NCBI RefSeq assembly: GCF_016653355.1
Contig: NZ_NHSK01000065.1
Location: 1-33,502 of the forward strand
Length of the DNA: 33,502 bases
Source: Rhodoplanes elegans
GTDB lineage: Bacteria > Pseudomonadota > Alphaproteobacteria > Rhizobiales > Xanthobacteraceae
Direction: 5' to 3'
Shown: positions 1-33,502 of the stretch, one piece after another
How the letters are laid out: every line of letters starts with the position of its first letter
Position numbering within the stretch: position 1 is the stretch's first letter
Notes under the pieces: model-generated
Database searches by the model: none
Seen by the model: the letters and a program-made list of their open reading frames with translations, nothing else
Told to the model about the DNA's origin: nothing
Position numbers and translations under genes: made by a program

Positions 1-732
1 GCGGCGCCACCGACCCCCCCGTCGGCGGCCGCCGCCGGCCGCGGCCAGGACGCCGACATCGCCTACTGGAACTCGGTGAAGGACACGGGCGATCCGGCGC
101 AGTTGAAGAGCTATATCGCCGCGTTCCCGAACGGCACCTTCGTGGCCCTCGCCACGCTACGCCTTCAGGAGATCGAGAGCCGTGGCGGCCGGCCGGCCGA
201 CGACCGCAGCAAAGTCGCCGCCCTGCCGCCCGACGGCGGCGTGCCGCCGCGCCCGCGCTCGCCGCGGGAGAACTGCGCGAGCTTCTCGGCGCCGGCCGGC
301 ACCGACCTCTATTGCGCGAGCTCGGTGCTCGATCCGCAGTTCGGCAGCAGCTACGGGGTGCGCAACCTGTTCGGCGGCGATCCCGGCAGCGCCTGGGTCG
401 AAGGCGCCGCGGGCGACGGCACCGGCGAGTGGGTGACGATCGCGTTCGACGGCGAGCGGACGGTGCGCGGCCTCGTCGTCAACAACGGCTACGAGAAGAG
501 CACCGACCTCTACGTCAAGAACGGCCGGGTGCAGATGCTGCGGCTGGTCTTCTCCAACGGCGAGACCCGCAGCGTGACGCTGCAGGACCGGCTCGGCCCG
601 CAGACCGTCACGCTCGACCGTCCGGTGCGCGCCCACTGGGTCCAGCTCGTCATCGACCGCACCTATCGCGGCACCCGCTACACCGACACGGCGATCTCCA
701 AGCTGACGGTGGTTTCGGAGCGGGCGCGGTAG
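1..732 (+). CDS. C-terminal part of a protein ending in a discoidin/NADase-type glycan-binding domain (5' truncated by window)
   Basis: The frame is open from base 1 and has no convincing start inside the window, so the gene begins upstream. The first residues seen are an Ala/Pro-rich linker. A short segment follows (AYWNSVKDTGDPAQLKSYI...FP) of the kind repeated in alphaproteobacterial caspase-like (peptidase C14) proteins. The last 140 residues or so look like a beta-sandwich carbohydrate-binding fold: ASSVLDPQFGSSYGVRNLF, then WVTIAFDGERTVRGLVVNNGY and a C-terminal WVQLVID strand. This resembles the NADase-type glycan-binding/discoidin domain. The enzymatic part, if there is one, lies outside the window, so the overall function is not known. 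A caspase-family protein is the most likely full-length identity, but that is inference from the linker segment. Confidence 0.6.
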   Translation, partial: AAPPTPPSAAAAGRGQDADIAYWNSVKDTGDPAQLKSYIAAFPNGTFVALATLRLQEIESRGGRPADDRSKVAALPPDGGVPPRPRSPRENCASFSAPAGTDLYCASSVLDPQFGSSYGVRNLFGGDPGSAWVEGAAGDGTGEWVTIAFDGERTVRGLVVNNGYEKSTDLYVKNGRVQMLRLVFSNGETRSVTLQDRLGPQTVTLDRPVRAHWVQLVIDRTYRGTRYTDTAISKLTVVSERAR

Positions 733-788
733 TGGGCACGGCCCGGGCCGCAGTCGTCGTCGACACAGGCGAGGGCTTTGCAGAACTC

Positions 789-891
789 GTCATTCCGGGG
801 CGCGCCGAAGGCGCGAACCCGGAATCCAGCGGCGAGCTCGACATCCTGGGCTGGATTCCGGGCTCGGCGCGGTGCGCCGCCCCGGAATGAC
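789..891. repeat. Intergenic palindromic repeat, family A, copy 1
   Basis: A 103-bp element begins with GTCATTCCGGGGCG and ends with its reverse complement, CGCCCCGGAATGAC. The inside carries further CCGGAATCCA/TGGATTCCGG pairs, so it can fold into a long hairpin. It fills the gap between the first gene and ctaA. A second copy lies at 13362-13514. Such elements are common between genes in Hyphomicrobiales genomes. No coding function is seen. Confidence 0.8.
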
Positions 892-899
892 CGAGCCCC

Positions 900-2030
900 T
901 CACCGCACCACCAGCACGAGATCGGGCGCCGGCGCGGCGGCCGGGCCGGGGCGGGTCAGGCGCTCGGCGTGGAGCGTCGCGAGCAGCAGAACGACCAGCG
1001 CCGTGCCCTGGTGCAGGATCGCGAGGTCGAGCGGGACGCGGGCCAGCAACGTCAGCACGCCGATCGCGATCTGCACGACGATCGCGACGGCGAGCGCCAG
1101 GGCGCCGAGCCGCACGCCGCGGCGGCCGCCGGCGGAGAGCGTCGCATCGACGAGATGCAGGATGGCGACGAGCGCCAGGGCGTAGCCGACCATGCGATGG
1201 GTGAACTGGATGGTCAGCGTGTTCTCGAAGAAGTTGATCCACACCGGATCGGCGAAGAACAGGTCGCGGGCGCTCGGGATCAGCGCGCCGTCGATCAACG
1301 GCCAGGTGTTGTGGACGAGACCGGCCCGCATCCCGGCGACCAGGGCGCCGACATAGATCTGCGCGAGCACGAGGCCGACCAGCACGCCGGCGCCGGCGCG
1401 CAGCCGCCACGGCGTCGCCTCGCCCGGCCGCGCCGACAGCCGCGCCCCGGTGAAGACCAGGGCGGAAAAGATCACGCAGGCGAGCGTGAGGTGAAAGGCG
1501 AGCCGGTAGTGCGAGACGAAGATGCGGTCGGCGAGCCCGGACGCGACCATCCACCAGCCGACGCCGGCCTGCACGGCACCGAGCGCGAAGATCGCCGAGA
1601 GGCCGACGACCAGGCCGCGGGACAGCGCGCCGCGCCACAGGAACCACAGGAACGGCAGCAGGAAGGCCATCCCGGTGAGCCGCGCCACGTTGCGGTGGCC
1701 CCACTCCCACCAGTAGATCACCTTGAAGTCGTGCAACCCCATGCCGCGGTTGAGGATCTCGTATTGCGGGATCGACTTGTACTTGTCGAACTCGGCCTGC
1801 CAGGCGGCCTCGGTGAGCGGCGGCAGCGCGCCGGTCAGCGGCTTCCACTCGACGATCGACAGGCCGGACTCGGTGAGGCGGGTCGCCCCGCCGACGATCA
1901 CGGTGAGGAAGACGAGGCCGGCGACGGCGAAGAGCCAGAGGCGGAGCGCGACGGAGATGCGATACGGCACGTCGGAGTCCCGGGGGTTGGAGACGGCACA
2001 ACGGTCACGGCCGCTTGCGCGAGCCCGCAT
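900..2030 (-). CDS. ctaA: Heme A synthase (COX15/CtaA family)
   Basis: Integral membrane enzyme that oxidises the C8 methyl group of heme O to a formyl group, giving heme A for aa3-type cytochrome oxidases. The family signature [19 protein letters not shown] follows the first membrane helix. [23 protein letters not shown] and [10 protein letters not shown] supply the conserved heme-binding histidines, and about eight hydrophobic helices are visible. I chose ATG at 2030 (376 aa), with GAGGG about 12 nt upstream. A GTG at 1970 (356 aa, starting [14 protein letters not shown]) is an equally sensible start. Longer starts would run into the divergent gene at 2170. Oxidase subunits are encoded at the far end of this window but do not form an operon with it. 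Identity is secure; only the start is uncertain. Confidence 0.93.
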
Positions 2031-2169
2031 CGACCATATAGACCCTCGGTCGCGGGCGGCCAATGTCGGGCCCCTGCCTCCGCCGGACGCCGAGGTCGTG
2101 CCGGCACGCGCGCGAGACGGGGCGCGGTCCGAGGGGCCGGCGACCGGCGCGAAGGATCGGGGGATCGCC

Positions 2170-2373
2170 ATGACACGCCGCCGTCGCCGCCTGGTCGGGC
2201 TGTTCGGCCTCATCGTCCTGCTGGTGCTCTGGGGCTTCTTCGCCGTCGGCGCCGGCTACTTCTTCCTCGGCTCGGAGAACTGGGCGGTGCGGATGGCCTA
2301 TTACGCCATCGCGGGCGCCGGCTGGCTGCCCTTCGCGCTGCCGATCGTCACCTTCATGGCGAAGGTGGAGTGA
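2170..2373 (+). CDS. DUF2842-like small membrane protein
   Basis: A 67-residue protein with a basic N-terminus (MTRRRRRL) and two hydrophobic helices, [20 protein letters not shown] and a second ending [16 protein letters not shown]. Length, two-helix plan and the WLP..LPI.. ending match the alphaproteobacterial DUF2842 family, whose function is not known. The start is the first ATG after a G-rich ribosome-binding stretch. Longer upstream frames lack membrane-protein character and overlap ctaA. It is divergent from ctaA, with about 140 bp between them that probably hold both promoters. Assignment is by eye from size and pattern. Confidence 0.7.
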
Positions 2374-2427
2374 GGCCGGCCGCCTGCCTCGGGCAGGGCG
2401 TGGCCGGCGTCGCCTGATCGCACGGGA

Positions 2428-2458
2428 CCCGGCTCGCGGCGCTTCGCGCCGCGCCGGG
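2428..2458. terminator. Strong hairpin between convergent genes (candidate bidirectional terminator)
   Basis: An 8-bp perfect stem CGCGGCGC/GCGCCGCG with a TTC loop sits inside an outer CCCGG/CCGGG stem separated by a 2-nt bulge. It lies between the DUF2842-like gene (ends 2373) and the oppositely oriented gene ending at 2495. There is no T-tract, so intrinsic termination is only inferred from position and stem strength. Confidence 0.5.
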
Positions 2459-2494
2459 CACGAAGTCGGGCGCGCCCGCGTCACGAAAACCCGG

Positions 2495-3199
2495 TCACGC
2501 CAGTCCGTGTCGTCGCAGCGAGTCCCACAAGGTGCGAAGGTTCGCCTCGACCTGGCGGGTGCGCTCGGGCGTGTTGTAGGCCCGCGCCGCCTCGTTGGCG
2601 GAGATGAGATCGGCCATGTGGCGGTTCCAGTCGAAGCCGTCCGAGACATCGCGGGCGCGCGGGGTCCCTCCGTCGACCGGGGTCAGAATCCCGCCGACCT
2701 GCATCGACAGCATCAGGATGTCGCCTTCGCTCATGCTCGCCGTCGCCTCCTCCCAGGCGGCGCGCAGCGCCGGCGAGGCATTCACGGGCGGAAACGAGAA
2801 CAGCAGCGCGGTGCCGGTCTGCAGGAGCCCGTCGCCGTTCAGATCGACGCCCTCGGTCGGGGCGAGCAGCAGGTTCTCGGCGCCCTCCTCGGAGAGCGCG
2901 CCGACATCGATCGGATCGGCGAGCGACGCCGCATTCTGAAGAAGCGCGAGCGAGGCCGTGTCCAGCCCGGCCAGGAAGCTCCTCGCCTGTCCGCTGCGGA
3001 CCGCCGAGCGGCCGGCCGTGTAGAGGGCTTCCACGCGGTCCTGCCGGGTCTGATCGAGACCGCGGGCCGAGAGGATCCGCTCGTCGTCGACGCTCAACGC
3101 GAAGGGCTGGGAGAAATCCGGGCGATGCCGTCCCTTCAGCAAGGGACTGCTCGCGGCGGCCCCGCTGGTCGCGGCGGCCGTGCTGGAAAATGCCGTCAT
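2495..3199 (-). CDS. Hypothetical protein with one EF-hand-like loop
   Basis: A 234-residue soluble protein I do not recognise. The N-terminus is low-complexity Ala/Ser/Thr (MTAFSSTAAATSGAAASS) without a classical signal peptide. The rest looks alpha-helical. A single DLNGDGLLQTG segment in the middle resembles a calcium-binding DxNxDG loop but has no obvious partner hand. The start has a good AAGGA box 6-7 nt upstream. Immediately before it is a small inverted repeat (CCGGCA..TGCCGG at 3211-3227) that could hide or expose the ribosome-binding site. Base composition is like its neighbours. Function unknown. Confidence 0.65.
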   Translation of the reverse strand: MTAFSSTAAATSGAAASSPLLKGRHRPDFSQPFALSVDDERILSARGLDQTRQDRVEALYTAGRSAVRSGQARSFLAGLDTASLALLQNAASLADPIDVGALSEEGAENLLLAPTEGVDLNGDGLLQTGTALLFSFPPVNASPALRAAWEEATASMSEGDILMLSMQVGGILTPVDGGTPRARDVSDGFDWNRHMADLISANEAARAYNTPERTRQVEANLRTLWDSLRRHGLA

Positions 3200-3339
3200 G
3201 TCTTGTCCTTCCGGCAGATCTTGCCGGCACCGATGTCACGATGCGGAAGGTGTTGCCGGAAAACCCGGCAAAGCCCGCGCCGCGGGGGCATGGATGCAAG
3301 ACGAAGGCCGGGGACGGGAGAACGGCGGTCGACGAAATC

Positions 3340-4398
3340 TCACGCCGCGCTGAGCTTGCGCAGGCCGTTCCACAGCGCCGTGCCGGTGCCGGACAGGAGC
3401 ACGTCGACGTAGCGGCCGCGCTGGAACTCGCCGTTGATCGAGATGCGCGGCAGCGCCGTCAGGGTCTCGGCGTGCTCCGGGAACAGCACGCCGGGGCGCG
3501 TCGTCACCGCGGTCTTGAAGCCGAGCTCGGCCGCGATGGCGAACTCGCGCGGCCCCGCGGCGGTCGCGTCACCGTAAGGATAGGCGAGGTGGCGGGGCGC
3601 CGCGCCGAGCGCCGCCTCGAGCACGGCCGATCCCATCTTAAGCTCGGAGCGCGCCACGGTATCGCAGGCCTTGGCCAGCATCACGTGATTGACCGTGTGG
3701 GCTCCGATGGTGACCAGCGGATCGGCCGCCAGCGCGCGGATCTCCTCCCAGCTCATGCACAGGCTGTCGCAGATGGCGGCGCTGTCGACCCGGTAGCGGG
3801 CCGTCAGCTCGCGCACCGCTTCGAGCATCTGGGCGTCGGTCGGCATCCGGCGGAGCCAGCAGTAGAGGAGCGCGAAGGCCTCGCTCTTCTCGGCCGTGGT
3901 GGCGCAGGCAATGCGGCAGTCGCGCCCGTCCATCTCCAGCACGATCTTGTCGTTCTGCGCGATCACGGCCTCGAGCGCCGCCCACCACAGCTCGCCGAGC
4001 CGGTCCGGGAAGCTGGTCGGCACGTAGACGGCGAACGGAATCCCGTGCCGCTTGAGGATCGGATAGGCGAAGTCCTTGTTGTCGCGGTAGCCGTCGTCGA
4101 ACGTGAAGGCGACGAAGCGGCGCCCGAAGTCGCGCTCCGAGAGGCGGCGATACACCTCGTCGAGGCTGACGAAATCGACCTTGCTGCGGACGAGCCGTGC
4201 GACGACGTGCTCCAGGAAGTCGGGGGTGATCTCCAGGAGCTGGTTGGGCTGGAAGCCGTCCGGGCGGGCGGGCCGCACGTGATGAAGCATCAGGATGGCG
4301 CCGACGCCGCCCAGGACAGGCCGCATCAGCCGATGCGCGCCGGAGAAGTAGAGCGCCTCGAGACCCGATCTGATGATGGCTCGTTTCAACTGATACAC
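3340..4398 (-). CDS. Polysaccharide deacetylase family protein (NodB/CE4 fold)
   Basis: Predicted metal-dependent carbohydrate N- or O-deacetylase. Visible CE4 motifs are ILMLHHV near residue 30, the catalytic FTFDDGYRDN (motif 1, with the metal-binding Asp), the metal-ligand histidines in IGAHTVNH (motif 2) and LAYPYG (motif 3). I use the GTG at 4398 (352 aa), which gives a family-like N-terminus (VYQLKRAIIRSGLEALYFSG). The open frame extends 78 codons further, but that part is Arg-rich and unlike the family. It is divergent from the acetyltransferase at 4674, and its setting at the edge of the exopolysaccharide genes suggests it trims acetyl groups from that glycan. No signal peptide is visible, so it may act in the cytoplasm or be membrane associated. 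Confidence 0.88.
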   Translation of the reverse strand: MYQLKRAIIRSGLEALYFSGAHRLMRPVLGGVGAILMLHHVRPARPDGFQPNQLLEITPDFLEHVVARLVRSKVDFVSLDEVYRRLSERDFGRRFVAFTFDDGYRDNKDFAYPILKRHGIPFAVYVPTSFPDRLGELWWAALEAVIAQNDKIVLEMDGRDCRIACATTAEKSEAFALLYCWLRRMPTDAQMLEAVRELTARYRVDSAAICDSLCMSWEEIRALAADPLVTIGAHTVNHVMLAKACDTVARSELKMGSAVLEAALGAAPRHLAYPYGDATAAGPREFAIAAELGFKTAVTTRPGVLFPEHAETLTALPRISINGEFQRGRYVDVLLSGTGTALWNGLRKLSAA

Positions 4399-4673
4399 GT
4401 CCTCGAGTCCATTGCGAGGTCGGCTAATCCACACACCATGATGCGCGAAGCTTCGACCCGTGCAAAGCCGATCCCCAAAGCCGAGACCGAACGTCGCAGC
4501 CACCGATCGCCTCGGACGGCCGCCACGCGAGCCCCGACACGCGCGAAACGTGTCCTCTGCCGGCATCACCCGATCGGCTCGAACATGTTCCATTCCGGCT
4601 ATACCAACGCTTTGTTGATTTTTCTTTGCCAATCTCGCGGCAGAAACGATCCAGACAACCGGGCGGACCCTGC
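4399..4673. promoter_or_regulatory. Divergent intergenic region of the deacetylase and acetyltransferase genes
   Basis: About 275 bp between two divergently read genes. It contains an AT-rich patch at 4608-4630 (TTTGTTGATTTTTCTTTGCC) that stands out from GC-rich surroundings and is a plausible promoter or regulator-binding zone. No specific operator could be identified. Confidence 0.35.
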
Positions 4674-5924
4674 ATGAGCGTCATCGAGCTCTCGGCGAAG
4701 CACGAGCCATGCGCGACCGCGTCGCACTCCGCAATCCCGGATTGCTCGTCGACGACGCCTTGCGCGGCCGGCCCGGTGATCGAGCTCGCCATCGCCGACA
4801 GCCTCGCGGCCGCGCGACCGGCCTGGCAGGCGCTCGAGGCCGCCGGGGCGGTCGCCACCGCGTTCCAGCGGCACGCCTGGGTCGACGCTTGGCAGCGCCA
4901 TGCGGGCGATGCCGAGGGCGCGCAGCCTCTCGTGGTGATCGGGCGCGACCGCGACGGAGCGCCCGCCTTCCTGTGGCCGTTCGTGGTGCGGCGCGGGATT
5001 CTCTCGATCGCCCGCTTTCCCGGCGGCAACCACTCGGGGCTCAATATCGGTCTATGGCGGCCCGACGCGGCCGCCGCCATGACGACGAGCGCGATGGTTC
5101 GCGACCTGCTGGTGCGGATCGGACGGCGGCACGGCATCGACGCCTTCGCACTCGTGCGCCAGCCGCGGCGCTGGCGCGGGCTCGACAATCCCTTCGCGTT
5201 GCTGCCGTCGCAGCCCTCCGTCGACGACGTGCTGGCGACCACGTTTCCCGACGGCGGCACGCCCGAGGACGCCGTCAAGGCGACGCTGACCCGCGACATG
5301 CGCGGGCGGCTGCGCACCAAGGAGCGCAAGCTCGAGAAGCTCGACGGCTACGGCTATCACCGCATCACGACGGCGGGCGACGCCGACCGGGTGCTCGACG
5401 CCTTCCTGGCCCAGAAGGCGGCGCATTTCGCCGCCCAGGGCATCCGCAACGTCTTCGCCGATCCGGGCGTCGAGGACTTTCTGCGGGCGGCCTGCCACGC
5501 CGGGCTCGCGGACGGCCGGCCGGGGATCGAGCTGCATGCGCTGGAGGGCGGCGGTGAGGTCATCGCGGTGATGGGCGGGGTCTGCGACCAGCACCGCTTC
5601 TCCTGCATGTTCAACGCCTACACGACCAGCGAGAACGGCCGCTGGAGCCCGGGCCTCATCCTGATCGGCCACATCGCGCGCGACTGCGCGACGCGCGGCG
5701 TCGCGAGCTTCGACCTCGGACCGGGGGCGGCGCCGTACAAGACGTTCTTCTGCCGCGAGCCCGAAGGCCTGTTCGACAGCATGGTGCCGGTGTCGCTGTC
5801 GGGCCGCGTCGCGGCGCTCGGCCTCGCCGGCCTCGCCGGCGCCAAGCGCCGCGCCAAGGAGAGCCCGCTGGTGATGCGCCTCGTCCAGCGCCTGCGCCGC
5901 GGCACCGCGGCGGGAGCAGGCTGA
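4674..5924 (+). CDS. GNAT-family acetyltransferase, CelD/BioF2-like
   Basis: A 416-residue cytoplasmic protein of the double-GNAT type found in cellulose and exopolysaccharide loci (CelD/BioF2-like). Recognisable stretches are AFQRHAWVDAWQRHAGD near residue 65, FPGGNHSGLNIGLW, the basic RDMRGRLRTKERKLEKL typical of this family, and a C-terminal acyl-CoA-binding-like part with SPGLILIGHIARDCATRGV and FDLGPGAAPYKTFF. The start ATG at 4674 gives MSVIELS; an in-frame ATG at 4626 only adds a basic tail. It probably acetylates a sugar intermediate, complementing the deacetylase next door, but the substrate is inferred from context only. Confidence 0.8.
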   Translation: MSVIELSAKHEPCATASHSAIPDCSSTTPCAAGPVIELAIADSLAAARPAWQALEAAGAVATAFQRHAWVDAWQRHAGDAEGAQPLVVIGRDRDGAPAFLWPFVVRRGILSIARFPGGNHSGLNIGLWRPDAAAAMTTSAMVRDLLVRIGRRHGIDAFALVRQPRRWRGLDNPFALLPSQPSVDDVLATTFPDGGTPEDAVKATLTRDMRGRLRTKERKLEKLDGYGYHRITTAGDADRVLDAFLAQKAAHFAAQGIRNVFADPGVEDFLRAACHAGLADGRPGIELHALEGGGEVIAVMGGVCDQHRFSCMFNAYTTSENGRWSPGLILIGHIARDCATRGVASFDLGPGAAPYKTFFCREPEGLFDSMVPVSLSGRVAALGLAGLAGAKRRAKESPLVMRLVQRLRRGTAAGAG

Positions 5925-5976
5925 ATCACCATCCGCGACGACGCGCCCTGAACGACGCGTGTCGCGGCTCTCCGCC

Positions 5977-6080
5977 TCGTGTCCCGGCGAAAGCCGGGAC
6001 CCAGGGGCGGCTCCGCCAGAGCCTGCTCCGATCGCCCTGGGTCCCGGGTCACGGCGCAACGCGCCGTGCCCGGGACACGA
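5977..6080. repeat. Intergenic palindromic repeat, family B
   Basis: A 104-bp element bounded by TCGTGTCCCGG and its reverse complement CCGGGACACGA. Internal inverted parts include CCCAGGG/CCCTGGG and GGGACCCA/TGGGTCCC. It differs in sequence from the family A elements. It sits between the convergent acetyltransferase and chain-length genes and may also act as a transcription barrier. Confidence 0.75.
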
Positions 6081-6120
6081 GCTCTGTCGCGCGGCGAAGC
6101 GGGCGTGCAGCAGCGGTGGC

Positions 6121-8712
6121 CTACGCCGCCTCCGGGTGCGGGGTCGGGGCGACCAGGGGGGCGCCGGCGAGCACGATGAGGCCGTCGCCGTAGCCGGCTT
6201 CGGCGAGGCGGGCGCGGGCGACGCCGGCGATCGGGTCGGTCGGATCGGGTACCACCAGGACGCCACCGGGCGCGAGCTCGGCCATCTGGTCGGCGGCGAT
6301 CACGTCGAAGGCGCCGGCGTCGATGATCACGTGGTCGTAGGTGCGGGCGAGCGCGTCGATCATGGTGACGAAGCGCAGCGAGGCGAGCAGCGCCGCCGTC
6401 TCCGCCTCGCCGCGGCCGCGCGGCACGATGTGGGCGCGCGAGACCTTGTCGCGGGCGATGATCTCGCCGAACGTCGCCTCGCCCCGGATCATGTCGGTGA
6501 CGCCGGGGCCGTCGCCGCCGATCGCGGCGGCCGCGCTGCCGGCGGGCTCGGCGCCGAGCCGCACCAGCACCACCAGCGCATCGCGGGCGAGCAGCCGCGC
6601 CACGGCCATGGCGGCCTGGGTGGCGCGCCCGTCCGGTGCGGTGCCGAAGAACGCCACCTGGCGGCCGACGGCGCCGTCGCGCAGCCGGCCCGCCAGTTCG
6701 TCCACGGACGACAGGGTGACGGCCGCGTCGCGCATCCCCGCGTCGCCCATCACCTCGTCCCGCATCTCCTCGTGTCGCGCCGCCAAAGACGGCGCCGCGA
6801 AGCCCCGCCCCGCATCGTCCTGCGCGACGTCGTCATGGGCGACGCCGTCATGGGCGGACGCCCCCTGCCCCGCAGGCTGCGGCGTGCCGTTGCGGGCCGG
6901 AGGCTCGGCGGCGCCGTCGTGCGACATGTAGTCGCCGGGGGCAGCCGCAAGCGCGTCCGGCAGGTGAGGCGTCGCGTCGGCGAAGACCGGCGGCACGCGC
7001 CCGGCGGCCGGGCCGGGCGCGTCGTGTGCCTCGGCAACCGTGTCGACGGCGTCGCTCGGCGGCGACGGCACCTCGGACGACAGCGCCGGAATGGCGGGCG
7101 GCGCCCGCCCGGTCCACAGGCTCCGGCCGAACAGACGGCGGCCGGGTCGCTCCGGCTCCTCCAGCCGGGCCGCCGGTCCGGGCGGCGGGACCGCGGCGAT
7201 CGGCGCGGCCGGCGGCACATCGCGCGACGGGGTCGGCTCCCTGAACGGAGACGTCTCGCGGTAGGAGGACGCGGCCGGCTCGGTCCGCGGCACGCCTCCG
7301 GCCGGCGCCGGCGAGGCGGCGCGGATCAGCTCGCCCGCCGTGACGAGGCCGGCGGCGACGAAGAAGGTGGCGAGCGTCGCGACCAGCACGATCGGCATCT
7401 TCTTGGGGAAGAACGGCGTGTTGGAGACGATCGCGCGGGAGATCACGCGGGCGTCGGCCGGCGCCGAGCCGATGCTCTCGCGGGCGGAGGCCTCGCGATA
7501 CTTGCCGAGATAGGACTCGAGCAGGTCGCGCTTCGACTTGGCGTCGCGCTCCAGCGCCCGCAGCCGAACGTCGTCCTCGTTGCTGGTCGCCGCCTGGCGC
7601 TTGAGCGCGTCGAGCTCGGAGGTCAGCTTGGTGACCCGCTCGGCCGCCTCGCGGGCGTCGTTCTCCAGCGAGCGCACGAGCTTCTCGGCCTCGGAGCGGA
7701 TCTGCCGGTCGTAGTCGGAGATCTGCGCCTTCAGCTCCTTGATGCGGGGATGGTTGTCGAGCAGCGTCGAGTACTGCTCGGCGAGCTGGGCGCGCAATGC
7801 GACGCGCTGCTCGGAGAGCCTTCGGATGAACTCGGAGTTGACGATCTCGGACGCCTCGATGGCGTCGCCCCGCCGCAGCATGTCGCGCAGCAGCCGCGCC
7901 CGCGTCTCGAGATCCGCCTTGCGGGCGCGCGCCGCGCCGAGCTGGGTGTTGAACTCGCCGAGCTGCTGGTTGGACAGCGTGGTGTTGTTGGTGCCGACGA
8001 ACAGGTTACTGGTGGAGCGGAAGCTCTCGACCCGGGCCTCCGCCTCGGCGACCTCGCGGCGCAGCCGGTCGATCTCGCCGGACAGCCAGCGGCTGGCCGC
8101 CTGCATGTCCTCCTGCTTGTTGCCCTGCTGCAGCTTGAGATAGGTCTGCGCGATCGCATTGGCGACGCGCGCCGCCAGCGCCGGATCGTAGGACTGGAAC
8201 TCGACCGTGATGACCCGCGACTTGTCGACCGCGTAAGCCGTGATCCGCTCGTACCAGGCGTCGAGAACCCGCTCCTCCGGCGTCATGCGGTAGGGATCGC
8301 GCGAGACGCCGAGCGCCACCAGCACGCGCTTGACCAGCGGCAGCCCGCCGATCAGCGGGTCGAACTCCGCCCGCTTGGCAAGCTCGAGCTCGGCGATCAC
8401 CTGGGTGGCGAGGTCGCGCGAGAGCACGAGCTGCACCTGGCTCGTCATCGTCTCCTGGTCGGCGGCGCTGCGGTCGAAGCTGTTGCGGTCGGCCTCCGGC
8501 CGCAGGAAGACGTTCTCGCGCCCTTCGTAGAGAATGCGCGTCTCCGATTTGTAGCGAGGCGTCAGGACGTTGACGACCGCGGTCGCCACCAGGGCGGCGA
8601 GCAGTGTCGGGATCACGATCAGCCACTTGCGGCGCCACAGCGCGCGGCCGATGGCGCGCATGTCGAGCTCGCCGCGCCCGCCCACCGCCTCGGGGTCCGA
8701 TCCGAACGACAT
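6121..8712 (-). CDS. GumC/Wzc-like exopolysaccharide chain-length and transport protein
   Basis: An 863-residue inner-membrane protein that controls polymer length and export. Order of parts: N-terminal Wzz domain with membrane helix 1 at about residues 30-50; a long periplasmic coiled-coil region with GNVR-type features; helix 2 at about 435-460; a Pro/Ala-rich linker of about 200 residues; and a C-terminal CpsD/BY-kinase-like domain. The kinase-like part has lost the P-loop: GTAPDGRATQAAM lacks the GKS/T lysine, while the Walker B-like DHVIIDAG remains. There is no C-terminal tyrosine cluster, so kinase activity is unlikely. The start ATG at 8712 has GGAG 8 nt upstream. It is divergent from the GT4 gene. 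Confidence 0.9.
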   Translation of the reverse strand: MSFGSDPEAVGGRGELDMRAIGRALWRRKWLIVIPTLLAALVATAVVNVLTPRYKSETRILYEGRENVFLRPEADRNSFDRSAADQETMTSQVQLVLSRDLATQVIAELELAKRAEFDPLIGGLPLVKRVLVALGVSRDPYRMTPEERVLDAWYERITAYAVDKSRVITVEFQSYDPALAARVANAIAQTYLKLQQGNKQEDMQAASRWLSGEIDRLRREVAEAEARVESFRSTSNLFVGTNNTTLSNQQLGEFNTQLGAARARKADLETRARLLRDMLRRGDAIEASEIVNSEFIRRLSEQRVALRAQLAEQYSTLLDNHPRIKELKAQISDYDRQIRSEAEKLVRSLENDAREAAERVTKLTSELDALKRQAATSNEDDVRLRALERDAKSKRDLLESYLGKYREASARESIGSAPADARVISRAIVSNTPFFPKKMPIVLVATLATFFVAAGLVTAGELIRAASPAPAGGVPRTEPAASSYRETSPFREPTPSRDVPPAAPIAAVPPPGPAARLEEPERPGRRLFGRSLWTGRAPPAIPALSSEVPSPPSDAVDTVAEAHDAPGPAAGRVPPVFADATPHLPDALAAAPGDYMSHDGAAEPPARNGTPQPAGQGASAHDGVAHDDVAQDDAGRGFAAPSLAARHEEMRDEVMGDAGMRDAAVTLSSVDELAGRLRDGAVGRQVAFFGTAPDGRATQAAMAVARLLARDALVVLVRLGAEPAGSAAAAIGGDGPGVTDMIRGEATFGEIIARDKVSRAHIVPRGRGEAETAALLASLRFVTMIDALARTYDHVIIDAGAFDVIAADQMAELAPGGVLVVPDPTDPIAGVARARLAEAGYGDGLIVLAGAPLVAPTPHPEAA

Positions 8713-8940
8713 CCTGCAAACTCCGCACCACACAGACTACGCACGCCGCTCGATTACACTCTATTATGGTTGCCGGCGGGTTAATCGTCACCCCCTGCGC
8801 GGAATCCGCGGCGCAACTCCCGCTCAACCTTGACAGACCGTGTGCGGTATCATGGATTCACCGCCGGTTCTGTTCGGCCTCCGATCCCGGATCGGCGGCG
8901 GTCGTCGATCATCGGGGCGAGCCTGCGGAGGACGAGATTC
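8713..8940. promoter_or_regulatory. Divergent promoter region between the gumC-like gene and the GT4 gene
   Basis: A 228-bp gap with an AT-rich core at 8750-8785 (TTACACTCTATTATGG and GGGTTAATCG), unusual in this GC-rich DNA. It most likely carries the promoters of both exopolysaccharide arms. No operator was identified. Confidence 0.4.
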
Positions 8941-10347
8941 ATGGACATGCCGGTTCGGTTGAGAATCGTGCATGTCGTGCGCGCGCCGATCGGCGGCATC
9001 TTCCGCCACGTCTGCGACCTCGCGACCGCCCAGAGCGCCGCCGGCCACACGGTCGGGATCGTCTGCGATTCGCGCACCGGCGGCGACTTCGAGGCGGCGG
9101 CGATCGCCGCCGTGGCCGACCGCCTCGAGCTCGGGGCGACGCGCATGCCGATGCGGCGCGACGTGTCGCCGGCCGATGTCGGCGCCCTGATGCGGCTCAC
9201 CCGCCATATCGGCGCGATGGCGCCCGACGTGATCCACTGCCACGGCGCCAAGGGCGGCGTCTACGGCCGGCTGATCGGCGCTTGGCTCGGCCGGACGCGG
9301 CCGATCGCCGTCCTCTACGCCCCGCACGGCGGCAGCCTGCACTATGCGGTCGGCTCGCTCGAAGGCCGGTTCTACTTCGCCATCGAGCGGGCGCTGGAGC
9401 GGGTCACCGACGCGCTCGTCCATGTCAGCGCCTACGAGGCCGAGACCTATCGCCAGAAGATCGGCCCGCCGCGCTGCCGCGCCGTGGTCATCCACAACGG
9501 CCTGCGCGAGGCCGAGTTCGAGCCGGTGATCCCGCATCCGGACGCCCGCGACCTCCTGTTCCTCGGCATGTATCGCGAGCTGAAAGGAACCGACGTGTTC
9601 CTCGAGGCGATCGCCAAGCTGCAGAGCCGGTTCGGCCGCCGTGCCACGGCCCACCTGTTCGGCCAGGCCGAGGACGAAGGCCGGGCCCGCTACCAGGCTC
9701 TGGCGGAAACGCTAGGCATCACCGACCGGGTGACGTTCCACGATCCCGCCCCGACCCGCGAGGCCTTCGCGTTCGGCCGGTCCGTGGTGGTCCCCTCGCG
9801 GGCCGAGTCGATGCCCTACATCGTGCTGGAGACGATCGCGGCCGGCCTGCCGATCGTCGCCACCCGGGTCGGCGGCATCCCCGAGATCTTTGGGCCGCGC
9901 GCCGGCGAGCTGGTGCCGCCGGGCGATCCCGACGCCCTGGCCGGCGCCCTGCAGGCCCTGCTCGCCGATCCGGTGCGGGCCCAGATCGACGCCGCCGCGC
10001 GCTACGACTGGGTCCGGCCGCGCTTTCACATCGACGCGATGCAGCGCCGCGTCGACGAGCTCTACCGCGAGATCCTGGCCGGCAAGGCGGCGAGGTTCGG
10101 CACGACGGCACCGGGGCGCCCCGCCGTGGAGCCGCGCATCCGGGAGCCGCACAGCGGGGAGCCGCGTCCACCCGCCCCGCCGGCCGCCGAGCCGGACACC
10201 GGCCCGCGCCGCGCGCCCGAGCCCGAGGCGAGAGAGACCCGGGTGGACGCGCCGTCGGCACGGCGTATCCTGGGTCCGCACACGGCCGGGCGACGCGCGG
10301 CCGGACATGCGGGCGGCGGGGCCTTCCGGCTGGTCCCGGCGGTCTAG
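8941..10347 (+). CDS. GT4-family glycosyltransferase
   Basis: A GT-B retaining glycosyltransferase that adds a sugar to a lipid-linked glycan on the cytoplasmic face. The N-terminal acceptor domain starts RIVHVVRAPIGGIFRHV. The C-terminal nucleotide-sugar domain shows LLFLGMYRELKGTDVFLEA and the E-x7-E motif ESMPYIVLE, followed by TRVGGIPEIFG. The start ATG at 8941 is preceded by GGAGG with 9-nt spacing. After about residue 380 comes a tail of some 85 residues rich in Pro, Arg and Glu that lies outside the normal GT4 fold and looks disordered. It heads a run of plus-strand genes with the polyprenyl phosphotransferase and the ligase. The sugar specificity cannot be read from sequence. Confidence 0.9.
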   Translation: MDMPVRLRIVHVVRAPIGGIFRHVCDLATAQSAAGHTVGIVCDSRTGGDFEAAAIAAVADRLELGATRMPMRRDVSPADVGALMRLTRHIGAMAPDVIHCHGAKGGVYGRLIGAWLGRTRPIAVLYAPHGGSLHYAVGSLEGRFYFAIERALERVTDALVHVSAYEAETYRQKIGPPRCRAVVIHNGLREAEFEPVIPHPDARDLLFLGMYRELKGTDVFLEAIAKLQSRFGRRATAHLFGQAEDEGRARYQALAETLGITDRVTFHDPAPTREAFAFGRSVVVPSRAESMPYIVLETIAAGLPIVATRVGGIPEIFGPRAGELVPPGDPDALAGALQALLADPVRAQIDAAARYDWVRPRFHIDAMQRRVDELYREILAGKAARFGTTAPGRPAVEPRIREPHSGEPRPPAPPAAEPDTGPRRAPEPEARETRVDAPSARRILGPHTAGRRAAGHAGGGAFRLVPAV

Positions 10348-10495
10348 TCGTCGTTTACCAGTTTATGTGAATGCCGCGCGAGAAGCGTCGACGTTTACGC
10401 GACCGTGGCCATTTTTACCTATGCCGGAAGCGGAACGACGGCGGGCCGTCGCGGCCGTCGTGCGGCCGGCTCCGCAGCCCCCCGGAGGCATCGAC
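10348..10495. promoter_or_regulatory. Gap before the polyprenyl glycosylphosphotransferase gene
   Basis: 148 bp containing relatively AT-rich pieces (GTTTACCAGTTTATGTGAATG at 10354-10374 in part, and CCATTTTTACCTATG). They could form a secondary promoter for the two downstream genes. The evidence is composition only. Confidence 0.3.
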
Positions 10496-12019
10496 ATGGC
10501 GATCGCAGCTCCACCGATGAACGGCACTCCGCCCGGCCGCCCCGGAAGCCATTCGGCCGTCCCGCGCGAGCTGGGACCGCTGGCCCGCAAGATCGCCGAG
10601 GAGCCGATCGCCGACGCCATCTCGCCCGTCGTGCTGACCGGCGTCGCCCGCATCGTCGAGTTCGTGCTGGTGGTGCTCACCGGTGCCGCCGTGCATGCCG
10701 TGTGGCTCTACCCGAGCGAGGGCTTCGAGCCGATCTACCTGATCATCGAGCTCGCCGTCGCGACGGCCGCGATCCTCGCCTTCCAGATGGTCGACATCTA
10801 CAACGTGCAGGCGTTCCGCTCGCACGTCTATCAGCTCGGTCGGCTGTGGGTGGCGTGGACGGCCGTGTTCCTGATCGCGCTCGCGCTCTCATTCTTCGCC
10901 AAGCACGAGTACTTCTTCTCCCGCGCCTGGACGGCCGGCTGGTACGTCACCGGCATGGTGGTGCTGTTCGCCTTTCGGATCGGCCTCGGCTGGCTGGTGC
11001 GGCACTGGGCCGACCAGGGTCGGCTGATCCGGCGCGTCGTGATCGTCGGCGGTGGCCGCGAGGGCGAGGCCCTGGTGCGCGCCATCGGCGCCGAGGCGCA
11101 TTCGGACCTGCGCATCTGCGGCGTGTTCGACGACCGCGGCGACGACCGCTCGCCCTCGGTGGTGGCCGGCGTGCCGAAGCTCGGCACCGTCGACGACCTC
11201 GTCGAGTTCACCCGCCGCACCCGCGTCGACCTGATCCTGGTGTCGCTGCCGCTCACCGCGGAAGACCGCGTGCTGCAGATGGCGCGCAAGCTGTGGGTGC
11301 TGCCCGTGGACGTGCGGCTCGCCGCCCACATGAACCGGCTGCGCTTCCGGCCGCGCGCCTATTCCTACATCGGCAACATCCCGGTGCTGGACATCTTCGA
11401 CAAGCCGATCGCCGACTGGAACCTGGTGATCAAGTCGGTGTTCGACCGTGTCGCCGCGTTCCTGATCCTGGTCGCGATCTCGCCCGTGATGCTCGCGACC
11501 GCGCTCGCCATCAAGCTCGACAGCAAGGGGCCGGTGTTCTTCAAGCAGCGCCGGCTGGGCTTCAACAACGAGGTGATCGAGGTCTACAAGTTCCGCTCGT
11601 TGCGCCACGAGCACTCCGATCCCGATGCCAAGCGGGTCGTCACCAAGGGCGACGACCGCGTCACCCGGGTCGGGCGGTTCATCCGCAAGACCTCGATCGA
11701 CGAGCTGCCGCAGCTCATCAACGTGCTGCGCGGCGATCTCTCGCTGGTCGGGCCCCGGCCGCACGCCATCCACGCGCCGCTCGCCAACAAGCTGTGGGAC
11801 GACGTGGTCGACGGCTACTTCGCGCGCCACCGGGTGAAACCCGGCATCACCGGCTGGGCGCAGATCAACGGCTGGCGCGGCGAGCTCGACACGCCCGAGA
11901 AGCTGCAGCAGCGCGTCGAGCACGACCTCTACTACATCGAGAACTGGTCGCTGCTGTTCGACCTCTACATCCTGCTGCGCACCCCCTTCGCACTCCTCGA
12001 GACGGAGAACGCGTATTGA
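10496..12019 (+). CDS. Undecaprenyl-phosphate glycosylphosphotransferase (WcaJ/ExoY-like initiating enzyme)
   Basis: A 507-residue membrane enzyme that transfers a sugar phosphate, commonly glucose-1-P, from the nucleotide sugar to undecaprenyl phosphate, the first step of exopolysaccharide repeat assembly. It has about four N-terminal helices, then a nucleotide-binding-like CoA_binding_3 part (RRVVIVGGGREGEALVRAI), a fifth hydrophobic segment, and the catalytic bacterial sugar transferase domain. That domain shows FFKQRRLGF, YKFRSL, the DE pair in SIDELPQLINVLRGDLSLVG, PRPH, and KPGITGWAQINGWRG. The start ATG has GGAGG 7 nt upstream. The gene overlaps the next by 4 nt, so the two are probably translationally coupled. 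Confidence 0.94.
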   Translation: MAIAAPPMNGTPPGRPGSHSAVPRELGPLARKIAEEPIADAISPVVLTGVARIVEFVLVVLTGAAVHAVWLYPSEGFEPIYLIIELAVATAAILAFQMVDIYNVQAFRSHVYQLGRLWVAWTAVFLIALALSFFAKHEYFFSRAWTAGWYVTGMVVLFAFRIGLGWLVRHWADQGRLIRRVVIVGGGREGEALVRAIGAEAHSDLRICGVFDDRGDDRSPSVVAGVPKLGTVDDLVEFTRRTRVDLILVSLPLTAEDRVLQMARKLWVLPVDVRLAAHMNRLRFRPRAYSYIGNIPVLDIFDKPIADWNLVIKSVFDRVAAFLILVAISPVMLATALAIKLDSKGPVFFKQRRLGFNNEVIEVYKFRSLRHEHSDPDAKRVVTKGDDRVTRVGRFIRKTSIDELPQLINVLRGDLSLVGPRPHAIHAPLANKLWDDVVDGYFARHRVKPGITGWAQINGWRGELDTPEKLQQRVEHDLYYIENWSLLFDLYILLRTPFALLETENAY

Positions 12020-13335
12020 GCGCGATCGACTCGCCGCTCTCCGGTCCGCTGCCCGGCCCGGCCGGGATGCCGGCGGCCGGGATGCCGGCGGCCGGGAGGC
12101 CGGCGAGCGTCACGTCGGGGGTGGAGCGGCTGCGCCTCGCGCTGATCTTCATGATCGCCTTCACCAGCGGCTTCGTGCAGCGCGAGCCGGCCCCCTACGA
12201 GCTGATCACGTCGATCGCCATCGTGGTGTTCGCCGCGACCGGGCTGACGCTGCGGGCGACGCTGCTGCCGCTGCTCAGCCTCCTGGTGCTCCAGAACATC
12301 GGCTATCTCGTCTCGCTGATGCCGGTGATCACCCTCGAGCGCACCGCGATGTGGACGGCGGTGACGAGCTTCCTGTCGATCTCGACGCTGTTCTTCGCCA
12401 TGGTGCTGTCGCAGAACACGGCGCAGCGCCTCGACATGCTGATCCGCGGCTATATCGGGGCCGCGCTCGTCACCGCGGCGATCGCGATCCTCGCCTTCTT
12501 CCGCGTGCTGCCCGGCTACGACCAGTTCCTGCTGTACGACCGCGCCGCCTCGACCTTCAAGGACCCCAACGTGTTCGGGCCGTTCCTGGTGCTGCCCGGG
12601 CTGGTGCTGCTGCAGCGCATGGTCTCGGCGCGCGATCTGCGCCGGCTCCTCGCCGACGGGCTCAAGCTCCTGGTGATCGCGGCCGGCCTCCTGCTCACCT
12701 TCTCGCGCGGCGCGTGGGGGCACTTCACCGTGTCGGCGATCGTGATGCTGGGGCTCACCTACGTCACCACGCGCTCGGCGAGCGACCGCTTCCGCATCAC
12801 CTTCGTGTCGGTGATCGGGGTCGTCGTGCTGGCCGGCCTCGTGCTCCTTCTGCTGTCGTTCGACGTGGTCGGCGACATGTTCAAGGTGCGCGCCAATCTG
12901 GTGCAGGACTACGACGCCGGCGCGCAGGGCCGGTTCGGTCGCCACATCGCCGGCGCCCTCCTGGTCTTCGAGCTGCCGTGGGGCATCGGGCCGCTGCAGT
13001 TCTCCAAGGAGTTCTCGTACGAGCCGCACAACTCGCTGATCAGCGCGTTCATGAACGGCGGCTGGATCGCCGGCACGACCTGGCTCGCCCTGACCGTGCT
13101 GACGCTGGTGATCGGGCTGCGCCACGCCTTCGTGCGCACGCCCTGGCAGCCGATCTTCATCGCCGCCTACGCGACCTTCATCGGCGAGGTCGGCGAGAGC
13201 TGGATCATCGACGTGGCGCACTGGCGCCACTACTTCCTCATCATGGGGATCGTCTGGGGCCTGATCGCAGCGGGCCGTGTCGCCCCGCCGCAGGCCGATC
13301 AGGCGGCGTATCGCCGACCGCCGCCGGGCGTGTGA
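12016..13335 (+). CDS. O-antigen ligase/Wzy-type polymerase family protein
   Basis: A 439-residue multi-spanning membrane protein of the Wzy/WaaL family (PF04932-like). It polymerises or ligates lipid-linked repeat units in the periplasm. Family marks are LLLTFSRGAWGHF, a periplasmic loop with GRFGRHIAGALLVF, and the PHNSLI motif before the last helices. In an exopolysaccharide locus with no lipid A core genes, polymerase is the more likely role. I place the start at TTG 12016, overlapping the upstream TGA as TTGA with GGAG 8 nt before it. A later GTG at 12121 (VERLRLALIF) is the main alternative. The N-terminus carries a three-fold AGMPA repeat. Confidence 0.85.
   Translation: MSAIDSPLSGPLPGPAGMPAAGMPAAGRPASVTSGVERLRLALIFMIAFTSGFVQREPAPYELITSIAIVVFAATGLTLRATLLPLLSLLVLQNIGYLVSLMPVITLERTAMWTAVTSFLSISTLFFAMVLSQNTAQRLDMLIRGYIGAALVTAAIAILAFFRVLPGYDQFLLYDRAASTFKDPNVFGPFLVLPGLVLLQRMVSARDLRRLLADGLKLLVIAAGLLLTFSRGAWGHFTVSAIVMLGLTYVTTRSASDRFRITFVSVIGVVVLAGLVLLLLSFDVVGDMFKVRANLVQDYDAGAQGRFGRHIAGALLVFELPWGIGPLQFSKEFSYEPHNSLISAFMNGGWIAGTTWLALTVLTLVIGLRHAFVRTPWQPIFIAAYATFIGEVGESWIIDVAHWRHYFLIMGIVWGLIAAGRVAPPQADQAAYRRPPPGV
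12061..12105 (+). repeat. Three tandem 15-bp repeats inside the Wzy-like gene
   Basis: The unit GCCGGGATGCCGGCG is repeated exactly twice, followed by a third copy with one change (T to G). It keeps the reading frame and encodes AGMPA-AGMPA-AGRPA in the cytoplasmic N-terminus. Confidence 0.85.
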
Positions 13336-13361
13336 GACGCATCGTAGTCGCGGAGACTTCC

Positions 13362-13514
13362 GTCATTCCGGGGCGCGCCGAAGGCGCGAACCCGGAATCC
13401 AGCGGCGCACTCCACATTCTGGACTGGATTCCGCATTCTGGGCCGGATTCCGGGTTCGGCACCTGTGCCCGGACGGCGCAGAGCGCCGGTCCGGGTGCGC
13501 CGCCCCGGAATGAC
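13362..13514. repeat. Intergenic palindromic repeat, family A, copy 2 (longer form)
   Basis: A 153-bp element with the same ends as the copy at 789-891 (GTCATTCCGGGGCG and CGCCCCGGAATGAC). The first 42 bp or so are the same, and the middle is expanded by extra TGGATTCCGG- and GGTCCGGG-type units. It lies between the convergent Wzy-like and methyltransferase genes. Confidence 0.8.
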
Positions 13515-13525
13515 AAAGGGCAGCC

Positions 13526-14359
13526 TCAGCCCTGCACCCGCACGTATTGCTGATACGAGTAGCGGGTGCCGATGTCGTGGCGGAACAGGAAGTCGTCGAT
13601 CGCCGCCATCGGCGTCATCAGCTTGCCGCGCAGCAGATAGAGCGAGGCGAGCGCGAAGAACTCCATGCGCGGATGCTCGGTCGTCACCTCGAACACGCCG
13701 CGCAGCGTCGCGATCTCCGACGGGGTGAGCGGGAACTCGTGCTCGTCGCCGTATTTCGGCACCCACAGCTTGCCGACCACGTGCTTGCGGAACCACAGCA
13801 GCAGATCGCTCGCCGCGTTGTTCTCCCAGAAGAAGGCGCGGCCGCCCGGGCGGATCGTGCGGCGCAGCGCCTGGCAGAACTCGCCGAACGGCTCGAGGTG
13901 GTGGAGGATCATCGAGCCGTAGACGAAGTCGACAGGCCCGAGCGTGTCGATCGTCATCGCATCGCAGACGACCGGCCGCACCCGCGTGACGCCGCGCGCC
14001 CGGCAGCGCTCGGTGAGCGAGGCGATCGCCACCGGCGAGGCGTCGACCGAGATCACGTCGGCGCCGATCTCGGCGAGCAGCAGCGACGAGGCGCCGGCGC
14101 CGCAGCCGAGATCCAGCACGGTCTTGCCGGAGAGGTCGCCGAACCAGGCGGCGGCGGCCTGGATCGCCTCGCGGGCCTCGTCGGACAGCTCCTTCGAGTA
14201 GATCGGGTTGGTCGAGTAGACCTCGTCCCAGAAGCCGGCGGAGATCGAGGCGCCCTGCGGCTTCGTCGCATCGGGCGCCATCGCGGCGCCCTGCGGCGCC
14301 GGAGCGCTCTCGGGCGCCGACACGGCGCCGTTCGCCTTCACGGAAACGGCCTGGGTCAT
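13526..14359 (-). CDS. Class I SAM-dependent methyltransferase
   Basis: A 277-residue cytoplasmic protein with a Rossmann methyltransferase core. Motif I is VLDLGCGAGASSLLLAEIG near residue 85, followed by the acidic strand end VISVDAS, FVYGSMILHHLEPFGEF (motif IV region) and IRPGGRAFFWENN. The N-terminal 40 residues are low-complexity Ala/Pro. The start ATG at 14359 follows GGAGG closely (3-nt gap). Convergent with the Wzy-like gene at the end of the polysaccharide cluster, it could methylate a sugar of that polymer. The substrate is not visible in the sequence. Confidence 0.85.
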   Translation of the reverse strand: MTQAVSVKANGAVSAPESAPAPQGAAMAPDATKPQGASISAGFWDEVYSTNPIYSKELSDEAREAIQAAAAWFGDLSGKTVLDLGCGAGASSLLLAEIGADVISVDASPVAIASLTERCRARGVTRVRPVVCDAMTIDTLGPVDFVYGSMILHHLEPFGEFCQALRRTIRPGGRAFFWENNAASDLLLWFRKHVVGKLWVPKYGDEHEFPLTPSEIATLRGVFEVTTEHPRMEFFALASLYLLRGKLMTPMAAIDDFLFRHDIGTRYSYQQYVRVQG

Positions 14360-14801
14360 GGGTCCTCCGGCGGGCGCACGGCCGCTCTCGCGACCCGAGG
14401 GGGCGCGCCCGAGACATCGACTACTACGCGACCGGCGTTGGTTTTAGCTTAACGGGACGGCCGGTCCGCACACGTTGCCGCGAGGTCGCCGCGCCATGGT
14501 CGCGGTCGCCGCCGCCCTGTCCCGTACGGCGGCAGAACCGACGCGATCTCCCGGTCGACACGATTTGCCCCACCTCCGCGGCACGTCGGGATTACCCCGC
14601 CTCAGCGGGCGCTCGGAGCTCGCCCCTCGCTCTCACCTCGGTCGGAATGCCCGTGGAGCCGGCGCCCCGGCGAACCGGCGCCCCGGGCGTTCCGGGCCGC
14701 CCGCTGCTCGCCCGCTGCCCTGGTCGCCCCCCGGCTTGGTCGCCCCCGGCCCGCGCCGTGCAGACCGGCCCCGCAGCCCGCCGACGAGACGTCCGGACCG
14801 G
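14360..14801. other. Non-coding stretch upstream of the methyltransferase and tRNA-Pro
   Basis: About 440 bp without a convincing gene. Its open frames are Arg/Pro/Ala-rich products of high GC content. An AT-rich spot at 14438-14452 (TTGGTTTTAGCTTAACG) is a likely promoter zone for the methyltransferase gene on the minus strand. The rest is a C-rich tract with partial repeats (CCGGCGCCCCGGCGAA). Confidence 0.4.
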
Positions 14802-14830
14802 TTGCGCCAGCCCGACCGCCTCTCTATAGT
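14802..14830 (+). promoter_or_regulatory. Candidate promoter of tRNA-Pro
   Basis: A -10 box TATAGT (14825-14830) lies 10 nt before the mature tRNA 5' end. A weak -35 box TTGCGC (14802-14807) is 17 bp upstream of it. The position is as expected for a tRNA gene. Confidence 0.5.
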
Positions 14831-14840
14831 CCGCGCCGCT

Positions 14841-14918
14841 CGGAGCGTAGCGCAGCCCGGTTAGCGCACCAGTCTGGGGGACTGGGGGTCGAGAGTTCAA
14901 ATCTCTCCGCTCCGACCA
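14841..14918 (+). tRNA. tRNA-Pro(GGG)
   Basis: A full cloverleaf can be folded by eye. The acceptor stem is CGGAGCG/CGCTCCG with discriminator A and an encoded CCA. The D arm is GCGC/GCGC, the anticodon stem CCAGT/ACTGG, the loop CTGGGGG (anticodon GGG at 14876-14878), and the T stem GAGAG/CTCTC with loop TTCAAAT. Its 3' part is shared with the direct repeat that marks the left end of an integrated element. The gene is still intact because the repeat restores the 3' half. Confidence 0.96.
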
Positions 14919-14926
14919 TCAACCCC
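14872..14926 (+). repeat. attL-like direct repeat (3' half of tRNA-Pro)
   Basis: 55 bp identical to 18566-18620, starting in the 5' anticodon stem and running through the CCA end into the following ATCAACCCC. After it, 97 more bases (14927-15023) match 18621-18717 without gaps at roughly 89%, so the duplication is 152 bp in all. Confidence 0.92.
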
Positions 14927-14939
14927 GTTGATATTGTTC
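14918..14939 (+). terminator. Hairpin directly after tRNA-Pro
   Basis: A perfect 6-bp stem ATCAAC/GTTGAT with a CCC loop is followed by ATTGTTCT. The stem is short and the T-run impure, so this is a modest intrinsic terminator candidate. The equivalent site in the right repeat (18612 onward) keeps only a 5-bp stem. Confidence 0.45.
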
Positions 14940-15067
14940 TCGAATTGGCGCAGCCGGCGGGACGCGGCGCGCGAACAACACAGAACGAAACGGCCCCAAA
15001 GCCCCGAATTCGGGACACAGAGTGCCCGGAATAGTCCCGGCAGCTCGCCGACATCGACGACAACGAC

Positions 15068-15874
15068 GTGGCGAAGCTGGTCGCCTGGCGCCGCGGCCAG
15101 TGCCGCAAGCTCGCCGCCAAGGCACCGCTGATCGCACCGGCCACCGTCAACCGCTCCACCACGCAGGTTCTCCAACGCATCTTCACCCGCGGCCGCAAGG
15201 TGTGGCGCATCCCGCTGCCGAAGGAGCCGCACTGGCGTCAGCACATGTTGCGCGAGCCCGAAGAGCGCATCCGCGAACTGCGCCAGGACGAGGACCAGGC
15301 CCTCACGGCCGTGATGGACCCGGACTACGAGGTGCTCCGCGCCTTCTCGATCGCCTCCGGACTTCGCATGCGGGAAAGCCTGCTCAGGTGGTCGCAGGTG
15401 GACTTCGCCGCCGGCGTGGTGATCACGGTCGGCAAAGGCGGCAAGACGATCCGCATGCCGATGACCACGACCATGCGCCGCATGCTGATGTCACGGAAGG
15501 ACCACCACGCCGAGTTCGTGTTCACCTATCGCGTTAAGCGCACTCGCGCAGACCGCTGTCGCGGCGAGCGCCGCCCAATCACCATCCAGGGCTTGAAGGC
15601 CCACTGGCGCCGCTGCCGGAAGAAGGCCGGCGTCGCCGACTATCGCTGGCACGACAACCGCCACACCTTCGCAACTAGCCTGCTCCGCGCCACCGGAAAC
15701 CTGAAGCTGGTCCATAATGCGCTCCACCACGCCCGGATCGAGACCACGACGAAGTACGCCCACGTTCTTGACGACGAGTTGCGGGCCGGGATGGAAAAGG
15801 CGGATCGGCGACGGCAACCTGGCACTCGTCGTAGGATGCCAAAATGGCGAGCTACCTCCTCCAACGCGAGCTAA
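15068..15874 (+). CDS. Tyrosine recombinase (site-specific integrase), N-terminally truncated
   Basis: Catalyses integration and excision at the tRNA-Pro site. The catalytic domain is complete: the first Arg in SGLRMRESLLRW, the Lys in VGKGGKTIRMP, HDNRHTFATSLLR (His and second Arg), the second His in LHHARIETT, and the nucleophile Tyr in TKYAHV. The family is normally some 340 residues or more. Here only 268 remain from a GTG at 15068, and family-like sequence (RQLADIDDND) extends upstream only to an in-frame TAG at 15032-15034. That lies just past the end of the extended repeat (15023), so most of the DNA-core-binding domain is missing. G+C is high, unlike the downstream cargo. Activity is doubtful. 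Confidence 0.85.
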   Translation: MAKLVAWRRGQCRKLAAKAPLIAPATVNRSTTQVLQRIFTRGRKVWRIPLPKEPHWRQHMLREPEERIRELRQDEDQALTAVMDPDYEVLRAFSIASGLRMRESLLRWSQVDFAAGVVITVGKGGKTIRMPMTTTMRRMLMSRKDHHAEFVFTYRVKRTRADRCRGERRPITIQGLKAHWRRCRKKAGVADYRWHDNRHTFATSLLRATGNLKLVHNALHHARIETTTKYAHVLDDELRAGMEKADRRRQPGTRRRMPKWRATSSNAS

Positions 15875-15933
15875 CTGCCGGTATCCGTCCCTGCAGCGGC
15901 GGGCTGCATTGAACTTTTTTCTTCAACGCCGGG

Positions 15934-15963
15934 TAGACAGAGCCAACCTATTCATCATATACG
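15934..15963 (+). promoter_or_regulatory. Candidate sigma70-type promoter of the island cargo
   Basis: TAGACA (15934-15939) and TATACG (15958-15963) are separated by 18 bp, about 30 bp before the ThiC-like start. The surrounding DNA is AT-rich. No TPP-riboswitch-like sequence was seen in the 119-bp leader. Confidence 0.35.
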
Positions 15964-15993
15964 AGAGGACAAAAACCACACAGAGATTCCGGA

Positions 15994-17076
15994 ATGGCCG
16001 AAGTTATTTACAATTCGCCCAATAGATTGAAGGTCGGAAGGGGCTTACCCGTTCGCGTGAACCTCAGTTTTGGGGTCGAGAAGCCAACAGCCACCTCAAG
16101 AGAGAGAGAAAAAGTCGCACGAATATTAGCTAGGGAGCTTCGCCCTGACCTGTTGATGGACTTAAGCGTTCACAAAACCGCCCCAGAACCGTGGGTGCAT
16201 ATTCGTAATATATTTGATGGTCCAATTGGTATTTTGCCACACTATCTATTGTTCTCTGATACACACGGACTTTGCGAAGACTCTCTCCTCGAACGCATTA
16301 AGTCAGTCACTTCGTCAGGCATCAACTTCATCACTGTTCATTGTTCCCCGACTCATCAGCTAATGGAGCTTGCACGACAGAAAAGGAAAACTCCAGTCAC
16401 AAGCCGCGGAGGGAGCATTGTCATCCGCGATATGCTGATCAATAGACGCAGCGAAAACATCTACTCCAAGATGTTTGATGAAATATGTGACGTGGCCCAA
16501 CAAACCGGCACCGTCGTAAATCTCGGAACCGCTTTCCGGTCCGCGTCCGTTGCCGATGGATTAGATGAGGTTGTGAAAGAGGAGCTAATAATTCAAACGG
16601 AATACATTGATCGCGCAAGAAGCAAGGGAATACAGATTGTGCTTGAGGGGCCAGGTCACATCCCATTAGGGCAGTTGACTGAATATTGGCAGCTGATCGA
16701 ACCACTTAACGTTTCACCAATGCCACTTGGCCCAATTGTAACTGACCGTTTTCCTGTGGGAGACCACATTTCAAGTTCTATTAACGTGGCCTACTTAATG
16801 AGTCTTAGCCAAGGCGGCATCATAAACGCAATTACCGCAGTTGAGCATCAAGGTGGAGTCCCAAGTTTCCATCACACCTTTGCGGGCTTACAGGCCGCGC
16901 TAATAGCTGCACAGGCTGCATCCTTGAACTACTGCCAAGACGCCTTTCACGAAGAGCAAGTCATTGCGGACCGACGCGCCGATCGACAAAGTTGCGTTCT
17001 GGACAGCGCGTCGGCAGGGTGCACCAGGTGTGAAAAGATCTGCCCGCTCATCCATTCTAATTATCCTTCAGGCTGA
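15994..17076 (+). CDS. Short, divergent ThiC-family (phosphomethylpyrimidine synthase-like) radical SAM protein
   Basis: Canonical ThiC converts the purine intermediate AIR to HMP-phosphate using SAM and a [4Fe-4S] cluster; the related BzaF makes hydroxybenzimidazole from AIR. Shared landmarks in order: VNLSFGVE and LLMDLSVHKT, GPIGILPHY, FITVHCS, TSRGGSI, FDEICDVAQQTGTVVNLGTA, IVLEGPGHIPL (conserved His), LGPIVTDRFPVGDHISSSI (conserved His) and AVEHQGG. The C-terminal cysteine motif is CTRCEKIC (CX2CX3C) plus an extra upstream Cys. At 360 aa it is much shorter than ThiC (430-640) and lacks the N-terminal part with ARGDVTQM-type sequence. G+C is about half. It is followed after 14 bp by an unknown gene, not by thiamin genes. 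Family membership is well supported; the product is unknown. Confidence 0.82.
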   Translation: MAEVIYNSPNRLKVGRGLPVRVNLSFGVEKPTATSREREKVARILARELRPDLLMDLSVHKTAPEPWVHIRNIFDGPIGILPHYLLFSDTHGLCEDSLLERIKSVTSSGINFITVHCSPTHQLMELARQKRKTPVTSRGGSIVIRDMLINRRSENIYSKMFDEICDVAQQTGTVVNLGTAFRSASVADGLDEVVKEELIIQTEYIDRARSKGIQIVLEGPGHIPLGQLTEYWQLIEPLNVSPMPLGPIVTDRFPVGDHISSSINVAYLMSLSQGGIINAITAVEHQGGVPSFHHTFAGLQAALIAAQAASLNYCQDAFHEEQVIADRRADRQSCVLDSASAGCTRCEKICPLIHSNYPSG

Positions 17077-17090
17077 AATGGATTCAGCTA

Positions 17091-18365
17091 ATGCTGTACC
17101 CCAACACGCAAGCTCCCATTTATATGGGAACAGCAGACAATGCAGCACAACATAGCGACCCTACAGCAGAGAAGCGACTTATCTTCGAGGTTGTTGTTTT
17201 ATCTATAATGGGCTTTAGAACGTTCCTAGGAACACCGTTTCTCTGGCAATCTCAACCGTCTCTATCGGTCGTCACAAGCTATCAAGCAGCATTTGACGAC
17301 CCTTCGATTGGCCCAAGCTTAACAAGCCGGCCCGGCATGCAAACGGCGGATGATTATTTTCGAGAACGCGAGGCTGACACCTCCCTTCCAAAGGCCCTTA
17401 ATCTAAGACCAAACAGCGCCTTTGCTGCGGAGCAACCAGGCGCCAGCGCTCTTGATTGGAGAAGCCTTATTGGTCCCAAGATACGCGTTGTTCCTCGGTA
17501 CGGCAGCGTGGAAACCGAGTTCAAAGCTTTGGTTTTGAAAGACACCGAGGCTCTCAGAGATAGAAGAAGCATTCGACAGGTTTCCGCTGTTGGCTTCTCA
17601 GCTCCCTTCAGCTGCAGAGGCCGCAACCTTACAGACTATCACATGCTTTCGTTAGCCGAACGAAGTTATCGGGGCCATTTCAGCCGCGCAACCATTGAGG
17701 ATGAACTTGTTAAATCTGGATTACAAGTTGGATCGCTGAATGCCGCCCTGGCCCGGACGACGGCTCTCTATCAATTAGCAAACGGCCTAGCTCACCGAGC
17801 CTCGCTTTTCACTAGCTCTACATTATTCTCTGTAATGCCGAGCCAGTCCGAACTACCCGTGATTCACCGTTGGAGCGTTAGCCCCATGAATCCGTATCTA
17901 TTTGCAGAGGTCCTAAACACGATCGGCGTCAAGCAGAGCTCTTGGATTTCCATTTCAGAATCTAAGATTAGCCAAATTTGTACGACGTACAACCCACTTC
18001 GATTATTCGCCCTTTACTATCGAGAGCATCTAACGGACCAACTATATCAATGGCAAGAAAGTACTGGCTTGCCCACGTTCTGGGAGGCAAAGAGAAGACT
18101 GAGCTGGAGCCTGCTACGAGACAACGAATGGAGTATTTTGGACCCCATTTCGAAACTCCCCGACAGAAAATACGATTCAATGATCGCCGGCGTCGCAGGC
18201 GTTGCAGTGGGCGCGCCGTTTGGCGCAGATCCAATGCGATCGTTTAGCGCTGCACGAACAGTAGCGCAGACAGGTTATAGCGTAATCGAGGCACTGCCTT
18301 TTTTCGATGCGCTGCGCTTAAGGGCAAATCTTAAGCGGTATGTCCATGAAATTGGCTTAATATAA
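17091..18365 (+). CDS. Hypothetical protein, partner of the ThiC-like gene on the island
   Basis: A 424-residue protein I cannot assign to any family. It starts 14 bp after the ThiC-like stop, so the two are probably one transcript. It appears soluble, with only moderately hydrophobic patches (LIFEVVVLSIMGFRTFLG near residue 35 and SMIAGVAGVAVGAPFG near 375). It has few cysteines and no visible P-loop, Rossmann, helicase or nuclease motif. The middle part (KDTEALRDRRSIRQVSAVGF and a helical ANGLAHRASLF region) and a C-terminal helix-rich section look like a genuine folded protein. Low G+C and codon use match the ThiC-like gene, not the host. The ATG at 17091 is the first in frame; internal ATGs such as the one giving MGTADNAAQ are possible. 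Confidence 0.7.
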   Translation: MLYPNTQAPIYMGTADNAAQHSDPTAEKRLIFEVVVLSIMGFRTFLGTPFLWQSQPSLSVVTSYQAAFDDPSIGPSLTSRPGMQTADDYFREREADTSLPKALNLRPNSAFAAEQPGASALDWRSLIGPKIRVVPRYGSVETEFKALVLKDTEALRDRRSIRQVSAVGFSAPFSCRGRNLTDYHMLSLAERSYRGHFSRATIEDELVKSGLQVGSLNAALARTTALYQLANGLAHRASLFTSSTLFSVMPSQSELPVIHRWSVSPMNPYLFAEVLNTIGVKQSSWISISESKISQICTTYNPLRLFALYYREHLTDQLYQWQESTGLPTFWEAKRRLSWSLLRDNEWSILDPISKLPDRKYDSMIAGVAGVAVGAPFGADPMRSFSAARTVAQTGYSVIEALPFFDALRLRANLKRYVHEIGLI

Positions 18366-18565
18366 CCACATCGCCGTCAGCTCGCGCGGATGCGCCCACG
18401 CCGACGCTCTTTCAGTCAACCGCGAACTGTAGTCCTCCCGCCTAGGACGATTAAAATGCCGATCCGGACAGCCGGCGAACTAAACTCCCGAAATCAGTCC
18501 CGAAGAAACCACGCCCCTAACCCCAACCCATTGGTTGCGTAGCATTGTTTTGAACACGTTGTCCC
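18366..18565. other. Non-coding right part of the island
   Basis: 200 bp after the last cargo gene, with mixed base composition and no supported gene. It lies between the cargo stop and the right-hand direct repeat and may hold recombinase-binding arm sites, but no repeated arm motif was found by eye. Confidence 0.4.
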
Positions 18566-18620
18566 GTCTGGGGGACTGGGGGTCGAGAGTTCAAATCTCT
18601 CCGCTCCGACCATCAACCCC
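18566..18620 (+). repeat. attR-like direct repeat (partial tRNA-Pro copy)
   Basis: Identical over 55 bp to 14872-14926. The sequence upstream of it is not tRNA, so this is a 3' fragment only and not a second tRNA. The imperfect match to the left copy continues for 97 bp, to 18717. Confidence 0.92.
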
Positions 18621-18837
18621 ATTGATTTGATTATCGAATTCGCGCCGGCGGCGGGACGCGGCGCGCGAACAACACAGAACGAAACGACCCCAAAGCCCCG
18701 AACTCGGGACGCAGAGTCCCGAGACCTCTTTAACGGCGTTCGCCAGATTGTCCGGTGCGAGAGCGACTGCCGTCGACGCGACGAGCCGGGGAGAACGGCG
18801 GTAAGCGCCGCCCCGGCCGAATCCGGCGCGAGCGGGA
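18621..18837. other. Chromosomal flank between the island and pqqE
   Basis: 217 bp without a gene. The first 97 bp are the imperfect counterpart of 14927-15023. The remainder is GC-rich again and leads to the pqqE stop codon. It includes GCGGTAAGCGCCGC-type inverted bits that could help end the pqq transcript, though not a clear terminator. Confidence 0.4.
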
Positions 18838-19908
18838 TCAGCCGCGCCAGCGGATCGGGGCGTCGTCGGTTCCCGTGGCGAGGTCGGCGACGATGGCGTG
18901 GTGCGGCGAGAGCCGGCAGGCCGGATCGGTGGCACGCGCGTCGCCGGTGAGCGCGAGCGCCTGGCACCGGCAGCCGCCGAAGTCGCGGTCGCGCCACGCG
19001 CAGCTCGCGCACGGCTCGCGCATCCAGTCGGTGCCGCGGAACGCCGCGAAGGCCGGCGACGCCCGCCAGATGCGGTCGAGCGGCTGGTCGCGCACCGACC
19101 AGAACGCCAGCCCCGGAATGGTCTGCGCGGCATGGCACGGCAGCACCAGGCCGGACGGCGTCACGTTCAGCGACCGGCGCCCCCAGCCGCCGAGGCACGG
19201 CTTCGCCAGGCCGGCGTGGTGGTCCGGCATCACGGCCTCGACGATCAGACGGCCGCGCACGGCCTCGCGCGCCGCCTCGAGCGCGACGCGAGCGGCGGCG
19301 ACCTGATCGGGCGTCGGCATCAGGGCGGAGCGGTTGGCCAGCGCCCAGCCGTGATACTGCGCGTGGGCGATCTCGACGCGTCCGGCACCGAGCGCCGCGG
19401 CGAGCCCGACGATCGCCGGAATGCGGCCGATATTGCCGCGGTGGATCACGCAATTCACGGTGAGCGGCAGGCCGAGCCGGACGGCTTCCTCGGCGAGCCG
19501 GCGCTTGCGCGCGAACGCCCCCGGCCGGCGGGCGATGCGATCCGCCTCGCCCGGGTCGACGTCCTGGATCGAGACCTGGACGTGATCGAGGCCGGCCGCG
19601 ACGAGCGCGGCGAGCCGCTGCTCGGTGAGACCGACCGCCGACGTGATCAGGTTGGTATAGAGGCCGGCCGCCCTTGCGGCGGCGACGAGGTCGACCAGAT
19701 CGGGACGGAGCGCCGGCTCCCCGCCCGACAGATGGAGCTGGAGAACACCGAGCGCCCCAGCCTCGTGAAAGACCCGGCGCCAGGTCGCGGTGTCGAGCTC
19801 GTCGGCGCGCGGCTCGAGCGCGAGCGGGTTGGAGCAGTAGGGGCAGCCGAGCGGACAGCGATGCGTCAGCTCCGCGAGCAGCCCCAGCGGCGCCGGCAGG
19901 GTGTCCAC
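18838..19908 (-). CDS. pqqE: PqqE, PqqA peptide cyclase (radical SAM/SPASM)
   Basis: Forms the carbon-carbon bond between the conserved Glu and Tyr of the PqqA peptide, the first chemical step of PQQ synthesis. The radical SAM motif CPLGCPYC (CX3CX2C, Cys18/22/25) is followed by LSGGEPALR. The SPASM region has CLGGWGRRSLNVTPSGLVLPCH and then CASCAWRDRDFGGCRC with a later C. I chose GTG 19908, one base after the pqqD TGA, which gives a 356-aa protein of normal size. It is the last gene of the minus-strand gcd-pqqABCDE run, about 220 bp from the island's right end. All expected cysteines appear present. Confidence 0.95.
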   Translation of the reverse strand: MDTLPAPLGLLAELTHRCPLGCPYCSNPLALEPRADELDTATWRRVFHEAGALGVLQLHLSGGEPALRPDLVDLVAAARAAGLYTNLITSAVGLTEQRLAALVAAGLDHVQVSIQDVDPGEADRIARRPGAFARKRRLAEEAVRLGLPLTVNCVIHRGNIGRIPAIVGLAAALGAGRVEIAHAQYHGWALANRSALMPTPDQVAAARVALEAAREAVRGRLIVEAVMPDHHAGLAKPCLGGWGRRSLNVTPSGLVLPCHAAQTIPGLAFWSVRDQPLDRIWRASPAFAAFRGTDWMREPCASCAWRDRDFGGCRCQALALTGDARATDPACRLSPHHAIVADLATGTDDAPIRWRG

Positions 19909-19909
19909 G

Positions 19910-20197
19910 TCACAGATCCACGAGGTGCTTGTCGGCGAGCGCCCGCAGCAGCGTCGCGACATCGCCCGCGATCCTTTCGCGCGGGGCCTGATAGAGGCTC
20001 GCAAGGGCGTCGACGAGCTCGGTCATGGTCGCACTGCCGTCGCAACGCCCGAGGATGTCGGCGGCGACGGGGTCGAGCTTCAGAATCCGCTCGGGCGCGA
20101 GCAGCACCGGGCCGCCATGCGCCGCGCTGCTCGTCAGCCGCACGCCGCGGGCGAGCCGCGGCCGCGCATCCGCCGGAACCGTGCGCTCCTCCGTCAT
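19910..20197 (-). CDS. pqqD: PqqD, PqqA-binding peptide chaperone
   Basis: A 95-residue winged-helix-like chaperone that binds PqqA and presents it to PqqE. Family features are RPRLARGVRL near residue 12, ILKLDPVAADIL and a C-terminal DVATLLRALADKHLVDL. ATG 20197 overlaps the pqqC stop as ATGA, and pqqE starts one base after its own stop. The gene is intact. Confidence 0.95.
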   Translation of the reverse strand: MTEERTVPADARPRLARGVRLTSSAAHGGPVLLAPERILKLDPVAADILGRCDGSATMTELVDALASLYQAPRERIAGDVATLLRALADKHLVDL

Positions 20198-20991
20198 CTC
20201 GCCTCCGCGACGACGGAAGCGCCGGTGTCACGGGCCTCCGGCACGAAGGCGTCGGGCGGGATGTGGCCCGGAGTCACATAGGCCGCGTAGAGCGCGTCGA
20301 GCATTGTCCACAGCACCTCGCACTTGAACACCAGCGCGTCCTGGACCTGCCGCTGCAGCACCGGCGTGGTCGCGTGCGCCTTGACGTAGCGAAGCGCGAA
20401 CGCGCTGTCGCGCGACGCCTGCGGCGGCCGCGCCTGGAAGTAGGCGAGGGTCTCCGGCGTCACGAAGTCGTAGTGCTTCAGCATGCCGTCGATGCGCTCG
20501 CCGATGACGACGGGCGAGAACAGCTCGGTGAGCGAAGACGCGATCGCCTCCAGGAGCGACCGGCTGCGGACGAAATCCAGATAGGCGAGGGCCGCGAACC
20601 GGCTCGCCGGCAACGCCTACGTCTGCGAGACGACGGTCTCGCGGGCGAGGCCGAGGCCGTCGGTCAGCATCAGCCAGCGGGCGAGACCGCCCTCGCCTCC
20701 TCGTTCGTCGCCACCCTCGCCCTCCTGGTTTTCGCTGCCGCCGTCGTGATCGACCAGCCGGCTGCGCCAGACCCGCCGCACCGCCGGGTCGTCGCAGCGG
20801 GCGATCAGGGCGGCGTCCTTGAGCGGGATCACGGCCTGGTAGCAGTAGCGGTTGAGCGCCCAGGCCTGGACCTGCCCGCGACTGCAACGGCCGCCGTGCA
20901 GCATCCGGTGGAATGGATGGCGATCGTGATAACGACGCGCGCCGATGTCACGCAGCGCGGCCTCGAACGCATCGGGCGACAGCGCCGTCAC
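20194..20991 (-). pseudogene. pqqC: pqqC (PQQ synthase, final oxidase) interrupted by an in-frame TAG
   Basis: PqqC catalyses the last step: ring closure and eight-electron oxidation of AHQQ to PQQ. The frame starts at GTG 20991 (GTGA overlap with the pqqB stop). It reads 124 residues including RRYHDRHPFHRMLHGG and RYCYQAVIPLKDA, meets TAG at 20619-20617, then continues in the same frame for 140 residues (ALPASRFAALAYLDFVR, ASSLTELFSP, ALRYVKAHA) to a TGA overlapping pqqD. Together they give 264 residues, close to the usual 250. The stop falls in the well-conserved SQ..LPATRF region. The DHDGG-GGLARW loop carries an acidic, Gly-rich insertion. No frameshift is needed. A point nonsense mutation, a sequencing error or amber readthrough are all possible. 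Confidence 0.88.
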
Positions 20992-21884
20992 GGCACGATC
21001 TCCAGGCCATCATGCGCGACCTGCCAGCCTGCTCGCTCCACGGTGCGACGCTCGGCCGAGTCCTCGATCAGGATCGGATTGGTGTTGTTGATGTGGAGAT
21101 AGACACGGCGGCCGGAGAGCCCCGCGAGTGCGGCGAGCGAGCCGTCCGGCCCGGCGATCGGCATGTGTCCCATCCGTCGCCCGGTCTTTCGTCCGGTTCC
21201 AGTCGTGATCATCTCGTCGTCGGTGAACACGGTGCCGTCGAGGAGCACCAGGTCGACCGCCGCCAGCGCCTCGCGAACGATCGGCGTGACCGCGGCGATC
21301 TCGGGCACGAAGGCGAGCTTTCGGCCATGCGCCGCGACGATCACGCCGATCACGTCCGATGCCGTGTCCGCGTCATCGCCCTCGAGGTAGAGCGGCCGCT
21401 TGCCCGGAACCGGAAAGCTCTCGATCACGAGGCCGCCCGGGCCGGCGACGCGCCCGGGCGCCGGCAGGGCTCGGCGCGCCACGCGGTCGGCCGGAAGCGC
21501 ATCGAACATCGGGTTGGCGTCGAGCGCGGCCAGCGTCGCCGCGTCGGCGAACAAGTCGAAGCCGTGCCCCTCGCGCATGTGGAGAAGGCCCGCCATCTGG
21601 TCGATCTCGGCACCGGTCAGGGCCACGGCGGCGATCGGGCTGTCGCGCAGACCCTCGCCGTCGCGCGGCGCCAGCGCCGGAGTCGCCAGAATCTGCGCGC
21701 GCAGATCGGGCGAAGCGTTGAGCAGCATCCAGGCATCGCCGTCGGCCGTCACCGCGACCGAGGTCTGGGTGCGCGGCCGCACCCTTCCCTCGCGCGCCGC
21801 CGCACAAACACGGCAGCGGCAGTTCCACTGCGGCACGCCGCCGCCCGCGGCCGAGCCGAGCACGATCGCGGTCAGCCCCGGCAC
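20988..21884 (-). CDS. pqqB: PqqB, metallo-beta-lactamase-fold hydroxylase of PQQ synthesis
   Basis: PqqB hydroxylates the tyrosine-derived part of the excised Glu-Tyr dipeptide. The hallmark start is VPGLTAIVLGSAAGGGVPQW followed by NCRCRVC, and the protein ends with VYLHINNTNPIL and GWQVAHDGLEI. The variant metal site TGAEIDQMAGLLHMREG is in the expected place. I chose GTG 21884 (298 aa) because the next family-like residues follow at once and it lies 8 nt after the pqqA stop. Upstream in-frame residues are just pqqA read in another frame. Confidence 0.94.
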   Translation of the reverse strand: MPGLTAIVLGSAAGGGVPQWNCRCRVCAAAREGRVRPRTQTSVAVTADGDAWMLLNASPDLRAQILATPALAPRDGEGLRDSPIAAVALTGAEIDQMAGLLHMREGHGFDLFADAATLAALDANPMFDALPADRVARRALPAPGRVAGPGGLVIESFPVPGKRPLYLEGDDADTASDVIGVIVAAHGRKLAFVPEIAAVTPIVREALAAVDLVLLDGTVFTDDEMITTGTGRKTGRRMGHMPIAGPDGSLAALAGLSGRRVYLHINNTNPILIEDSAERRTVERAGWQVAHDGLEIVP

Positions 21885-21892
21885 GCCTTCGC

Positions 21893-21982
21893 TCAGATTT
21901 CGGGCGGCAGATAGCCGTTGATCTCGAGGCCGATGCAGATCTCGACGAAGCGCGGCGTCGTCCAGGCAGTCTTGGAAGTCAT
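21893..21982 (-). CDS. pqqA: PqqA, PQQ precursor peptide
   Basis: A 29-residue peptide whose Glu and Tyr side chains become PQQ. The sequence starts MTSKTAWTTPRFVEICIGLE and ends INGYLPPEI. The conserved E-x3-Y pair (Glu20, Tyr24) is present and in register. It has a good ribosome-binding site (GAGAGGA, 8-nt spacing). The start overlaps the gcd stop as ATGA, and pqqB begins 8 nt downstream. Too short for routine gene callers. Confidence 0.96.
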   Translation of the reverse strand: MTSKTAWTTPRFVEICIGLEINGYLPPEI

Positions 21983-24744
21983 GATCGTGGTCCTCTCGTG
22001 GTGTATGCGGCCGGAGCCGACCGGCCGCCGCGGCAATCGAATCGCAACAACGAAACCCCGACCCCGGTTCCGGTGCCGGGTTCGCTCCGGCGCGGATCGA
22101 CCTGCTCACAGGGCCGCGGTCGATCGCCGGGCCGCTCGGTCACGGCCCTTCGTTCTCCCGCTCCGGCGAGCTGCCGGAACTGCGCTCGCGCCGGCGCGCC
22201 GGTGAGATCGGGCTTTCCGTCGTCGAGCGCGTAGACCTTCAGATAATCGCCCTGGGTCGTCTCGAAGCGCGCATGTCCGGTCGCCGTGATGGCGACATAT
22301 TGCCGTCCGTCGTGCTCGTAGCTCATCACGCCGGCCTGGCCGCCGGCCGGCAGCCGGGCTTCCCACAGCAGGCGGCCGGTCGTGGTCTCGAAGGCGCGCA
22401 GGAAATTGTCCTGGGCGGCGGCGATGAAGGTCAGCCCGCCCGCCGTCATCAGCGGGCCGCCGAGATTCGCCGTGCCCATGGTGATCTTGACGCGCGTCGG
22501 GATGCCCAGCGGCCCGGCATCGAAGCCGGTGCCGAGCGGCTTCGACCAGACGAGCTCGCCGGTGTCGATGTTGGTGGCGGCGATGAAGCCCCACGGCGGC
22601 GCCAGGCAGGGCACGTTCAGGATCGACAGCCACATCGGACGGTTCACGCCGAACGGCGTGCCCGAATGCGGCGCGATCGGCTGGTCCGGACGCGCCCCGC
22701 CGGAGCCCACCGGCCGGTCCTGGACCTCGGCGCGCGGCGTCATGTCGACGATGTTCGGCAGCCGCGAGTAGTTGGCGACGACCAGCCGGCGCACCGGATC
22801 GAAGCCAAGCCCGCCCCAGTTCATGCCGCCGACCGTGCCGGGCAGCAGCACCATGCCTTTCGCATCGACGGTGGGCGGCGTGAACATGCCGTCATAGCGG
22901 CGGGAGTGAAAGCCGATGCGGCACAGCGCGGCGTCGATCGGCGTGAGGCCCCAGATGTGGCGGCCGTCGATGCGCTCCGGCGTCGGCCCCGGCACGCCGC
23001 CGAGATTGGGGTAGAAGACCGAGCGCGGCTGCGTCGGCGAGAGGCGCTCGCCGGGCAGCTTGCCCTCCTGCGGCACCGCCTGGTGGAGCACCTGGCGCAG
23101 CGGCTCACCCGTCGCAGCGTCAAGGAGAAACAGGTCGCCGCCCTTCGTCCCCTGCAGCACGGCGCGGCGCATCGCGCCGTCGACCGGCACGTCGACCAGC
23201 ATCGGCTGGGCGCCGAGGTCGTAGTCCCAGAGATCGTGCTCGACCGTGGTGAACGACCAGCGCGTGACGCCGGTCGCGAGATCGACCGCGACCACGGCCG
23301 CGGTGAAGCGGTCCTCCTCGGCGGTGCGGTTGCCACCCCAGTGGTCGGCGCCCGCATTGCCGGTGCCGAGGAACGCGAGGCCGAGCGACTCGTCGGCCGA
23401 GACGACGTTCCAGACATTGGGCGTGCCGCGCGGATAGATCTCGCCCGGCGCCAGCGGCGCCTGCGGGTCGGGGCGCAGCGCGTCCCAGGCCCAGCGCAGC
23501 GCGCCCGTCCGGGCGTCATAGGCGCGCACCACGCCGGAGGGCGCGTCGCGGCGCTGGTTGTCGCTGACCTGCTGGCCGACGATCAGCAGACCGCCGGCGA
23601 CCGTCGCGCCCGAGGTGTTGGAGGCGAAGCCGCTCTCGCGCAGGCCCATGCCTTCGGTGAGATCGACGGTGCCGCTCTCGCCGAAGTCGCGGCAGACGAA
23701 GCCCCCGACCGCGTCGAGCGCGATCAAGCGCCCGTCCGCGGTGGCGACATAGACGCGGCGATGGCAGTTGCTGCCGCCGCGCGGCAGCGGCCCCATCACG
23801 CCCGGAACCGCCGGCATCCGGTCGACCGCCTCAGGCCGGCCGGCCGGATCGCCGTCGTCGAAATAGGCGACCGCGCGGCACGCGGCGCTGAACAGCGACT
23901 CCATGGTGCGCGACGGGACCTGCGGGTCGAAGTGCCAGCGCACCTCGCCGGTCCCCGGATCGAGGGCGTGGACCTGATTGCTGCTGGTGCAGGTGTAGAT
24001 GAGATCGCCGGCCTTGATCGGCGTGTTCTGCGACGAGTAGAAGACGCGGCCCTCGCCCGGATTGAGATCACCACTGCGGAACGTCCACGCCTCGCGCAGC
24101 CCGCTCACATTGCCGGCGTGGATCTGCGACAGGGTCGAGTAGCGCCGCCCGAGCGTCGTGCCGCCGAAAGCGGGCCACTCGCGACCGGCATCGCGCGCCG
24201 GCGCGGCCGTGTCGCCTTCGGCCGGCGGCTCGGCGATCCCGACGCCCGTAGTCTCCGCCGGCGCGGCGGCCACCTCCTCGGTGCGCTCCCAGTGGACCGC
24301 CACGACGGCCACGAGGGCGACGACCGCGGCCGTGACACCGACGACGGTGGCGCGCCGCCAGACGCTGCGCGGCGGCGTCCGCCACAGCACGAAGGCGATC
24401 GCCGCGGCGACGACCAGTCCTGTCACGACGCCCAGGCGGCCGGCGAGATCGAAGCCCCAGGCCGGCATCCAGCCCTTGCCGGCGATCTCGTAGAGCGACC
24501 AGGCGAGCGTGAGCAGCAGCGCCGACGCGAAGGCGAGCAAGGCGAGCCGCTCTCGCCGCATCCAGGCGAGCACGCCACCGGCGAGCAGAAGCAGGCCGGC
24601 GATCACGTAATACGCCGTCCCGCCGAGGGTCACGAGGTGGACGCCGAGGGCCGCGGTCGCGAGTCCGAGGAGCGCCAGCAGCGACGCCACGATCAGATAG
24701 ACCCATCGCCAGGCCCAGTGCCCAGCCGTCGCCATGCGGTCCAT
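21979..24744 (-). CDS. gcd: Membrane-bound PQQ-dependent glucose dehydrogenase (Gcd) with a C-terminal extension
   Basis: Oxidises glucose to gluconolactone in the periplasm and passes electrons to ubiquinone. About five N-terminal membrane helices (residues 10-165) precede an eight-bladed PQQ propeller starting at REWPAFGGTTLGRRYSTLSQI. Visible sites include SSNQVHALDPGTGEVRWHFDP, EHDLWDYDLGAQP (active-site Asp region), LQGTKGGDLFLLD (PQQ-contacting Lys region) and the closing GGQAGVMSYEHDGRQYVAI. The start ATG at 24744 has GAGGAG 5 nt upstream. The family normally ends near GDYLKVYAL. Here 81 further residues rich in Arg, Pro and Gly run on to a TGA inside the pqqA start codon. At 921 aa it is longer than the usual 800 or so. 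Confidence 0.95.
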   Translation of the reverse strand: MDRMATAGHWAWRWVYLIVASLLALLGLATAALGVHLVTLGGTAYYVIAGLLLLAGGVLAWMRRERLALLAFASALLLTLAWSLYEIAGKGWMPAWGFDLAGRLGVVTGLVVAAAIAFVLWRTPPRSVWRRATVVGVTAAVVALVAVVAVHWERTEEVAAAPAETTGVGIAEPPAEGDTAAPARDAGREWPAFGGTTLGRRYSTLSQIHAGNVSGLREAWTFRSGDLNPGEGRVFYSSQNTPIKAGDLIYTCTSSNQVHALDPGTGEVRWHFDPQVPSRTMESLFSAACRAVAYFDDGDPAGRPEAVDRMPAVPGVMGPLPRGGSNCHRRVYVATADGRLIALDAVGGFVCRDFGESGTVDLTEGMGLRESGFASNTSGATVAGGLLIVGQQVSDNQRRDAPSGVVRAYDARTGALRWAWDALRPDPQAPLAPGEIYPRGTPNVWNVVSADESLGLAFLGTGNAGADHWGGNRTAEEDRFTAAVVAVDLATGVTRWSFTTVEHDLWDYDLGAQPMLVDVPVDGAMRRAVLQGTKGGDLFLLDAATGEPLRQVLHQAVPQEGKLPGERLSPTQPRSVFYPNLGGVPGPTPERIDGRHIWGLTPIDAALCRIGFHSRRYDGMFTPPTVDAKGMVLLPGTVGGMNWGGLGFDPVRRLVVANYSRLPNIVDMTPRAEVQDRPVGSGGARPDQPIAPHSGTPFGVNRPMWLSILNVPCLAPPWGFIAATNIDTGELVWSKPLGTGFDAGPLGIPTRVKITMGTANLGGPLMTAGGLTFIAAAQDNFLRAFETTTGRLLWEARLPAGGQAGVMSYEHDGRQYVAITATGHARFETTQGDYLKVYALDDGKPDLTGAPARAQFRQLAGAGERRAVTERPGDRPRPCEQVDPRRSEPGTGTGVGVSLLRFDCRGGRSAPAAYTTRGPRS

Positions 24745-24906
24745 TCGATCTCCTCGCATTGTTGGTTCGTCCGCCAGATGAACACCGTCGGCCGGTCGTC
24801 CGTTTTGCGACACCGCGCTTCGACCAGTCGAACAGGGATCAGTCCTGCCGGCGCAATACCGGGTCGGAGGAGGCCCGCACGCGGCGGGATCGATCGGGTC
24901 GGGCGT

Positions 24907-26034
24907 TCACGCCGCAAATCTCAGCAGCGCCGCGACGGGCGAGTTGCCGTCCGGCAGATCGGGACGCCGGACACCGAGGACCGTGCCGCCGGTCAGGATG
25001 GTCCGGCCAATCGTCTCGTCGACGATGTCGTAGCTCGACGCGCTCGGCGTGCCGTCGACCCGGATGGCTCCCGTATCCGGGTCGACATGCCCCCAGGTCG
25101 CGCCGTCGATGTCGAACAGCAGCGTCTCGACCGCGCCCACGGTCGCCGCGCGGGCGACATGGGAGAGGTCGGCGGAGGCGCGACCCGTCGCGTGCCAGCG
25201 CCCGAAGCGCTCGCGGATGTCCGCGACGTATCTCGCATCCTGCCCCCGCAGAACGTCGCGCGCCCGCTGGGCCAGCTCCTGCGCCGACAAATGCTCGGGA
25301 TTCCCAACGATCACCTCGTCCAGGAGACTCGGAGAGGATGCGACCGACCGGTAGATCGGCACGAGGTAATCGACGCAGGCGAGGATCAGCGGCACGGTCC
25401 GTCCGGCGACGACGGTCTGGACGGCGCGATCGACAGCGCGAGCGTATTTCGTGATCAGCGTCTTGCGGGCCTCGCCGCCAGCCGCTCTTGCCGGAGCGTC
25501 TGGATCGTCGCCGGCCGTGCGGGCGAGATCGTCGATGGCGGCCGGGAGATCCGGAACGGCGATCTCCCTCGCGGGACCATCGGGGCTCACCTCGACGAGC
25601 CGCACACTGTTTTGCGCAAAGGCGAGGACGAGCACGACGCCGGGAAAGCTGACCGCGCGGAGCATCGGCCGCAGATGAAAACGATCGCTCACCGCGCTGA
25701 TCTTCCGCAGGCGGGACGGCAGGCGGTAGGTCCGCAACGTGTCGGGCGTGGCGAGCACCGCGAGGCTCGTCGCCTGGTAACGCCAGAAGACGGGGTCGTC
25801 GGCCAAGGCACGGAACAGATCCTCCAGCGCGGCGGCACGGCGGCGGTCGCCAGCTGCGTCGCGATCCCGCACCTGAGCGACAGCTCGCTCGGCGAGGCTG
25901 CGGAATTCGAGGCGATCGACATCCATGTGCTGCGTCACCGGGTGGGTCGGCAGATAGATCGAGACGCAGGCCTCCGACCGCGCCGCGACGAGCGTCTCCA
26001 GCTCCGATTTGGTCGGCAGGTCGACATGCAGCAT
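24907..26034 (-). CDS. baeRF11-like protein (bacterial archaeo-eukaryotic release factor family)
   Basis: A 375-residue cytoplasmic protein. The opening TKSELETLVAARSEACVSIY followed by LPTHPVTQ is the hallmark of the baeRF11/baeRF3-type group, which is related to peptide-release factor eRF1 and ribosome-rescue proteins. It continues with RDVDRLEFRSL-like helices, FHLRPMLRAVSFPGVVLVLA and the C-terminal RNA-binding-like HVARAATVGAVETLLFDIDG. These families are proposed to act on stalled or stressed ribosomes, but members of this subgroup are largely untested. It stands alone on the minus strand between gcd and the histidine kinase, with gaps of 162 and 240 bp, so it probably has its own promoter. 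Confidence 0.78.
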   Translation of the reverse strand: MLHVDLPTKSELETLVAARSEACVSIYLPTHPVTQHMDVDRLEFRSLAERAVAQVRDRDAAGDRRRAAALEDLFRALADDPVFWRYQATSLAVLATPDTLRTYRLPSRLRKISAVSDRFHLRPMLRAVSFPGVVLVLAFAQNSVRLVEVSPDGPAREIAVPDLPAAIDDLARTAGDDPDAPARAAGGEARKTLITKYARAVDRAVQTVVAGRTVPLILACVDYLVPIYRSVASSPSLLDEVIVGNPEHLSAQELAQRARDVLRGQDARYVADIRERFGRWHATGRASADLSHVARAATVGAVETLLFDIDGATWGHVDPDTGAIRVDGTPSASSYDIVDETIGRTILTGGTVLGVRRPDLPDGNSPVAALLRFAA

Positions 26035-26274
26035 GACGGATTCCGGTTTCAGGCGCCGGCGGCGGCGATGACGTCACGGTCCCATAGGTAACGGGCGCTG
26101 GGGAAAATGGTTCTGGCGCTCACCCGGTGGGGCATGCGTCAACTGCGCACACGTGATCAGACGGCAGTCGCGGCGTTGCGGCGAATGTCCACGCGTCGTT
26201 TTGCGTCACGACAAACCCGCTGGTCTTTCGATGGTCGCCGAAGACGAGCGCTTCTCGCAGGGCGACGTTGCGCT
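26035..26274. other. Gap between the kinase 3' end and the baeRF11-like gene
   Basis: 240 bp without a supported gene; minus-strand transcription of the baeRF11-like gene should start here. A TTTTGCGTCACGACAAA stretch at about 26200-26216 is loosely palindromic, but I could not tie it to a known operator. Confidence 0.3.
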
Positions 26275-27849
26275 TCAGGGCTCGTCTCGCGCTTCGGGAC
26301 GCTTCTCGGCTGGAATAGACAATCGAAACTCCATCCCTTCGTCGCAGGTCACGACCGAGCGGCCATCGAGCTGCTCGACGAAGGCGCGGATCAGCTTGGT
26401 GCCGAGTCCGCTGTGCTTCGGCGTCGCGGTCGCCGCCGTCGCGCCGCAGCCGTCGTCACGCACGACGATCTCGATCGTGTCACCGTCGCGCCGAACCGCG
26501 ATCGTGACCTGTCCGCCGCGCCCCCCGGGGAAGGCATGCTTGAAGGCGTTGGAGACCACCTCGGTGACGACGAGACCGACCGGTACGGCGCGCGCCAGCG
26601 CGAGCTTCACCGGCTCGGCCCGCACCGCCACGGCGATGCCACGCGACGCCGCCCCGTAGGCTTCCGCGACGTCACCGATCAGCCGCGGGACGTAGTCGGC
26701 GAGGTCGACCTCGGCGCCCGCATCGGCGCGGTAGAGGGTTTCGTGGATGAGGGCGACCGAGTGCAGCCGGTCTTGGGTCTCGCGCAGCGCCGCCTTGAAT
26801 GCGGGTTCGGTGAAACGCTGCTCCTGCATCCGGATGAGGCTGGTCGTCACCTGCAGATTGTTCTTCACCCGATGATGGATTTCCTGCAGCAGCACGTGCT
26901 TGTCGCGAAGCGCGGCTTCCAGGCCGGCCCGTGCCCCGGCCTCGGCACGTCCGGCCCGTAAGCCGAGCGCGGTCAGCGAGCCGATCGCCACCAGCACGAT
27001 CGCGCAGATGCCGACGGTCCAGGCGAGGTGCCGGTACCAGGGAGCGAGCACGCTGGCGACCGGGGTCGACGCGGTGACGACGACGGGCCATCGTTCCAGC
27101 CGGCGAAACGAGACGATGCGCTCGACGCCGTCGATCACCGAGACCGCCCGGTAGGTGCCGGTGGGCTCGTGCGCCATGGCCCGAAACAGGATCGTGTCCT
27201 CGATCGTCCGCCCGGCCTGGGCGCTCGACAGGCCGGTGCGCGCGACCAGCGTGCCGCTGCTGCTCCAGATGGCGAGCACCGTCCCCTGGCCGACATCGCT
27301 CGAGGCGATGAGCTCGTCGAGAAAGCCCGGCCGCATCGCCGTCTGGACGACGCCCGCGAGACGTTCGTCGTCGCCGACGATCGGGCGGCTGTAGGTGTAG
27401 ACGAGGTCGCCCGTGGTGCGGTCGACGATCGCTTTACCGACGTGGCGGTCGATGCCGGACTCGCGATGAACCTTGAACCAGCCGCGATCTCCGAACGAGA
27501 AGCCGGCCGCGCCTCGCTCGCTCGACGAGGCGACGCGACGACCTTCGGCATCGACGACGAGGATATGATCGGCATCGGCGGTCCGCTGCGCGAGGCCGGC
27601 CAGGAACACGCCGGCGTCCGGTGTGTCCCGCAGGGCCCCGACGCCGCCGCGTTCTTGCACGTAAGCGAGGACGTTGGCGAGGACGAGATCGTTGATCTCG
27701 AACACCCGCTTTGCGTACTCCTCCAGCACGCGCGCCATGTCGCGCGTCGCCGCCTCGGCGCGCTCCATGGTCGCGCGATGGTCGAGCGCCAGGAACAAGC
27801 TGCCGGTCAGCAGGATCGCCAGGGCGAAGAAGGCCGCCGTGCCCGACAC
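26275..27849 (-). CDS. Sensor histidine kinase, Cache sensor plus HisKA_2/HWE-type kinase
   Basis: A membrane sensor of 524 residues: helix 1 (about 5-22), a periplasmic double-Cache domain (HILVVDAEGRRVASS, SFGDRGWFKVHRES, YTYSRPIVGDD), helix 2 (about 275-297) and a cytoplasmic kinase. The phospho-acceptor is in LLQEIHHRVKNNLQV (His325/326), typical of HisKA_2. The ATPase domain shows VVSNAFKHAFPGGRGG (N box), VRDDGCG and SGLGTKLI. Such kinases often feed the PhyR general stress response or orphan regulators; no response regulator is adjacent. The start is a GTG at 27849 lying right on the first helix. It comes three codons after an in-frame TGA, beyond which an 11-codon frame from an ATG precedes it. 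The N-terminus is therefore uncertain. Confidence 0.88.
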   Translation of the reverse strand: MSGTAAFFALAILLTGSLFLALDHRATMERAEAATRDMARVLEEYAKRVFEINDLVLANVLAYVQERGGVGALRDTPDAGVFLAGLAQRTADADHILVVDAEGRRVASSSERGAAGFSFGDRGWFKVHRESGIDRHVGKAIVDRTTGDLVYTYSRPIVGDDERLAGVVQTAMRPGFLDELIASSDVGQGTVLAIWSSSGTLVARTGLSSAQAGRTIEDTILFRAMAHEPTGTYRAVSVIDGVERIVSFRRLERWPVVVTASTPVASVLAPWYRHLAWTVGICAIVLVAIGSLTALGLRAGRAEAGARAGLEAALRDKHVLLQEIHHRVKNNLQVTTSLIRMQEQRFTEPAFKAALRETQDRLHSVALIHETLYRADAGAEVDLADYVPRLIGDVAEAYGAASRGIAVAVRAEPVKLALARAVPVGLVVTEVVSNAFKHAFPGGRGGQVTIAVRRDGDTIEIVVRDDGCGATAATATPKHSGLGTKLIRAFVEQLDGRSVVTCDEGMEFRLSIPAEKRPEARDEP

Positions 27850-28094
27850 GACGGATCAAACGTCGCCGAGCATACTCGATCGAACCTGCATGTCGTGGAA
27901 TCCGTGTTCCCTCACCGTCACGGGCGAACAAGGACACGCCCCGCCGCCCGGCCGCTGTCGATGAAGCATTTTCCCTGAAGAGAGTTCAATCGGACACTGC
28001 ACCGCGGCTCGGCCCGATGGTGCGACGACGCGCCCGGGAACCGCGAGATCGACGTCCGCTTGATCCTCGAATCGCGATCGCAGAGGAGCCCGCA
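27850..28094. promoter_or_regulatory. Divergent gap between the kinase and the sugar dehydrogenase genes
   Basis: 245 bp separating a minus-strand and a plus-strand gene; both promoters should be here. The piece at 27960-27990 (GAAGCATTTTCCCTGAAGAG) is the least GC-rich. No clear boxes. Confidence 0.3.
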
Positions 28095-29312
28095 ATGGTG
28101 CGCTGTCGGACAAACGAGACGTCGCTTTGCCTGCTGGTGGCATCGACCGTGGTTGTCGCCGGAGTTTTGGCGCCGGCTCCGTCCTCTGCGCGCACCGTCG
28201 ACACGGACAAGGCGCGCGTGCAGGTCGAGCGGATCGCCGGCGTGGCGCATCCCTGGGGCCTCGCGCTGATGCCCGACGGCCGCTTCCTGGTGAGCGAACG
28301 CAACGACGCCCGCATCCAGCTCGGAACACGTGACGGCAAGATGGTGCAGGTCGAAGGCGTGCCGCCGGTCTTCCGCTACAAGGGGCCGACCGGCCGCAGC
28401 CAAGCCGGGCTCTTCCACGTCGCGCTGCATCCCGACTTCGCCGACAACCGGCTCGTCTATTTCAGCTTCTCGCAGCCGTCCGAGGAAGGCGCCGGCACCG
28501 CGATCGCCCGCGGTCGCCTCGTCGAGACGGGCGACAAGCCGCGCCTCGAGAACGTCGAGGTGATCTTCACGCCGAAGGCGCACGACTCGAGCGGTCTCCA
28601 TTTCGGCGGCCGCTTCGTGTTCCACCCGCAGGACAAGTCGATCATCCTGTCGATCGGCGAGCGGCGGAACATCTCACGCGCCCAGAAGCGCGACGACGAG
28701 GCCGGCGCCTTCATCCGCATGATGGACGACGGCGCGGTTCCGAACGACAACCCGTTCATCGGGCAGCCGGACGCTGCGCCGACCCTCTTCGCACTCGGCA
28801 ACCGCAACAGCCACGGCCTCGCCTTCCACCCCGAGACCGGCCAGCTCTGGGCGAACGACCACGGGCCGAAGGGCGGCGACGAGATCAACCGCATCGAGGC
28901 CGGCAAGAACTACGGCTGGCCGTTCCAGACCGCCGGCGTGGACTATTCCGGCGCGCCGATCGGAAAAGGCGCACGCGGCGTCGAGGACATGGCGGATCCG
29001 GTGCATGTGTTCGAGCGGACCGTCGCGCCGTCCGGGCTCGCCTTCTACACGGGCGACATGTTCCCGGAGTGGCGCGGCCACATGCTGCATGGCGGGCTCG
29101 CGGCGCGCGCCCTCGTGCGCACCGCGCTCGACGGCGACACGGTGAGCGAGGAGGAGTGGATGCTGCGCGATCTCGACCGCCGCATCCGCGACGTGCAGGT
29201 CGACCGCGACGGCGCGATCTGGGTCGTCACCGAGCACGAGGACGGCGAGATCCTGCGGATCACCCGCGCCGACACGCCGACCGGATCGGGCTCGGCGGAT
29301 CGGCGCCGCTAA
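28095..29312 (+). CDS. Secreted PQQ-dependent sugar dehydrogenase (soluble GDH/YliI-like)
   Basis: A 405-residue periplasmic quinoprotein of the six-bladed propeller family that oxidises aldose sugars. It has an N-terminal signal peptide (hydrophobic VASTVVVAGVLA, likely cut after SSA). Family features are GVAHPWGLALMPDGRFLVSE, GLFHVALHPDF, HFGGRFVFHP, FALGNRNSHGLAFHPETG, WANDHGPKGGDEINRI and NYGWP, with the catalytic and PQQ/Ca sites spread among these. The start ATG at 28095 follows GAGGAG with 7-nt spacing. It is the second PQQ enzyme in the window, separate from the gcd-pqq run and in the opposite orientation. The true sugar cannot be read from sequence. Confidence 0.92.
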   Translation: MVRCRTNETSLCLLVASTVVVAGVLAPAPSSARTVDTDKARVQVERIAGVAHPWGLALMPDGRFLVSERNDARIQLGTRDGKMVQVEGVPPVFRYKGPTGRSQAGLFHVALHPDFADNRLVYFSFSQPSEEGAGTAIARGRLVETGDKPRLENVEVIFTPKAHDSSGLHFGGRFVFHPQDKSIILSIGERRNISRAQKRDDEAGAFIRMMDDGAVPNDNPFIGQPDAAPTLFALGNRNSHGLAFHPETGQLWANDHGPKGGDEINRIEAGKNYGWPFQTAGVDYSGAPIGKGARGVEDMADPVHVFERTVAPSGLAFYTGDMFPEWRGHMLHGGLAARALVRTALDGDTVSEEEWMLRDLDRRIRDVQVDRDGAIWVVTEHEDGEILRITRADTPTGSGSADRRR

Positions 29313-29317
29313 TCCGT

Positions 29318-29334
29318 GCGCTCGTACCGAGCGC
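29318..29334 (+). terminator. Hairpin after the PQQ sugar dehydrogenase gene
   Basis: A perfect 7-bp stem GCGCTCG/CGAGCGC with a TAC loop starts 6 nt after the stop codon at 29312. It has no T-tract. The position favours a terminator or an mRNA 3'-end stabiliser. Confidence 0.45.
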
Positions 29335-29557
29335 GCACGACCCCGCGCGCCTCCGCCGGGCGACTCAGGTCGCTCCGCCCGCGGCGGCGTGGTCTGTGGC
29401 GATTTGACGCCATGCACGGGGGTGACGGTTCGGCTGCCCGGACGTTTACCGCCGTACCGCCTCGAGGAGCCGCCGTGCATCGTTCGTCAGTGCAATGTCC
29501 TTCATTGCGATGTTCGGCGCCGCCCGTCGCGGAGCCGCCTGTGGTCGGACGTGCATC
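29335..29557. other. Gap between the dehydrogenase and CopD-like genes
   Basis: About 220 bp with no supported gene. It probably carries the promoter of the CopD-like gene, but no boxes stand out. Confidence 0.3.
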
Positions 29558-30103
29558 GTGACGACGTGGCTCGTGCCGTGGCTGAAGGTGCTCCACATCG
29601 TCGCACTGATCGTCTGGTGCGGCGGCCTGCTGGTGCTTCCGGGGCTGCTGCGGCAGCGGAACCAGCTCGTCGAGGGCAAGGCTCTTCAGGATCTGCAGCG
29701 GTTCACGCGGCGCCTCTACATCCGGGTGACGTCGCCGGCCGCGTTCGTCGCCGTGGTGGCGGGCACCGCGCTGATCTTCCTGCGCGAGGTGTTCACTATC
29801 TGGATGATGGCCAAGCTGGTCGCGGTCGGTGTCCTGGTCGCGCTGCACATGCGCGACGGCTACGTCATCCTCGCCGTGTTCCGTCCCGACGGGCGCTATG
29901 CCGCCTGGCGCGGCGTCCTCGCCACCTCGGCCACCCTCACGACGGTCGCGGCCATCCTCGTCCTGGTCCTCGGGAAGCCGCTTCTCGGGCTCGACATGCT
30001 GCCGGCCTGGATGCACGAGCCCGGCGGATTGAGAGCCGTCGTCGAGACCGCCCTACCCGGCCGCATTCAGTCGTCGCTGGACACCATGAGGCCGATGCCG
30101 TGA
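29558..30103 (+). CDS. CopD-family/HemJ-like integral membrane protein
   Basis: A 181-residue protein with about four membrane helices: WLVPWLKVLHIVALIVWCGG, an AFVAVVAGTALIFL helix, MMAKLVAVGVLVALHM, and a last helix near VAAILVLVLG. The LKVLHI...WCGGLLVLP opening with His in helix 1, and the H in LVALHMRDG, are typical of the CopD/HemJ-type fold. Relatives often sit beside cytochrome oxidase genes and may handle copper or heme, but a function for this one is inference. I take GTG 29558 because the family-like sequence starts there; in-frame ATGs at 29495 and 29510 only add a short basic stretch. Its end overlaps the convergent DUF2231-like gene by 37 nt. Confidence 0.75.
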   Translation: MTTWLVPWLKVLHIVALIVWCGGLLVLPGLLRQRNQLVEGKALQDLQRFTRRLYIRVTSPAAFVAVVAGTALIFLREVFTIWMMAKLVAVGVLVALHMRDGYVILAVFRPDGRYAAWRGVLATSATLTTVAAILVLVLGKPLLGLDMLPAWMHEPGGLRAVVETALPGRIQSSLDTMRPMP

Positions 30104-30549
30104 TCGAACACGAGCTTCCCGCCGTGCCAGCCGGCGAGCCCGACGAACACCAGGCCGAGCAGCGAGACCATGAGCCCGAGCGGCAGCACGACGTCCGGAT
30201 CGTGCAGGCGCAGACCCCAGTTGGCGCCGACGATCGACATCAGCGTGATGGCGGCGATCGCGTGGATCCAGCTCGCCACGCGCTTGCGGATGCCTTTGAC
30301 GAGCAGGAGCTCGGCCGTCCCGGCGAGGCTCGCGAGGATGCCGAGCCAGAACGCGAAGCCGCTCGCATACAGTCCGGCCCGGCCCCAGAACGGATCGGCC
30401 GTCCACCAGTAGAAGAGATCGCAGCCGAGGGTCGAGACCACGAGCGCGATCGGGAACGTGACCAGCATGGCGTGGATCGGATGACCGGCGACCGCGACCA
30501 GCGAGCTGGTGGCGTGCCGCGTGACGTCCTCGATGACCGGATTGCTCAT
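30067..30549 (-). CDS. DUF2231-like membrane protein
   Basis: A 160-residue protein with four hydrophobic helices and the DUF2231 opening GHPIHAMLVTFPIALVVSTL, where the HPIH pair is characteristic, followed by FYWWTADPFWGRAGLYASGF and LLLVKGIRKR. Members are of unknown function and are frequent next to alternative oxidases. The start ATG at 30549 has GCGAGG 5 nt upstream. It is divergent from the subunit II gene, with only 18 bp between the start codons. It is convergent and overlapping with the CopD-like gene. Confidence 0.8.
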   Translation of the reverse strand: MSNPVIEDVTRHATSSLVAVAGHPIHAMLVTFPIALVVSTLGCDLFYWWTADPFWGRAGLYASGFAFWLGILASLAGTAELLLVKGIRKRVASWIHAIAAITLMSIVGANWGLRLHDPDVVLPLGLMVSLLGLVFVGLAGWHGGKLVFDHGIGLMVSSDD

Positions 30550-30567
30550 GGCGAACCTCGCTGCGCG

Positions 30568-31314
30568 ATGCCGGGCTCAATGCGCGGAGGCGGGCCCGGG
30601 TTCGGAGTCGCGCGATGCTGCGCGCTCGCGCTTCTCGGCGTGCCGCTCGCCGGCTGCGCCGGGCCGCTGTCGAGCATCGATCCGGCCGGCCGCTCCGCCG
30701 CCCTCGTCGCGGACCTGTGGTGGGTGATGATGGCGGGGGCGGCCGTGCTGTTCGTCGCCACCATGGCGGTCGTTCTCGTCAGCGTCGCGCGGCCCGGCAT
30801 CGGCGCGGCCGTGCCGTGGACGGTCTGGCTGGTCGGCGGCGGGCTGGTGCTGCCCGCCGCGGTGCTGACGCCGCTGCTCGTCTACGCGCTGTGGGCCGGC
30901 GAGCAGCTCCTCGCCCATCCGGGCGCCGCGACCGTCGTGCGCATCGATGTCACGGCGCGCCAGTGGCAGTGGGACGTGGCGTATCCGGGCGTCGAGGGCG
31001 AGCCCGTGATCACGACCGGGGTGGTTCACGTCCCGGTCGATCGACCGGTCGACGTGCATGTCACGAGCGCCGACGTGATCCACAGCTTCTGGGTGCCGCG
31101 GCTCGCCGGCAAGATCGACGCCATTCCGGGACACGTGAACGTGGTCCGGCTGACGGCGACCTCGGCGGGGACGTACCGGGGGCAATGCGCCGAGTTCTGC
31201 GGCACCGGCCATGCGCACATGCCGTTCGTCGTCCAGGCGCATCCGCAGGAGTCCTATGCCGACGCGCTCCGGGGCGCCGTCCGCGCCGCGCCAGCGGGCA
31301 CGGCACCTCGATGA
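30568..31314 (+). CDS. ctaC: Cytochrome c oxidase subunit II
   Basis: Carries the binuclear CuA centre that takes electrons from cytochrome c. A lipoprotein-type signal (ALALLGVPLAGC, lipid-anchored Cys about residue 30) is followed by two membrane helices and a periplasmic cupredoxin domain with ARQWQWDVAYPG, VIHSFWVPRL and the CuA ligands in CAEFCGTGHAHM (two Cys, Glu, His, Met). At 248 aa it has no fused cytochrome c domain. I start at ATG 30568; the ATG at 30580 is an alternative, and neither has a strong ribosome-binding site. The subunit I gene starts 31 bp downstream, so they form an operon. Confidence 0.92.
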   Translation: MPGSMRGGGPGFGVARCCALALLGVPLAGCAGPLSSIDPAGRSAALVADLWWVMMAGAAVLFVATMAVVLVSVARPGIGAAVPWTVWLVGGGLVLPAAVLTPLLVYALWAGEQLLAHPGAATVVRIDVTARQWQWDVAYPGVEGEPVITTGVVHVPVDRPVDVHVTSADVIHSFWVPRLAGKIDAIPGHVNVVRLTATSAGTYRGQCAEFCGTGHAHMPFVVQAHPQESYADALRGAVRAAPAGTAPR

Positions 31315-31345
31315 CGCCGGCGGCAGATCGGGTCGGAGACGCACA

Positions 31346-33502
31346 TTGAGCGACACGGTGATCACGACGCCCGGACCAGTGGACGAGCAGCTTCACATGG
31401 CGCGGCCCGTCGGCCTGCACAAGCGGCTCGACGCCGTGTGGGGAACGCCACCGGGGCTCCGCCGACTCTCCGCCGTCAACCACAACATCGTGGCGCGCCG
31501 CTTCATCGTTACGGCCTTCGTCTTCTTCGCGATCGGCGGCCTGCTCGCCATGCTGATCCGCGCCCAGATCGCCACGCCGCGCAGCGCCTTCGTCGGGCCC
31601 GAGGTGTACAACCAGATCTTCACGATGCACGGCACCGTGATGATGTTCCTGTTCGCCATCCCGATGTTCGAGGGGCTCGCCTTCTATCTGCTGCCCAAGA
31701 TGCTGGGCGCGCGTGACATGGCGTTCCCGCGCATGGGCGCCTACGGCTACTGGTGCTACCTGTTCGGCGGCTCGATCCTGCTGATCGGCCTCGTGCTCGG
31801 CCTCGCGCCCGACAGCGGCTGGTTCATGTACACGCCGCTCTCCTCCAAGCCCTACTCGCCCGGCATCAACTCCGACATCTGGCTGATCGGCATCACCTTC
31901 GTCGAGATCTCCGCACTGTCGGCCGCGATCGAGATCATCGCGACGGTGCTGAAGCTGCGCGCCCCCGGCATGTCGCTCGACAAGATGCCGCTGCTGGCCT
32001 GGTATCTGCTCGTCACCGCCTTCATGATGCTGTTCGGCTTCCCGCCCCTGATCCTCGGCTCGATCCTGCTGGAGACCGAGCGGGCCTTCGGGCTGCCGTT
32101 CTTCGACCCGACGCGCGGCGGCGATCCGCTGTTGTGGCAGCACCTGTTCTGGCTGTTCGGCCACCCGGAGGTCTACATCATCTTCATCCCGGCGGCCGGC
32201 ATGGTGACGACCATCCTGCCGGTGTTCGCCGGCCGCGAGATCGTCGGCTACAGCTGGATCGTGATCAGCCTGGTGGCGCTCGCCTTCCTGAGCTTCGGAT
32301 TGTGGGTGCACCACATGTTCACGGTGGGCATCCCGCATCTCGCGCTGTCGTTCTTCTCGGCCGCGAGCGTCCTGGTCTCGGTGCCGACGATCGTTCAGAT
32401 CTTCGCCTGGATCGCCACCCTCACCTCGGGGCGACCTCGCCTGGAGGTGCCGATGCTGTTCCTGCTCGGCTTCTTCTTCGTCTTCATGGCTGGCGGGTTG
32501 ACCGGGATCATGCTGGCGATCGTGCCGTTCAACTGGCAGGCCCACGACACTCATTTCGTCGTCGCCCACATGCATTACGTGCTGGTCGGCGGCTTCGTCT
32601 TCCCGATGCTGGCGGCTGCCTACTATTGGTTGCCGAGCTTCACGGGTCGGGCGGCGCGGCACGGCTTCGGCGTCACGGTGTTTTGGCTGATCTTCGGCGG
32701 CTTCAATCTCACCTTTCTCGGCATGCACTGGACCGGTCTCATGGGCATGCCGCGCCGCATCTACACCTATCCGGACGGCATGGGATGGGAGTGGCTCAAC
32801 CTCGTCTCCTCGATCGGCGGCTTCGTGATGGCGATCGGCTTCGCCCTGTTCACCATCGACGTGCTGATGCACTCGCGCTACGGACCGCGCACCATGCGAA
32901 ATCCCTGGCGGGCCGGCACGCTCGACTGGGCCGTGCCGCTGCCGCCACCGAGCTACAACTTCGCCGCCCTCCCGCATGTCGGCTCGCGCGCGCCACTCGC
33001 GAGCGAGCCGGACCTCGCCCGACGCTGCGCGGCCGGCGACGGCTATCTCGGCTTCGTGCGCGACGGCCGCCTGGAGACGCTCGCCGTCGACGTCGTCTCG
33101 GGTCGGCTCGAGCAGATCATCGTCCTGCCGAACCGGACCTTTCTGCCGCTGATCAGCGCGATCCTCACCGGCGGCTTCTTCGTCGGCGTGCTGCTCCAGG
33201 CTTACATCGTCGCGCTGATCGCGGCGGCGGCGACGATCGGCTCGTTCCTGTGGTGGACCCGAGGCTCCGGCACGGCGACCGACCGCGGCCCGTTGCCGGC
33301 CGGGCGTGGCGCCGCGGCGCTACCTCACACCGAGGCGGCGAGCCCGCCGCCGCTGTGGGCCATGGCGCTCGCGCTAACGGCGGACGCGACGGCCTTCGCG
33401 TCGCTCGGATTCGGGATCCTGTTCCTGTGGGTGGTCGCGCCGAACTGGCCGCCGCCCGCCTGGCTCGCGCCGGATCTCGCGAGCGGGCTCGCGGTGCTGG
33501 CC
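31346..33502 (+). CDS. ctaD: Cytochrome c oxidase subunit I, probably fused to a subunit III-like part (3' truncated by window)
   Basis: The catalytic heme-copper subunit; reduces O2 to water and pumps protons. 719 codons are open to the window end. Visible: heme a ligand in FTMHGTVMMF, GHPEVYIIFIP (CuB His, the covalently linked Tyr, and the D-channel Glu of A1-type oxidases), VHHMFTVG (two CuB His) and DTHFVVAHMHYVLVGG (heme a3 and a His). The core ends near residue 560. The frame then continues through a soluble linker, two helices and, from about residue 660, further helices (WAMALALTADATAFASLGFG, ILFLWVVAPNWP) resembling the start of subunit III. The start is TTG 31346 (LSDTVITTPGPVDEQLHM); ATG 31397 is the alternative. 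Confidence 0.93.
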   Translation, partial: MSDTVITTPGPVDEQLHMARPVGLHKRLDAVWGTPPGLRRLSAVNHNIVARRFIVTAFVFFAIGGLLAMLIRAQIATPRSAFVGPEVYNQIFTMHGTVMMFLFAIPMFEGLAFYLLPKMLGARDMAFPRMGAYGYWCYLFGGSILLIGLVLGLAPDSGWFMYTPLSSKPYSPGINSDIWLIGITFVEISALSAAIEIIATVLKLRAPGMSLDKMPLLAWYLLVTAFMMLFGFPPLILGSILLETERAFGLPFFDPTRGGDPLLWQHLFWLFGHPEVYIIFIPAAGMVTTILPVFAGREIVGYSWIVISLVALAFLSFGLWVHHMFTVGIPHLALSFFSAASVLVSVPTIVQIFAWIATLTSGRPRLEVPMLFLLGFFFVFMAGGLTGIMLAIVPFNWQAHDTHFVVAHMHYVLVGGFVFPMLAAAYYWLPSFTGRAARHGFGVTVFWLIFGGFNLTFLGMHWTGLMGMPRRIYTYPDGMGWEWLNLVSSIGGFVMAIGFALFTIDVLMHSRYGPRTMRNPWRAGTLDWAVPLPPPSYNFAALPHVGSRAPLASEPDLARRCAAGDGYLGFVRDGRLETLAVDVVSGRLEQIIVLPNRTFLPLISAILTGGFFVGVLLQAYIVALIAAAATIGSFLWWTRGSGTATDRGPLPAGRGAAALPHTEAASPPPLWAMALALTADATAFASLGFGILFLWVVAPNWPPPAWLAPDLASGLAVLA

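Follow-up and report, generated by a model that had tools for sequence, protein, structure and literature searches.

The Locus and Its Flanks

The window (the whole stretch of Rhodoplanes elegans DNA that was analysed, 33,502 nt) carries, on its forward strand, a tRNA-Pro (GGG) gene at positions 14841–14918, recognized both by ARAGORN and by the Rfam tRNA model (62.3 bits), that has served as an integration site. The 3' part of this gene, along with 108 nt past the tRNA, makes up the left copy (14869–15026, +) of a 158-nt direct repeat, and the right copy, 92% identical to the left, is found at 18563–18720 on the same strand. Between the two copies lie three coding features, all in forward orientation: the catalytic domain of a tyrosine recombinase (15068–15874; PF00589, 79.4 bits, profile positions 4–170 of 172), a gene for a ThiC-fold radical SAM-type protein of 360 aa, termed P0001 (15994–17076), identified through Pfam, PDB, and Foldseek, and, 14 nt downstream of the latter, a gene for an orphan protein of 424 aa, termed P0002 (17091–18365). 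No third genomic copy of the repeat was reported, with 40 of 238 first-look candidates scored. The G+C contents are 0.492 for P0001 and 0.502 for P0002 (0.496 and 0.489, respectively, at third codon positions), versus 0.664 for the integrase, 0.674 for the host thiC, and 0.697 and 0.745 for two neighbor genes, and the third-position values are 0.855–0.953 in the integrase, pqqE, a methyltransferase gene, and the host thiC. By the repeat, the integrase, the shift in composition, and the absence of the cargo from relatives, the insert is a tRNA-integrated genomic island. A previous, sequence-only reading had taken P0001 for transferred cargo of an island at tRNA-Pro, pointing to a G+C of about one half in a chromosome of about 70%, and this is borne out by the same four lines of evidence, the absence holding for four genus mates. 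The present mobility of the island is doubtful, as the N-terminal part of the recombinase is missing or very short (71 aa precede the domain). At both borders the repeat extends 108 nt beyond the tRNA end (14919–15026 and 18613–18720), which exceeds the usual attachment repeat, and two related elements may lie here in tandem. Scans for promoters and terminators did no better on the real sequence than on shuffled ones.

Five other genomes of the genus were searched. The tRNA region was matched in four of them, and the fifth, 58% complete, gave no match there. In the four matched regions (L044–L047), the tRNA and some 40–90 nt before it are conserved, the match stops at 14919–14920, and neither P0001 nor P0002 is encoded (blastp). 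For the 148 nt past the tRNA, only matches of 13–26 nt (E of 0.008–0.05) were seen in these four and in two further mate regions. One of the mates (L044, genome G053) carries a different insertion at the same tRNA. The end of the tRNA recurs there about 1.2 kb further on (L044:6428–6482), as a 55-nt copy with 98% identity to the right repeat of the window, and thus this tRNA-Pro site seems to be a hot spot for integration. In two of the four mates, the tRNA again adjoins the methyltransferase gene that lies on its left in the window; L044 has the order of the window, and in L045 (L045:7168–8313, genome G079) tRNA-Pro is reversed relative to that gene. The DNA to the right of the insert (from 18828) is matched in two mates, on contigs separate from the tRNA contigs. 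With the pqqE region of two mates residing on a contig other than that of tRNA-Pro, the linkage of tRNA and pqq genes seen at present may be a rearranged one.

As to the further surroundings, a Pfam scan of 34 window frames gave family matches for 16, many of the rest being probably not genes, and, P0001 aside, we recognized no cobamide gene and no thiamin gene among the 34. The sole other match with a thiamin label, TENA/THI-4/PQQC (20194–20613, −), is to be read as pqqC, since it is located between PqqD (Pfam; 19910–20197, −) and a beta-lactamase-fold gene (Pfam; 20988–22109, −; PqqB by position) beside pqqE, and so the earlier remark that P0001 is not near thiamin genes stands. The right flank (18838–24813, −), which starts just past the border, is occupied by the pqq cluster (PqqE, 505 bits), followed by a PQQ-dependent dehydrogenase. 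To the left of the island (8830–13335, +) there are glycosyltransferase and Wzy-type ligase genes, probably for a cell-surface polysaccharide, and at the left end of the window (76–732, +) there is an F5/8 type C domain of the NADase_transloc family (95.5 bits). The tRNA is the sole Rfam match in the window at gathering scores, with no riboswitch found. The host genome encodes a separate, full ThiC (614.8 bits), associated with a TPP riboswitch (RF00059, 61.4 bits), as had been anticipated for a host of this type, and each of the four mates has one ThiC match (93–99 bits, in frames of 653–725 aa). A TPP riboswitch or a thiamin gene context is common for thiC genes, without being strictly required.

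Relation of P0001 to the ThiC Family

The start codon of P0001 is ATG, and its frame is open for just 19 codons further upstream (379 aa). The protein matches the Pfam model ThiC_Rad_SAM (PF01964) at 182.3 bits (cut-off 25; E = 1.8e-53) over profile positions 50–375 of 420, approximately the first 50 positions being absent, and it carries the motifs SRGGSI (residues 137–142), VNLGTA, EGPGHIP, GDHIS, and EHQGG, along with C-terminal cysteines at positions 343, 346, and 350. The description of a 360-aa frame with these landmarks, lacking the usual N-terminal part, is therefore upheld by both sequence and Pfam; the protein had also been called short, and while the N-terminal loss is real, part of the shortness is normal for the ThiC type of about 430 aa. 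The CX2CX3C spacing of the cysteines was considered as an unusual trait and dropped, as it is also found in short-type ThiCs (L021, L029–L031), and no use was made of a Fer4_6 hit on the triplet, a weak one at 14 bits (cut-off 25).

A sequence search of the PDB with P0001 returned ThiC chains only (Arabidopsis, Caulobacter), and its long matches to ThiCs show an identity of about 28–33%. P0001 falls below all the ThiC equivalog cut-offs (NF009895, 179.8 versus 410 bits; TIGR00190, 164.8 versus 460 bits; NF006763, 123.3 versus 650 bits), and with TIGR04386, the model for B12 lower-ligand enzymes (BzaB/BzaF), it scores 131.8 bits versus a cut-off of 700. The AlphaFold model of P0001 (six sequences; mean pLDDT 61.7, pTM 0.67) finds ThiC entries at Foldseek ranks 1–13, with an rmsd on ThiC of about 9–10 Å. 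The pLDDT is below 50 in residues 244–260, 273–291, and 331–360, and for this reason the placement of Y449, C483, and the cluster positions, discussed below, rests on sequence alignment. In a maximum-likelihood tree (33 rows, without BzaF), P0001 sits on a saturated branch of length 10, outside both the long and the short ThiC groups, the supports of which are moderate (80/78 and 86/55, respectively). The tree supports a great distance of P0001 from these groups, its exact place there being not trustworthy.

Active-Site Residues

P0001 was aligned with 32 ThiCs (26 long, 5 short, 1 unassigned), among which relatives of the host are over-represented and several are near-copies of each other. 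The rows were filtered for EGPGH and EH[LQ], with no given locus failing the filter, which in itself accounts in part for the invariance of E422, H426, E489, and H490. Numbering is that of AtThiC, carried over by matching E422 to chain index 354, upon which D383, R386, H426, Y449, E489, and H490 match the respective letters. The roles of the residues follow Fenwick et al. (2015; PMC4389238) and a 2024 paper in ACS Cent Sci (PMC11117688), as far as the available portions of both describe them. C474 of CcThiC was converted to 483 through the offset of 9 given for two histidines in the available part of PMC11117688, and of the cluster cysteines, Cys573 is named in the available text of the source paper, the other two being assigned by alignment.

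All of the 20 positions compared are invariant in the 32 ThiCs, save four cluster-loop positions that are missing from one partial sequence. P0001 keeps the six phosphate contacts (6/6: Y84, H116, S137, R138, G139, R182), E422 (its E218, contacting the ribose), three of the four SAM contacts (G27, L57, E284), the metal ligands (H222, H285), and all three cluster cysteines (C343, C346, C350), amounting to 15 of 16 positions in this set. The one SAM contact lost is M572, which sandwiches the SAM adenine (PMC4389238 and PMC11117688, available portions) and is replaced by R345. None is kept, on the other hand, of the four residues that contact the AIR ring or the 3'-hydroxyl, or do late chemistry, according to the available text of the same papers: N228 corresponds to S25, D383 to T179, Y449 to a gap, and C483 to N278, each of the four being invariant in 32/32 ThiCs. 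Retention of 15 out of 16 is above the general level, as P0001 overall agrees with ThiC in 59 of the 103 near-invariant columns and departs from it in 44 (43%). Were five losses to fall at random among the 20 positions, the chance of hitting all four would be 5/4845, or about 0.001, a figure from hand arithmetic that is a guide only, the grouping into kept and lost having been made after the residues were seen.

Mutants of characterized ThiCs are informative in this respect. AtThiC D383A consumes the substrate and forms only a shunt product, with no HMP-P, AtThiC D383N retains partial activity, and CcThiC C474S yielded a trapped shunt product, the cysteine being called essential (PMC11117688, in its available part); in the available portions of PMC11117688 and PMC4389238, we found no variant examined with Thr in place of D383 or with Ser in place of N228. 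Given the loss of N228, D383, Y449, and C483, and given the behavior of AtThiC D383A, synthesis of HMP-P by P0001 is unlikely. As judged by its sequence, P0001 belongs to the ThiC fold family (Pfam) but lacks some of the catalytic features of ThiC proper for which it was tested.

P0001 also has Gly in its GDHI motif, at a position where Tyr is present in all the ThiC rows compared but one (L019), and, with Y449 lost as well, the ring pocket may open to a different base. L019 itself, from a contig of Burkholderia multivorans WS-FJ9, is an ordinary ThiC except that the Tyr of YDHI is Gly, which is either a real variant or a sequence error. A family relative (L052, genome G058) has, besides its first ThiC frame, another of 486 aa, with the catalytic residues kept in the alignment.

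Distribution of the Two Cargo Genes

Exact peptide patterns of P0001 recovered 57 stretches from contigs of 84,980 species and one stretch from viral contigs, none of them from a relative, and two other searches of viral contigs returned the same four ThiCs, at 28–32% identity. Plasmid matches (376 records) were all below 60% identity, with none covering 80% of the query, and the best identity among the matches listed (40 of 376) was 32.6%; ten phage records matched at 27–31%. In sampled genome sets, which overlap, the best other match was at 109 bits and 33% identity (149 genomes), one other match, to an ordinary ThiC (G307), was present among 398 genomes (E ≤ 1e-33), and only P0001 itself was matched among 385 genomes (E ≤ 1e-34). 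A degenerate DNA pattern for GP..TD..PxGDHI had no match in viral contigs and a single one in genome contigs, the Burkholderia multivorans ThiC mentioned above. Peptide and DNA patterns need local identity and could overlook more remote members of the subfamily; a search of 229 genomes used a profile in which ordinary ThiC predominated and says nothing on closeness to P0001.

Nothing in Pfam (with E up to 10), NCBIfam, PADLOC, PHROGs, or PDB matches P0002, which has no relative in plasmids, phages, or viral contigs (the latter searched by peptide patterns) and none in sampled genome sets of 149 and 357. In a set of 299 genomes one other match was seen, at 19.1 bits and with two stop codons, and was taken as chance. 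The AlphaFold model of P0002 is unusable (pLDDT 35.1). A glycine-rich stretch, IAGVAGVAVGAPFGAD, is present at residues 365–380 (18183–18230 of the window), and this faintly resembles the beginning of ADP-ribosylglycohydrolases, a likeness that no Pfam model supports. P0002 is probably the partner of P0001, as suggested by the 14-nt spacing and the shared composition, and the two genes are probably co-transcribed.

Overall, no close relative of P0001 or P0002 and no second island with the pair were found in the collections searched (genome contigs, viral, phage, and plasmid sequences, and sampled genomes). Literature searches, in which 'thic' also matches 'thick,' produced no recognizable published description of such a case, and the ThiC in the available text of PMC3887049 is the thiamin biosynthesis enzyme. 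With one sequence and no relatives, selection on P0001 cannot be measured.

Proposed Function and Alternatives

We lean, with somewhat more confidence than doubt, toward P0001 being a highly diverged ThiC-fold radical SAM enzyme that would act on another 5'-phosphorylated substrate, give a product other than HMP-P, function together with P0002, and have arrived through integration at tRNA-Pro. Radical chemistry, a phosphorylated substrate, and the partnership with P0002 are all predictions from the sequences. In the mechanism that we envisage, P0001 would generate a 5'-deoxyadenosyl radical by means of SAM, a [4Fe-4S] cluster near its C-terminus, and an additional metal bound by His, the 5'-phosphate of the substrate would be held in the ThiC phosphate pocket, and hydrogen would probably be abstracted at the carbon adjoining the 5'-phosphate, as it is by ThiC at C5' of AIR. 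The substrate is probably not AIR and the product probably not HMP-P, since the residues for imidazole contact and for the late cascade leading to HMP-P are gone; another 5'-phosphorylated nucleotide or sugar would be a probable substrate, and P0002 probably takes part in the process.

Of what the sequence-only reading had proposed, foreign cargo, a second thiC in the genome, and a role other than HMP-P synthesis all hold up, the last being probable and now resting on the loss of D383, N228, Y449, and C483, a stronger support than was offered originally. Two of its suggestions have lost ground, AIR as the substrate, with the residues contacting the AIR imidazole gone, and the comparison with BzaF, for reasons of model score given below. 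A bolder proposal, which we make tentatively and to which we attach somewhat less confidence than an even prospect, is that the island carries a mobile two-gene module for an undescribed class of ThiC-fold reaction, in which P0001 would rearrange a phosphorylated nucleotide other than AIR into a new small molecule or a modified nucleotide.

The loss of 43% of the near-invariant columns could also reflect relaxed constraint, and an inactive, decaying ThiC-like gene carried by the island as a relic would be in agreement with the shortened ends, the 44 of 103 near-invariant columns changed, the loss of M572, and the integrase without its N-terminal part. We consider such a relic unlikely, as the frame of P0001 is fully open and another complete frame comes after it, and as the losses do not look random, with 15 of 16 positions kept in one set versus 0 of 4 among those for the imidazole, the 3'-hydroxyl, and the late steps.

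Viperins make a modified nucleotide, and a two-gene defense or conflict system may be imagined in which P0001 would make a modified nucleotide and P0002 would be an effector or a modifier. The cargo of two genes in a tRNA island, one of them an orphan partner, the narrow spread, and a phosphate pocket that would suit a nucleotide are consistent with this scenario, which we nevertheless find quite unlikely, considering that PADLOC reported nothing beyond a weak BrxA match (13.1 bits, E = 0.015) and that a second island with the pair was not encountered in the searches.

That P0001 is an ordinary HMP-P synthase despite its divergence, encoded by a spare thiC acquired horizontally, appears very unlikely. 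It does belong to the same Pfam family and does keep three of the four SAM contacts together with the residues for the phosphate, the metal, and the cluster, and the partial activity of AtThiC D383N suggests that position 383 is not wholly strict (PMC11117688, available part). However, D383, N228, Y449, and the catalytic cysteine are lost, AtThiC D383A makes no HMP-P (same source, same part), the equivalog cut-offs are missed, a host thiC with a TPP riboswitch is already present, and the window has neither a riboswitch (Rfam) nor a thiamin gene (34 frames). Finally, conversion of AIR to a benzimidazole by a BzaF/BzaB-like enzyme, brought to mind by the other named function in the family, the formation of 5-hydroxybenzimidazole from AIR by BzaF (PMC11117688, available part), is highly improbable in view of the 131.8 bits versus 700 with TIGR04386, a comparison by model score only, of the lack of a cobamide gene among the frames scanned, and of the loss of the imidazole-contact residues.

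Comparison with Known Systems

If P0001 is, as we favor, a diverged ThiC-fold enzyme with another phosphorylated substrate, then the ThiC fold would be re-usable on other substrates, and a natural variant that keeps the radical and phosphate parts but drops the residues for the imidazole and the late steps would separate the two halves of the mechanism. Among known systems, BzaB/BzaF (TIGR04386) belong to the same superfamily as P0001 and show by example that a paralogue of ThiC can form a different product; the TIGR04386 cut-off was reached in none of the four records scanned. The short-type ThiCs (L021, of Acetoanaerobium noterae, and L029–L031, from viral contigs) have the CX2CX3C spacing and a short N-terminus in common with P0001, but they keep the 20 active-site positions and score 616–672 bits with NF009895, versus 179.8 for P0001. 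From the ThiC HMP-P synthase (TIGR00190, NF009895, NF006763; structures 4s25–4s29, 4n7q, 3epm–3epo, and 4s2a for comparison), P0001 differs in being without the residues for the imidazole, the 3'-hydroxyl, and the late chemistry, in missing about the first 50 profile positions, and in a shorter stretch before the cluster, and with it P0001 shares the fold, the phosphate pocket, most of the SAM contacts, the metal ligands, and the three-cysteine cluster loop.
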